DNA of 64,000 nt, from contig JAQJZZ010000001.1 of assembly GCA_030077755.1 (NCBI GenBank), positions 1,674,001 through 1,738,000 of the forward strand. The letters run 5' to 3'. The position numbers were made by a program, and so were the translations under genes. Positions 1-64,000 of the stretch are shown in pieces. Every line of letters starts with the position of its first letter. The stretch's first letter is position 1. Source of the DNA: Filosporella fistucella (Eukaryota; Ascomycota; Leotiomycetes; Helotiales). Under the pieces are notes generated by a model, which was given only the letters and a program-made list of their open reading frames with translations, was not told where the DNA came from and ran no database searches.

Positions 1-282
1 GCATACTCATCTATCAACACTCCCCCTTCAAATCTCGAGTCTGGTCTCTTATTACCAGCACCTCGATCATCACGAGCATCTAGATTTTCAGAACTTGCCA
101 CAGAAGCTTACCTGCGGAAACGAAAATACAATAAACGACGCTGTTTATGTTTTGTGGTGGCGATAATAGTTATGTTGATTATTGCTCTTACGATATTTGG
201 AGCGGTGTTCCATTGGGGCAATAATCAGTTTTGTGTAAGGTGGAGTGATGGGAGTAGTACTGGGGATTGCAGTTCGAGATGA
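1..282 (+). CDS. small single-pass membrane protein, C-terminal part
   Basis: Frame 1 is open from the first base of the window to a TGA at 280-282, giving 93 residues with no start; the gene begins outside the window. The visible part is a Pro/Ser-rich stretch, a basic cluster (LRKRKYNKRR), one hydrophobic segment of about 20 residues (FVVAIIVMLIIALTIFGAVF) and a short tail ending in DCSSR with two Cys. The basic cluster before the TM suggests that the N-terminus is cytosolic. The layout matches the complete small membrane proteins at 11186, 12450 and 30695, although the part that would hold a PPxY motif is missing here. No function can be assigned. Confidence 0.5.
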   Translation, partial: AYSSINTPPSNLESGLLLPAPRSSRASRFSELATEAYLRKRKYNKRRCLCFVVAIIVMLIIALTIFGAVFHWGNNQFCVRWSDGSSTGDCSSR

Positions 283-2200
283 GAGGTGGAAATGGAGGCA
301 AGCTGACTTGACAATGTGACTGTCTCTTGTATGATATATTTCTTGGGCTATTCTAGAATGAGAAGGGACTTCAGAGCGAAGATTTCGGTTTGACTATGGA
401 GTTGGGAGTTGTTATACCACGGGATCATGATTCAATGGAGTAGCATGTTTAGATTAAATGTATAACATAACAATTCACACATCACAGTATTCTCATTGAA
501 GTTTGCCAAATCACCCCCTGCATCTGTTGATAATAAGTCTTCTAACAATGTCCACAACAAAGACTTCACTAACTAAAGTTTCGATGCCTTCAATTGAAAG
601 GTTGAACCCTCTCCCCGATTTCTACCGTTAATGTCGCTAAAAAGTCGACAACATACTGCATCCTCACAAGCACACCCATCAGCCCTTACTCACCCTACAC
701 ATATCTCCAATTCCTCATTCCTCATACCCCAGATACTCTAAGAGCTTGACCCCCCACGGGTCCAGGTCCCATCCCGGGCCCGCCCATCTTAGCCGCCAAT
801 GCGGTTCAGGCCCACAGCCGCCGACCTACATACCTAGCTCCCAGACACAATTCAACACTTGCAACCTTTACAAAAGCTCTTTCAAACATCATTAGCGCTA
901 TCTATTCGAATTTGGATTCACAATGCTATGCAAGAAATTACAGGCGGAAGGCTGAAAAGCTCGGCCGCTGAGTTGGGAGTTTTTTTTGGGAGACTTGCAA
1001 CCTCTACAATTTTTTTTGTCAACCTTCGTTAGCGCTTTTAGCTCGAATCTGGAAGTAGAACAGTGTTCAGCTCACTTTGTTGACAGAAATGAACCGTTTT
1101 TGCTCCAGGGTTGCAACGTTGGCAGTCTTTTGGGTTGTTTTCCTACATAAAGCTGAAACCAGGCACAAGAATAACAGCGATACGCAGGTCGAGGTTGAGC
1201 ACCTTCCCTTGGATACCGCTCAAATAAGACTATGGTAGGTACTGAGATATGACACTCGTAATGTCCTTACTACCAATGTGCATTCAAACACACACTTCAA
1301 TGAGTTATTTCGCAAACAATTAGCGCTGAGTATATAGTTCAAACAGGGAAAAGGGTGCTTTGGAATGCTCTTGTAGATATTTTGCTTGAATACGAAAGTG
1401 GCTAACTCAAATTAATCTGGGCGATTCCATAAGATCGGTTCATGACCTTATAGCCAATTCTTTACAAATGAAGGACGACTAGAGTGGATTTATGATGGTA
1501 AATTCGCCATATTCTTGACCTTATTTAAGCTCTACTTCCAGATATTGTTCCACAATTAGGATATAAATGTGAGTCAGGTGGAATGTCATATTGGTGACTT
1601 ACATTAATAGAAACAATCTGGCAGCACGAAACTTTGGTAGGATTGAAGCAAAAGCACTAAGATCGCATCTTCTTGAGATTCCCAAGATTTAATAGTTTTT
1701 TTTTTTTTTTTTTTTTTTTTTTGGATTCAACTGCTACTTGCACGTACTTTATATTCCAAACACTCGGTCTTTATTCTCAGCTCGCCAGGAAATATACCTC
1801 TCCTAGTATTTCGCTATATACTCAGAACTTTACGCAACCTCGACTCTCACCGTGACAGCTCGATTTGTAGTTGGAGTTGTGTTCTCAGAACATCGCGTAT
1901 ACACAGTATTATGAGGTACTGCCCCTCCTGAGCTTTAGCTTCACGCTACCCAGGTAGCGTCTTGTCCCTCTTCCCTTCGCATCCCGCAGAAACCCACTGC
2001 CTACCTTAGGTAAAGTTTCGGACGAAGAAAAGTCCGGAGGCACTTCTGAGTCCGCAGGAATGATCATCCGTCTTTTCGATGATTATCAACCGTCGGTTTC
2101 CTGTTTCGCACACTGGAGTATCGTTGTCCGCTGACCTTCCATGCTTTATTACTCCTAAAGTAGCTGCAAATTACTATGGTGGGTCTCGATCGGTTCTTTG
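283..2200. other. intergenic, no supported gene
   Basis: I see no convincing gene. It holds a T-homopolymer of 27 bases (1696-1722) and an imperfect direct repeat (857-916 and 993-1053). It also holds a 49-codon frame at 1089-1238 whose N-terminus looks signal-like (MNRFCSRVATLAVFWVVFLH) but has no other support. Confidence 0.6.
857..1053. repeat. imperfect direct repeat of about 60 bp
   Basis: Bases 857-916 and 993-1053 share, in order, ACTTGCAACC, a TACAA stretch, TTAGCGCT and TCGAAT(T/C)TGGA, with a diverged middle. The two copies start 136 bases apart. I see no coding function. They may be an old tandem duplication or shared promoter elements. Confidence 0.4.
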
Positions 2201-3282
2201 ATGGGTGAGAACTCTAGGCTAACTTGCAAGGAATACAACCCCATTGCCTGCGAGCTCTGCAGAATAAAGAAATGCAAAGTAAGTCCTCGCCCCTGGCTAC
2301 AAGTCAACGACTTGAACATTACCCATCTGACATTCAAAGTGCAATCGGAAAATGTGAGATTTCACTCCATTTTACCTATTCAAGGCGCCGATTCAAATTC
2401 ATTTCCACAGACCTGCATGCTCCCAATGCATCTCTTCGGAGACAAGTTGCCAATATCCAGCGAGTAACAAAAGGTCAGTTCTTATAATGCAGTCGTTAAG
2501 ATGTTCATCCACGGTTCTTTAGCTGCTAACATATATCCACTACCGGCAGAGGAATACCATCTGGGTTCATCTCGAGCCTCGAGCGACGACTCCAAGAGAC
2601 AGAGGCAGCACTCTTCGACACACTATCCTTTCTAGACACACATTTCCATCAGACTACCCTCCTGCAGGCAGATAGCCCGTACCATGATGCCTTCGTCAGT
2701 CGAAATGCTGCACAATCCAGAGATGCAAAGGTAGATGAATGGAAGCGGCTACCTTTGGTATCTCCCGAGCAGCGACAGGCCTGGCTCAGAGAAAAACTTC
2801 ACGAAACTGAAACCGGAAATCAGGAAGTTTCAGTTGTCGACTTTGGGTCTTCTGAAGTGGATAATTCATGGGATGCTTCTTCTTCTCGGGGGAACTTCGA
2901 GCAGAATAATGATCAATCTACACCTCCTAGTGGAGCTTTCCACCAAATCATCCAGAACAAAAGCACGGGAGATCTAGATAGCTATCAAATGAGCAAGAAC
3001 AATAGCTCAGTCATGAATAACCATGAACAGGGTCTGATGGCTAGATCGAATATGGAAATATTTGTAGGAGAGGGACCCGTGAGCTCAAATCGGCAGACAG
3101 ACGGGGTTTATGATGTAGATAGTATATTGGATGGTCGACTGTCGGGTAGTCAGAATTCTTTGGGCTTGCACATGTCTTTGAGGAGCCCGAGACCTACTGA
3201 GCCGGCCACCCAAGGTCAATCAAGTCCGAAGGGGGGTAGTCTGAAGAGGCTCTCGTCGAAGGAGCGACAGAAATATTTCTGA
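2201..3282 (+). CDS. small Zn2Cys6 zinc-cluster protein (putative transcription factor)
   Basis: Rebuilt as join(2201..2278, 2340..2353, 2411..2473, 2550..3282), 295 aa. The three introns have GTAAGT, GTGAGA and GTCAGT donors and AAG or CAG acceptors, and the third contains a GCTAAC branch motif. Splicing the 14-nt second exon restores a perfect zinc binuclear cluster, C-x2-C-x6-C-x6-C-x2-C-x6-C, with Cys at 17, 20, 27, 34, 37 and 44. A linker and a short helical stretch follow (SGFISSLERRLQETEAAL), as in GAL4-type dimerisation regions. The rest is Ser/Asn-rich with no fungal regulatory (middle homology) domain. The start at 2201 is the only ATG in frame near the cluster. A nuclear DNA-binding role follows from the fold; the targets are unknown. 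The next gene on the same strand is a regulator that lacks a cluster. Confidence 0.8.
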
Positions 3283-3933
3283 AATAGCTACAGTATTCCC
3301 AAGAATGTATCTTGATTCAACACTGTTGAATCTCATAAGCGTTCATGAACATTTTGACTTATGTTGCTGTGTCCCTATACAAACAGAATCGTTTGAGTGT
3401 GTGCGCTGTGGGACACCTACTTATCAGGGTTTTCAGCTCCAAGATCTCCTCATTAATTAGATATTGTTCGAGGAATAGAAGTGGGACAAACTTCAAATTC
3501 TAATATCATGGTTTGTAGGAAAACAAAGATTTGTAGGGTCAAGGATTGGAAAGGATTCATCAATTATCCAAAAACCAATAATCTATTGTAGGGTGAGATA
3601 CTAGATACCTACATAGGTTACCTCGTTAGTACAGTTAGTGGCGTTAACCTTGTGACGGGCGTTTAGGAATGGGTGGGGCCCCGGACATGCTGACGAACTG
3701 CGGGGATCCTGTAACCTTGCCCAAAACTAAGGTATGTGTAGTATGGTACCGACCTCAACGCAATTTAATGTATGGATTCTTGCTACGGATCCCGCTTAAA
3801 CAACCCGCAGTGATACAAGTGCCATAGTGTCTTCTATTATATCCTCTTTGGCATCGAAACAAGAGCTTGAATTGCTTCATACTCCCCCGCAGGACAAGAA
3901 AAGGTTAGCCTACCCACTGTATCAACATCGCCA
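3283..3933. other. intergenic
   Basis: No gene seen. I looked here for a zinc-cluster exon belonging to the downstream regulator and found no suitable Cys pattern in any frame. Confidence 0.55.
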
Positions 3934-6197
3934 ATGCCATCATCTCCTAGCAAGAGGTCTTCGCGAGAAGAGACAAGAGATGATCCTCACATGATGGATC
4001 ATCGTAGCTCATCAAAAGAACCGCCTGTAAAGAGGAGGAGAGTCTTTCTGCAGACCATGGGTCACCAATTGCGTGACATTGGAATGATGCAGGGTCGACC
4101 ATCGGAGCATGATGCTACCTTAGCTGACAGCCCTGGCAACTCTTCCAATGCTCACCCTGTTCCTGGGACACTAGGAGGACATGCTCAGGTGTCAATTCAG
4201 ACCCCAGAAAGTGATGTCGTTCCGGGTGAGGAGGATGCAATGCGGCCAGGAGCGACGATGAGCGCAGCTAAGGCCTTATGGCAGCTGAATGACGAGGTCT
4301 CAGTAACTACGGACGTTGCGGATGGGGGAAATAGCTTCACCTTCGATGACTTACTTGCTTGGACTCGAAGCTACTTTGATTACTGGCATCCAGCTTATCC
4401 ATTCCTGCACGCCCCCTCTGTCCTCGAGACTTTCGAGCAGATCGTGTCTGACGGAGCCGCTGGAACCACAACTCTTTCTACTCAACAAATGGTGATTCTA
4501 AAATCAATCATGTCAATATCGCTTGCAGATCGCAGACAAGTTGAGACATCGATGCGACCTGTGCCTCAGCGATTTGTCTATTCTTGCTTCAACGAAGCCA
4601 TCAACAGTGTTCAGTGCTTTTTGACCGAAGAGAGCTCTATTTTATCGTTGCAAGCAGTCGTTAGCGTGGAGTTATTCCTCCTCTCTATGTTACGGTATAA
4701 TGCAGCTTCTCGTCTCGCAGGACTGGCAGTACGGATGGCTTTTCATCTAGGCTTACATCGCTGCCCCGTGCAGTATGCCATATTTTCAGCTCATGAAGCA
4801 GAGCTAAGGCAAAGGATATTCTGGTCGATCTATTGCATGGATCGCTATATTTGTATTCGGCTTGGAGTTCCCCTCTCTATTCGGGATGCAGACATCAATG
4901 TTTGCTTTCCGGGGTCGGAACGACATGCAAATGAAGCGACCGAATCAAGCGGTTAGTGTTTTACCTTGATGTCTGCGATTTCTGTATTGACTTTGATAGA
5001 TGTTGATGGGCGTCTGGAACTGCTCCGACATCTTGCAAGACTCGCAGAAATCAGAGGATCTATCATGGAACTTCGAAATAAGTTTGTCAATTACAGACAG
5101 ACTGACAGCGATGATGTAGTAGTCATAGATGCCGATCTGAGCAAATGGTGGAACCGGGTTGACGAGTACCTCGAATCTAATAATACTAACACATTCCCAA
5201 TAAGTGAGCACCACCAAGTGGCCCTCACTGTTCTCAGACACGAGTCCGTCATTGCCCTCAACAAGCACGTTCTTGCAACTTCAAATAAAAGCTCGGCGTA
5301 TGCTGCGGCTTTACAGAACTGCATCGGTGCTGCGAGGTCTATTGTCGGTACATTGCACAAAGCACTTGTTGCTAATGGAAATTCTAGACATTCAGCAGAT
5401 CAACAATCTCTGGAAATCATGGGTCTGCTGTGGCCTTCATTTACTTGGGCTGTCTGGATGAGTGCGTTTCTCATGATATATGCAGCAAACGAAGATCAGG
5501 TTTCACAGGACGTAGCAATTAGGGAAGTCTCCACTCGCTCGCCACAGATGTTCAAAAAATGCTGATTATCTACAGGACAGCTGATCGAGCCATAGAAGTT
5601 CTAAAACATCTTGATTTGCGAGGTAGCATGTGGCCGAATGCTTGTGCAGCCGCAATTCGCGATCTAAGAGCACAGTTGGTGATCCGGAGAAACCGCTCTA
5701 AACATACACAAACCGTAGATGGCCACGCCGTGCAGAATAGAGTCACTGGTCGTAGGGCACCAGGTACTTTGGCTCAAGAATCGGGCGACATTAATACTAC
5801 CAACAATGGCCTACGCTTGTCACCCGATACTACAAATCGTCCACACAACCCGCAAGACACCGGCAGCTACGCAAACCCGCTTCGCAATAGCCAGCAGAGA
5901 CCCTCAAATAAGAATGTCAACGACCTTCGCAACAATGGGATTACCCAATCGTTCGAGAACAATATGGCTCCTGGAAGCTTATTTAATCCATCACAGCCGT
6001 TCAACAATCGCCAGAACTACATTCCTTCAAACTACCTGCCAGGCCTTGGAAACGCTGAGGCTAATGGATATGCTTACAGGGTGGGAGCTCAGCTGGAGTC
6101 AGAACTTCAGATACAAAGTCACGAGGGATTGGAATTCTTCTATGGTCTCGATGCGCCGTTCTGGTCAGAGGGGAGTGGGTGGACGGGTATAGGATGA
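3934..6197 (+). CDS. fungal-specific transcription factor domain protein without a visible zinc cluster
   Basis: Proposed exons are 3934..4951, 5000..5522 and 5576..6197, 720 aa. The N-terminus has a basic nuclear-localisation-like patch (PPVKRRR). Residues from about 140 to 480 form a fungal_trans (middle homology) domain, with typical stretches such as YFDYWHPAYPFLHAPS, AVRMAFHLGLHR and RIFWSIYCMDR. The C-terminus is Asn/Gln-rich and ends in an aromatic/acidic stretch (FFYGLDAPFWSEGSGW) that could activate transcription. Intron 1 (4952-4999) is ordinary GT-AG. The junction that continues the domain from IR to TADRAIEVLKHLDL needs an intron at 5523-5575 whose donor reads GGAAGT instead of GTAAGT. 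That is either a damaged or non-canonical splice site or a sequencing error. Without splicing the frame stops at 5563-5565, removing the last third. Confidence 0.7.
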
Positions 6198-6431
6198 AAT
6201 GTACTGTGCGAGAAAGGCGCACGTGCGAGCAACTATTGTTCATGAACACTTTTGGAAGATTCAAATATGTATGAACCTTTTGAAAAATCGAATATGACCA
6301 TGATATCATAAAGTACAAACTATTGATACCAACCCGGGTAGTGTCTTAGACCGACGACATGTTATGACTTGTAGCTCAAAAATTACTCTTCTCCATGCTC
6401 TCCCCGTCGGCTCTCAATACCGGTACTTGAA

Positions 6432-7997
6432 CTAGTATGCATAAAACACCATACTTGCCGGATCCTGCTGCCTGATCTTCTTATTTGTGCGGAACAGCCA
6501 GACCTTCATCCCCCAAGCCGCCCCGATGGAGACAAATGAAAAGCATGCGTTAGCCGACATGGCAGTGACATATTTCGGCGCATCATTATTGTTGTACAAG
6601 TATGGAGTATAGATGAATGAAGCCATGGAGACAACATTGATCAGCGACAAGGACACGGCTTTTTTTTCTGGCGTCTGGCCAAGAGTAGCTGTAACCCAAC
6701 CCAGAATGACGGAATTGACGCTATACACGCCTGAGGCGAAGAGGAAGCATGCGATATAGCGTGCTGCAATGTTAAGTGTGAAACAATTTATAAGGAATCC
6801 GATCATTGCGCCTCCAAGGCATACAGTTATATGCCAAGTACGCTCGTTAAATCGTCCGGATGACCAGCCAACGAGGATGCCAAAGGCGCCAGCTACCAAA
6901 GTGGGTGGCGATGTAAGGACCAAGGTGATTACACTGTTGTAACCAAGCGCCTTCACAACGGATGGGAAGAACTGGTTGAAAGACGTAGCATTGAGGTGCA
7001 TATTCTGCATCAGCCCAAAAAGGTAGAGCTTCGGGTCACGAATAGCTTCGTAGAAGCCTGCGCGGACACCCTTGCTCTCCTCCAGTCCGGCAGTATCACG
7101 GCGAATTCGACCGTGTGCAAGCTCACGCTCTTCTACCGTCAGCCAGCGGGTATTGTTTGGGTAGTCTGGAAGTATGAACATGGTGATGATGGCTACGCCA
7201 AAGGTGACGACTCCTTCGATTATGAAGAGCCAGCGCCAGCCGGCGAGGTTGTGCGCGCCATCTAGAGTGCTGAAGGTTGCGGCGGCGATTAAGCCCGCGA
7301 AGGCAACGGCTATGATGTTGCCTGCATAGAGGATGGAAACACGAGTCGCGATCTCTTTACGGGTGTAGAAGAGAGATAAAATGTAGAGAGCACCTGGGTA
7401 GAAAGGGGCTTCGACGGCTCCTGTGCTAATTTAGTACTATTTCAAGTTTGCGGCCTGATAGTCTTACCCAGGAAGAAACGGACGAGGACAAGACCAGTGT
7501 AGTTATGAACAGCGCCAGATAATGCAGCGACGGTAGCCCATACCATCATGCAAACACTCATATATATCGATGGTCTGACTTTGCGGGATGAGAGAAGCAT
7601 ATTGGAGGGGATTTGCATGAAGAGGTAGCCGACGTATAGTATGCTGATGGCAGTGTTATATTGCGTGCCGTGCAAGTTGAGATCCTTCTCGAGGCCATTC
7701 AACTTGGCATTGGCAAGTGCATTTTGATCGAGTTTATTCCTGAGGATCATATTAGGATACATTGGTCCAAAATAGAGTTGTAGAGGTCGGTCTTCCGAGA
7801 GGATGAGGTACATACAGGAAATACATGCAAAAGAGTGCTGGCATAATCCTCATATCCAGTTTCCGAACCAGAGCAATCTCTTTAGGGTCTGTCTTCTCAA
7901 CTGCACCAGAGTAGTCTCCTTGTTTAGATTTTTCGGTCTTTGGTACATCTTCAATCTGCATTGCGGAGAGCTTCTCGTCATTTATTGGGGCCGACAT
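6432..7997 (-). CDS. MFS permease, allantoate permease/ACS-like (Dal5 type)
   Basis: Complement join(6432..7420, 7468..7739, 7816..7997), 480 aa. Both introns are GT-AG (GTATGT and GTAAGA donors). About 60 polar N-terminal residues (MSAPINDEKL..., then DPKEIALVRKLDMRIMP) precede a 12-TM body, as in the anion:cation symporter family. Family-typical stretches are NKLDQNALANAKLNGLEKDL, YNTAISILYVGYLFMQIPSN and GWRWLFIIEGVVT. The family imports small organic anions such as allantoate, nicotinate, pantothenate or sugar acids, normally by proton symport at the plasma membrane; the substrate here is unknown. It is divergent from the DapA-family lyase at 9043, about 1 kb away, which suggests shared control and a common catabolic purpose. 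Confidence 0.87.
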
Positions 7998-9042
7998 GGC
8001 GAGTTGACAGTGTGTTTAGGTAGTAGTGGTAACCTTTCAAGTGGTACTCAGCCAGATGGAGGGGAATGCCGAGATAAAACAGACGGTATTTTTTGAAAGA
8101 AGTGAGTTTGTTCAAATAAGATTTGGTTGAATTGCAGAGTTATTCTGCTTCGAAAGGGGTTTCCTCATCTTCTTGTAGTTCCCGCCGGGGTATATTGTCC
8201 TGGATGTGTCGTCCGCAGAGTCCGCACTCTGTCTGGCTTACTCGAGTACCCCAGATCTCTCCCCAAAGATCGAGTCCCCCGCAGTACCCCAGAGTATGAC
8301 CCCGATCACGGGTGCACCACTATTAGGTCAAACCGGATTTGAGACATTAATGGGTCCACAATGGTGGGATTCCCAATGGTTTGGTTTGGATGCCGACGCA
8401 CAAACATTTGTGCGGGTCGACATCCGAGAATCGACGGGATGTACTAGTATCTTGTCCCACAGGCCTGGAACGATTCAACGAAGTCATCCCGATGATTTCG
8501 AGAGCAAACTAGCAAACTATACAGTAGGTAGATAGAAAGAAGACTCAACACTAAGCGCGGGGTAGCCTTGGTCTACTTCCCTAGACTTTGGCTATGTAAG
8601 GTGTCAGCTACAAAGCTCCGGACTTATCTTCGTCCGGCCCACGGAGCCCTGTCTTCTGGTTTGAGGGCTCGTGCTCATAACCCGAAAGATAATATGAGAC
8701 TGAATTGTTTTTATCCTCTGAGCGCACTTTCATTTGTCCGAGAATATGCATTTGCCTCAATTTGTTTACAGAATTGCAACTTGTTGGTTGAGCACGCCTC
8801 AAGTCGCAAAACACGAGCGCGGGGTAAATGTAACTAATGCCAAAGGAAGAAGAGAATAATCTGGTCATTAACTCTACTCTTCTATATAAACATGAATGGA
8901 ACCTCGATATTATTTTTCATTCCTCACAATAAATTACTTCATCGCTTCAGCACATCCAGCAAAGCAGACCAATAGTTCTTACAATTACTCCCCCAATACT
9001 CACTACATATTACTACCAACTTTTCACATAATTTCAATCAAG
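7998..9042. promoter_or_regulatory. divergent intergenic region between the MFS permease and the lyase
   Basis: No gene that I can support. This 1-kb stretch separates two divergent genes and so holds both promoters. A TATA-like element (TATATAAA, 8883-8890) lies about 150 bases before the lyase start. Several frames are open here, but none has a recognisable domain. Confidence 0.5.
8883..8890 (+). promoter_or_regulatory. TATA-like box of the DapA-family gene
   Basis: TATATAAA stands about 150 bases before the ATG at 9043 and is followed by an AC-rich leader. Position and sequence suit a core promoter; there is no other evidence. Confidence 0.4.
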
Positions 9043-9999
9043 ATGGGCTCAATTGCTCCAAGTTTGGATCTTCGCGGACTCACCCCGGCACCAGTCACTC
9101 CTTTCACTGAGGATGGAGCAGTGGACTACGCCGCTATTCAACGTCTCGGGTCATGGCTTGGTAGCATAGAAGGAGTCAAAGGCCTAGTTGTCCTTGGTCA
9201 CGCTGGCGAAGGCACTTTTCTTACTCAGGAAGAGCAAGTCGCCGTCATCAAGGCTTTTGTCAAGTCAACCAACGGTCGCGTTCCCGTCATCGCTGGTATC
9301 ACCGCTGAAGGAACAGAAGTTGCAGCTCTCGAAGCACAACGTGCTAAAGCCGCAGGTGCTTCTGCCGGTCTTCTTTACCCATCACATGGCTGGCTTCGAT
9401 TTGGATACCAAGAAGGAGCACCTCAACACCGTTACAAGACGGTGTACGAAAAGAGTGGTCTCCCTTTAATTCTCTTCCAATACCCAGACAACACCAAGGC
9501 GACTTACAGCTTGCAAACCATGCTCGATATCTCTGATCAGCCAGGTGTCTTTGCCATGAAGAACGGCGTGCGTAATATGCGTCGATGGGACGTTGAGATC
9601 CCCATCATCCGTAAAGAACGGCCAGACCTTCAGATTCTCACCTGCCACGACGAGTATCTCCTTCATACCGCGTTTGACGTTGACGGAATGCTTGTCGGAT
9701 ACGGAAACATTGCTCCTGAGCCGCTGCTTGAGATGATTGCGGCGGGAAAGGCTAAGGACTACAAGAAGGCTCGAGAGGTCCACGATCGACTTTTACCATT
9801 GACTAGAGCGGTATACCACCGTGGATCGCATATGGAGGGAACTGTTGCATTGAAACATTCTCTGGTTGCCCGTGGAATTTTGGCTCACGCTACTGTACGG
9901 TCATCGCTGTTGCCGTTAGAGAAGGGGGCGGATAAGGAAATTTTTGATGCCATGGCTTCTACAGGCCTTCCGAAGGCTCCAAAGGCGTATTTAGCATAG
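9043..9999 (+). CDS. dihydrodipicolinate synthase (DapA)-family aldolase/lyase
   Basis: Single exon, 318 aa. I chose ATG 9043 (context CAAGATGGGC) because the family fold starts just after it; the frame also has an ATG at 8896 that would add 49 atypical residues. The family is a TIM barrel that forms a Schiff base. Visible here are the GHAGEGTFLT substrate loop (residues 52-61), the conserved Tyr147 in FQYPDN and the Schiff-base Lys173 in FAMKNGV. Fungi make lysine by the aminoadipate route, so this is probably a catabolic 2-keto-3-deoxy-sugar-acid or 4-hydroxy-2-oxoglutarate-type aldolase rather than lysine biosynthesis. The divergent MFS anion permease fits uptake of its substrate or a precursor. 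The exact substrate cannot be read from the sequence. Confidence 0.85.
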   Translation: MGSIAPSLDLRGLTPAPVTPFTEDGAVDYAAIQRLGSWLGSIEGVKGLVVLGHAGEGTFLTQEEQVAVIKAFVKSTNGRVPVIAGITAEGTEVAALEAQRAKAAGASAGLLYPSHGWLRFGYQEGAPQHRYKTVYEKSGLPLILFQYPDNTKATYSLQTMLDISDQPGVFAMKNGVRNMRRWDVEIPIIRKERPDLQILTCHDEYLLHTAFDVDGMLVGYGNIAPEPLLEMIAAGKAKDYKKAREVHDRLLPLTRAVYHRGSHMEGTVALKHSLVARGILAHATVRSSLLPLEKGADKEIFDAMASTGLPKAPKAYLA

Positions 10000-11185
10000 T
10001 TGAATATGAATCGCGTTGAAAAGTTGTGGGTCCCATTGCTTTTGTGTTGGTTAATTATTTTTAACCATTTTCCTTTTCGAATCACAAATAAGCTGAGTGC
10101 TCTGTATATCCGTTACAATTCAATTACATCATCTACACTGATATAAGGAAACGTGTCGAAAGTAGGAAAAAACAAAGGAGTGAAGCTCCTCACTATCTGT
10201 ACAGCTTTTGCCATTTTGAGCTGCCTCTGAAAGAAGTGAACAAGTGCCGTTACCGATATCGATTTCCTAGCTTGCCGCAGGGTGGTCTGAACCATAGTTG
10301 AGACTTTATTATCTGATCTTCTAATAATTGGGTCGTGATGTGAATGAGAAGAAGCACACCATGTAGCTTCAATAAATTTACTAGTCATAGATGTTTTTTC
10401 GAATTTGTTCCTACCAATTCAGCTAACTTACGAGTTCTGAGTATTAGGGTAGGAATCAAAATGACCCCGCCCCTTTTCAAGCGAGACGCGAATCTGCGAC
10501 CCGGAAATACTGTATTATAGAGTACTCCAATATCAGCAAAATCCACCAATTTCAGCATCTTATTCTTACATTAGTTTGAATTGTTATACTTTCGTCAAAA
10601 TATATACCTACATCCATCCCGCACCCGAAAATCAAATCTTAATAGCGCAACAGCAGCACATCCTCAATCCCACCCCACAAACGGCCGAATCACGAACCCT
10701 AGACGCCTGCGCCTGAAACCCAACACCCAAAATCAATGCTTTGACAACAAGACTAACCATCCATCAAGGACGATAAGCAGATTTTACGGAACATGAGACA
10801 GAGGGAGCGGCGTAGACAGATACAACTGTTGGTTTTCTTGCATGCTGGTTTTGAAATGTGGAGGGCGGAGGGGGAGTATAAAGGTTCGTGCGTGCGCTGG
10901 GAGATGGCTTGTCTGGGCATTGCTTGTTTGTCTCTTGGGTTTGGTTGTCTTACCTAAGGTAGTCAGTTTTGACATCTGCATCTCTAGGCTTATTTCGAGA
11001 AGTGGAGGACATTTACTTGCGTTCTCGGCGAGAAGAAGAAGGATTTTATGAGAATCAATTTGGGAGTTGGGAGTCAAATTGGTTTTTGGTGAGGGATTGA
11101 GGAAGTGGCATGACAGGATTGATTCCTTCTCTCCACCAACAAGTATCTCATCCACAACAGAATATCACACGACGCCTCAATCACG
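10000..11185. other. intergenic
   Basis: No supported gene. It contains the 3' flank of the lyase gene and a C/A-rich tract (10600-10780). The frames on the minus strand are Pro/Leu-rich and unrecognisable. Confidence 0.5.
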
Positions 11186-11549
11186 ATGCCAGATCCATTT
11201 CCAGTAAGTGGAATGTATTCCATTCCCTCTTGGCAAATTTTATACATTTTTTCTTCTGCTAATATCCTCCCAGCCGCGCCCAATTCTTACCACCCCACTT
11301 CCTCAAACTCAATCTGTACCTCCACCAACCTACAATGCACCATGGAATCAATTCAATTCCCGACATCGAACTGCAGATGAAGAAGCACAGGAGCTCATGC
11401 ATTATAAAGTTGACGGCAAACCAATTCGAGTTGTTGTAGTCGATGATAGGGAACACAAAGGAGTGTGTTATGTGATTGCTATTATTTTTGCCTGTGTGGT
11501 GCTTGGAGTTGGGATTGCCAGATTAGTGATTTATGAGAATAATCGCTAG
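11186..11549 (+). CDS. small single-pass membrane protein with a PPxY motif
   Basis: join(11186..11203, 11274..11549), 97 aa. The first exon codes for MPDPFP; a 70-nt GTAAGT...CAG intron follows. A Pro-rich N-terminal half contains VPPPTYN (PPxY). Then comes an acidic/polar stretch (ADEEAQELMHYKVDG) and one TM helix (VCYVIAIIFACVVLGVGIARLVI) with only a six-residue tail. This is a tail-anchored-like topology with the PPxY in the cytosol. By analogy with yeast Rcr1-type adaptors it may recruit a Rsp5/NEDD4 ubiquitin ligase; that role is inferred from the motif only. It lies about 0.9 kb before the analogous gene at 12450. Confidence 0.6.
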
Positions 11550-12449
11550 TACCATACTGGGTTTGAATGATAAAGATGGTTGGGTAGGAAGGACTCGAGG
11601 AGGGAATAAATCTGGATCCACGATAGTAACTTCAACATAGATCATAAAATGACAAATGTTCCCAAATATCCTCTCCTCCCTAGAACAAACCCCCACAAAT
11701 AGACCCTCCTCAATCTATCTCCAACCACCATCACCATAAATACATCACGTGCTAAATATATCCCCCTCTCCATTCATCCCTATGCGAAAATCCATTTATA
11801 ACCTCAAAAGCGCCTAACCAACAAATCCCATCAGCGGAAGGAATCTAAGCGGTTTCAGGTGCGGGCACCCAGAAGCTGGGGTATACTCGCCTGCAGAACA
11901 CTGGAAGAAGCGTAAGCGAACCCAACATCAGGCGCTCCGCCACCCAACTTACTGCGGTGTGCGGCGGGCGGTTTGGACGGGCTTGGTACTTGCTGCGAGG
12001 AGAGAGGATCGAGCTTGTTCGTGTGTGGTATGAAATTCTGGAGACGAGGGATGAATAGAGAGGGAAAGAATAAGTATGCATGATCTCCGCTGTTTCTGTG
12101 TCTCTATTCATTTGATAGAGTGATACCACTCATCATTATTGTTCATATATCTTCCCTTGCTTACTCGTGAGGCACATATCTGCACACAGTATCTCCAAGC
12201 GACGTGGTTTTAGAAGCAGAGCGTTCCCGGTTTCATTCCCGACCAGATCTGGGGAAGCTGTCATTTCGGCTCAATATCCGATACATGGTATGATTCAGTA
12301 CGGGAGCTGAAAGTCAACAACAAAACAGCCTCTTGTGCTGCTCATTCGCACTCGGAATTGCAATTGTATTTGCTCTATTTCTTTTGTGATTTTTGAGTCT
12401 TGCGGTGGAATTGTTTGTTTAAACTGGGTCGAAAGGAAAGGAAGAAAAA
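11550..12449. other. intergenic
   Basis: No supported gene. A C-rich tract at 11680-11800 and a GC-richer stretch near 11900-12000 are present. They show no conserved frame. Confidence 0.5.
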
Positions 12450-12864
12450 ATGAACGATAATTCGGCGCATGGGCCTTTAGTAAGTTGTGAACATGTCCCC
12501 TGCCAATTGATCTTCATCTATGTAATCTGTGTAGATTTTGTGGAATCGATACTGATTAGATTGACAGCTCCCACTATACAACCTCACACCAGACGGAACA
12601 ATCCTCCCGCCACCATATACTCCGCCAGCGAACGACTCCTCATATCCACCATCTACTGCCTCAGACGACAAACCAATATTAAATCCCACAGTGGAAGAAA
12701 GAAGGAAGAATCGGAATAAAGCGTACGGATGCATCGCATTGGCAGTCTTGTTATTGATAATTGTGCCGTTGGCGATATTTGGTGGTATTGTGTCGAAAGT
12801 ACATACGAATTGTCGGCAGAGTGTTGAGGGGGGTAATTTTATGGATGGTGATAAGCTGTGTTGA
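12450..12864 (+). CDS. small single-pass membrane protein with a PPxY motif
   Basis: join(12450..12479, 12568..12864), 108 aa. A ten-residue first exon (MNDNSAHGPL) is followed by an 88-nt intron (GTAAGT...GACAG). Exon 2 has a Pro-rich segment with LPPPYTPP (PPxY), a polar basic linker (EERRKNRNKAY), one TM helix (GCIALAVLLLIIVPLAIFGGI) and a short tail with two Cys. The architecture is shared with the proteins at 11186 and 30695, although the sequences differ. A role as a membrane adaptor for a WW-domain ubiquitin ligase is a reasonable inference but not shown. Confidence 0.6.
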
Positions 12865-15800
12865 TTTGTGGGTTTGGAATAAGATTTGGCGTTAGGGATT
12901 GGGATGGGATGGCTTAGGATAGGTCACTCGAACGGAAATGGCGTGGGCATCGGAATTGATTTTTCCAAGCATGGGCTGGTTGAGGGCGGCGAGAATGGCG
13001 TTAATGTGAGAAAGCATTTAGTGCAAGGAAGACGAGGGAACCAGCCTTTAGAGCTGTTTGCAATCTCTGGCGTTAAGTGATGGACGTGCATAGCTACAGC
13101 AGCTGTTGTCAATTAGGAATGAAAGTACCGCCAATTCCATATTAAACTTTATATGTAGAAACGCCTGGTTACTTTTAGTCAGAGAAAGTTATAGAATCCA
13201 TACAACAAAAACAAACAATTTTCAAGAGCTAAGAATGTAGGAAGTCTATAATTTTGGAAAACTAGTTGTGATGGGTCTGCATGACAGGAATCTCAGGTTC
13301 AGGAAAGCAGTATGAGATTCCAGAACAAAGACAATGTTCAACTTTAGTCCGACCCCTTGAGTTGTAAGAAGCAGCCCATGGAAATTGGCCCTTGCGATAT
13401 ACGATGTTTAAAGCACACCTGAGACCATATTCAGTGGCACATTCGCCTTGGGATTTCCAGGGCTGACTTTGCTCGAGGTTGCTTCCCATCTCTGAATCGG
13501 TCGGACGCAGCTCCAGTATTGTTTCCAATGCACGTTCCCAAGAAAATAATAGATGTTCCATTTTGGTTCTACAGAGGAGATTGAATAGTACTATTCCTAT
13601 CTTAATCATCTATTCATTGCATGATATTGTTGGGAATAAAGCTCGGAGCCAGGATGAAGCAACGACACCATAAGTGACTTTCTACGGGAACCTTTATCAA
13701 CAGCAGCATGTAAATAGATCATGTTGTCTTTGGCAGGCAGGCAATAAATCAATACTCTATTCTGTGGGGACCGTTGGACGATCTTCCATTTTCAGGATTC
13801 TGGCATCTCCATTCAAGACATGTAGGGGATTGACAGGCAGGATGAAATTCAATTTCGAAAATTGGGACCAACACGCACAAACAACTCAATCAGGAATACA
13901 GTACCCAAGACTCAAAATGTTTCAAGCTTCAGATACGCAAATTCCTATGTAGGTTTGTGGCAGACTGACCTCTATGCACGTAAAGTTGACGATACCAGAT
14001 AAAGTTTTGTCTGGAACTTCAAAGTCAATTCCAACATGCACCCTCAACTTGATCAGTAGTTGTCGACATACATGTGGATTTCAAACGCACGATTTCACCA
14101 ACTGCTCGTAACAGGGAATTTGACTTCTTACATGGTCGCAGAACAGACCTCGAATTGAGGCTGCACTTCGTCTGACACTCGTCCGTTGAATTTCACAATC
14201 TGGTAACGAATGAAATGAAAATTCTCAAATTTCCTTATCTTTTGTAAACAAACCCATCAAGAGGACAATGAAGGACACCAAGTATAGAAATTCAATATCA
14301 TCGAAGCGCTGACATCTATTTTCATTCCAAATTTTCAATGATCTTGGTCTGATACGATCATTGTTGTTTGACGGTGCAACCGAGATTCGTGTTCTTTGAG
14401 TATTTGGGAAACGATACGACGAAAACGCTTGGTGCCTCAACACTGCATATTCTGAAATCAGGCACAGTGACATCCATCCCACGGGATCCTCGGCTTCTAG
14501 CCGGACGATGCCAACAGAACTCGGCTCCATCATCACGTTAAGGACTTGTCATCATTGCACATTCACATGTACATCAGAACCAACAATTCCAATACATGAT
14601 GCAACTGCACCATATCTGATGGATCCAAGAATCATTGGACGATGTGGCCGTGATGCAAACATGGTTGTTCGGTGATCGGAAGACTTGCACAAACCTCCTT
14701 CCTAGGCCCGAGCAGTCTGAGCCTCGTGTCGCAAACACGGTTTTCATGCGGCAAATGTTGACTTCTGGCTCGTAGTCAATTCCGGGTAGAAGCAGTGTAT
14801 CAATACCCCTGCGAGCATCATCGAAATCAGATATGCAACAAAGCGATGAAATCCCAATATATCCGGTGTTAAGTCATGGATGATGTCCGGTAGGCGCACC
14901 AAGAATAGATCGGGCGGTGAAAGGAAGCAGCCAGAGCCGCGTCGCGCATGCTTTTCAGCTGGATCATGTGTCTCACTGCAGACGAACGAATTCCACTCAT
15001 CGGCTCTCCGGCAAGCTCTGTCTGCTTCTCGAGAAACCTGGAAACCTGCATTTCATTTGCAATCATTTTTCAACTTCCAAGATGTTTGCTCCGAGCCGGT
15101 AACCTAGTACTCAGAATAGGACGACAGAAAACAGATTTCGAAAACAACGGTAACGTGTTGAATTGGTGACATGATAATTTCAGGAAATTAATTGCTGCAA
15201 ATATCTCGAAAGAAGTAAATTAATTCTCATTTCGTGCACGCGAATGCGACGTTGTCACGACATCAGCGAATAAGCAGCAGCCGGAGAGATTTCAAATACT
15301 GTAAATTAACCTTCTTTTCAGACACCTTCGCCTCTTACGACAAGATGATTCAGAATCCAAGGCCGTGGTTGAATAATAATCCGACTGGGATATAGATGAG
15401 GATGTTGTATAAGGAAGTGTATTGATTGGGACGTGAAGGTCGGAAGGATTTGGACGCGCTGTTCATCCTCTCGCTTGTTTCGAGGCTAAGTAGCCATGCT
15501 AAACCTAATGTGGCATAATATGGCGGCTATAAAAAGATCCGAGAATGGCTTCCACCCTCGCCTCCCGACCTTCTCTGTTCTCCTCCACTCACATTCTTTC
15601 CTCTTCTCCACATCCTAAAATAAACGCGGCTGCGTCTCTCCCACCCACCTCGTCAGAACCTCAATCTAAGATTCTTTTAGCCGCTGCCATGCTTACTTCT
15701 TTAATCATGATAAACCATATAACCTTGATATTAAACAAGGTTTGCGATGGATTGTTCTGCGCGTCATCTCGCCAAATGGAGGATCGCGTGTATTTATGGT

Positions 15801-16309
15801 AGCATTGCGCAGCCTTTTGGGCTCAAGCGGACGAATTGAGGTTGAATCATGCCTAGTTCGGATGTCTTCATGATGAATCTGGTAAAGCTGCCAGGATTTT
15901 AAGTGCGGATCAGCTTACATGGGAGATCTGGGGTGGAACATTCCAAATCGTGGTGAGGTCTGTATGGTCAGTCGTTTCGGGTAGTGTTTGGCTGCAATAC
16001 ACAAGTTCAGGGCTTCAGAACTGTTCCGAGAGCCTTGGTCTGGCTGAGTATTTTCGGAGTAGAGTTGCTTCCGAAATAACTTGGTGGATCTAATTGTGTA
16101 CATTTCATTTACTGTTGTACTTTGTATCTCTTTTGCGTGGAGTTGTCAAGATACAAAAGGTTCAAGATATCTCAGTGAAGTTCATCTCATCATCCTCATC
16201 ATCATCATCATCCTCCTCCTCACATTGAAAGCATCTTCCTTTACTCTTTCATTGTCTACTAGATTTCATCTTCAGTATTCATTCTACATCAACTTCACAC
16301 TTCATCAAA
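12865..16309. other. long region with no supported gene; holds the leader of the peptide-precursor gene
   Basis: About 3.4 kb in which no frame gives a recognisable protein. Minus-strand frames of 115 aa (13262-13609) and 103 aa (14225-14536) read somewhat like coding sequence but lack a domain or a joinable splice pattern; they may be a decayed gene. The last part is the promoter and leader of the precursor gene. A CAT/CTC trinucleotide tract occupies 16183-16221, and the context just before the ATG is CATCAAA. Confidence 0.45.
16183..16221 (+). repeat. CAT/CTC trinucleotide tract in the precursor gene leader
   Basis: A run of CATCAT and CCTCCT units lies about 90-125 bases before the ATG at 16310. 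Pyrimidine-rich leaders are common before strongly expressed fungal genes; any function here is inferred. Confidence 0.55.
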
Positions 16310-17176
16310 ATGGTTTCCTTCTCCAAGATCATTCTTTCCGTTTCCATTTTCCTTCCAGTCATTCTTTCAGCTCCCATCGCCGAGCCTGGATTCATCATCG
16401 GCAAGCCATCATTCCCAGGAGGTGGTCTACACAGAACTGGCAAAAGAGAAGCCGAACCTGGCTTTATCATCGGCAAGCCTTCTTTCCCTGGAGGCGGACT
16501 TCATCGCACCGGCAAGAGAGATGAGGTAGAGATCGAAGAGAGAGGTTTCATCATCGGCAAGCCTTCTTTTCCAGGTGGAGGACTTCACCGAACCGGCAAA
16601 CGCGACACAGAAGAAGTCGAGATCGAAGAGCGAGGATTCATCATCGGCAAACCCTCCTTCCCAGGCGGTGGACTTCACAGAACCGGCAAACGCGACACTG
16701 AAGAGACAGAAGCAGCTGTAGAGGCAGAAATTGAGACCCGAGAAGCATCACCCGAGCCAGAACCAGGCTTCATCATCGGCAAGCCATCGTTCCCCGGAGG
16801 TGGGCTCCACCGCACCGGAAAGCGAGACAACGAAGAAATCGACATCGACATCCGCGATGCTTCTCCAATCATCGAAGAACTCAGTGCTCGTGAGGCAGCC
16901 CCAGAACCAGAGCCAGGCTTCATCATCGGCAAGCCTTCCTTCCCAGGTGGTGGGCTTCATCGCACTGGAAAGCGCGAGTCTGAGGATGTAGAGGCAGAGA
17001 TAGAGACAAGAGACGCAGCTCCAGAGCCAGCTCCTGCTCCTGGTTTCATTATCGGCACGCCTTCTTTCCCAGGTGGTGGACTTCATCGCACTGGAAAGAG
17101 AGAGGCTTCTCCTGAGCCTGGTTTTATCATTGGCAAGCCTTCGTTCCCAGGTGGTGGACTTCACCGAACTGGTTAA
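16310..17176 (+). CDS. secreted tandem-repeat peptide precursor (Kex2-processed, pheromone-like)
   Basis: Single exon, 288 aa. A signal peptide covers about residues 1-20/24 (MVSFSKIILSVSIFLPVILS). Eight copies of GFIIGKPSFPGGGLHRTG start at residues 27, 51, 79, 109, 153, 203, 245 and 271. Copies 1-7 are followed by Lys-Arg (Kex2 site); copy 8 ends at Gly directly before the stop. Copy 7 has Lys-to-Thr at position 6; the others are identical. Spacers are acidic, and those directly before a copy are X-Ala/X-Pro dipeptides (EAEP, EASPEP, EASPEPEP, EAAPEPEP, DAAPEPAPAP) or end in Arg (copies 3 and 4). This predicts Kex2 and Kex1 processing plus Ste13-like trimming to one 18-mer. The internal Lys is followed by Pro, which should protect it. 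It is not a known alpha-pheromone, it has no Tyr as dikaritin cores do, and no UstYa gene is seen. Role: secreted signal or RiPP, unknown. Confidence 0.93.
   Translation: MVSFSKIILSVSIFLPVILSAPIAEPGFIIGKPSFPGGGLHRTGKREAEPGFIIGKPSFPGGGLHRTGKRDEVEIEERGFIIGKPSFPGGGLHRTGKRDTEEVEIEERGFIIGKPSFPGGGLHRTGKRDTEETEAAVEAEIETREASPEPEPGFIIGKPSFPGGGLHRTGKRDNEEIDIDIRDASPIIEELSAREAAPEPEPGFIIGKPSFPGGGLHRTGKRESEDVEAEIETRDAAPEPAPAPGFIIGTPSFPGGGLHRTGKREASPEPGFIIGKPSFPGGGLHRTG
16388..17173 (+). repeat. eight copies of a 54-bp peptide-coding repeat
   Basis: Copies lie at 16388-16441, 16460-16513, 16544-16597, 16634-16687, 16766-16819, 16916-16969, 17042-17095 and 17120-17173. Spacer length grows towards the middle of the gene (12, 24, 30, 72, 90 bases between a Lys-Arg and the next core) and then falls (66, 18). 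The copies differ at many third codon positions (the first Ser uses TCA, TCT, TCC and TCG; the Arg before Thr uses AGA, CGC and CGA) while the peptide stays constant. Confidence 0.93.
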
Positions 17177-18097
17177 GCGTCTCTCCCTCTCTGGTTGAGC
17201 GGCTTTTTTGTTTGTGGGCTCCGTTCTAGAGATTTTTGATTTGTACATACAATTTTTCTTCTTTTCACATATTTTATTTCTTGCTTCTTCTCGATCGAGT
17301 CCCATTCTTTACGACTCTCTTTGATTTGTTTTACCTGGACTTTGGGCTTGGCTGTTGGATTTTGGATTGCGAATCAGGATGTATTCAGAATGAGATTGGG
17401 CTTATGGGATAGATATCGTGCTTACGACCATTTGGGTCATTGGTTAGATCGATGCTTGGGAAATTGATACAGGATAGATTGTCTTGGCTTGGCTTGGAAT
17501 TGGGTTGGATTGGATTGGCTTGTACTTGAATACTGGGTTGGACTTTGGAGCGAGCGGCATAGCGAAGGATTGGGAAAGGGACTCGGGAGATATTTTGGAT
17601 TTGGCGACTTTACTTGGGTTTTCTACGCAGGAGGAGGATTGAAATTCTTTCCTAGCAATGGAGGTTTCTCTTTCTATTCTCTTCCTTCTTTTTCCATTCT
17701 TTCCATGTCTCTTTGGGGTTTTCTCTTCACTTTCGGCTTTGCTTGTTTCATGGCTGGTGTTTACCAGAATTCAATTCTTGCCTACTTTAGGTAATATATA
17801 TTATAGGAGATTTATAGCAATTGATTGTTATTTTCATCAAACCCAATTTTCCTGGAAATTCTCTTTATTAGCCTTGGGATGGTCATCTTGATCATTCAGG
17901 GTGAGGTAGATTAAAATATTTATTAAACTGAGGTTCAGGGGCCAAGTGCTGTAGTTCCAGCGCTTCCAGTCTGTGGTTACCCCGCGATTTCCCCGTGCCT
18001 CTTTATTAAATACTCTTTTCGCGCTCTCAACTCAGGTGGCGATTTATGAATAAGGTTTTACAACCTCTCTCAACTTTCCCAAAATCTGCACGAAACC
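17177..18097. other. 3' flank of the precursor gene and convergent intergenic region
   Basis: T/G-rich sequence with a TTGGATT/GGCTTGG-like tract at 17480-17530. The 101-codon frame at 17489 falls in this tract and looks like a by-product of composition. The region separates the precursor gene from the convergent LtrA-like gene. Confidence 0.5.
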
Positions 18098-20232
18098 TCA
18101 AACTCCCTTTTCTCCTTCCACTCCATCCACCTTACCCTCCCCATTTTCCCTTCTTCCTTCACTAGGATATCCTGTATCAACCCAGCTCTCCCAAAATTTC
18201 GCTCCTCGCATCAGACTAGTTACATTTTCCCATATTACGCAAAAAACGATGAGGGCCATGATGATAGATAAAAGACTGGTGATGGAGAGATCGTGGGCGA
18301 GCGGGAGACAGATGATTATGATTGCGATGATCGGGCGGAGGAGGAGGCGAAATGGCTGTGGTGGGTTAGTAGTTGTATGGCTAAAGGATGGAAGTGGGTG
18401 AAAATGGGGCTAGATGACTATTGGAAGAGGTTTGAATCGCTCGAGCTAAGAGAGTGACAAAGCGAATCTTGGAAGGCATGAAAGGACAAGAGGAAAGCAG
18501 TAAACATACCTTCTCCAAAATCAACACTCCTTTCCCATCACCTGACTCATGTAACAGCGCAACAGTATACAAACAAAACAAACCTATTCCCAACCCTCCA
18601 CACAAAAGCCACAACTCAGGGCCATGTAACTCATCCACCTTCACACTAATAGCACTTACATGCCCGGCTACAAGTAGCGACGCGCAGAGAGGCAAATGGA
18701 TAGTCACCCAAGTGAAAGAAGCATAGATATTATGTTTGAGGGGATGGGTGGAAGTCAAAGCGCCGTCGTTGTGGATATAGAGCCAATTGAGACAGAAAGC
18801 TATTATCAGTGTCCAGATAGCGCGCAGGAAACGCATCGTGAAGCCTATGACTGCGGGACTGCCGACGATGATTTGGTAGAGGAATTCACCGAGGACGATG
18901 CTGGGGGTTGTCAGTAATTGCGGGACCAAGATGTGAGGTTAGAAGGAGAGAGGAAGGGTATGGAGAAAAGCATACATGTAGAAAGCGGCGAAACGATCAA
19001 CTTCATGAGGAACATCGACCGCGGTTGTAAATCTATTTTCAAGTTAGCTTATGTCCATTGCTCTCCTCTCCTCTCCTCAATTCCGTTCCCTTTTCATCCT
19101 CTTGAACATCTCTTTTCCCGTGTCCGAGTTCCCATTCCCCAAAAGCTACCACAACACACCTCAAGACAGAAACTGGAAAGGAAGATAAAAAATTACTCAC
19201 TTAGCTTTCAACAACTTCTTCGCAGCCGGTGAATAGCTGAAAATCCAGATACACTCTTCAACCACGATCCCCACGGCCGCAACGGCGATCTTGCTCTTGA
19301 TACTGATATCCTCCACATAAAGCGGGATATAGATACAGAGAGCGGTGGTAGAGAGGACGAACCAGAGACGCTGTTGAGCGCGGTGGTGGTAGGAAGCAAA
19401 CGAGTAGACAAGGTGAGTCAGGTTTGTGGAAAGACGGGCAGTCACTGGCGATTGTTAGCTTTTGGATCGAGGAAACCGGTTGACGAGGGGGGATTTTGGA
19501 GTTTGGATGAAAGGGGTAGCAGAAGATTAGTGGGATATATGTAGAAAAACAGGATGTAAAAGAATAAGGGGTGATAACATACTGTAAGCACCCACCGTCG
19601 CCCTCAAAGCACCAATATCCTCATCTACAAGCACAGCATTATTCCCGTACAGCACCAACAGCGCCATAATCCACAGAATCAACACTCGTTGCGCTAAATC
19701 ATCATTGTAGAACGAGTTCATTAGTTCCCTCAAATCAGACCATACGTGCCAGGAGGGAGCTAGGATGAGCTGTGTATGTCAGATTTTGGACATTGTTTAC
19801 GGGTATGACACGACTATGCGGGATACGAGAGGAAATTTCCTTTCAAAAAAAAAGAATAAGGAATCAGGCAGGAGAGTGGGAGGGAATGAAAAAAAAATTG
19901 TACTGTACGTACGATATACTTGCCCACCCCAGCTCCAGAAGCATGCTCGGCCAGGTTCTCCGCGAAATTGGCTAGGATAGCTACATATAGTAAATCGAGA
20001 AACAGTTCGAATCTTCCTATCTTCGTATCAGTCTCTTTCATCAACCTGTAACCCAGCCTCAAAATATCCACGATATATCCTGTAGATTGATAATTGATGT
20101 TGACTTACCAGCCTGTCTCTCATGCTCCTGTCTCTTGACCAATTCACCATCTTGAAACCACTGTAGCGCAAGCGGTTGTCTAAACAGCGCTCGCGGCGTC
20201 TGGACTTTTTGAAGCTGTACTACTTCCGCCAT
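18098..20232 (-). CDS. LtrA-like (low temperature requirement A) membrane protein
   Basis: Complement join(18098..18355, 18510..18900, 18976..19032, 19201..19444, 19583..19769, 19913..20016, 20109..20232), 454 aa. All joints use GT-AG introns and keep frame. The start is MAEVVQLQK at 20232. The N-terminus (QWFQDGELVKRQEHERQAG|RFELFLDLLYVAILANFAENLAEH) is the hallmark of the LtrA family, followed by many TM helices. At 18356-18509 a 27-nt exon coding for LERFKPLPI might be included, splitting one intron into two; both versions stay in frame. LtrA proteins are widespread in fungi and bacteria, with no firm biochemical function. It is convergent with the peptide precursor gene, and nothing in the sequence links the two. 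Confidence 0.82.
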
Positions 20233-21983
20233 TTTATCCCCTTTCTTCCTTCCTAAATCAATGGCCTTCGAATCAAATACGATTTGATTTTCACCACCTC
20301 CAAATAACTTGTAGCAAGCCAAAACCTGTCTCGAATCCCTCGCTAGAAGCGAGATTCCAAAATCCTAGTGTGTGATACACAAACCCGATGTATTATTCAG
20401 CAACGCATCAAATCAATCAGTCAATAGAACATAGAAAATTCGATTTTTCCCAGATGGGATTCAGCTCCGTTTTGCATCTGAGGTTAAATGATTGGTTTTT
20501 CGCCAAGATCGACTATGATTACTAATGTGGCTTGATTGGAAGTATTCATTTTCCTGATGAGGAATAGTTTGGTGTCCCGTGCGAAAGGGGTATAAGAATT
20601 GTGAAACTGCCTCGCTGCCGAGGAAGGAAGAGGGATGATGAGGAAAGTATATATTTGTGTCCTACCTAGCTCGCGAAATTGTTTGGGAACCGATTTTGGG
20701 ACGTGAATGAATCTTTATTATCACGTGATACCCACGCTTCAACGAGGATGGACGGGAATGTGTCAAACTCGAAGGTGTTCAATCTAGCTATTTGCGCGAT
20801 GAGCTATGAAAAACATCCGTTCTTGATGAGTTTGGCAGGTTTCTTGACATCATGGATGATATCGGACTCTTGGCTGATGTTTGACACGAGTGCGTCGAGC
20901 ATACTATCAGTGTGTCACTAAGTGACTGGTTTCATTTTCTTAGGCGTGTTGCTATTCCGGTTTGACAAACGAATTTGAATGCTGACCAACTGCAATTCAT
21001 TTAAGTCAGAGTTTTCTTCTTGGAAAAGGATATAAACCGTTTCGCACCCAAATCAAGTCCTATTGACCTTTCAGACCCGCGATTTAACCATAGCTAACGA
21101 GACATCAACACCGCACAAAATAGGTATATACCTAAACAAGCCCTCCAGTAATCAGGCCATAAGGATCGCCATATGCAAATATAGTGTAGTGGTCTTGTTG
21201 ACAAGACGATTAAGTCAACGATAAAATAAAATCACCCGGCTTCAAAAATCCTCAGCGGAGGGTTTTTTAAGGTCTCCCCATTCGGAGGGACGGCTGGAGT
21301 TTTGCTATTTTTGACTGATAAACTAGTTTTTTTTTCTGCCTTTGATTGAAGAAATTCAGGGAATTCTTTAGGTGTTCCTCATAGCCGTATTGCCGCGTAG
21401 CTATGATTACTTATAGAGTCGTGCTTGACTAAATTGTTAGGGGAAATCTGAATTAGAGAGATACGTATTAGGGATTCGTCATTGAGAATAGGTACTATCC
21501 TGATTGCAAAATAGAAGTTGTAGTGCTCTACAAGTAATGCAGCTAAAAGGACAAACGAAAAGGTGACGAAAATAGAACTTCCCAAGAGCGTGATCTCAAG
21601 ACAGCTATGTCTAGTGTCAAATGCTAGCATAGAGTGGATTAAATAGAAGTAGGAAACTCAATTCTTGGGCAACTTATGGAAGCCATCTATCAAAGTATAT
21701 ACCATCTCACATCCCGCAAAACCCAAAATCTATTCTCAATACCACACAACTCAACTCTACTTTCCCTTCCTCTCACCATCCAATCAATCAACAAAAACGA
21801 GCGAGTGCGAAGTAAAACAACATTCAATTTCCACGCTAGCTATGCAACAAACACAATACATCAAATCATTCTTTCCACCACCTTTATCAATCATCCAAAC
21901 AATTTACCCCTCATTTCTCCCTCTCTCTCAGTTTACACAGGCTAATCAAACTCGACTTTCCGTCCAAAAGGGAACCAACGGCG
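20233..21983. other. intergenic
   Basis: No supported gene. The minus-strand frame at 21379-21630 is hydrophobic but starts from a non-ATG codon and has no recognisable domain. Confidence 0.5.
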
Positions 21984-23545
21984 TCAAACGGCAATTGGTT
22001 GTGGTGCAACAGCTGGCACGATAGGGGTTTGTTCCTCAGTCTTTGGGGCCTCTTCTTCTACAACGGCGGGGGTTTCTTCGGTCTAGAGGGGGGGTTGTTA
22101 GTTTTTGTGTTATGGTAGGAGGGAGTAAGAGAATGGGAGCGCGGAGGATAATTGATGTGCTGAGAGGAAGAACGTGGCGGCAAGGGTTAGAGATAGCGAG
22201 GAAGAAATAAACATACAGCAGCAGGTGTCTCCTCAACAACAGCGGGTGTCTCTTCCTTGGAGGACATTAGCTTCCATGCCTTTTGCAGCAGGTTAAGTTT
22301 CGGACTTACGACGGCGGCGGCGGCTGGGGTCTCGGTTTCGGCCTCGGTTGCGGTTTCCTCGACCTGGAGGTTGTTAGCTTTCATCCTTGCTTGAACTCTT
22401 CGGGGATCAAGAGTTGAATGAGTAGGGAATACTTACAGCTGGAGTTGTCTCTTCAACAGCAGGTGTCTCTTCGACAACTGGTGCGCTTTCCTCTACTACT
22501 GGGGCAGTTTCCTCGACCTTGGCTTCTTCGACGACAGGGGTCTCCTCAACAGCTGGTGTCTCCTCAACTACAGGTGCGCTCTCTTCGACAACGGGAGTAG
22601 TCTCCTCAACTTTCGCTTCCTCGACAACAGGTGTCTCTTCTACAACTGGCGCACTTTCCTCGACGACAGGAGTAGTTTCCTCAACCTTTGCCTCCTCCAC
22701 GACAGGTGTCTCTTCTACAGCTGGTGCACTCTCCTCCACAACTGGGGTGGTCTCCTCAACCTTGGCTTCCTCAACAACAGGAGTCTCCTCAACCTAAAAT
22801 CACGTCAACTCTATCCTTTAGTCAAAATTCTTCATACATGACATTCTCCCTGGAAAGGAGGAAAGTATTCAAAGTTTCCTGTGAATGGAGGAAAGAATTC
22901 GAGACTCACTGCTGGGGCAGTCTCTTCTACGGCTTTGGCTTCTTCGACCTGGGGGTTGTTAGTGGAGATTCCAAATTATGCGGCGCTTGGAAATGGAGGG
23001 TTTGGAAGGGTGGGGTATAACGGGTGTTGAATGGAGAACTTACAACTGGGGCAGTCTCCTCAACAACTGGAGCACTCTCCTCTACAACAGGGGCAGTCTC
23101 CTCGGCCTTTGCCTCCTCAACTACAGGAGTTTCCTCAACAGCTGGTGCCTCCTCAGTCTTGACCTCCTCCTCGACAGGCGCTGGGGTATCTTCAACCTAA
23201 GATAAAAATTAACAACCCATTCAAAAAAGTTAGCCACTCTTTCGGAAACTTACAACTGGAGCAGACTCCTCAACAACTGGTGCCTCCTCGGCCTTGACCT
23301 CCTCAGTGGCAATTGGTGCCTCAACTACAGGCTCCTCTTGTGTAGCAGCTGGTGCGAGAGCAGCCTCACGTGCTTCGATAGCAGCCTCACGGGCATCGAG
23401 AGCAAGCTCACGTTTTGTGGCGTTTTCCTCACGGAGAGCAACCTGTGTATGTTAGATGAAGATTCAAGAGATATAATCGAGTCGGGGTGGATCTTCAATG
23501 GGAGGGAGGACATACAGCAGCTTCTCTGGCATCAATTTCAGACAT
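21984..23545 (-). CDS. acidic Val/Glu/Pro/Thr repeat protein, modular phase-0 exons
   Basis: Complement join(21984..22082, 22217..22255, 22310..22363, 22437..22793, 22910..22948, 23044..23196, 23254..23442, 23516..23545), 319 aa. The N-terminus (MSEIDAREAA then LREENATKRELALDAREAAI) is a charged amphipathic helix that could be a coiled coil. After that the protein is almost entirely repeats of VEETP, VEEAK and VEESAP. It has no signal peptide or TM and is predicted to be disordered. All seven introns fall between codons (phase 0), and most exons begin with V/E-E and end in a Pro-Ala or Pro-Val pair, so exons can be gained or lost without breaking the frame. I know of no function. The strong negative charge suggests a scaffold or a buffer-type role, which is speculation. 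Confidence 0.75.
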
Positions 23546-25042
23546 TTCGATCAATTAAGAGGAAATGAACGGGAAGGTGTGTTGGGTATAGACAAAGTAG
23601 GTAGGGAGATAAAGGAGATGGGAGGATGAGAGGTCGGTATGAGTAGGTAATGGTAAAGTGGTAATATAAAGCTCAGGGCTTGATATCAAAAAACAATCGA
23701 TGAGGGGAGCTCAAAGATATATAACTTTATATCACCGAAGCCTTGTATCTAACAAGCGGTGTACCCTCCCCGTCAGGATCATTCAATCCGTGGGGGAGCC
23801 CATCTTGCCGCCTCACCACTCAGACAAGTATGGAATATTGACTCGCTCACATCTCACCACTACGAACAACTCCCACACATTGGGCACCCTCACATAATTC
23901 CTCTCAAATTTCACCTTCACTATGAATTATGACTGGAGCTTCGTCCCGGAGAAGATAACATATTCAGCACAGAACCGGCCTCGTGCATCTTATCGCAATG
24001 GTGAATTGTCCAACAGTTCTTCCAAAAACACGCCACGAAAACCCTCTTGTACAGCTCTATGCAAGAGATGCAGAAAGTGGGCCTTCCTGGTGAGGGGTGT
24101 GGCGTGCAGGAACTACTGCGATGCGGTCAAGTGAGACATTGTCTCGAAGTTGCCTACAGAGGAGCTTCACCCGCCTCAGAACGCGTGGTCAGGTAGTTTT
24201 GGAAGAATTATAACTCGGTCAATTCTTGAGATATGAAGAAGCAAATAGTACGCGGAAATTTCCAATCCAATTGCTGTTATCCCTTATAATCTATAATTCA
24301 AACGAACAAAATTTCCTCTGCGAAAAGTATGTTCAAAAATCAACAGCAGCAACAAAAAATAATTATCCGGTCTCGGCGCCTTTTCTTGAGCACGCGGTCA
24401 CAAACGCGACATTTCTGCATCACGCCCCGAGCGCGAAAGACAAGGTAGCTCTGTAGCTCCCCCAGTCAAAATCCAAAGGCGCTGGAAATACATGCAAGGA
24501 AGCACAAAATGTTAACTACGTGTCACACGTGGGGTACCAATGTGCTGTGATGTAAATGCGGGGTACAACAAGTAGCTTATTTGTCTGGCTCGCTTGTACC
24601 AATTCTGCACTACTCGGGTCTTAAGAAAGGACATCGTGACTACGTGATCGACGAACAATCGGTGAGAGTGAAGGAAAATTGGATGCGAGGCTGCAAACGA
24701 GAAGAATATTGAATAATTGATTGGATGTGATAACAACTTTGGTGGTCAAGAATGGGGACAATGTGACTTTACACGGGTTCCCTGCTTGACTCGGATGTTG
24801 GACGACGCCACCAAGAATTGTGCATAGAAGTCAAGACTTCAAGATTTGTGAGCCACTTGAATGGGTAAAAGTGATGCCTTGCGGCTAAAGCGCATACATA
24901 ATAGCAGCACTATGATTTCCCACTAGACTTCCATGCAAACCTATCATGATGTGTTGTAAAACTTCAGCCACTTGGCTTTAAACGCCACCAACAAATTGTG
25001 CATGTCTCAATTGGGATGGGGGTGTTGAAAATGTTTGACATT
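23546..25042. other. intergenic; one weak small frame
   Basis: No firm gene. A 70-codon ATG frame at 23922-24134 (MNYDWSFVPEKI..., Cys-rich end CKRCRKW...CRNYC) might be a small protein but has no other support. Confidence 0.4.
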
Positions 25043-26958
25043 TCAAATATAATTCACGAAAGGTAAATCCGCCTCTTTCATGACGATCTCTAAGGCTTGG
25101 ATAACCTTTTCGTCTTCATATCTACAGCTGTCAGCTAATGCGAGGATGATCCTAGGGGACTCACCGTCGTCCAACAAATTGTAAGCTAACAGGAGCATCC
25201 TTATAACCTTCTGCTCCGAACTTTTCCCAGAGATCCCAATTGAACTTATCCTTTTCGTTCCTGGGTTCATGCATTACCTTTTCACCGTCTTTCGAGATAT
25301 CGACTTTATCAACGGGGAATACAAGTGCTGGATAATCAAGGAGATTCCATTGACTCGTGTAGCCCCACCACTTTGCGGTATCGATTTTTGGCGCCACACT
25401 AGGACCAACGGGAGATAAAATAACATCTACCATACCTTCCAGATGACCATTTGGAGAAGTTGACGTGGCGGTCTTATTCCAAATTTCGGCATATTTACTA
25501 CGATATTCGTCGCGGCGGCAAGTTGCTTTCCACACAGATGGAATAGTATGGGTTTGAAGGTGAGGATTATCGGTGATAATGTGTCTTGTGAGAGGTCGCC
25601 AAGGTTCAGACGACGCTTCAATAGCGGCACTTTCTTCGTTACCGCCATCTGCGAAATACAAATTTGCCTACAGGTCAGGTGGAATTCTTGAACAGGAAAA
25701 GATCTTACAATGATTTCCCAGGCTAGATCATGTTTGTAAGGTGTCCAGTCGACGATCTCGACATTTCCTCCCGCCTTCAATTTTTCGACTACTTCTTTCA
25801 ATGCTCGAGTTATAGGCGGATGGGGTTTCACGACTCCATCATCCCAGAGTACAGCGACCTTCAATTTTTTGCCTTTGAAGAAGTCTTCATCTTTCCAGGG
25901 AAATGGCAAAAGAGAGGGCTCATTGTACCAAGGCTTTGCATCAATCAGAGTTTTGATGAACAACTTGCATCCTTCAAGACTGGTGGAGAGGGGTCCAATT
26001 GTTGGGACAATTTGTTCCTCTCCAAACATGGTCGCAGTCAATCCTTTACAGGGGAGACGTCCTGTGGTAGGTTTCATACCATAGACACCTGGTTTAGGAT
26101 GTTAGAGAATGATAAATTAATCACTTAGGCATACCATTATTTGCGGCTGGACTTCTAATGGAGCCTCCGATATCCGTTCCAATGCCTAAACAGCTTCCTC
26201 GAAATCCAACCAAAGCTCCTTCTCCTCCTGACGATCCGCCAGCGGTCAAGGTCGTATTGAAGGGATTGGTGGTGACTCTGGGAGCGGTCAGTAGGGTCTG
26301 GCATTCCAATTTCAGACTACTTACCCATAGAGATTACTGCTCGTTTCGAGATGCATGAGACTCTGCGGTTGTGTAGTTCTGGCATAGAACACCGCTCCAG
26401 CTTTCCAAAGAATCTTCAAAATATGCGCATCCTCCTCTGCAACGGTACCGACCCAGGAAACGAATCCACCATTCAAATCGAGGCCTTTCATACCAATGTG
26501 TTCTTTAACACTGATGGGAACACCATGGAGAGGGCCAACAGTTCTGCCATTATCTGCGAGGTATGAATCCAAATATTTGGCTCGTTCGATGGCTCGACTT
26601 GGGAGGAGTTCAGTGATATTGTTGGTCTGCAGATGTCAGTAGGTTCAATTGAGCTGTATGGGGGACATACAGCTTTCTGGGCGAGTGCTGCGCGTCGCAA
26701 GAATGCCTTCACTACCGTCGTAGAGCTCAGTTCTCCTCCTGCAAGTTGCGCTACCAATTTTTCGACCAGTGTCTCGGTGATTTTGATTTCTTCTGGAGTC
26801 AGTATCTGTTTTGCGAGCGAAATAGTGTTCAATGGAATTTCTTTGATATCTGGAATTGCAGGCTCGATGGCAGATATTGTCGCATCTCGATACTTTTGCC
26901 TATCTGCTGCAACTTCTTGCCATGTTGCGCCAGATGCGATGGTGACTGTTGCTGCCAT
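25043..26958 (-). CDS. amidase signature enzyme (acetamidase/general amidase type)
   Basis: Complement join(25043..25121, 25165..25667, 25709..26088, 26135..26277, 26325..26626, 26671..26958), 564 aa, close to the usual length of fungal acetamidases. All five introns are 41-57 nt, GT-AG and in frame. The Ser-cisSer-Lys triad is complete: Lys137 in ISVKEH, Ser212 in AGGSSGGEG and nucleophile Ser236 in GTDIGGSIRSPA. The spacing of these residues is the same as in mammalian FAAH (142/217/241). The enzyme hydrolyses carboxamides to acid and ammonia; the substrate is not predictable. There is no signal peptide, so it is probably cytosolic and may serve nitrogen scavenging. Confidence 0.92.
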
Positions 26959-28281
26959 AGTAAGTGGAGGGTCTGGCCGTCAAATGAATGAAGGGAATAT
27001 GGAATCAGACTTTGGAGGTGAAACAGAAGAATTGATTGCTATATACATGAGGAAAAGAGAGATAGGGAAGAATAAGTAGAGAGTGGGATAGCCGTTGTAC
27101 CGCCCACCTTCAAGACACCAAAACAGCACCAAGTGAGGGGTGTTCATGATAAGGAGCTGGATATGCAGATTGCAGATATCCGTCAACGCGACAAGCCACA
27201 CCAATTTTATGCAGGCTAATCTTCATCGGGAAAGTACTCGCGGGCCGTCCACCACACTCCCACGTGACCTGCTTCTGCCGACTTTCTAGCTTCACCCTGA
27301 GCTTTAACTTTTCAGACACAGCGTCCTTTTATCTTTTATGAGGCTTCCCTCGGATTTTGAAAGATATCATCGATACACAGGAAGTCCTGATATGAGTATG
27401 TAACTATGTTTCGCGGAAGAATAATCTGGTAGTTCCTGAGATCTAGCACTCATCTATCGGTTTCGCGAACTTTTGCAGAATCCTACTTCTCTTCCCCGCC
27501 ATGATCAGCTTCATCGTTTATTGTTGAAGATCATGCCCATGAAGCGGATGTGATTTTATAATAAGAGAAACTGATATGTCCGTCAGTGCCACATCCCGGG
27601 TAGGAAACATTCCCAGCCTCGGATGAACTCTCGATTTGCGATCTCGGGTATACCAGATATCCGAATCGTATCCGATATTGAATATCAAGTGATAAAAGCT
27701 CACCCGATCCTGCAATCTTCATTCTTTTGTAAATCATATAGACTGGTATTCTGTTCCAAAGGCTCTTTAAGTCGCAGATCATTGATCTACCACACATATG
27801 TTGCCATTCAGGGCGGAACGATATCCCGAAATCGTTCTCACATCAGTAGTCATTTGAGTAATTCGTTCCATTCTGCTATACAAGACCATTCGAGATGAAT
27901 CAAGAAGTTACATTTTCTATTTCATTCAATTCCGCAGGCAATACCAGGAGCGGAATATCTTTTATTACCTCGCTCATCTGGTGATTTTTCGTCCGAAAAT
28001 ATTGAGCTCCAATTTGTTTTGTTTACACAAATCAATATTTTCCGGTTACAACTTCCGATTAGTTATATCGACGTCACTCATTCAAATGTTGACTTTCCAT
28101 TGAGATGGCAACTAGCTTTCGGGTTTCAATTTTTAGTACCAGCTTCACGGCCAAACCAGGAAACGGAAATACGCGGTATAGTATATACTTCAAAATTGTC
28201 TCAAAAAATGGTACTAACAAGAACATAAAATCCGCTATACCAGCTAGCTTTTCCACCACCCCCTCCATCAATCACCAAATA
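26959..28281. other. intergenic
   Basis: No supported gene. The frames here are short, on both strands, and without domains. Confidence 0.5.
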
Positions 28282-29049
28282 TCAATCATCCTCCCCACCC
28301 TTCCCCCCCTCACCACCACCACCACCTTGCCCACCCGCAACCCCAAGTGCAACCTGTTTCGCCGCCGGCGACCCAACAACCTGTTTCCCCACCATCGTCA
28401 ACCAGCTATCAAACGCCGCATTCTTCGCCAATGGCAACCTCATAGTAAACGGTCCAAAGCCCTGCTCATGGAAACCCAATTTGCCAGCGGGACTAGCAGG
28501 ATTAGGTACCGCTTTCGCACTCAACGCCCATCCCATGATGGCATTTGCGTTTGTAGCAGCTGCTCCTAGTCCGAGATTTGCATCTAGACAGCCTTCGCAG
28601 AGGAATGTATAGGTTAGGAACGTGGAATTAACACTCGTCCCTTTATCTATCGTTTTTACTGCGAAATTCCCTTTCACTTCAGGAGGATTATCCTCGTTTG
28701 TACCTTGGCGGAAAGAAGCCATTACCCCCCCTGCTCCATTAGCCCAGGCAGCCAAGAAGAAATTATTCTCCATATCGCCTGTTAAACCCAGTGCTCCCCA
28801 ACCTGCGCCGTTGACGAGGGGAAAGGACATTTGCCCTATGAATGAAGTATTGGGTGTAGTGGGCATAGCAATGCCGAAACCGAAGGTCGTACGCGCGCCG
28901 AAGAAGCGTTCCATTTGGATACCGGTTGGCGCGTCGGTGAAAGGGGTAGAGACTTTGGAGGCGTCGGAGGTGGGTTGTTGGTCTGGAGATGGGGTTGGAG
29001 ATGAGGATGTGAGAGCGAGGAGGGAGAGGAGGATGAGCGGGAGATACAT
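28282..29049 (-). CDS. secreted orphan cytochrome domain of cellobiose dehydrogenase type
   Basis: Intronless, 255 aa from ATG 29049 (context CTCACCATG). An in-frame ATG at 29100 would add 17 residues before the signal peptide and is less likely. After the signal peptide (MYLPLILLSLLALTSSS) comes a CDH-type b-cytochrome domain. The heme ligands are visible as Met93 in TGDMENNFFLAAWANG and His194 in GFHEQGFGPF, and the disulfide pair is in CEGC (151/154). No flavin dehydrogenase domain and no cellulose-binding module follow. The protein ends in a Gly-rich, acidic tail (GGQGGGGGEGGKGGEDD). Free-standing CDH-cytochrome domains are thought to pass electrons to extracellular oxidases such as LPMOs; that role is inferred. 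Confidence 0.8.
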   Translation of the reverse strand: MYLPLILLSLLALTSSSPTPSPDQQPTSDASKVSTPFTDAPTGIQMERFFGARTTFGFGIAMPTTPNTSFIGQMSFPLVNGAGWGALGLTGDMENNFFLAAWANGAGGVMASFRQGTNEDNPPEVKGNFAVKTIDKGTSVNSTFLTYTFLCEGCLDANLGLGAAATNANAIMGWALSAKAVPNPASPAGKLGFHEQGFGPFTMRLPLAKNAAFDSWLTMVGKQVVGSPAAKQVALGVAGGQGGGGGEGGKGGEDD

Positions 29050-30694
29050 GGTGAGAGGTTGGTATTTGGTGAGAGAGTTGAGTTTCTGTGATGCTGACAT
29101 TCCTCAGAAATATAATATAGCAGAATCGAAATAAAGTGTGGAAAGTAAAATTGAACGCCAAAAACAATCTCTCAAGCAACAAGCAAGTAAGCTAGAAGCC
29201 GTGCCTCTAAACTCTACTGGATATAACACAATATATACAACCTCTCTCCCTTCCCTCAAGCTCTCAAACTCTCACGCCCAACCCCAAAATATCCAACATC
29301 CAAACACCTAAACCCAATCCATCCCGCAAGAACCTCACAAAGTTTCACCCCCTCACCAACCAAAATCTACCTACCTCATCCTCATCCCCATCCTCTCTCA
29401 TATCCATCACTCAGCCTACCATCTGTACCAGCCAAGTGCCTAGCCCATCGACCCTCAAGCCTTTCCACAAAAAGAAGATGAAGCAAGAATAGCCTCTCTC
29501 CCCTCCCAAGAAATGTCACAATCCCAGCACCATAGGCTCGTTCATCCGTATAAAACACATTACATTCTCTTGTCGTCTCATCACACACTTCCAAGCCTTT
29601 CACGCCTCCCACCTCTATACTGCCAAGAACTCGCTTCTCTTAATACAAGTAATCAATTTTCCATTGGGCAGTGGCGCACAGAATCAAAAGGAGGGTTTGA
29701 GATAGTTAGGATGTCTTGAGGTAGATGTGATTGGTTGGGCCGAATACTAACCCCGCGCAATAAAACATCTCGTGCTCCTCAGGATAGTAGTGTCAAAACC
29801 CCTCTAGATTCAATAATAAAACTTAAAAAAAAATAGTAAGAAAGTGTAGCCGGAAACACCACTCTGACAGGTCTTGGGCCACTGCCAAGGTATTAGGCTC
29901 TGGTTCTATTCTTGTATTCTCTCGCCCGCGTGCACTAGCACAATACGGAATGAATTTCAAGAAGGGAGTTAAAATAGTTCTAAAGAGATAAAGATTGAAT
30001 TGAAGTAGGAATATAAAAACTAAATCGCTTGATGATATCCCTCCCGATCTACATAATCACCCTCTAATCCCCAAACCCGCGCGTGAAAACGTAGATCTTC
30101 AGAGATCTTGATGCGCCTCGCCAGCCCACCTACGCCAGCCATAGACATCATTCAAGGTTTCTATCCTACCCTCACTGCCTCAGAGAGAAGGATGAGACGA
30201 GAGAGCAAGATGAGACGAGTGAATAGGAGGCAGGTTGTACAGAAGATGAGAGATGAGAGATATAAATAGTTTGACGTGTTTCATTATGTGAAATTTCTTG
30301 GCGGGGGTTTAAGGACTTAGGGGCTTGTAGATGGTGCAAGTGTTGTGCTGAAATAGGGTTAGTTAGTCATTTAGGGAGTTGTCGCAAGGCTGGATTGGCC
30401 GAGGTATAAGTGCTCTGTCTTGGGATTGCTAATGTAGTTTCGCAATATTTTGAATAGCATAGAGGTTACCTCGTTACACAACTTCCCAGATAAAGATGAT
30501 TTGTATAAAAATATTTTATTCTTTTTCGTTCCATCATTTCCCATTCTTTACGTTAGCATACCCACCTATGACTCCAAAACTCCCAGCTACCTAATACGGA
30601 CCCGCCAAAAACTCCATAAACCCATCCCATCCCATCCTCAATTCCACCCTGACTCTCAACTCCATCCTTCCCTGGGTATATCATCCCATTCCGC
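29050..30694. other. intergenic
   Basis: No supported gene. The minus-strand frame at 29382-29612 looks slightly protein-like but starts with no ATG context, and I cannot extend it by splicing. Confidence 0.45.
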
Positions 30695-31312
30695 CTAACA
30701 ATTCCAACTCCCCTTATTCGGCCACGTACAACTCGGTCTCCCCCAATTGAACGCCGTCCCCACACACGCAACCGTCAGCGCAATAAGCAGCATGGCAACA
30801 ACCCATTTACAAATCTCCTCTGTCTGTTCTGACGGCGTATCTTCGTTCTCAAACTGCCGGACTAGATTCTGCATCTCGATTTCATTCTGCCGATAGAGAT
30901 CGTTGTAGGAAGGAGGAGGAGGGTCGATGAGAGTTGTGGGCGGAATGTTGATTAGGAATGGGTGTGGTGTATCGCTGTAAGGGAGGAAGGGAGGAGGAGG
31001 GGGTGGACAACTTGTGTATGATGGTGGGAGGAGAGAGGTAGGTCGTGTGCGTTGAGAGCGGAGGTAGTCGTACATTGGTTCGTAGCCTGGAGGTTGTGAG
31101 GGTGAGTGTTGGATTTGTATTACACCCTCCTCCATCTCTTCTTCATCCTCCGGATCATCGCGATATGGGATTTGCGTCGAGATAGATAATTGAGGTATTG
31201 TTGTCGTGGTATTGAGTGGTGTTGTTATACTGTCTTGTGGTAATGGTAGAGGAGGTAATGGTTGTGAGAGTCGAATGTGGGGTACTGAGTCTTGTCTCTG
31301 ATGGTTCGCCAT
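30695..31312 (-). CDS. single-pass membrane protein with three PPxY motifs
   Basis: Intronless, about 205 aa from the ATG at 31312 (MANHQRQDS); an upstream in-frame ATG at 31342 would add ten residues. The cytosolic part is Pro-rich with an acidic patch (DDPEDEEEMEE) and three PPxY motifs: QPPGYEP, LPPSYTS and PPPSYND. One TM helix lies near the C-terminus (WVVAMLLIALTVACVGTAF), followed by a short tail with two Cys (CTWPNKGSWNC). Layout and motifs place it with the proteins at 11186 and 12450. Such proteins (compare yeast Rcr1/Rcr2) can bring Rsp5-type ubiquitin ligases to membrane cargo; here this is inference. Confidence 0.65.
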   Translation of the reverse strand: MANHQRQDSVPHIRLSQPLPPLPLPQDSITTPLNTTTTIPQLSISTQIPYRDDPEDEEEMEEGVIQIQHSPSQPPGYEPMYDYLRSQRTRPTSLLPPSYTSCPPPPPPFLPYSDTPHPFLINIPPTTLIDPPPPSYNDLYRQNEIEMQNLVRQFENEDTPSEQTEEICKWVVAMLLIALTVACVGTAFNWGRPSCTWPNKGSWNC

Positions 31313-33418
31313 GATCCAGATCCAGATTCCGATACGACTCAATCAGCCCTCTATTCCAACCTAATCGCACTCAATCTCTAATCGATCACAGCTTCAATCT
31401 CAACTCATAGACGCAGAAACAACGGGAAAAATCGAGGTTGTTGAGTAGCGGTATAGAATTCAAAGAGAAAGAGTCAGCTCTCACTTCCTAAAAGTCGGTG
31501 GCAGGAACGGAAGCCTGGTTGTTCTTCTAATCAGTCACTGACTGCTGCTGCACTGCACTTGCTACGCCTGCGGGTTGGTTGAAGGTGGCTCAGACAAGCT
31601 TTGCCCAATAGCAGCACTGCCTTGTTGTTCCAACACCAGATCCGAGAGTTTCATCTTGATCCTATTTTTGCTTCAGGATGAACGCATTTTAAATTTGGGA
31701 GGAAGTATATGGATGGACGGTTTCGCATGAATTGGGATTTCATTGTTCGTGTTTTATTTGCTATGCGATTGAATTGAGAGAAGTGTGCATAGTGTACAAG
31801 TTGTATATTTAGAGAGGACTGGTGGAAGTAGATGGCGTGTTGAACCCTGAAGCTCGGCCGGGGACACTAATATTGACAGCTGTTAGGCTCTTTTTCAGGG
31901 ATCTCAGCGGGAGATAATCCGGACCCATACACTGAAGCTGTCAGATGGGTCTCCAATCATAGCCAGACTCACCACTGAAGTGAAGCTAACTACTGTGCCT
32001 CGAAGCTGCAATGAGAGCCTGGTAGAAATTGCGCTTGGCATATCCTTCATCCATTCATCGAGGTCAATCTGACAAAACCAACAACTTCTACGCCAACAAT
32101 ACGCAAAATAACTGCTGACCAATATGCAATCTCGTAAATTTGAACACCGTGTACTGCGCAGCATGGGACGATCAGCATATTTCACGCTGTTTCTCTCCTT
32201 CCGAGAATCAGATTGGCAGAACATATTCCTCCAGCTCTTTACCGGCATCGTGTCGAGATCATGAAATTATGTTCTAAATTTCTGGAAACAATTACTGCAA
32301 TTATTCCAGAAGTCTCTAATTCATCGAGATACTCTCAGAGGTCTTTTCGCAGTCAGCTGCATCAATCCCATAGGCTTCGTCAATTAGGTCGACATCATCC
32401 AGGCAGATGGTCTCCTTTTGCACGCTCTCTCTCGAGCTTCATCAAGCAATATGGAACTTCCAACGCCGTCAGTCTGTCAAAAATATCACCCTACTGCGCC
32501 GATCTCTCATCTAATAGCAGGTTAATTACTAGCAGGGGAAATTACTTTCATACCTCACTTTCTCCCCATCTTCCCCACTCTAGGCAAACATCTAGAGCTA
32601 GACTTTCAATCTTTCCTCGAACCCCGCCTTCTAAGTCTGATACTTACAAGAGAGAATGGTATAACATTTACTATTGCTGAAAGTTCCATCCCATCTCTCG
32701 ATAGAGTACTACAATAGAATAATCCCAAAAAAAAAAAAATTATATATATATTCTAGAGCCTACATGCTAGCTAAGACGCTTGAATCCTCTACGCAAAGTG
32801 GAAAGAAAGCTTATAATATCTAATGAAGGAACTTCTAACCCTCTCCCACAAGAATGGCAGGAAAGCCTGTGGAGCTATATGTGTATCAAGAGAATGGAAA
32901 TCCATCAAGAGTTACTACAAACTAGCGCTCACGGTAAACAAGATACTCTATCCACAAAAAACCCCAACATCCACCGCCTTATTCATCAGAACGGCTTTGA
33001 GAGAGAGAGACGTTTCTAGTAATTTCAACCGACATATTTTTCCAAATCAGTTCCTGCAAATTCTTCAACGCCTCTCTTCATAGCGAATACAAGTAGATGA
33101 AATACATGCGACTCCCTCGGAATCAACGATGTAGAGGGTTAGAGGGGAGGGGAAGGATGGATGTAGATTTATACTGGTCAATTATAGTAGAAGGGTACCT
33201 ATGAAAGGAATTATAGTGAGGATTGTAGGATTATTAGGGATTAGAAGATATAGATATAGATATGAATATAGAGTAATCTATCACTCATAGATTGTACGAT
33301 ACTTAAAGCTATATACAAAATAACAATTAAAGACTCGAAATGATCACTAGACTTATGATTTCATAAATCATTATTATTCCAAGCTATATACACTTCCCCT
33401 CATCCTCATTCTACAAAT
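31313..33418. other. region without a clear gene, possible gene remnant
   Basis: 31900-32690 holds overlapping frames on both strands (for example minus-strand 31904-32248 and plus-strand 32213-32680) with splice-like GT/AG pairs, but no model gives a recognisable protein. I read it as a possible decayed or fast-evolving gene. The rest, up to the alpha-glucosidase stop codon, is AT-rich 3' flank. Confidence 0.4.
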
Positions 33419-36374
33419 CTACTCATATTTAACCCAAATCTCCCCATCCAATCTCTGCCCAACTGAGATACTCAAACTCTTCTTCTGCGCATCATATTTC
33501 CAACCTCCCTGGGGACAAGTAACCCATACTCTCCTCCCCTTCTCTCCCTGCTTACTCCAGAACGCACCCTTAGGTTCGCTTTCCACTCCCAAGATCACTA
33601 CTTCATGTACCCAATTCTTCTCCTCTTGATACCCAAACTTGCCTTGAACCTTGAGTAATTTTCCCTCATACCCGAATTCAATCTCCGATGTCGATTTCTG
33701 AATGATTGAATCTCCATCATCGAGATATAGACTACCTGCTGCATGACCCGAAGCATCAGGAGCGACGAGGAGATTGAAAGGTTGAGCGCGGACTTCGTCA
33801 GTTGTATATGCAGAGCTATTTCGAATGGGCATCACGACGCCTGATTTGATATGGAGTGGGATATCCGTGAATGGGATATCTGTAAGATTGATCTTCGAGC
33901 CTGTGCCTTGGATTTTCTCGTACGTATAGAAATCGTAGAAGAGGTCGTTAGGGAGATAGATTTCAGTCCATGTAGCGTTTTCTTCTGTGACGGGTGATAC
34001 GAGTAAAGAATCCCCGTATAAGAATTGCAGTTCGATGCCAAAGGTATTAACATCGCTCGGGTAGGCGAAGAATAAAGGCTGGAGAATAGGTGTGCCGCTT
34101 GTGTGTTGGGCGTGGAGAGCGGTGTATATATAATCCAATAACCTATATCTAACATCCATCGCTTTTCTCGCTGCTTCAGCAACAGTATCCCAGAGGAAAA
34201 ATTCTTGCGGATTCGAAGAATCACCATTATGATTCCTGTAAAAGGGGTTGAATGCTCCTAAGGCTGCCCACCGCGCACATAGCATCTCGGTTGTGTTTCC
34301 GCCGAATCCGCACACGTCGGAGCCGACCATAGGCATTTGGTAGATAGCTGCGAAATCTAACATGCCTTGGATGGAATTACGGTACAAAGCCCATGTTGAG
34401 AGATTGTCACCAAGCCATTTCCCAACTGCTTTTCCTGAGCCGGCGAAGGTGGAACGCGTAATGACTAGAGGACGACGATTTGGTCGGCGCGCTTCCATTG
34501 CGTTGCGACAGTAGGTGGACATCATTGCACCGTAGAGGTTGTGGACGTCGAGTTCGATGTGTCCGTCGTAGTGCACGATGTCAGTGTCGAGAGTGAAGTT
34601 TGAGACGCCGCCGTAGGTTTCGACTGTGTTGGCGTTGTCGATTTGGTAGGGTGGTTGGAGGAGGTTACGGTTAGGGTAGCCGATGAGCTGTTGTGATTGG
34701 CGTTGTTCGACCATTACTCTTGGACTAGAGAGTGATTTCTTGGATGGAGCGGCATTGCTTCTCTTCTCGTTGGGTGCTGCTGCTGGGGAGAGCCATGGTG
34801 GTGCGTAGGCTAGAGTATCAGGTGGATAAGGCGAATTTGGATCTGGTTGGAATGCTTGTGGGAAACCTGGAATCTCACGAGGCGAGGATCGAAGTGCTGG
34901 ACGAGTTGGTGGGAACCCTCTATCTTCAGCGCTTGTTTGTGGGTCTTCACCAAAAAAGTTGAAATTTGCGGCTTCGTTCATATCGATCCAGAGGGCGTCG
35001 ATGTCAACTCCTGTGTCGGCATCGAAGAATTGGAGGAACTCATTATTCCAGAAATTAGCCGTGTCAGGATGGAACCAATCTGGGAATGCAGTGACACCTT
35101 GTTTTATTAGAATTGGGTTGTTGTGGAGGGGAAAGACATACCTGGCCAGACAACGCCTTGATAAATGGAACCATTCTTCTGTAAAAGGACACCCTGATCG
35201 CGACCTCGAATGAAGGTTTCATACGGAAGTCCATTCTCACGCTCAGTCTGATAAGCCATAGCAGGATCCACCATGACAATATACTTCTGACCATGCTCAT
35301 GCAAGTAATCAACATATTCCCTTACTCTCGCAATTGGGAAACGGTCAGGATCAGTGGTCATAATGTATCGCTCGTACATGTAATCGATATCAGTCCACAT
35401 TGTTTCGAGTGGGATACCAGCTGCAGAGTAATTGTACACAACCTCAGCAATGGAGTAGAAATCTCTATATCCATATCGACATTGATGAAATCCAAAACCC
35501 CAGTATGGCATCATAGCAGCTTTTCCAGTAACTTCGCTGTATTGTTGAGCGACATCAGTTGGGCTGGGTCCATCCATGAAGTAGAAATCAAGGATACCAG
35601 ACATCATGTTGTGCTCGAGAAATTGGCCTTCCGCTTCAGTATTGTTGATCTTGATATCCATTCCTGAGCTGGAAAGGAGAAACACGCCGTGAGTTCCCTT
35701 GTCACCTCGATGATCAAAGTAGATCGGGTGATTTCCGTAAAGGTTCTGTCCTGATGGAACACCATAGGAGTCACGGGACCACAACGTGCGAGTGTAGTCC
35801 GTAGTATTGAGTCTCAAGCTGTCGGTATGTTCACCGAGACCGTACAGATTGGGATTCTCAGGCAAAGAGGTACGGACACGAAGATATTGATCTTCGAAAA
35901 TGATTGGAGCGGCGGAAGTGTCGAACAAAACTTCGCCATTTGATTTTCTGGTGACAGAGAAACTGAATGGTGAAGTCTCATATTTGAATTCCAAAGCTGC
36001 ATCCCCAGAAGAGACGGAGCCATTGGAAGACGGAGTTGGAAAGACGCTGGTAGGTACTTGATAAGCAACCTTCGCAGCATCTTCTATCTTGACATGAAGT
36101 CGCGATTCTGAACTCGTTAGTAAGACTCAATATAAAATGGTGTCAACAAACCGGAATCATAATTGACAGTGAGTTTTAAATCCTGAATATCCGTTCCATA
36201 GACATTGCACGCAGCTCCTCCAAGCTTCAGATCCGCAGTCATTCCCGTCGCAGTCTCTGCAACCCCAGAAGCGATATATCCAGGACAACTCTCTCTCGTA
36301 GCCTGTCTGGGTGCAATAGCAACCCCAGAGACAGTACTTGCCAACGCAATTCCGGCAGCAAAACGAAACAACAT
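33419..36374 (-). CDS. secreted GH31 alpha-glucosidase
   Basis: Complement join(33419..35097, 35142..36107, 36152..36374), 955 aa, a normal length for fungal GH31 enzymes. The two introns are 44 nt each. A signal peptide ([19 protein letters not shown]) starts the protein. The GH31 core shows [15 protein letters not shown], the catalytic nucleophile Asp435 in LWIDMNEA, and the acid/base region [11 protein letters not shown] followed by [10 protein letters not shown]. The enzyme hydrolyses terminal alpha-1,4-glucosidic bonds of maltose and malto-oligosaccharides outside the cell. An insert rich in Pro/Ser after the nucleophile is usual for this group. The promoter side (36375-36900) holds several CreA-like SYGGRG sites, consistent with carbon repression. 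Confidence 0.93.
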
Positions 36375-37863
36375 GGTGGCGATACCGTTTCTGACCCGAG
36401 TATCTGGGAACAGACTTTTCTTATATAACCAGCAAATCCAAGTTCTTCAGATGAAGTAAGTACAAGACTTAACTAGGAAGTACTTCGGTGCTTTCATCCC
36501 AGCCAAGAGAATAAAAACTTGTTGATGACGATCAGGCACATAAATGGTGTGTGGCGGGGTATCCTCGCTCGTCTCCAAATCCCCTCCTCTCCATCAAGAT
36601 ATTCCCACAAAATATGCATCTGCATATGCATATAAAGTAAGCCCTCCATTCCCACTTCCCAAAAAAACATTACTCGGCCAAATTCCAGTCACTTTTCTTC
36701 AAAGCGGGGCAAAACCCTAACTCCATCTCGTCAAGATCTACCCCTTGGCATGACGATATGCGGAGAAAGATATAATTGCCCCGTCGCCGGCCGTTGGGGA
36801 ATCAACATATCAGAAGGCGGGGAGCAGGAATTAGAGTATGTGAGCGAGCCGCAGTGTGGGGATGATGTGCAAGATTTTGGAGGAACGCGAGGGGGCGGGT
36901 GAGGTATGGTGTTTTGGGGCCTTGGCGGTTGAATAATAGAGATGAGAAAACGGTCTTGGCTCGGCTTAATTTTCGCAGGAATCTTGTTGGAGTTTTGATG
37001 GGACCTACCAGATTTGGTGGCGGGACTATAATACAGGTTTCGGGGGCTTGAGCTTTCTTACTTAAGATGTGCTTGTGTGAGGTGAAAACTTGTAATTGAG
37101 TCGCTGCTCGCCCTGGTTAAGACTCGTGAGCTCAGTGGCTTGATGAGGGAGGTCATGTGACCGTATCTCAATTCCGACATAAATGCCAATCCTCCAATGT
37201 AATCATGCAATAAAGTGCTGCAGCTTTAACAGTGACGCTCCGCTGGCCCTCCGGGGGCCACTGCCGTGGAGGCCGAGAAGCTGTTACAGTGTTCTAAGAA
37301 GAAACTTTAAGAGTATTCGTTAGAAGAAAGACCCCTTAGGACCCCGCTGCACCGTAGATGAGGAGCAAGAATTGATCTTGGAAGAACTTGAATATCAAGG
37401 AGCAAAGATTCGCTCGCATAAGGAAGCATAGAACTCTTCGTATTTCAAGGATATAATTATTACGAAAAACAACCTGACGAGCGAAAGGTATATGATAAAG
37501 ACAAGCGGCAAAATATATGATCGTTGCAACACAATTATCTTCATCTGGTCGAGCCACTCCAACTTCTTCTGTTTCAGGGATACCGTTTCCTCCCTCTTGG
37601 TACCACTCTCTGGAATACTGGAATGACTCAAGTAAAATCATATATGTTTAGGAATACCATCCACGATATCACGCGGTTAATAAGATACAAGGCTTTCATT
37701 TCGTATTATAAATAAGTCTAATCATCCCAAAGCCCTCTCATTACACTGTCAAATAATCAAACATAAAGCATCGATGAATCTTCTTCTGGGGGTACCAGAA
37801 AATGTGTTCAAAGCCCTATTATTTCCTCCTTATATCACAAATGCCCCCTCCTTTATAGAACCT
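36375..37863. other. intergenic, promoter side of the alpha-glucosidase
   Basis: No supported gene. The first 500 bases serve as the promoter of the minus-strand alpha-glucosidase. Minus-strand frames at 37336-37641 are unrecognised. Confidence 0.5.
36554..36861. promoter_or_regulatory. cluster of CreA-like SYGGRG sites
   Basis: GCGGGG occurs at 36554-36559, 36704-36709 and 36817-36822, and GTGGGG at 36856-36861, all within 500 bases upstream of the alpha-glucosidase start. CreA/Mig1 repressors bind SYGGRG. Such short sites occur often by chance, so the assignment rests on their clustering and on the gene's function. Confidence 0.35.
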
Positions 37864-40276
37864 CTATCCCTCAGAGCCACCCACCGAGATATGTGCTTCC
37901 GGTATTGTCCAATCTATCCCTCTATCCCTCCCCTCCCTCACACCACTCACAACCATCCCCTCCGCCCCATCCAAAACTCTTACCCTCAACCCTCCCCCCG
38001 CTTCTCTGATTTCCACCCCTTTAAAAACTCCCTCTCTAACGCCAAGCGCAATCATACTTCCCACCGCCTGCACCCTCGTTCCTCTTACCCTACTTCGCCT
38101 GGTGTATAGACCTGTAACAGAGAGGAAGATGAGGGTAGAGAATAAAAGGAGAAAAAGAGGTGTGAGAAAGGTGTAGGTTATTGTTATAAGGGGGCGGGGT
38201 GCGCGTGCAGCGCCTGCGACAGTTGCCGTGAAGGGGAGGCTAAGAATTATTAGTTTCTCTCCCCATTTATATGAATGCGCTTATATGTATAAAATATGAA
38301 TATGGAAGCAAGAAGAGAAAATAGAACAGAAGAAATAATAGCAACCCAGAGGAATGAAACACGCAGAGTAAGCGTAGAAAGAGCATACATACCTATCTCC
38401 AACCCCCACCCCAAGTCCCCTCATCATCCCTTCAATACCTTTAAACTTCTCTTCTTCACTTTTAATTTTCTCCCCCGTAAAGAGTATATTTTGCACTGCT
38501 TCAGCTGCATCACTAGAATATCCTCCTTCTAAGCCAGGAGAATAGAACCCTGTGAAACTGCGGCCGAGATAAGCTGACAGCGCTAGATGTGCGGAGACGG
38601 AGATGGTGTAGGTATCTGAGGAGTTGTGGGTTGGTGTGAGGGTGAAGGTTTGGGTTGTTGTTGTCGTTGCGTTGGTGGAGTTGGAGGAAGAAAGAGGAAG
38701 GGATGAAACCTCTGGGTTGATGGTGCTGGTAACAAAAGAGGGGATAGAGTCGACAACGGAAGTATTGAAAGAAATAAGACACCAATAGAATAATACTTCT
38801 ATAGCTGTATACCCTCCCGCTCCGTTATCGTAAATAATGAAATGATTGTTAATTCCCGTGGTATTGATATCTTTCTCTTCTCTAAACGCTAGAGAAGAGG
38901 ACATAATATTCCGCTCCCCTATCCCTTCACCAGCCGTGTTTTGGAGAGTGTCGTTTAAACTTGGTGTCGAGGTGAAAGAAGGATATGAAGGAGTAGTAAT
39001 ATTCAATACTTTCTCTCCTGTTTCTAGATATACGCCATTTGGGAGTGTTATATTAGCCGTAAGTCGTTTTCCGTTTTCATCTATGGTATCTGCTGGGAAG
39101 GAAGTAATGTTTATCAAGGAAGTGATATTTGCGATTTTGGAACAGATAGAAAGAGAGGTATATGGTGTAAATATACAATTCCCTGTTGGACAGAAAGGCG
39201 GAGAAGGGGAAACGGTAGTTGTTCCTGCGAAGAGCGCGTTTTTTGTAGCTTGTTGGAGGGGAAGTATTGGAACGCCTGTGGTTTGTTAGGTTCGCGATAC
39301 GAGTTTGATAACGATATGGGGTCTGAGAAGGGGAATGCATACCGATTGTTCCTTGGGTAGCTTCATAAGCATCAAATCTCATCACTCTCTTTACTTCTGC
39401 CCTCGGTCCTTTTGTTAATTCCACTTGTCCCATCGGATACGAAATAGCCTGCTGCGTAACACATTGCACCACCACCCCTAGTAACGAAATCAGTACCCCA
39501 AAACTAGGCCATACTCCTCTCCTTTTCCCTCTCAAATCCCATAGCAAGCTTAAACCACCGATAGGTCCTCTACTAGCTGCCTCGAAACTCTGAAAATGCT
39601 TTAATGGCTGTTCATTCATGAACCAGTCCCATTTCAGGCTGTTCATCGCTTCGCTTAGAGCGTATGCTAGACTTATTTCGAAGAATGTGGTGAAGATTGC
39701 TATGAAGGCGTTTAGAGATATGGGGTGAGGCCAGGAGGAGAGGGGAAGGTTGTTGTATTTGTGGAAGGTGAGGAGGATGATGAGGAGAGATGTGAGGCTA
39801 AGGAGACATAATGAGATTTCTCGGAGCCAGTATTTGGTTTTTAGATTTGAGAGGAGGGAGATTTTGGGTGTTGATTGGTGTGGTTGTCGCTTTAGGAGGT
39901 CTTCTTGGCTTGTAACGGGGTGGTGATTGCTTCGTGTTCTCTCTTGATTCGTAAATGGTGTATAGTTGTCACGTATGTCCTGTATAACCTCCTCTCGTCC
40001 TATGATTCCGGGCTCAAGAGCATCTTGGCTGCTTCTAAAATTCCGACTCTCGCTTTCCGCTGACATCGCAGACACTTCGTCCTCAGAAAATCTCCTCGGC
40101 GTCGAAGAAACATTCTCAATTTCCGGAAAAGGGAACCCTCTCAACACATCTACCGGGGAGATATTTTCTCGAAAATGCGATGATATCGTGACTGGCTTTC
40201 GGGGTATCGTATACGCTTCATTTTGAATGAGCGGTATCCTAGATATAGGTCGTGGATTTTGTTCTGTCATTTCCAT
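37864..40276 (-). CDS. DUF3176 membrane protein
   Basis: Complement join(37864..38239, 38393..39275, 39343..40276), 730 aa from the first ATG that precedes the conserved part (MEMTEQNPRPIS). A polar N-terminal region of about 145 residues is followed by two TM helices, the SLKWDWF motif, RGPIGGLSLLW and a third TM. These are the markers of DUF3176. After intron 1 the large non-cytosolic loop has the typical Cys motif CPTGNCIFTPYTSLSICS and several N-glycosylation sequons. The last exon adds a fourth TM (TYTFLTPLFLLLFSTLIFLS) and a basic tail. The family is abundant in filamentous ascomycetes and its function is unknown. Confidence 0.85.
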
Positions 40277-41122
40277 TTCTGCAGATGCATAAGATATTCG
40301 CAACACCAATTCGAAAAAGCGGAAACGTTTGGTGGCCACTGCGCAAAATCAAGTACTGAAAACCAAGACAAAAGAAATCAGAAAAAGAGAGAAGAGAGAG
40401 AAATCAGTAATCAGACAGAAGAGGGAATACATATACACCAAACTCTTAATCCTTCAGCCATCAGAACCAACTGTGATTCTGTTTCCGGGCAGACTGATCA
40501 GCACAGCCAAGGCACTTTCCTAGCTCATCCCATGGTACTGTAGGCTGTACCCGAAAGTGAGGCTCAGATCCAGGATTGACAGATTCGGATGAGATGCTCC
40601 AATGAGACGTGGATATCTTGTGAGACACGATGGGTGGCTGAGTAAATACCTAATATCACGTGATGTAGCTGAGAAGCCTGAGTGGGTGTATGATGGGTAT
40701 TTTTGGAGGGTGAATTGCTGACTATTGGAATTGAATGAGAGAGTGTTGTAAAGTTTGGTAGTAATGATAATTTAGCTTCTGTATGATATATTATCTGTTT
40801 TGGTAAGGTTGACATTTGGTGTTATGAAAATCAATGCTACTGTTACCATTTCCATTTCGCTCACGATCCTGACTAGACAGCAAGCCCTCTACTAAGTTTT
40901 GCACGGAGAGACTGTATGATTGGTTTGGAAATTCTATGGCTATCAATTGCAGTTCTCAAATACTTCTAAGGAAAATAAATTTGAGTGTAGAAGAATATAC
41001 TTTTTCGCGTCAACTTATTCTCTTCCGCCCATCACACATGAAATCGAAAACTACACCAACAAGAAATCAAGGGTATCCAACTCCAACAAATGAGACTCAA
41101 AAGTCTTCAAACCTCGCGCTTT
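40277..41122. other. intergenic
   Basis: Leader of the DUF3176 gene and a convergent/divergent spacer; no gene seen. Confidence 0.5.
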
Positions 41123-43216
41123 TTATACCAGATATATATCGTGCACATTTGTTCCAAACTTTCTTAGATTTTCAGCAGTGAATCTCGGATCACATGCTGT
41201 GATCAGGCCCGTATCCAAATTTTCAAACCACTGCTCTCTCAGTTTCCCATCTGGTCCGACCTCATTATCATGTTTCTCAATCGATCCAACATCTCCATAA
41301 AAGACTGTCCATCTACGTGGCAGACGTCCAGCACGAGGATCGTATTGGGTTGGAATACCCCTCCGACTTACAAATGTAAGTACAACTTGCCCTCTGAGGA
41401 ATTCTCGCCTCCAAGTCCACTCCAGTGGAAGTGGCCCCAAGATTCCCTCACCATCCATTATTCCAGCGACGTAACACTCCCCACCAACTGCATAATGATG
41501 TCTCTTGTTGGTAACCGGACGTAGCAAGATAGGATTGTAACACCCAAGTGCTACGTGGACAACATCCCCAGGTTGAGCTGATGCTGGACATAAACCTATG
41601 AAACCTTCCTCTGATGTAAAAAATGAGCGACCTGGCAAATTTACTTCCAGCCATTTCGCATAAATTCTCAGGTCTTCCGTTACAACTCCATCGGCCACAA
41701 GAGTTTGATACGCCTCACGCATCGCTTTTCTTGTAAATAATTCTGGCTGCTCGACCAAGCAACTTCGATTGGTAGTGCATCCTTCGACTAGCAGACTGAC
41801 AAATGCATCAAGTAAAGATTCCCCCGTCATGTATCTGCGCTTAGATGCCTGAGGTGGTTCCCATGAATGGCAGATAGCAAGAATTTCCACTAAACTTGCC
41901 TCAAGTGGTACCGCAAAAGCGACATATTTAATTTTGCATTGATGTTTTGATTGAAGTCTGAGCACACCATCCTCTGGGTAATAAATCGACTCATTTGCCG
42001 AAAGGCCCGACGCGATTCCACGTAAGAGCTTATGTAGAGGATTAGGGGTTGAAATATCCGGGACCCAGGATGGTAGCTTAAAATTGGATTTGGCTTGAAC
42101 TTCAAAATCGCAAATAGATAGAATGTCCAGTTTGTTCGTACATTGGATAGTTGCCAAAGTTGCTTCGGTATATACCTTTGGCACCGGCTTCGTGTAACTA
42201 GGAAATGTTCTTGACGCCTCATTCGGGTCCATCATGCTCAAAATGGAGTATATCCGATCGCGAGGATCAAAACACTCAAGTTGTTTGGTTAGGACCAGCA
42301 ACGAAGTCAATGCAAAAGACTGATCATCCATTCTCCAACGCTCATTCCGCATCAGTGAGTAGTCCATGATGGGTTGAATGACACTCAGAACCTTCTTGTT
42401 GAGAACAGAAATCAGAGTTGGTGATGGAAAATTGTTTTCTTGTTCTCGTAGCCATGAGAATGCTGCTTGGAAAAGAGTCCAAGATATGCTGTAAGTTCCC
42501 ATCACCATTATTGCATCGGACGATCTTCCAATTTCTTGGAAAACCCAAAGTCGACCGAACCAAGGAGATGTCAACAATGTCCGAATAGCAATCCAGTCCC
42601 GAACCCTAGCACGGGCAGATCTAGGATGGCTCTCCAGATACTTTGGTTCACCTCCTGGTAACAAATCAAAATGAGGCCCGAGATCATCGTGTGAGACAGT
42701 AACCCCTTCCCCCAAGGCTTTGAGTGTCTCAAAAGCGAGATCTGTATCAGGACCTCCTTCTCCAAGCCACACCACGACTCGCTGCGCTTGGCTATAAATC
42801 GTACCCATCTTCCCAACCTCTTTTGCTCTCTCAGTCGGATCATCTTGGTTGATACATATAGCGTCTATCCACAATATCCTCGGCTTATGAGGCAGTGTGA
42901 GGTGTGACAAGGCTATGGACAGATTTTTCGAAATTCCAAGTGTTTTCCTGGAGTCTTGGTATGACAATCTTGCAAATTCCCTCTCGAATGTCCGATGTTC
43001 AATCCGAGAAGGTCGAATACACACCTCATGTGTTCTATGGGAGGCACCCCAGACGTATGAGAGGGCTTCGTATTGAGGCTTCGAGGCTGGCTCTGCGTGA
43101 AATATTTCAATCTCCACCTCTCGACCGGATCTTGCTGGAAAAAGTCTGACGAGGCGGAGTTCATTTCGACCAGGTCGCAGCGGTCTGTATATATACTCTT
43201 TACCAAGCGATGGCAT
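41123..43216 (-). CDS. HET domain protein (heterokaryon incompatibility)
   Basis: Single exon, 697 aa. The HET domain spans about residues 45-200 and has its three blocks: YEALSYVWG (49-57), ILWIDAICINQDD, and a third block around MGTIYSQAQRVVVWLGEG. The remainder is typical of long HET proteins, with a C-terminal domain that has no NACHT, WD or ankyrin repeats. HET proteins trigger cell death after non-self recognition in filamentous fungi, but most family members have unknown partners. The intact frame argues for a working gene. Confidence 0.93.
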   Translation of the reverse strand: MPSLGKEYIYRPLRPGRNELRLVRLFPARSGREVEIEIFHAEPASKPQYEALSYVWGASHRTHEVCIRPSRIEHRTFEREFARLSYQDSRKTLGISKNLSIALSHLTLPHKPRILWIDAICINQDDPTERAKEVGKMGTIYSQAQRVVVWLGEGGPDTDLAFETLKALGEGVTVSHDDLGPHFDLLPGGEPKYLESHPRSARARVRDWIAIRTLLTSPWFGRLWVFQEIGRSSDAIMVMGTYSISWTLFQAAFSWLREQENNFPSPTLISVLNKKVLSVIQPIMDYSLMRNERWRMDDQSFALTSLLVLTKQLECFDPRDRIYSILSMMDPNEASRTFPSYTKPVPKVYTEATLATIQCTNKLDILSICDFEVQAKSNFKLPSWVPDISTPNPLHKLLRGIASGLSANESIYYPEDGVLRLQSKHQCKIKYVAFAVPLEASLVEILAICHSWEPPQASKRRYMTGESLLDAFVSLLVEGCTTNRSCLVEQPELFTRKAMREAYQTLVADGVVTEDLRIYAKWLEVNLPGRSFFTSEEGFIGLCPASAQPGDVVHVALGCYNPILLRPVTNKRHHYAVGGECYVAGIMDGEGILGPLPLEWTWRREFLRGQVVLTFVSRRGIPTQYDPRAGRLPRRWTVFYGDVGSIEKHDNEVGPDGKLREQWFENLDTGLITACDPRFTAENLRKFGTNVHDIYLV

Positions 43217-44728
43217 TCTGTCTTGGTTGTGAGGTCAACTTTTAACTGACTTTTCACGCTTCCAGTAGGGCTATAATCGACACTGTCATGACTGTGTGGG
43301 ACAAGCTTAGGGTCGCAAATAAAGTCGTAGAAAATTTCCAGTAGATATTTTATTGAAGATACTTGTCTTTCAACGGGTGAAGAATGCCTGAGGTGAGGTT
43401 GTAATTCGAACGAGGCTGTGTGAGGGAGGCGCAACACAGCCGCTTCACGTGATATGCAAGTCGGTGTCTGTTTTCACTCAGCTGAGACAAGCTAGCGAAT
43501 ACTATCTGAAAATAACAGCAAGCGCTTATTTCTTCTACATGAGCTTTTAAACGAGGGCGCAATTGCTTTCATGAGCATTTTCAATGCACATAAGAATCGC
43601 TACTTGAATAATTTGGAAATTGCAAGAGTAAACCATGACAAGCTAGTCTTGTTCTTCTGGCTCAATTTCTGGATATCAGAATTTGGAATAGAGCCAAAAC
43701 TCAAAGGCAAGCCTTTATAGTCGTAGCATTCGGGTCCCCGATGTTGTTAAATGGAAAGAGCGGTTCCATTTTGATGCACCGAACCTGAACTTCCTACCAA
43801 AACTTCAGGGGCTGTGGAAGAATGAATGCAAAAAAAGGTTGGGGCCGAAGACATTTTCTACCATTGAGCATTAAATTCACTAGTAGTGCTGGTAGGATTT
43901 AAGTCGTTGTGGCTAACGCATATTATGATAACTGAATAGATTCAGAATTTCCTCTGCATCGATGTTGATTGTCCGTGATTCATATGCAGAAGTGAACTTC
44001 TAGGTTTCCGCAAGGTTAGGGAGTGATATCATTGAGATGATGAGGATGGTTGATTAATGGCAAGCTTGCTTTTGAAATATCATAGCCTCCTACTTTGAAT
44101 ATACAAAATTAATGCTCACCGCTAGATTCCGCGGAAAATGCAGGATTCGTGAAACATTTTTTGCTTCACAACAAATTTTAGTAATAATTCAAATTGCATG
44201 GCTGTAAATTCTATTCGCTCAACTTCGAAGCAAGGCAAATATGATAGTCGAACGATTTGAGTTTGAACGGGTGAATCGCTGCTGAAGAAGCTTCTTCCTC
44301 ATGTTTGATCCCTCTCTCCTTGTGTCTCGGTTGAATATGGTACTTTGAATACGGTCCATCCAATGGGTAATCCAGCATTTTTGCCTACAAGATGAACATT
44401 GAAAGATTCACTTTGGCAACCAAGCGGCAGGTTTTCTCAATGATTCAGATACGTATCCTAGAAGTATCATGATTCACACATGTAAAGGGATAAGATGATT
44501 AGTCCCTTGTTGGTCACAACGGAGAGAAAAGTATAAATAGCTTCTGCCAAATGTCTGGGTTTAATCTTCGTAACTTTTAACGACCTCACAAATCTCCAAC
44601 CTGTTCATTATAAAACTTGTTTCGCAACTCTCGGAAGCACCATTTGAGAGGAACAGCATACCCCTAAACCTGAATTTGCTTGAAGAATCATCGATTTTAG
44701 CAAAAATAGCAAACCGCTCAGTCTCAGG
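43217..44728. other. intergenic
   Basis: No gene supported. A TATA-like element sits at 44532-44539 before the MCKDY gene. Confidence 0.5.
44532..44539 (+). promoter_or_regulatory. TATA-like box before the MCKDY gene
   Basis: TATAAATA lies 190 bases before the ATG at 44729. It is a plausible core promoter by sequence and spacing only. Confidence 0.35.
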
Positions 44729-45985
44729 ATGTGTAAAGACTATACTGACAAGGCATCTTGTTTGTGGGCTTGCAAACGCCGTTTAAATAGGGTGGCATGC
44801 TACCGACAGAAGGGGATGTATAGTGAAGACTGCGACGAATCTGTGCCTTTGCACGAGCTACTTAAAAAGGTCGATCGCCCACAGTTTTGCGAAGGTGGTA
44901 GAGGGCTCTCATATTGGAACGGTGTCCCAGGCGCAAAGGACGTTCAGAAAAGACTTGAACTGACTGAGGAGATTACGGCTCTGGGCCCCGGGGAGATCAA
45001 CAGGGAGAAGGTAAAAAGATGTAAGGACAAAATCACAGAGCTTCCCAATTTCAAACCCCCAAGAAGAACAGAAGCAGGAATGCAGCATGAGGCCGAGCAC
45101 TTGGCTAGGCGGGGAAAGGCGACAGAGTCCAAGAAGGTCCTGGAAAAAATGGAGGACCAGAAAAGCGAATGGAAAAAGGAATCTGAAGGACGGGAGGCAT
45201 TTGTAGGATTTGCAATGAAGCAGAGAAAAGACCCTTCTTACAAAGTTAAGAAGAGTCCAGACACAAAGACGAAGCGGAGGAGCTCTATATCCTCAAAGCT
45301 TGCATCTCTTTCGGTGATATCTACTTCACAAAGACCTAGCGGTAGTGAAGTTATGATGGCAACAAACCAGCAATTTTCACCACCTGTACCCGAAGGATTT
45401 AGCACAGATGTCCAAAGACCTCAAAGATCCCAGCGGGAAGAAGAGTACGAACCAGAGTGGGAAAGAATCAATAGAGAGGCTGCGCAAAGGGCAGGCCATG
45501 CAACCAATGCTCTTTCTTCCCATAAGGAAGATGAGGCTCTGAGATCTGATGCCGAACGGGCTTTGATGAATCTAATGCAGCATACAAGGGGACAGCCATG
45601 GTTAGCCAATAGTGTTGGACAGGAGCGAGATAGTGCCCATGATACTCAGATGCATGGAGGTCAACATAGAGTGCAGACATCTGGAGTACGTACACTAGCT
45701 AATACATCAAGTACACAAAACTCAAGTCACGGGAGTTCAAGTCATGGTCATGATGGTTCTTCGACTCATAGTCAAGGACAAATTAATCCCACCCCACAAG
45801 TGCCAGTGAGTCGAACGGCAGCACCGTTGCCAAATCCACAAGACAGCGGTGAACACCAATCCCAATCTAGCAGCACTCCCGCCCAAGGATCCACCCAAGG
45901 AGGATCAAGAAGCACACATGGAATCAACCGCGGTACTTCCAAAGAGAAGAAGAACTCTGGCAGTAAAGGTGGAGGTAGAAAATAG
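44729..45985 (+). CDS. hypothetical protein with an MCxxY Cys-containing N-terminus and a charged, disordered body
   Basis: Single exon, 418 aa. The N-terminus (MCKDYTDKASCLWACKRRLN, then VACYRQKGMY) has a Cys pattern that recurs in the small gene at 47139, so the two probably belong to one family. The middle is rich in Lys/Glu and probably helical. The C-terminal half is low-complexity Ser/His/Gln/Gly-rich and ends in a basic tail (KEKKNSGSKGGGRK). There is no signal peptide or TM. The N-terminal Cys cluster may bind a metal. No function is known to me. Confidence 0.7.
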   Translation: MCKDYTDKASCLWACKRRLNRVACYRQKGMYSEDCDESVPLHELLKKVDRPQFCEGGRGLSYWNGVPGAKDVQKRLELTEEITALGPGEINREKVKRCKDKITELPNFKPPRRTEAGMQHEAEHLARRGKATESKKVLEKMEDQKSEWKKESEGREAFVGFAMKQRKDPSYKVKKSPDTKTKRRSSISSKLASLSVISTSQRPSGSEVMMATNQQFSPPVPEGFSTDVQRPQRSQREEEYEPEWERINREAAQRAGHATNALSSHKEDEALRSDAERALMNLMQHTRGQPWLANSVGQERDSAHDTQMHGGQHRVQTSGVRTLANTSSTQNSSHGSSSHGHDGSSTHSQGQINPTPQVPVSRTAAPLPNPQDSGEHQSQSSSTPAQGSTQGGSRSTHGINRGTSKEKKNSGSKGGGRK

Positions 45986-47138
45986 TCGCATCAACTATAA
46001 GATCCGCTGCTATTCTTTTAGCGACTATTATATATACAAGCCGACTGGATGATCCTACCTTTGTGGAATGTGGATAAGTGTACGATAGTATTTCTCATTT
46101 TCTGCTTTGCGTTGTATTTTGCGATTCTTATTCTCGGTATGAAAGTTGTAGGTTGCGGAAGGGTCTTCTACGCCAAAAGATTATTTAATTATCGTTGACA
46201 TTTGAGTCTTTGGGCGATGGTTTACAAATTTACCTGTACATCTAGGATCAATTTAGAATGCGTTGGCTTTGGAAAAATTCTTTCAAAAAAAGTGAACACT
46301 TGACCTAGAATTGGAGATTTTGCTACTGATACCAAATTTGAATGTGTAGCTTGTAATATTCAAAAAAGGGTGAGAAGCAATGAACCTCTATTATATCCTT
46401 AGTTGCCTGAAGCATACTATATATAACTATTGTGATTAAAGATGGATATAACGTGTGTATGAGATATTTATTAGAAAGACTTAAGAGTTTAGATTTCTTA
46501 TATTTTATATCAGTAAGTCTTCTACAATTATAAGGCCGTTTTCGAGATAATTCAAAATGTTCTTATTAACCGCAGGCATTTTTCTCTGATGACAATTCAC
46601 GAATTAGTATATTTGAGCAAATTAAATATTGGCCTTATAAGCAAATCATTGACATCAAATCCAATGAAGTGAACTTCATTTAAGTCCCATCTAACAAATT
46701 CAAGAGCACCGACTACTCAAACATCAGTGTCTATGCTACAATGAGAGAAGAAGATGGAGCCCAACTTGTGAAAAACAGATTGTGAAAAGAATGGCATAAA
46801 AGAAATAAGTTCAAACTTGCGTCTCCTTGTGATTCATCTACATCTCATGGGAAAGTGGTTCAAAGTCACCATTCTACACATCAAATTAGCAAGCACTTGT
46901 GAATCATAGCCTTGAGAAATATAGTGATCCCAGAGAGATTGCTGATAGCTTGGATTTCCTTAGACATTATTCATATTTGAAATATGAGTGCGACATATTC
47001 TACAAACCTTTGTCATAGCTGGGCGCTGCTTCAAACATTAACAGGCATAATTAACCACCGTTGATTCAATCACTCTCCAAATCTAATGCAAAACCACTTT
47101 GCAGAAAGATTTGATTTGGTTGCCGGCGAGTTTTTACG
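45986..47138. other. AT-rich intergenic region
   Basis: No gene. The sequence is noticeably AT-rich with many stop codons in all frames. Confidence 0.55.
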
Positions 47139-47384
47139 ATGTGTCATACATACAAGAAACTACATGCATGCTACCATGCTATTGACAATGTATCATACTG
47201 TGGGAACAAGGGAAGATACGACCCACAATACAAAAGGATGGCAATGTTGGGATTCCTCCTGAAGATCCATTGCCGGGAAAAGGTCATAAATCTTCTAGAG
47301 GGCAATCAAAAGACTGGAAAGCAAAAGACCGCCATGCTGCCAAAGAAAAATATAGGAAATCTGGTGGTAAGAGTAAGTAACTGA
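47139..47384 (+). CDS. small MCxxY-family protein, possibly degenerate paralogue of the 44729 gene
   Basis: The ATG frame gives 81 residues starting MCHTYKKLHACYHAIDNVSY. It matches the 44729 protein in Met-Cys, Tyr5, Cys11, a following Val and Cys, and a KG-x-Y motif. The Lys-rich tail that would match the C-terminus of the larger protein (ending KYRKSGGKSK) lies in another frame with its stop at 47378-47380. A short intron (GT at about 47190, AAG at about 47236) would join the two frames; otherwise there is a frameshift. The gene is either a small spliced member or a remnant. Confidence 0.35.
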   Translation: MCHTYKKLHACYHAIDNVSYCGNKGRYDPQYKRMAMLGFLLKIHCREKVINLLEGNQKTGKQKTAMLPKKNIGNLVVRVSN

Positions 47385-48443
47385 GCAGGCACAATACTCA
47401 GCATTTGGTTCAACCTCGCTTTGTTCTGCGGATATATATACGGTTTTACTCATCGTTCCTGAATTTTATTTGGGAATATCTGTGAGATAAGGGTTTGATC
47501 CTTGTTTGGCGTTGGATATTACACAGGATTTTGGTACAAAAGCTTTTCTACGGAAACTTTGGTTTACACATGCGTTGGTCTTACAAAAGCGCTGAGTTTT
47601 CAAGTTTGCTTTCCAAAGGCAGTCGTCTTGCCGATGCCTTGATTTTCAAAAGCATTGATTTCCTCAAAGGTATTAATTTCAGAAAGCTCTGGATTTAAAA
47701 GCAGTGTTAATTTTCAGAAGCGTTGGTTTTATAAAAGTTCATCCTTCCTCAGTAAAAGCAATTCAGGTGTGTTGAGTTGTGAAAGTCATTCTCCACCATG
47801 CCCTAGAAACTCTTCCAGGGATATCCAAACCCTTGGCTGAGAACTAAATTGGTGCAATCGACCATTTCACTTGATTCATAAATTTGAGAAGCATATTAAA
47901 CTATGTGCAAGTACGTATGATCTGTAGCTACACAATACCCAAAATGGATATTGTGTAAAAGTCAAGAGATTATGTAAGGCAGCAGATGGCGGAAACAATC
48001 ACTAAAATGTTTAAACGCATTTTCATTTACATGTGACTCACAAATTTATTCGCTGCATGCGAATATCATTGGAATGTGCTATTGTGTAGAGTGAAATCTT
48101 CGACCTCAATAACTGGTATCCAAATGATTCACTAATTAGATTGTATGACAACAGAATACATGCGCCAAAATTTAACAACGTTGGATTGAATCATACAAAT
48201 ACTGTCTCTAGCATCGCTCCGCAGTGCAGCAATTTTTGCATCACCGTCCCCCTCCATAACCCCTGAGGGAAGCGAGGTACCTCGATAACCCATCACTGTA
48301 GCATGCGAGCCATTCGGCCTAGGGGCTTGTTCCTTGACAGCACACCGCCGGGATGACTCAACCCGTCTTACGCACTTCCTCATTTTAAACGATACCAATA
48401 GCTCGAAAAGTTCGTTGTGTCTTCAATTAATTGCAGCTTCACC
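47385..48443. other. intergenic with degenerate short repeats
   Basis: No gene. 47515-47790 repeats short motifs (see the repeat entry). At 47902 an ATGTGCAAG followed by a splice-like GTACGT may be the start of a third, lost MC-type copy. Confidence 0.4.
47515..47790 (+). repeat. degenerate array of CAAAAGC/TTGRTTTTC motifs
   Basis: Variants of (T)CAAAAGC(A/G)TTGATTT recur at irregular spacing, for example near 47535, 47583, 47645 and 47716. The unit is too diverged to give a clean period by eye. Confidence 0.35.
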
Positions 48444-49034
48444 ATGAAAGTTGTCATTGAGCCTCATAACCCTCAGTGGGAAGTCGAATTCCTACAAATT
48501 CGCGACTCGTTGCGGGAGATTTTGACGGGAATACCGATCGTCGGAATCCAGCACGTTGGCAGCACATCAATCCCAGGACTCGTCGCAAAGCCTCTACTTG
48601 ATATTGATATCATCATCAAACCGATTGATCTCGATGCAACGAGAGCTGCAATAATCGCCGGCGGCTACTTGGACCTCGGAGAATTGGGTGTTCCGGGTCG
48701 TTTTGCATTCAGACAGCCTGGATATGGGCTACTTGATCAAGCAGGATCGCACACAGCTGATGAGACCGGTGAAAAGAAAGAAATGAGGAGAAATACATAT
48801 GTGTGCATTGAAGGATGTCTGTCATTGAGAAACCATCTTGATTTGAAAAGGGTGCTGTTAGAAGACGATGAGCTCAGAAATGAGTATGGTAAAGTCAAGG
48901 AAAGACTGGTGGCGATGGAGAATATCGATGTGGACACTTATTGCAGAGGGAAGAACGAGGTTATGTTCAAGATTCTGAAGAAAGCTGGCTGGAGAGAAGA
49001 GGAACTTGAGGAAGTAAGGAAGGCCAATGAGTGA
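48444..49034 (+). CDS. GrpB-like (UPF0157) nucleotidyltransferase-fold protein
   Basis: Intronless, 196 aa from ATG 48444 (MKVVIEPHNPQWEVEF). The family signature is clear: IVGIQHVGSTSIPGLVAKPL followed by LDIDIIIKP, and a downstream RNTYVC stretch with the NHLDLKRVL segment. The fold is that of the nucleotidyltransferase superfamily, but the cellular role is unknown. The family is mostly bacterial and appears patchily in fungi, so horizontal acquisition at some time is plausible. Its neighbours give no functional hint. Confidence 0.87.
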   Translation: MKVVIEPHNPQWEVEFLQIRDSLREILTGIPIVGIQHVGSTSIPGLVAKPLLDIDIIIKPIDLDATRAAIIAGGYLDLGELGVPGRFAFRQPGYGLLDQAGSHTADETGEKKEMRRNTYVCIEGCLSLRNHLDLKRVLLEDDELRNEYGKVKERLVAMENIDVDTYCRGKNEVMFKILKKAGWREEELEEVRKANE

Positions 49035-50326
49035 TTGATATGAGGAACGCTTCGCCGTTCTGTCAGTATTTCAGTCTGTGGTATTCTGGCAACATTGAGC
49101 AAATCCCAACATGGCCACGAATCCTAGTCAAGAGATCTTGAAGAACTATGAAGCTCTATAGGGTGGCATGGTCGAGATGGAATGTTCTTCCACTTCCGAA
49201 TCGGTGGTTTGAGAGTAATTGCCTGCTCATCATTTTTGAATGAGCGTCATTTGATTAAATTACTGCCTACATGCTGAATGTTGTAGGAAATCGGCAAAGC
49301 ACTTTAATTTACGAAATTTAATGTCTCCTCATCGGTACTCAGAACAAACTCTCTATATTTTCTCATCGAAGCGTGCTATGACTCCCCGCTCGCTGGTTTC
49401 GGATTTCCACAGGAAGGTCGTAAGGAATCAGATATATCTCATCACGGCGGCTTCTCCGAGGTCCAAATATAGCTGAAGTGATTGCTGGTAATTCTCATGA
49501 ATGTTTCTGATGCTCTCACAGTCTCCAAGATCTGTAAGATTTCAACACGGGCTAGGGTGCTATTTTTGTGAATAGCTTTATCGGTCAATCCTCGGTTACA
49601 CCATGTGGGACTCCACCACTCGGATCTCCAGATCGTCGGCTCGCTTCTGCTGTGGCGTTACCTATCGATCTACCACCGAGAGAAGCTAAGAAAGACGATG
49701 CCGCTTCGAGCTTTGGTGGAACGCTCGCGTGGAGGCAAAGCTTCCGAGTTACCGTCGCGGACGGTTTAGTAGCAGGAGGGCTTTACCGATGTTGACAGCG
49801 GTTTACTAGCTACATAATTTTCAAGATTTGCTAATCCTGGGAAGATGAAAGGTTTGAATAGAGAGATGCGACCTCAGAACCCTTTACTCCCAATCTGCTG
49901 ACCACAAATCTGATTGTTGATATCAGGTACATGTCGCTTGCCACTACGGAGATGGGGTCCTGAGACAGTAGTCTAATATCGCACAGACACTATCCCTTCT
50001 TGACAAACGCTAAGACCTTTCCTTGCTCTCTCCACACCTCTTTTGGTCACGCACAGGCAGAGTTTAAGAGAATGGCAGAGTGTCTAAAAGATTTTCTATG
50101 CAGAATGCTCCACTTTTGGGAAATAATCCGAACAAGCGATTGAATGGAGCGACGATGTTAAGAATCACCCTCACTAGCACCCCCCGGCAATTTTGGGTAT
50201 AATAAAGATACCTGGATGCCCACCCTTTATACATTGCGCACGGAAAAGGTTCTCTATATTGGAACTTTTTCTTAATACGCACAATTATATTTGAAACTAT
50301 AGTTTACTGGACCTGCATACTTCAAT
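49035..50326. other. intergenic
   Basis: No supported gene. A GC-richer patch at 49590-49800 has an open frame of 75 codons with no recognisable features. Confidence 0.45.
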
Positions 50327-51986
50327 ATGAGGCTTCCCGCAAGCTTAATCTTTACATGCAGTCTCTTTTTGAGTTTCAGAGCAGTAGCGGCACAGAATTT
50401 GACTCTTGCAGATACCCCTCCTTGCGCGGTAAGCCCTGCTTCAACTCATTCGTTACACTTATTGATTGAAACAGCTACAATGTCTTTCGAAAGGCCTTTC
50501 ATCATTGGGCTCTAGCGGGTCTTTGCCGCTGCAAGATATAGTTTGCCCCAATATTACACTTCAATCAGATCTATCGGAGTGTGTGCAGATGTCATGTCAA
50601 TTCAGAGACCAAATCAGTAGGATCCTCTGATCCAATCTGACATGAAAGTTCAGCTGATTCGGTCTTTAGTTGCGAGTGAAGTTCTAAAGTCAATATGCCG
50701 AGGCTCCCCATTGAAGACACGGAGTAACGAGATTATTGTACTCACCATTGTCTTTTCAGCGGTGTCATTTCCAATTGCTGGACTGAAATTCTACACAAGA
50801 TGGGCAGTCAGCCGCAAGCTTGATTGGGATGATTACACTGCTTTGATCGCTACGGTCGGTTGCCATGTTAAGACCCCACGGTGTCGATCGTTAACTCCTT
50901 TGTAGATCCTCATGGTATTTGTTGCTGCTTTGGAAATAGCGAGTAAGCGCGCGACACAACATATAATGCAGGGGAACGAACACTCATATGTGATGCAGGT
51001 GCAAAACTTGGACTTGGACACCATTACTGGACTATCTCAGCTGTTAATGGGACGTTGATACTTAAGGTAAGCTTGACGACAACTCAAAGGCTAGGTCGCT
51101 GATAACCTCTTCAGTTGTATTATGCCATACAGATGTTTTATATCCTTGTTCAGGTCACGGCAAAAATGTCTCTTCTCTTCCTATACATCCGAGTATTTCC
51201 TCGAACTCGCACCGCTCTTCTCTGCAAAGTCGGCATTGCTTTCCTCGTCCTCCATGGAATAATATACCTCTTCCTTATAATATTCCAATGCACGCCCATC
51301 GTGGCCATCTGGGACCACAGTATCACTGGCAAATGTCTCAAAACCACCGCTATTATTTATTCAGGTGCAGCTTTCAGCATTCTAGAAGACTTCTTTATTT
51401 TGATACTTCCGGTTTCTGAGATCAGAGGTCTTCAAATTGGGAAGGGTAAGAAGTGGATTCTATTCTTCATGTTTTCTATCGGTTCTTTGTAAGTCATATG
51501 TGGATCTGCTCATATCGCAGAAATACTCACCACTACCATAGCGCCTGCGTCACCAGTATCATTCGTCTCAAATATCTCTCCGACTTCTCGAGTTCCCTCG
51601 ATGCTACATGGGACCAAACAGATATCTTCAAGTGGTCTCTGATCGAGCTATTCGTCGCTCTTCTTTGCGCTTGCATTCCTTCTCTCCGAGCCTTCCTTGC
51701 TATGGCTTTCCACAAAATCACCTCGTCTGTCCGAAAGACAACAAACAAAAGTAACGATACAAGTCCTCTCCGCTCTGGCTTGCAGAAATTGGATGATTCC
51801 GATGCGAATGATCCATACGCATTGCCAGAAATCAAACAGCAGCTTTCGGTGAAGTTGCGTGAGAAGGTTCTTGATGGGAAGGACTCCACCAAAGATGTGA
51901 ATAGTCCAGAGAGCCCAAGTGATAAACCACCGGGGGAATCGTTCAATTGGGAACAAGGGCGTATTCAAACATTTCTTACTGTATGA
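50327..51986 (+). CDS. CFEM/Pth11-type seven-TM receptor-like protein
   Basis: join(50327..50428, 50475..50616, 50670..50854, 50906..50942, 50999..51066, 51115..51488, 51542..51986), 450 aa. All six introns are 46-56 nt, GT-AG and frame-keeping. A signal peptide (MRLPASLIFTCSLFLSFRAVAA) precedes a CFEM-like domain (PPCALQCLSKG...QDIVCPNITLQSDL, SECVQMSC) that is shorter in Cys than the eight-Cys consensus. After that comes the rhodopsin-like seven-TM domain of Pth11 receptors, with the typical TRWAVSRKLDWDDYTALIA, YIRVFPR and GKCLKTTAIIYSGAAFSILEDFFIL. The C-terminal tail is polar and cytosolic. In plant-pathogenic fungi such receptors sense surface or host cues; the ligand here is unknown. 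Confidence 0.88.
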
Positions 51987-52332
51987 AATGGGCTATCCGG
52001 CCAAGCAAACGTTTATCAAAGCCGGTGATTTATGACCTTATAAATGTAAATGTAATAATATTTCCAACCCGAGATTTTGTAGCAATCAAGCGGGTGAGTT
52101 TACGGTCTGGGACACAGCCTCTATATAAACCCCTTCCCCTGAAAGGGTGGGAAAAGTCCGGAAGCCTGTCGCCTAATTAGGCTTCGATAGGGGTATGCAG
52201 GTCGGCACTGCCACACACTACCGGCAAGTTGGGATGCTGACACGTGCAATGACGGTGACGAAAACGAAAACGATTCATATGGAGTCGCACCCGCTCTTAA
52301 TCATCTCATGATAATCAGTCCCCGTGTATAAT
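51987..52332. other. short intergenic region
   Basis: About 350 bases between two same-strand genes; it holds the promoter of the Zn2Cys6 gene. No motif stands out. Confidence 0.5.
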
Positions 52333-53892
52333 ATGCCGCCGAGAAGAACGCATCGCAAGTCAAGAGGTGGATGTTTGAGATGCAAAGCAAGGCGTATCAA
52401 GGTCAGTGGCTCTCTTTTGTTTTCAGGTTCATTTTCCCTTCCGAAGTTCCCGGGATCGACGGTGCATCCACATATTTTTAAAAGATTTGTCGTGAAATGT
52501 AAAGCTGCGAAGAAAAACCAAGAATTCAGAAATGAGGTTTCTATTCTGTCTGAGGACACACTTTCAGATTCTACTGGGTATCTGGACGAATTGAATTTGC
52601 TAATAAGCGTAGTGTGATGAAATACATCCAAAATGCGGGCCTTGCACAAAGCGAGAACTACCATGCAGCTTCGAAGATGGCGGGAGCTTCGATAGTAGTC
52701 CCTCAACACCATTTATGAAGACATCATTCTCAGCAGGGGCTTCACCCGCGGACTCATCTTCAGCAATTCTTGGGCCAACAAAACGTAGCCAAGAGATTCC
52801 CCGAGATGAAATTAGTCCAGGCATGCAAAACATAGATCTGAACGGAGATTTACAAGCCACACGGATACAGGAACTAAGACTACTTCATCATTACTCAACC
52901 ATAACGTACGAAAGTTTTTCAGAAAAAGAACGGGATAATTACTTCAACAAAGTTGCTATCCCACGTCTTGCTATGAATCACGATTTTCTCCTAGATAGTC
53001 TTTTCGCCGTGGCAGCGTTACACCTAGAGCAGCTCAAAGACAAGCCCGGCAGATACTGGCTACGCGCTGGACTGGACTATCAGCAACGATCACTTGTCAA
53101 CTTCAGCAAAGCCGTACGAAATATCAATGCACAAAACTGTGAAGCTGTTACGGTATGTTCTATGTTTACGATTGTCGCTGCCTTAGCAGCGCCTGCCGTA
53201 ACTGGAGACCACCCTGTGGATAGCATGGCTGGGATGCTTGGGCTAAGAGGTCTTCTTGAAGGAGTCGTAAATATTCTTCATGAATGGCGGGGTTATCTTC
53301 TGAATGGGGAATTAAAAGATTTTTTCGAGCCAATGTTAGACCCTCCATTCTGGAATGCAGAGATCATGACACGGATGGTAGAAGAGTAGGTGTAGATTCA
53401 TTCTTTTGGCTGATAGGCGGCTGATTTTCAATAGAAACCAGTCAATGGAAGTTTCAAATGTGACCAGGTATTTAATTCTAGGCAGCTGCCGTGATGTCCT
53501 CTGCTCACTTGCTTAGTTCAATACTGTCCAATCTTCAGAAGCTCGACAAAGTGTTCATAAATACTACCTCTCCCCACAGGGACATCTATCGAACGGCTTG
53601 TAAAATACTACAGAATATGGTCCACACCTTCATTAACAATAAGTCTGCAGGCAGCATGATGTCCTTTCCACTCCTCATCGACCCCCATCTGGTTTCCTTG
53701 TCAGAAAGCGGGGATATATTGGCACGTGTTATCTTTCTTCATTATGGAGTTGTACTGCATCTCAATCACGAGAAATGGTACATCAGCGATGGAGGAAAGA
53801 GACTTGTTCAGGCAATGGCTCCTTTACTTGAGGGTGAGTTGGAGTGGTCTGATGTCCTGAAGTGGGCGAAGATGGTTGTTGGTGCTGGATGA
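52333..53892 (+). CDS. Zn2Cys6 transcription factor with a fungal-specific regulatory domain
   Basis: join(52333..52401, 52613..53385, 53435..53467, 53517..53892), 416 aa. The zinc cluster C14-x2-C17-x6-C24-x6-C31-x2-C34-x6-C41 is perfect but only forms after splicing a 211-nt intron placed between Lys23 and Cys24, a common position in this family. The start is RRTHRKSRGGCLRC, a basic N-terminus typical of UPC2-like regulators. The rest matches the fungal_trans_2 (DUF3468) type: LLHHYSTITYESF and FLLDSLFAVAALHL. A 33-nt exon joins the last two large exons with two 49-nt introns. It is a likely nuclear regulator with unknown targets. It sits directly behind the Pth11-type receptor gene. Confidence 0.85.
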
Positions 53893-54488
53893 TAAGGACT
53901 TATTATTCTCTGTCTCGATTAAGTTCCCACAGTCCCCCTTTCTTTGCCAAAAATGGGCGCAGCCGGGACCATTCTCGAATTACCCGTACCCGCTTTTAAT
54001 AGCAGTATAATGATGAATACAGTGTATTTAATAGAAACTCCACTATTTGAACTCCATGGCACACTGCAAGACTATATACTACAAAAATTGAATACAGGCG
54101 GCCTGGCAAATGGTTCCTTCAAGTAGTATGAAGAATTGAATGTAGGTCACGTTTGACAAAGCATAGCAAGGTCAACGAATGCTTTCCTCTCATGTACAAG
54201 AGCGCACGAGACATAGGGTCCTCAGATTCATCCCTTTCGGAGACTGGTAAAATTGGGATCATATAGCAGAACAAATCTTTCATAAGTATATACTCAAAAT
54301 TCTTGGCTCGAATCTCTATTAAACAGCAAACGAGTGTTTGGATCATCTTTCTCTTGCCTCTCTCAACTTTCACCTTTATCCATTAATGTTCGCCTCTTGA
54401 AACGAGTCTTTCTTCTTCTAGGCCGCCCGCGACCTTCAAGTCTTCCACACCACCCCGCTACAAAGAACATGAAGATGTAAGATGCAAT
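53893..54488. other. convergent intergenic region
   Basis: No gene; 3' flanks of the Zn2Cys6 gene and of the secreted protein on the other strand. Confidence 0.5.
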
Positions 54489-55190
54489 CTACATTTTTTC
54501 GCCAGCAGGCTTCGCCTCAGCTGGTTTAGCTTCAGCAGGTGTTCCTTCAGCAGGCTTGCCTTCAGCGGGAGGTGCCGTAACAGGAGCTGCAGCGCCCTCC
54601 CCTTTCGGAGCCTCAGTAGCTGTTCCATTCGTCTTTGCTCCCGATCCAGCAGCACCATTCAAAGCCCCAATCAATGCAGCCAACCCATCTGCCCCTCCAC
54701 TTGTAGCTGTCCCTTGAGGCTTCGCTCCCTCTGCAGTCGCGGTTCCATTCTTGCTGGCTCCAGCACCGTTCAATGCACCTAGTAGTGCCACGAGTCCATC
54801 TGCATTGCCTGTTCCTTTCGGTTTGTTCGCAGATGCCGTGGTGTTTCCCTTATTGACGTCTGTACCAGCTACGGTAATCCCACTTCCATTTCCTTTGGCT
54901 GTCGAGTTACTGCCTTTCGATCCTTGGATATTGATTCCACTTGCACCACCAACACTTTGGCTTCCATCTGCGAACGTTGTGATTCCCGATTCACCTCCAA
55001 CGTTGGTGGTTCCATCTCCTTTGCCATTGACTGCTGATTGTCAGTCACAGTACTCCCAATTAATTTTGCAGTCCTCCTTCGCAACCAAACACGTACCCGT
55101 AATACCAGCTCTTCTTGTCAGAGATGGCGCTCTAGGAATGAACAGCGCCTGAATTCCCACCACTACCGCGATCAAAAGAACCACCCTCAT
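54489..55190 (-). CDS. secreted Gly/Ala/Thr-rich low-complexity protein with internal repeats
   Basis: Complement join(54489..55033, 55097..55190), 212 aa; one 63-nt intron (GTACGT...CAG). The signal peptide (MRVVLLIAVVVGIQA) is followed by a short piece ending SLTRR, a possible Kex2 site. The mature part is Gly/Ser/Asn/Thr-rich. Two repeats, ADGLVALLGALNGAGASKNG and ADGLAALIGALNGAAGSG, each followed by a NGTAT sequon-like tail, form short hydrophobic helices. The C-terminus is rich in Pro-Ala-Glu/Lys repeats (PAEAKPAEAKPAGEKM). There are no cysteines in the mature part, unlike many small effectors. A cell-wall or secreted surface role is possible; function is unknown. Confidence 0.75.
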
Positions 55191-56310
55191 GTTTATTAAA
55201 GAATAATTTTCCCAAAAAATGAAATACCAAGTAAAGAATGTTCCAGACAATCAAGCAATTCAAAATCCACTTTCAAACCAATCTAGAAGCAATAACCCAC
55301 AAGAAAATGAGATGCACAGCACTGATCGCGAATCCCAAGTGCGGGAGCGATCCATACAATACCCCATTGTGCACTTGCACAATCGCAAGGTGTCCCACCA
55401 ATATCCACTTTCCTGACTCTTCTCTGACAACAATGTCATCTTGGCATGGTTCTAGATCACGGTTGTTGGAGCGAAACATGAGATGAGGCTCTTGGCTGTG
55501 CATATGGAACATGTTTTGGCTCAGGCGGCTTCAGCCAAGACATGGTGACGAGAATGCACGTGACATGATACTCAACAGGCTGATGGTGACTCTTAAGTTT
55601 AGTCGAGTGACATACATTCATTCCATTATGATATGACTCAATAGATACCTTATAACCTTCATTGTCTGTAGATTGCCCAATTATTCTACCTTAGGCGTCA
55701 CAGATATTGCATGCTTCCATTGTGGGAGAATCATCACGTGAATGGTGCCGTTTCCGGACTACAACCCTGTATGTTTCTGTCTAATTGCTAGAGGAATCGA
55801 TTCTTTTTGGAGTGAGGAGTTGAATTTTGAAAGTATTTTCCCTGATATGCTTTAAAACTACAGGAAATTAATGATGGAGTGGTCTTAACCTTTTGAAGTT
55901 CTCACAAAAGCATTTCATAATTGACTGTCCCTAGTGCATACTAGCGAGGAAGAAAACTATATATACCTCGTAAACCCGTATATATCTTAGAGTCCGTGAG
56001 GGAGGGCTCCTTGTAAAATCCTTTATTTAACCTGCAATCAGGGATATAAAAAATGGTGTCTTACTACTCTTTGGTGAGATATTTGCAGGGGCATTGATAC
56101 AGATCACTTGAAGAACATCATCGATGTAATAAAATGTTCAAATTGCTCAGGGTATTACCTAAATGGCAATAGTTCCACCATACCTCCGACGTGACCCCAA
56201 TGAGTCCTGGGACGCCGTACATGCATGCATTCGTGCAAACAAAAATGCCCAAAGGTCCAACTATGTAAATCAGACTTCAGGTTAATGTTCGCCCATTGTA
56301 GCAAAATGAG
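55191..56310. other. intergenic
   Basis: No supported gene on either strand. Confidence 0.5.
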
Positions 56311-56523
56311 CTAAGTTCCCGGCTTCGGTGTTGGCGGTGCTGCCCAGCCCACAAAAGCTCCTTCTCCAAGGTGTTGTACATGGGACATGAAACCGTACGA
56401 GGCACATACCTCGCACTCTTTGCCTACAACCTTCCAAGGTTTATCATAAAACATTTTCGCCTTGCATTGATTGCAATAAATAGTCCATCGGTACCACGCA
56501 ACAAGATTGCTGCTATTTTCCAT
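56311..56523 (-). CDS. small protein with two CxxC pairs (possible zinc ribbon)
   Basis: A 70-aa frame from ATG 56523 (MENSSNLVAWYRWTIYCNQC). It carries CNQC and CEVC separated by about 20 residues, a spacing that would suit a small zinc ribbon, and ends GWAAPPTPKPGT. A GTATGT follows directly after KECE, so a spliced alternative end is possible. No related gene is known to me. Confidence 0.4.
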   Translation of the reverse strand: MENSSNLVAWYRWTIYCNQCKAKMFYDKPWKVVGKECEVCASYGFMSHVQHLGEGAFVGWAAPPTPKPGT

Positions 56524-59405
56524 CTTGGCGCAAGTTCAATAACTTTCCGAGGCTTGGATACTTGCTTCTGATTTGGTTTGATGTCTACTTGACAGACGTG
56601 TTCCACGAAATGATGTGGCTAAAAGACTTGGAATTGTCGCTGTAGAGCTTGAAGGGCTATTTGGATTTGTTTGAAGTGCTATTCGAAGTATTGTTTGAAG
56701 TTGTGCTTAAAGCTGTTTTTTTTTGGAAGTTGTGCTTGAGGTTCTGCTTGAAGTTGTGTTTGATTTGGTAATTGCAAGAAGCAGACGAGGGAGAGGAGGT
56801 TTTCTTTTATACTTCCTACAAGCCCCATCTCAGACTACTTGGAATCATAGAGTAGGGAAGGAATCACAGTCTCCAAGGTTTCTTGAATCATCAGACTCAG
56901 GTTAGGTGGCATACTCAAATGGACGATTTGGAATAATTAACATCATTAATCTGTGATTCTCAATATAATATACGAATACCAAAGATATTTACGGCTTTTC
57001 TAGGATTTTTTCACAACGAAGTCAAGTTGGGGACAAGAAGGCAATGACACAATGTTCCAACTAGCTTGAATTTATTTTTCACACCGACTTTCCATATCTA
57101 TTTCTTGTCTTAATAATCGATTACGGAAAGATGGACTCTTGAATTGAGCGCCTGTAAGCATAGCACGAAAAAGAATGCTATTTGATATCAATTATAAATA
57201 AAATATGTGCGTAAGAAAAATTGGAAACTTCCTTTAATTCACTCTTATACAAATATTGAAGTCTGATCGTTAATATCTCAACATTACAGTTACTATTTAT
57301 TCTTCGATATAAGAAGTTTAATCAGAATTATAAGTGCTCATGAGCAGCTGTATAAAAGCCGTGTTATTGTGGTTTCCCTTATTTCCCCTTTCACTATTTT
57401 CTAGCCTATCATGTCCATTGGCCTATCATACAAGTTCCCTCTATCCCCAATGTTCATCCTAACATTTAATACCCCCATTCCTTCCATATATCGACCACAA
57501 GTGGCCTTGCTCATGTTGATCAAACAGCTGGACAACTGTGGAAACACGTCAGATAAATACCAAACCCTAGAGGAGCCTAGATGATAAATAGCGGGTATTA
57601 ATTAGACCGCTTTACATGATAATTGCATAGTGGGCATCTTGAAGGAGGTGTGCCGAGAAGTGACTTGTCCTCGAAGCCCTTATATTTGCAACCCTCTCTC
57701 AAGCATTGAACTATGATCGCGTTATCCATGACTATAGTATATTGATGGTTGACTTGTTGGATTTGGTAATTCGTTGGTTATTTTCTTCTTTTTGGAGTTG
57801 ATAAAGTTGTAAGTGGGTAGATATGTGGATGTGAGAGTTTTGAAGATGATGCTTATGAGAAAAGAAATTTGCACATTCTCCAGATTCCATATATAGACAT
57901 AGAAAGATAGTTGAGAGAGGTGGAATGTATGGCGGTGATTCATGACTACTATCAATATTGTATATAATATAGTATCGTTTGAACTATGAGAAGAGTTAGT
58001 GATTCAATAACGAGAGGTAGATGTGATTGAAATAGATTTTTCTTGCCACAATAACAATCACAAGAATTTTAAACAGTTGAATTTATTGTCATTTGGGCTG
58101 CTTCGCTGTCGCTAATTTGGTAGTGTAGTGATTGATTCCCTACGCTCCGGTACCTGACAACCAAAGAGAGGCTATCGCCTGATGACCCCGCCCCCTGAGT
58201 TAAGCGAGAGAGGTGATATCCGCTTCCATTGCAGACAGGCATCATTTGTGTTTAGGGATCACGAGGACGATTGAAAAGGAAATGATGCATCCCACGGCAA
58301 CATAAGTTATCGTATACCCGATTTCACATCTCAAACTACATCGCTGAAAATCCTATTTCACACTTTCCACACACCCTTTATCCTAGACCCCCTCATGCTG
58401 GGCTCCATCCTCAGTTCCTTCTCATAGTATCTACAAACCTATTCTCCTCCGCAAACTCATATATAATCTCTACAAGTGTGCGTAACATTCCATCCATCCA
58501 CAGGATTTCCAAGTCCCTCATAGCTGTGAGAAATGTCATCATCCCCTGAGGCAACATGTCTTTGAACATCGTTAGTGCCGTCTTAAGCCATGCGACCACC
58601 AATGACGACGAATGTCCTTCAAAGGGTTCTTGGGAAACTGCAATACAATTATATCCGGGATCTCAATGAACTCGTGACTGTATTTTATAATACACGAATT
58701 GCTTCCGATAAAGACATTTCACCTCTGCTCCCCTTCCCAGATATCAGCGTCTTCGTTTTCTTTGATGGTGTCATCCATGCATTTGATCCCTCCATCCTGA
58801 TCCCCCTCGGACGCCGTTTCAATTGACCACACCTGCTCCAATGTTTGGAGAGAAGTCTAAAGTCCCCTTTAGACATTCGTCCCAGCAGAGGCCTACGCAT
58901 GTATCATCGGTGTTTATGCAATGGTGGGTATCGCTGCTGATCTCTGTATGCGTGTCTTCGCGCCCACGCTTCTCTCCCAGATTCCCCGACTCAGGTTCGC
59001 CGCCTAGTGCTGGGCCTGATGGAGTGGAGGAACTGGGACTTCGAGAGGCTCGTGAAGTATGGCGGTGGTCCTCATTGATTGGAGTTGCTGAGTATTTCTT
59101 TCCTGCCTGAGGTATTAACTGCCGATTCGGTTTAAATCGCAACGGTCCCACCAAGTCAATCTCCCTTTAAATGCAAGACCACTCACAAACGAGTTGTAAC
59201 ACTCGTTCAAACCCGTCCAGAAGCACACAAAGGCCCCTCTTAGGTATATGATCCGAATCAATATCTGCCCTCATGAAGTTCTATGCTGATTATTGACTGC
59301 GGCATATAGTCCCAAAATTCTTCCATACATCTCTCAAACATCGCTCTCCACTCTATTTGCTGAGCGCCGCTTCCTTCAATACTGCTAGCGAGGTCTCTTG
59401 CCCCA
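56524..59405. other. long region without a firm gene
   Basis: 56646-56762 is a minisatellite-like tract. 56770-58400 is AT-rich and empty. 58411-59154 (minus strand) has a ladder of frames, one of which (58819-59154) reads Pro/Ser/Glu-rich like real protein, but no start, domain or splice model makes them one gene; it may be a remnant divergent from the kinase-like gene. Confidence 0.4.
56646..56762 (+). repeat. minisatellite-like TTTGAAGTTGTGCTTGA tract
   Basis: Units of about 12 bases built on GAAGTTGTGCTT or GAAGTGCTATT recur about eight times with small changes, interrupted by a T run near 56716-56724. Both strands lack a convincing coding use. Confidence 0.5.
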
Positions 59406-60401
59406 ATGGATTCACCAAAGAGTCTCACCCATCAAGTTATGGACAGTCAATTCGACCCCGAAAACTCATGGATAACTGTCATGTGTCGAGCCTCACGATT
59501 TCAGATTACTGTATCACTTAAAGATCTTCGCGGAAGCTGCTTTGAGCTAGAGTACTCCCAACTGGTTGCCAAAGTCGACGATATGGACAGTGGAGCTGAC
59601 GACGACTACGAGGCATTGTGTAGCTGGATTGTGGAACCATGCTTTCCTTACTTTCGAGAACGTGCAAAGCATGTACCTGAGGATCTCACTTTCGAAGCGT
59701 TCTACTATCCACCAACCTATCATCTGAAGCTTATGGTTTCAGCGTCTTCCCTTTACGCTAAGGGTACTCGAGATCGTCACATTATCAATCCTTTCGCTCT
59801 GATGATCCCGTCTCGAGACCTTCCACAATATCCACAAGTCTGTTTCTCAAAGGCATCAGATATCCAAATTGTCCCTGCGGTTACCGAAACCTATGACTAT
59901 TTGTCCGAAATCCCCCGAAAGGCCAGTATTGGCGATGGCACCATCAAGTTCTTTAAGCCCGCGCTTGACAAGAGCCAAATTATCAGAGAAATCGATATGC
60001 ATTCACGTATCCTTAATGCCGGTTTGAAGGGCAAGATTAGAGTGGCCAACTTTCACAGTATTGTGATATCCAAAGACGCTAAAATGACGATCGGCCTGCT
60101 GTTTGACTTTATACCCTCAATCGGCGAATCTTTGCAAAGTCGTCAATGCAAGATGGCCTCAGAACATCATGCAAAGTGGAAGCAGCAAGTTACAGCTATT
60201 GTTAAAGAACTGCATTCTCATGATATTTTGTGGGGTGATGTTCATCCTGGGAATATCGTCATCGATAAGAATTTCGATGCTTGGATTGTGGATTTCGGTG
60301 GTGGGTGGATTGAGGACTTTGTTGATCGCAAGAAAGCAGGTACAAAGGAAGGAGATTGGCAAAGGGTTCAAAGAATCTTCGAAGAATGGATTACTCGATA
60401 G
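59406..60401 (+). CDS. protein kinase-like protein, lineage-specific
   Basis: Single exon, 331 aa. The C-terminal half has a kinase-like catalytic core: HDILWGDVHPGNIVIDKN (catalytic loop, Asp278) and WIVDFGGGW (DFG, Asp296). A Lys in TIKFFKPA and a Glu in IIREIDMHS may be the Lys-Glu pair, but a clear Gly-rich loop is absent and the domain ends soon after DFG. It resembles the aminoglycoside-phosphotransferase-like or atypical fungal kinases that expand in Helotiales and other Pezizomycotina. The first 150 residues are not recognisable. Activity is possible because the catalytic residues remain. Confidence 0.75.
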   Translation: MDSPKSLTHQVMDSQFDPENSWITVMCRASRFQITVSLKDLRGSCFELEYSQLVAKVDDMDSGADDDYEALCSWIVEPCFPYFRERAKHVPEDLTFEAFYYPPTYHLKLMVSASSLYAKGTRDRHIINPFALMIPSRDLPQYPQVCFSKASDIQIVPAVTETYDYLSEIPRKASIGDGTIKFFKPALDKSQIIREIDMHSRILNAGLKGKIRVANFHSIVISKDAKMTIGLLFDFIPSIGESLQSRQCKMASEHHAKWKQQVTAIVKELHSHDILWGDVHPGNIVIDKNFDAWIVDFGGGWIEDFVDRKKAGTKEGDWQRVQRIFEEWITR

Positions 60402-61068
60402 GGGTGACCTAGACTGCCTTGCGGTGACCAGAAACCTCCTTTGCTAGACGGTTTGGCTCCCATGGTGACTCGGACGTCGTTTCCCCTATACTAGACGTCG
60501 TCGCCCTCAAGATAGCTTATAGATATATGCGACTTCCTAGTATAAGAATATATATAAGGGTACAAATTTCCCTTCAAATTTGATTATTCGCCTTCTTATT
60601 CCTCCTAATTCCCCAAGCTTCTTCTAAAGCTTTATTTCTATATATATTATCCTATTAGAGTTATGCGGTCGATTTGCAGGAATTACCAACTCGGAATTTG
60701 ACCAGGGAGTCTCTTCCTTGATGTATTCTCTCCCAATAGAAGGCGCTTCCTTGCTTCTCAATGCATATTGTTGCCCAGACGGTGATTTGAACTGGTGGGG
60801 TCGCATCAATATCGACCCTAATTGACGTTCCAGCCGCCCGCACATGGTCCTGACGGGGCAATTCGAGCTCCGAATTACTTGTTCTGTTGGTCAGTGCCGC
60901 ATTTAGCTGACGTTGGCCAATCCCCAGACAGTATCACCCCCAGCAAAGTTGGGAGGCTGGGAATGCGGCTCCGTTTTGCTGAGAGTGTGGTGCTGTCGAG
61001 ATTCCGGTATTATAACAGCTATATTATATTAAACTATCATGTATCAGTTATGTACTTTGGTAGCGGTT
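60402..61068. other. intergenic
   Basis: No firm gene; AT-rich after 60490. The minus-strand frames at 60624-60861 overlap in two phases and have no clear start. Confidence 0.4.
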
Positions 61069-61290
61069 TCAATGAAACAAACATTTCGATTCGAATTCCA
61101 TAATCTCAGGGTGATAATCATGCAGAAAATTTCTCCAAGGTGCGAGGAAAGCAGTAATTGTTAAAGTATACAACACTCCAAGTCCAAGAAATGCATTTCG
61201 ATATGTGGAATCATTTTTGTAGCACGGTGTTTGTGATTCCAAGCCAGCGGGCTCTCCGCCTTCGAGTTGCTGGTATCTAGTGTTGCTCAT
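61069..61290 (-). CDS. small single-TM protein, resembles the start of UstYa-like (DUF3328) proteins
   Basis: The ATG at 61290 gives about 73 residues: MSNTRYQQLEGGEPAG, a polar stretch, then one TM helix (FLGLGVLYTLTITAFLAPW) and a short tail. A Tyr-Gln-x-Leu-Glu start with a single TM is typical of the N-terminus of UstYa/DUF3328 oxidases, but the catalytic HxxHC motifs are not found downstream in any frame. It could be a truncated remnant or an unrelated small membrane protein. Confidence 0.4.
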   Translation of the reverse strand: MSNTRYQQLEGGEPAGLESQTPCYKNDSTYRNAFLGLGVLYTLTITAFLAPWRNFLHDYHPEIMEFESKCLFH

Positions 61291-61708
61291 TTTGCATAGT
61301 CGCAACAGTAAATATGATCAAGGGGTAGTTCAAGAGAATTTTGGATATATGTGAGTCGGATAGAGTTCTCGGACTCGGATTGGTCGGATATGATAGAGTT
61401 CGACGCATGAAGGGATGAAACGTAGACTACAGATGATAGATTAGCATTGCACATTATAGAGTTTGGGTTATTTCCAGTCTAGCATGTTTAAAAATTAGAG
61501 TTCGTCAGATGCCTCTGTCCTCACATGGCCATTGAGTCATAATTTCATCATGCTGTCTAAGGAAAATCCATGATGCAAATTATACAATTCTGAAATTTTG
61601 CGCGCTACCTTGTTTAAGTCTAGAATAATACATTCAAATCAAAATCAAACCTCCTCACTCCATCCTCCAATCCATCCAAGTATCCTCAATTGGTCTTTAG
61701 CTAGTCTT
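61291..61708. other. intergenic
   Basis: No gene seen; AT-rich flank between two minus-strand genes. Confidence 0.5.
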
Positions 61709-62783
61709 TCATCTTGGATTCAGAGCCAGAAATTCCGAGCATTCGTTATACATATCCCAGTCTATGCCTTTTAGGCTTTCTATATATGGTTCTTCATTCA
61801 GTTGAATGTCATCATCGTCTGAAATATCACTCTCGTCCTCGGTTACAATTCTTGCAACTAGTTCTGTCGGTTTTGTCCCATCGATTGATGCCTCACTGTC
61901 TCGGGCATTCCTGATCCCTCTTGAATTGAGGTCTGCAATGTCGATCAGCTGGATGGCCTTGATTTCTTCCGGTATCGTTTTCCCTTCTGTCGCCTTTGAA
62001 ATCTTGTCTTCTTTGTTTCCGTATACGATTTTGACCTCCATGAATTGGGCGGCCCAAACTTGCTCTCCGTTAAAGCCGCTACTGGTATTTGCCTGGCTAC
62101 TGTTATTGATGCTGGCTTTGGCCCCACCTTTGGCGACGTTGGGAACCCCTGAAGCAATAGCTCCAGCATCTACAGCGCCCTCGACTGAACCACCTGAAGA
62201 CCGAGCAACACCAATCTGTACATCACCATCCGTGACGAATTGTATTCCAGTGACCATCCAAATTTTTGGGGTGTTGAATTTATGTTTTCCTAACTTTCCT
62301 TTATATGAGATACTCGCTTGAGTTCGGATCCAGTCTCGCACTCCTTCCTGGGTCATGACTTCTTCCCTCATGAATGTCTCTGGTTTCTTGATCTTAAGTC
62401 TGCGACCAGACTTGCCTTCAAGAGTTGCAGTCACGGTTGCGTCTCGATGGCCTTCAGCTGTGAAAAGGTCGGAAAATTTTAAGGCTAGCGATGAGTCTCT
62501 GGAAACTGCGAAGGAAAGAGAAAATCCTCTGGCATCAGTCTGCTCTCGCCTTGTCCATTCTTGTATGTGCTGCTCGTATTTGGTCTGATTGAGACTGATT
62601 GCCATTAGTATATGCACATTATTTAATGCTGTTCACAACTCACCTCTCCCGATACTCGAAGCGTTTAGATTCAAGCCCATCGTCCGGATCTAGGGGATTG
62701 AGAAATAAACTTCCGAGACGTAAGTCTTCAGGATTGATTCCATGAGTGTAAGGGAGGAAACTGCGTTTCTGTTGTGGCGCCAT
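61709..62783 (-). CDS. candidate fungal gasdermin-like (RCD-1-like) protein
   Basis: Complement join(61709..62594, 62644..62783), 341 aa; one 49-nt intron (GTGAGT...AATCAG) with a CTAATG branch motif. The start is MAPQQKRSFLPYTHG at 62783. There is no signal peptide or TM. The stretch around residues 156-238 (KIWMVTGIQFVTDGDVQIG, then Gly/Ala-rich GGSVEGAVDAGAIASG, then GFNGEQVWAAQFMEVKIVYG) follows the pattern I know from fungal gasdermin-like cell-death proteins such as RCD-1: a VTG strand, a membrane-facing hairpin and a WAAQFMEVKI-type strand. A charged C-terminal part with an acidic run (DESDISDDDD) follows and could be an inhibitory tail. Assignment rests on pattern memory, so it is tentative. 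Confidence 0.5.
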
Positions 62784-64000
62784 AATTGTAGGAATTGATA
62801 GTACGATTTTTTTCTTTGAAACTCGGTGAGAGGTGAGAGAACTCCTGTCGACGATAATAAATAATACTGGAATGTTTCGACGAGTATGCCTCGAAGTGAA
62901 AAACAATCGATGCTCCAGGCTGCTCTTGGGGGCAGTGCGTCGCAATCCTGTCACAAACTCAGCCCTCGCCACCACCACATCTCGGTGAGCAACTCGAGCG
63001 CCACCTTGAACATTTTATGACCTGAAATGTATCTTTGCGCCAGCAGAATTGGCTCCAGCGCACACAGAGAAGAAAACCTGATATCGGAGTCGGTGTAAAT
63101 CAATATAGTAGTAACATTTGACTCCAAGTATTAGGAGGAGCTCTGGGTCAAATTACGGCTTGAAGGCGTCCGAGGGGAGCGCGACTTGACCCTAGTGGCA
63201 CAGCCTCCAAGCTTGCCTAACGAACTTTCCAGCTTCTGTAAATATGACGTTCAAGCCTATGATATACTAAGATCACGAAAACAACTATTACGAGCAAGAG
63301 AATAATTACCTTCATTTTTTTTTTAACTTACCTGCCTCTGGATCACCAATTATCCAGGGCTACGTCAACGCTATTGACAACGCCCGCGACAGGGCTTTAG
63401 CCTGCAATTGTGACTCTGCAGTTCAACAACGCCTCAGCGCTTGAGGTCAGCTGCGAGAGGAATTCTCCTTCAGCATTCAATTGGATCAAATAAGGGAGCA
63501 ATGAAGGAGGCTCGCCGACTTGCTCGTCTGCGGCTCTATCACAATTTGACCACAAATTTCACTGCCACCTCCTGCTGCCGCAATGCAAATGGCGCCGAAG
63601 TCTGCAGAATGACCACAAGTCACACAGGAGGTAAAAGGGTGAGTGTTACCTGTTCATCATTATCTTTCGCCGCAATTAAACCAGCGCTTTGCAACTCTGA
63701 ACGAGATTTCCGGCGGGTTTGAAAACAGAAGTATCTGATCTCATATGACAACGTCTCTAGGACTACGAAAGCTAGAGCGAAAAGCACAACCACAATTTCA
63801 GCATAGGCTCCAAACTACCAGGGTAGAACAAAGTTCAAGTCGCACCTCACGACCCCGTCAAGTATATTGGTGAGATTTTATCTACGAAACCCAGTGCCCC
63901 CTCGCCTGTATATCACTCAGCAAAGTCCTAAAAGCTCTATCTCGCAATTCGATGTCAAAGTCCCTCAAAACTTCTAGTGATGTTGTCGACGCTTTGTGGG
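62784..64000. other. intergenic to window end
   Basis: No supported gene. The plus-strand frame at 63441-63722 has an ATG but no recognisable features. Confidence 0.45.

Follow-up and report, generated by a model that had tools for sequence, protein, structure and literature searches.

An eight-copy 18-residue peptide precursor of Filosporella fistucella, a candidate Kex2-processed secreted signal

The gene and its eight repeats

The gene described here lies in the window, i.e. the whole stretch of 64,000 nucleotides of Filosporella fistucella DNA that was analysed (C1:1674001-1738000), and codes for a precursor of 288 residues. In this precursor, the 18-mer GFIIGKPSFPGGGLHRTG, whose computed monoisotopic mass is 1796.97 Da, is counted eight times: seven copies are identical, and copy 7 carries a Lys6 to Thr change. 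The computed [M+2H]2+ values are 899.49 for the common form and 885.97 for the Thr6 form. The repeats account for 144 of the 288 residues (8 x 18), and Cys, Trp and Tyr are all missing from the protein. A sequence-only reading of this DNA had announced a gene for eight near-identical 18-residue peptides, and both the reading frame and the copy count confirm it. The parts of the gene, in window positions, are the following.

16310..17176, + strand: whole precursor gene, a putative Kex2-processed repeat protein (KEP) of 288 residues plus stop codon (from the open reading frame list; single match in its own genome)
16310..16369, + strand: predicted signal peptide, residues 1-20 (from hydropathy and the signal profile of the relatives)
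16370..16387, + strand: ladder AP-IA-EP ahead of copy 1
16388..16441, + strand: 18-mer copy 1
16442..16447, + strand: first of seven KR sites, which start at 16442, 16514, 16598, 16688, 16820, 16970 and 17096
16448..16459, + strand: ladder EA-EP ahead of copy 2
16460..16513, + strand: 18-mer copy 2
16532..16543, + strand: IEER, candidate single-Arg Kex2 site abutting copy 3 (motif as in PMC8528282)
16544..16597, + strand: 18-mer copy 3
16622..16633, + strand: IEER ahead of copy 4
16634..16687, + strand: 18-mer copy 4
16730..16765, + strand: IETR and ladder EA-SP-EP-EP ahead of copy 5
16766..16819, + strand: 18-mer copy 5
16880..16915, + strand: LSAR and ladder EA-AP-EP-EP ahead of copy 6
16916..16969, + strand: 18-mer copy 6
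17000..17041, + strand: IETR and ladder DA-AP-EP-AP-AP ahead of copy 7
17042..17095, + strand: 18-mer copy 7 (Lys6 to Thr)
17102..17119, + strand: ladder EA-SP-EP ahead of copy 8, after KR
17120..17173, + strand: 18-mer copy 8, up to the stop codon and without KR

Seven of the eight copies are directly followed by KR and the eighth by the stop codon, so that the natural C-terminus of the 18-mer would be HRTG. The separation of the copies by Lys-Arg, as it had been claimed, holds on their C-terminal side and does not hold throughout on their N-terminal side, where the residues are not always Lys-Arg. The start of the protein resembles a signal peptide: the mean hydropathy of residues 7-19 is 2.9, and the signal profile of the relatives described below gives 18.9 bits on it, against maxima of 10.6 and 14.7 bits in two sets of 1000 shuffles each. 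The following ladder and the relatives point to a signal cut after Ser20.

The gene gives one match in its own assembly (45.8 Mb, 19 contigs). A second copy was not found with the precursor and the related proteins P0001, P0007 and P0027 as queries, a search that distant members escape, since one of the queries missed even the precursor. The reading frame is open from end to end and the repeats are readable without an intron. Loosely defined splice words do match within it, three of them of the 5' kind and eight of the branch or 3' kind; an intron is formally possible, and its removal would break the repeats. The Pfam names obtained for the precursor (VEGFR-1-like, Secapin) are at chance level only. 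An antisense open reading frame of 185 residues (window 16748-17305, minus strand) overlaps the gene and is probably a shadow of the repeats. The next gene downstream, convergent with the precursor gene, includes an exon of an LtrA-like membrane protein (window 18384-18938, minus strand; Pfam 6.4e-9), and a 128-residue open frame of PVVEE/KVEET repeats is found at window 22410-22793, minus strand.

The comparison of the codons of the eight copies (28 pairs) gave a mean pS of 0.59 (dS about 1.16) and a mean pN of 0.014. Variation between copies affects 17 of the 18 codon columns, yet only one residue in 144 differs. The eight copies are not the product of recent duplication or conversion. Because such events would leave the synonymous sites alike, the identity of the peptides is attributed to selection on the amino acids, which gives evidence, inside one gene, of a long-lasting selection on a peptide sequence.

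Predicted processing of the precursor

The N-terminal side of the copies follows a small number of arrangements. Copy 1 is preceded by the signal peptide and a ladder of X-Ala/X-Pro dipeptides; copies 2 and 8 are preceded by KR and such a ladder; upstream of copies 3-7 is a single Arg in an [IL]xxR motif, with a ladder in the case of copies 5-7 and none in the case of copies 3 and 4. The ladders, which comprise zero to five dipeptides, are in register with the copy starts, and for the six of them together the joint probability of this register is 3.8e-7, as computed by shuffling within the ladders. A rule that combines a Kex2 site (KR or [IL]xxR) with a Ste13-type ladder is obeyed by 8/8 copy starts, against 26 of the 251 other positions in the precursor. 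Kex2 is described as favouring an aliphatic residue at P4 and as being tolerant at P2, where the best alternatives to Lys are Arg, Thr, Pro, Glu and Ile (PMC8528282). One of these five residues occupies P2 in five [IL]xxR motifs of the precursor (IEER twice, IETR twice and IDIR), the exception being the sixth, LSAR.

The genome itself contains Kex2-like and DPPIV-like genes: the proprotein-convertase P domain is found at one locus and DPPIV_N at two loci. An amidation of the animal-neuropeptide style, at Gly-Lys-Arg, was considered and rejected: the repeats of the relatives end in GS, GH, SG, TG or GGSY before KR, so that Gly is not a fixed donor.

The KEP class and the helotialean relatives

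Two surveys describe KEPs as a class, with 1193 in 226 species (Le Marquer et al. 2019, PMC6339444) and 7878 in 1345 strains, of which 838 types were distinguished and 2560 were without homologue (Umemura 2020, PMC7329392). By the definitions of these surveys, a KEP contains three or more repeats, each 8 residues long or longer and bounded by dibasic sites (PMC7329392), and no less than 15% of its length consists of repeats (PMC6339444). With eight repeats of 18 residues, seven KR sites and half of its length in repeats, the precursor fits, from its sequence, the definition of a KEP, and it has in common with the class a predicted signal peptide, the repeats, the dibasic sites and the Ste13 signature. 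The surveyed proteins were scored on dibasic sites, whereas the precursor would need many N-terminal cuts at a single Arg in [IL]xxR; such cuts would be a processing rule that published dibasic surveys would not score.

Conserved core motifs are named in the accessible text of PMC6339444 and PMC7329392, and the 18-mer is not one of them; the literature listings on KEPs since 2020, on Helotiales together with Kex2 and on the family words do not name the helotialean family described below; the supplementary KEP lists of the two surveys may contain relatives of the precursor. The word undescribed, which the sequence-only reading had used, can be kept for the core and the family within the literature examined and must be given up for the class. 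In a study of other fungi, in which Pichia pastoris also served as a laboratory host for KEPs, the KEP peptides detected were linear or showed minimal modification, some with Ste13-like trimming, and the knock-out of six KEP genes of Coprinopsis cinerea gave no axenic phenotype (PMC9769878), so that a hormone-like role is not to be taken for granted.

Two hits came from a first protein search, in which 7995 word-sharing candidates were scored: at E 3.8e-13 a hypothetical protein from Stipitochalara longipes (P0001), and at E 4e-6 a metagenome protein (P0002). Alignment-based searches widened the set to 12 and then to 66 rows at E up to 1. The family as counted here comprises 26 proteins, P0001-P0009 and P0013-P0029; P0010 and P0011, with Cys pheromone-like cores, and P0030, with Gly-Tyr repeats, were dropped before counting, and P0031-P0067 were left out, P0031, P0034, P0039 and P0055 among them having been inspected. 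The family includes the following hypothetical proteins of named fungi, and further members are metagenome proteins.

P0001: Stipitochalara longipes, N431DRAFT_429865
P0003: Hyaloscypha variabilis, V8E51_017636
P0017: H. hepaticicola, NA56DRAFT_662472
P0027: Acephala macrosclerotiorum, BDZ45DRAFT_727359

Stipitochalara, Acephala and Hyaloscypha belong to Helotiales. The relatives share with the precursor a MPSxSKLLLLSTLLLSGALSLPVAEP-like signal peptide, the ladder and an [LI][TH]R motif near the repeat ends. The MPSxSK-type start is present in 25 of the 26 members, and [LI][TH]R plus a few residues stands at one or more repeat ends in 26 of 29 proteins (the family, P0012, P0034 and the precursor), or at 73 of 188 Kex2-bounded ends, a total that counts spacer ends too. 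Within one precursor the relatives combine several cores, whereas that of Filosporella contains one core eight times. An NTL spacer (mostly ARNTLE.I), which may be a second peptide, occurs in 15 of the 26 relatives (P0001-P0008, P0013-P0017, P0020 and P0023), alike despite their differing cores; it is missing from the Filosporella precursor.

A family profile built without the precursor, P0001 and P0002 gave 89.2 bits on the precursor, against 33.1-47.6 bits on four unrelated KEPs, 11.0 bits on the fungus's own pheromone precursor and 60.7 bits on the related P0012; P0034, at 42.4 bits, is inseparable from the unrelated KEPs. None of 500 whole-protein shuffles reached 89.2 bits (420 of them gave any score). 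When parts of the protein were shuffled, the profile score was reached in 0/500 cases for the signal alone, 1/500 for signal and core, and 13/500 for the core alone, which means that part of the score is explained by the shared grammar, a solid part by the signal peptide and a modest part by the core. The homology would be carried by the signal peptide and the first repeats, the core alone being weaker. Among 159 pieces, the best matches of the 18-mer are the first-position repeats GFIIGKPGLTLHRGS of P0002 (score 46) and GDGWHPSASTGSLGLHRTG of P0001 (score 35; this repeat ends in GLHRTG), both of which have parts in common with the 18-mer, the next piece scoring 26. Shuffled cores reached 46 in 2/2000 cases and the mean over first-position pieces in 0/2000, in a comparison that is not independent of the search, P0001 and P0002 having been found with the precursor as query. 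These matches suggest that the 18-mer would descend from an ancestral first repeat. P0027 is a weak member: the family signal profile gives 0.5 bits on its signal region, and as a query it finds the precursor at E 0.03, as its sole match in the genome. A match of PF25319 on P0001 was set aside, being just below the cut-off and covering 13 residues.

The start grammar of the precursor recurs in its relatives: in 23 proteins it is obeyed by 82 of the 85 core starts, compared with 404 of the 3243 other positions. This count covers 23 of the 29 proteins, with core patterns picked by eye after inspection of the proteins, and uses an [LIV]xxR rule so loose that 12% of other positions pass it. One of the three misses is in P0016 and two are in P0009, where they may be an artefact of the placement of the core start. 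The repeat sequences change greatly between species while the repeats and the Kex2 sites persist: neither eroded repeats nor lost Lys-Arg sites, the signs to which the sequence-only reading had looked for evidence against it, were seen in the relatives inspected. The precursor probably belongs to a fast-changing and unnamed helotialean KEP family.

A candidate secreted signal and its alternatives

The model we propose, to which we give a rough probability of 0.55, is that of a Kex2-processed precursor releasing a linear, secreted and lineage-specific 18-mer signal. The precursor would enter the secretory pathway, where Kex2 would cleave it on the C-terminal side of KR and of [IL]xxR. The KR remaining at the C-terminus would be trimmed by a carboxypeptidase (Kex1), and a Ste13-type dipeptidyl aminopeptidase would remove the X-Ala/X-Pro ladders from the N-terminus and halt at Gly-Phe. 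The product would be eight equivalents of the linear 18-mer, seven in the common form and one in the Lys6Thr form, and the peptide, once outside the cell, would serve as a signal proper to the lineage and addressed either to the fungus or to a biotic partner. The gene, its repeats, the selection on the peptide, the processing grammar and the Kex2-like and DPPIV-like genes are seen in the DNA; that the precursor is secreted, where it is cut, which form is mature and whether it signals are inferred. The processing to the 18-mer is highly probable; the signalling role, which is the weakest step, would be somewhat favoured once processing is granted.

Of the other explanations, the one that survives best, while being improbable, is that of a secreted antimicrobial or antagonistic peptide, i.e. 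a cationic Gly-rich 18-mer that hits competing microbes. The 18-mer is net positive, Gly/Pro-rich and without Cys, Gly/His-rich cores such as GGFHGGGASRGH and AHGHGGSGRG occur in several relatives, and the word GFHSGG is also met for crustacean glycine-rich antimicrobial peptides, a lead at chance level. However, eight copies with one change in 144 residues are more than bulk composition needs, and neither an amphipathic nor a disulphide design is evident. Distinctly less plausible is a surface-active or wall-coating peptide like the repellent peptides that Ustilago maydis makes from Rep1, a Kex2-cut repeat precursor of the same logic (PMC8528282): the FIIG in the N-terminal half of the 18-mer is hydrophobic, but the peptide has 18 residues with a basic and Gly-rich C-terminal half, and the hydrophobic half is not retained in relatives, e.g. 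GDGWHPSASTGNLGLTRSG.

A modified or cyclic RiPP precursor of the dikaritin type is very unlikely. The precursors of dikaritins (ustiloxin, phomopsin) share the layout of Kex2-cut repeats, and the genome possesses the machinery, with 27 exon-level UstYa matches; but the precursor lacks Tyr, Trp and Cys, and on its contig no UstYa match lies closer than the one at 807-808 kb, which is about 0.88 Mb from the gene at 1690 kb. UstYa was not found among the 30 window frames that were scanned with Pfam (of 110 frames of at least 100 residues), which gave a transcription factor, MFS, DHDPS, LtrA, amidase, CDH-cyt, GH31 (two frames), HET and GrpB. Both hallmarks of dikaritins, a Tyr core and a nearby UstYa (DUF3328) gene, are absent, as the sequence-only reading had foreseen for the core, and by the absence of UstYa nearby the locus appears to be no RiPP cluster. 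Elsewhere in the genome, HHTEAQIAAKKAKAAKNARDVEVEAREP-type repeats at C9:6109600-6110899, minus strand, stand a few kb from the UstYa matches C9:6112655 and C9:6115508 and are probably a dikaritin-type precursor with its own cluster.

Less likely still is that the 18-mer serves as a further mating pheromone, perceived by Ste2 or by some other receptor, even though the gene product has the layout of an alpha-pheromone precursor and the repeats differ strongly among species, as mate-recognition signals may. In common with the alpha-factor precursors of Leotiomycetes (PMC10569646), the precursor has a signal-peptide-like start, repeats, KR, X-Ala/X-Pro ladders and the processing sites for Ste13 and Kex1/2, which bears out the alpha-factor-like design first read from the DNA. 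The alpha-factor peptides, however, have 9-14 residues with Cys and GQ, and the 18-mer has neither; it is the Cys part that fails, since the dipeptide PG, also named as a turn in PMC10569646, occurs within FPGG. The fungus has, besides one Ste2 match, a standard pheromone precursor on another contig, by which the precursor as a pheromone replacement is ruled out.

C9:6023428-6024264: own alpha-pheromone precursor, 278 residues, with seven RCGYPGQPCG repeats and one RCNLVGGAC variant

The claim that the 18-mer is not a pheromone of the WCGRPGQPC type also stands. The exact pattern has 0 matches in the genome and WCxxxGQxC has 4, none of them a pheromone (in another coding frame or with a stop, one having TGA inside the match); CxxxGQ[PGAR]C has 47, mostly scattered, seven CGYPGQPC copies being clustered at C9:6023515-6024198. 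The h-type pheromone precursors of Trichoderma likewise have repeats with Kex2 sites and end in a C-terminal CaaX box, whereas the precursor ends in HRTG. As for the pheromone of the fungus itself, RCGYPGQPCG-type repeats are known in Mollisiaceae, Ploettnerulaceae and Drepanopezizaceae (PMC10569646), which suggests a place for Filosporella near these three families. Least likely of all is an uncut repetitive secreted or wall protein with incidental KR sites and ladders: cleavage is predicted from the sequence, but the ladder register, the grammar obeyed by every copy start and its recurrence in relatives with different cores speak against it.

Beyond the secreted 18-mer signal that we favour, one may imagine a helotialean peptide-signal system in which each lineage fixes a version of a short peptide as its own, the [LI][TH]R address at the C-terminus being conserved. 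In Filosporella the ancestral first repeat would have filled all eight places and stayed fixed while the synonymous sites saturated; elsewhere other repeats would have taken over. This extension is speculative and rather unlikely. If true, it would amount to a second, non-mating alpha-factor-like channel with species-specific ligands, serving self or partner recognition through a receptor other than Ste2.

In conclusion, most KEP peptides are of unknown function, and the precursor offers an exact predicted product, an 18-mer whose ends and mass are defined and for which the helotialean relatives form a comparison set. If the 18-mer is a signal, it would open a way into non-mating peptide communication in Helotiales, a large fungal group with plant-associated and soil-dwelling members.
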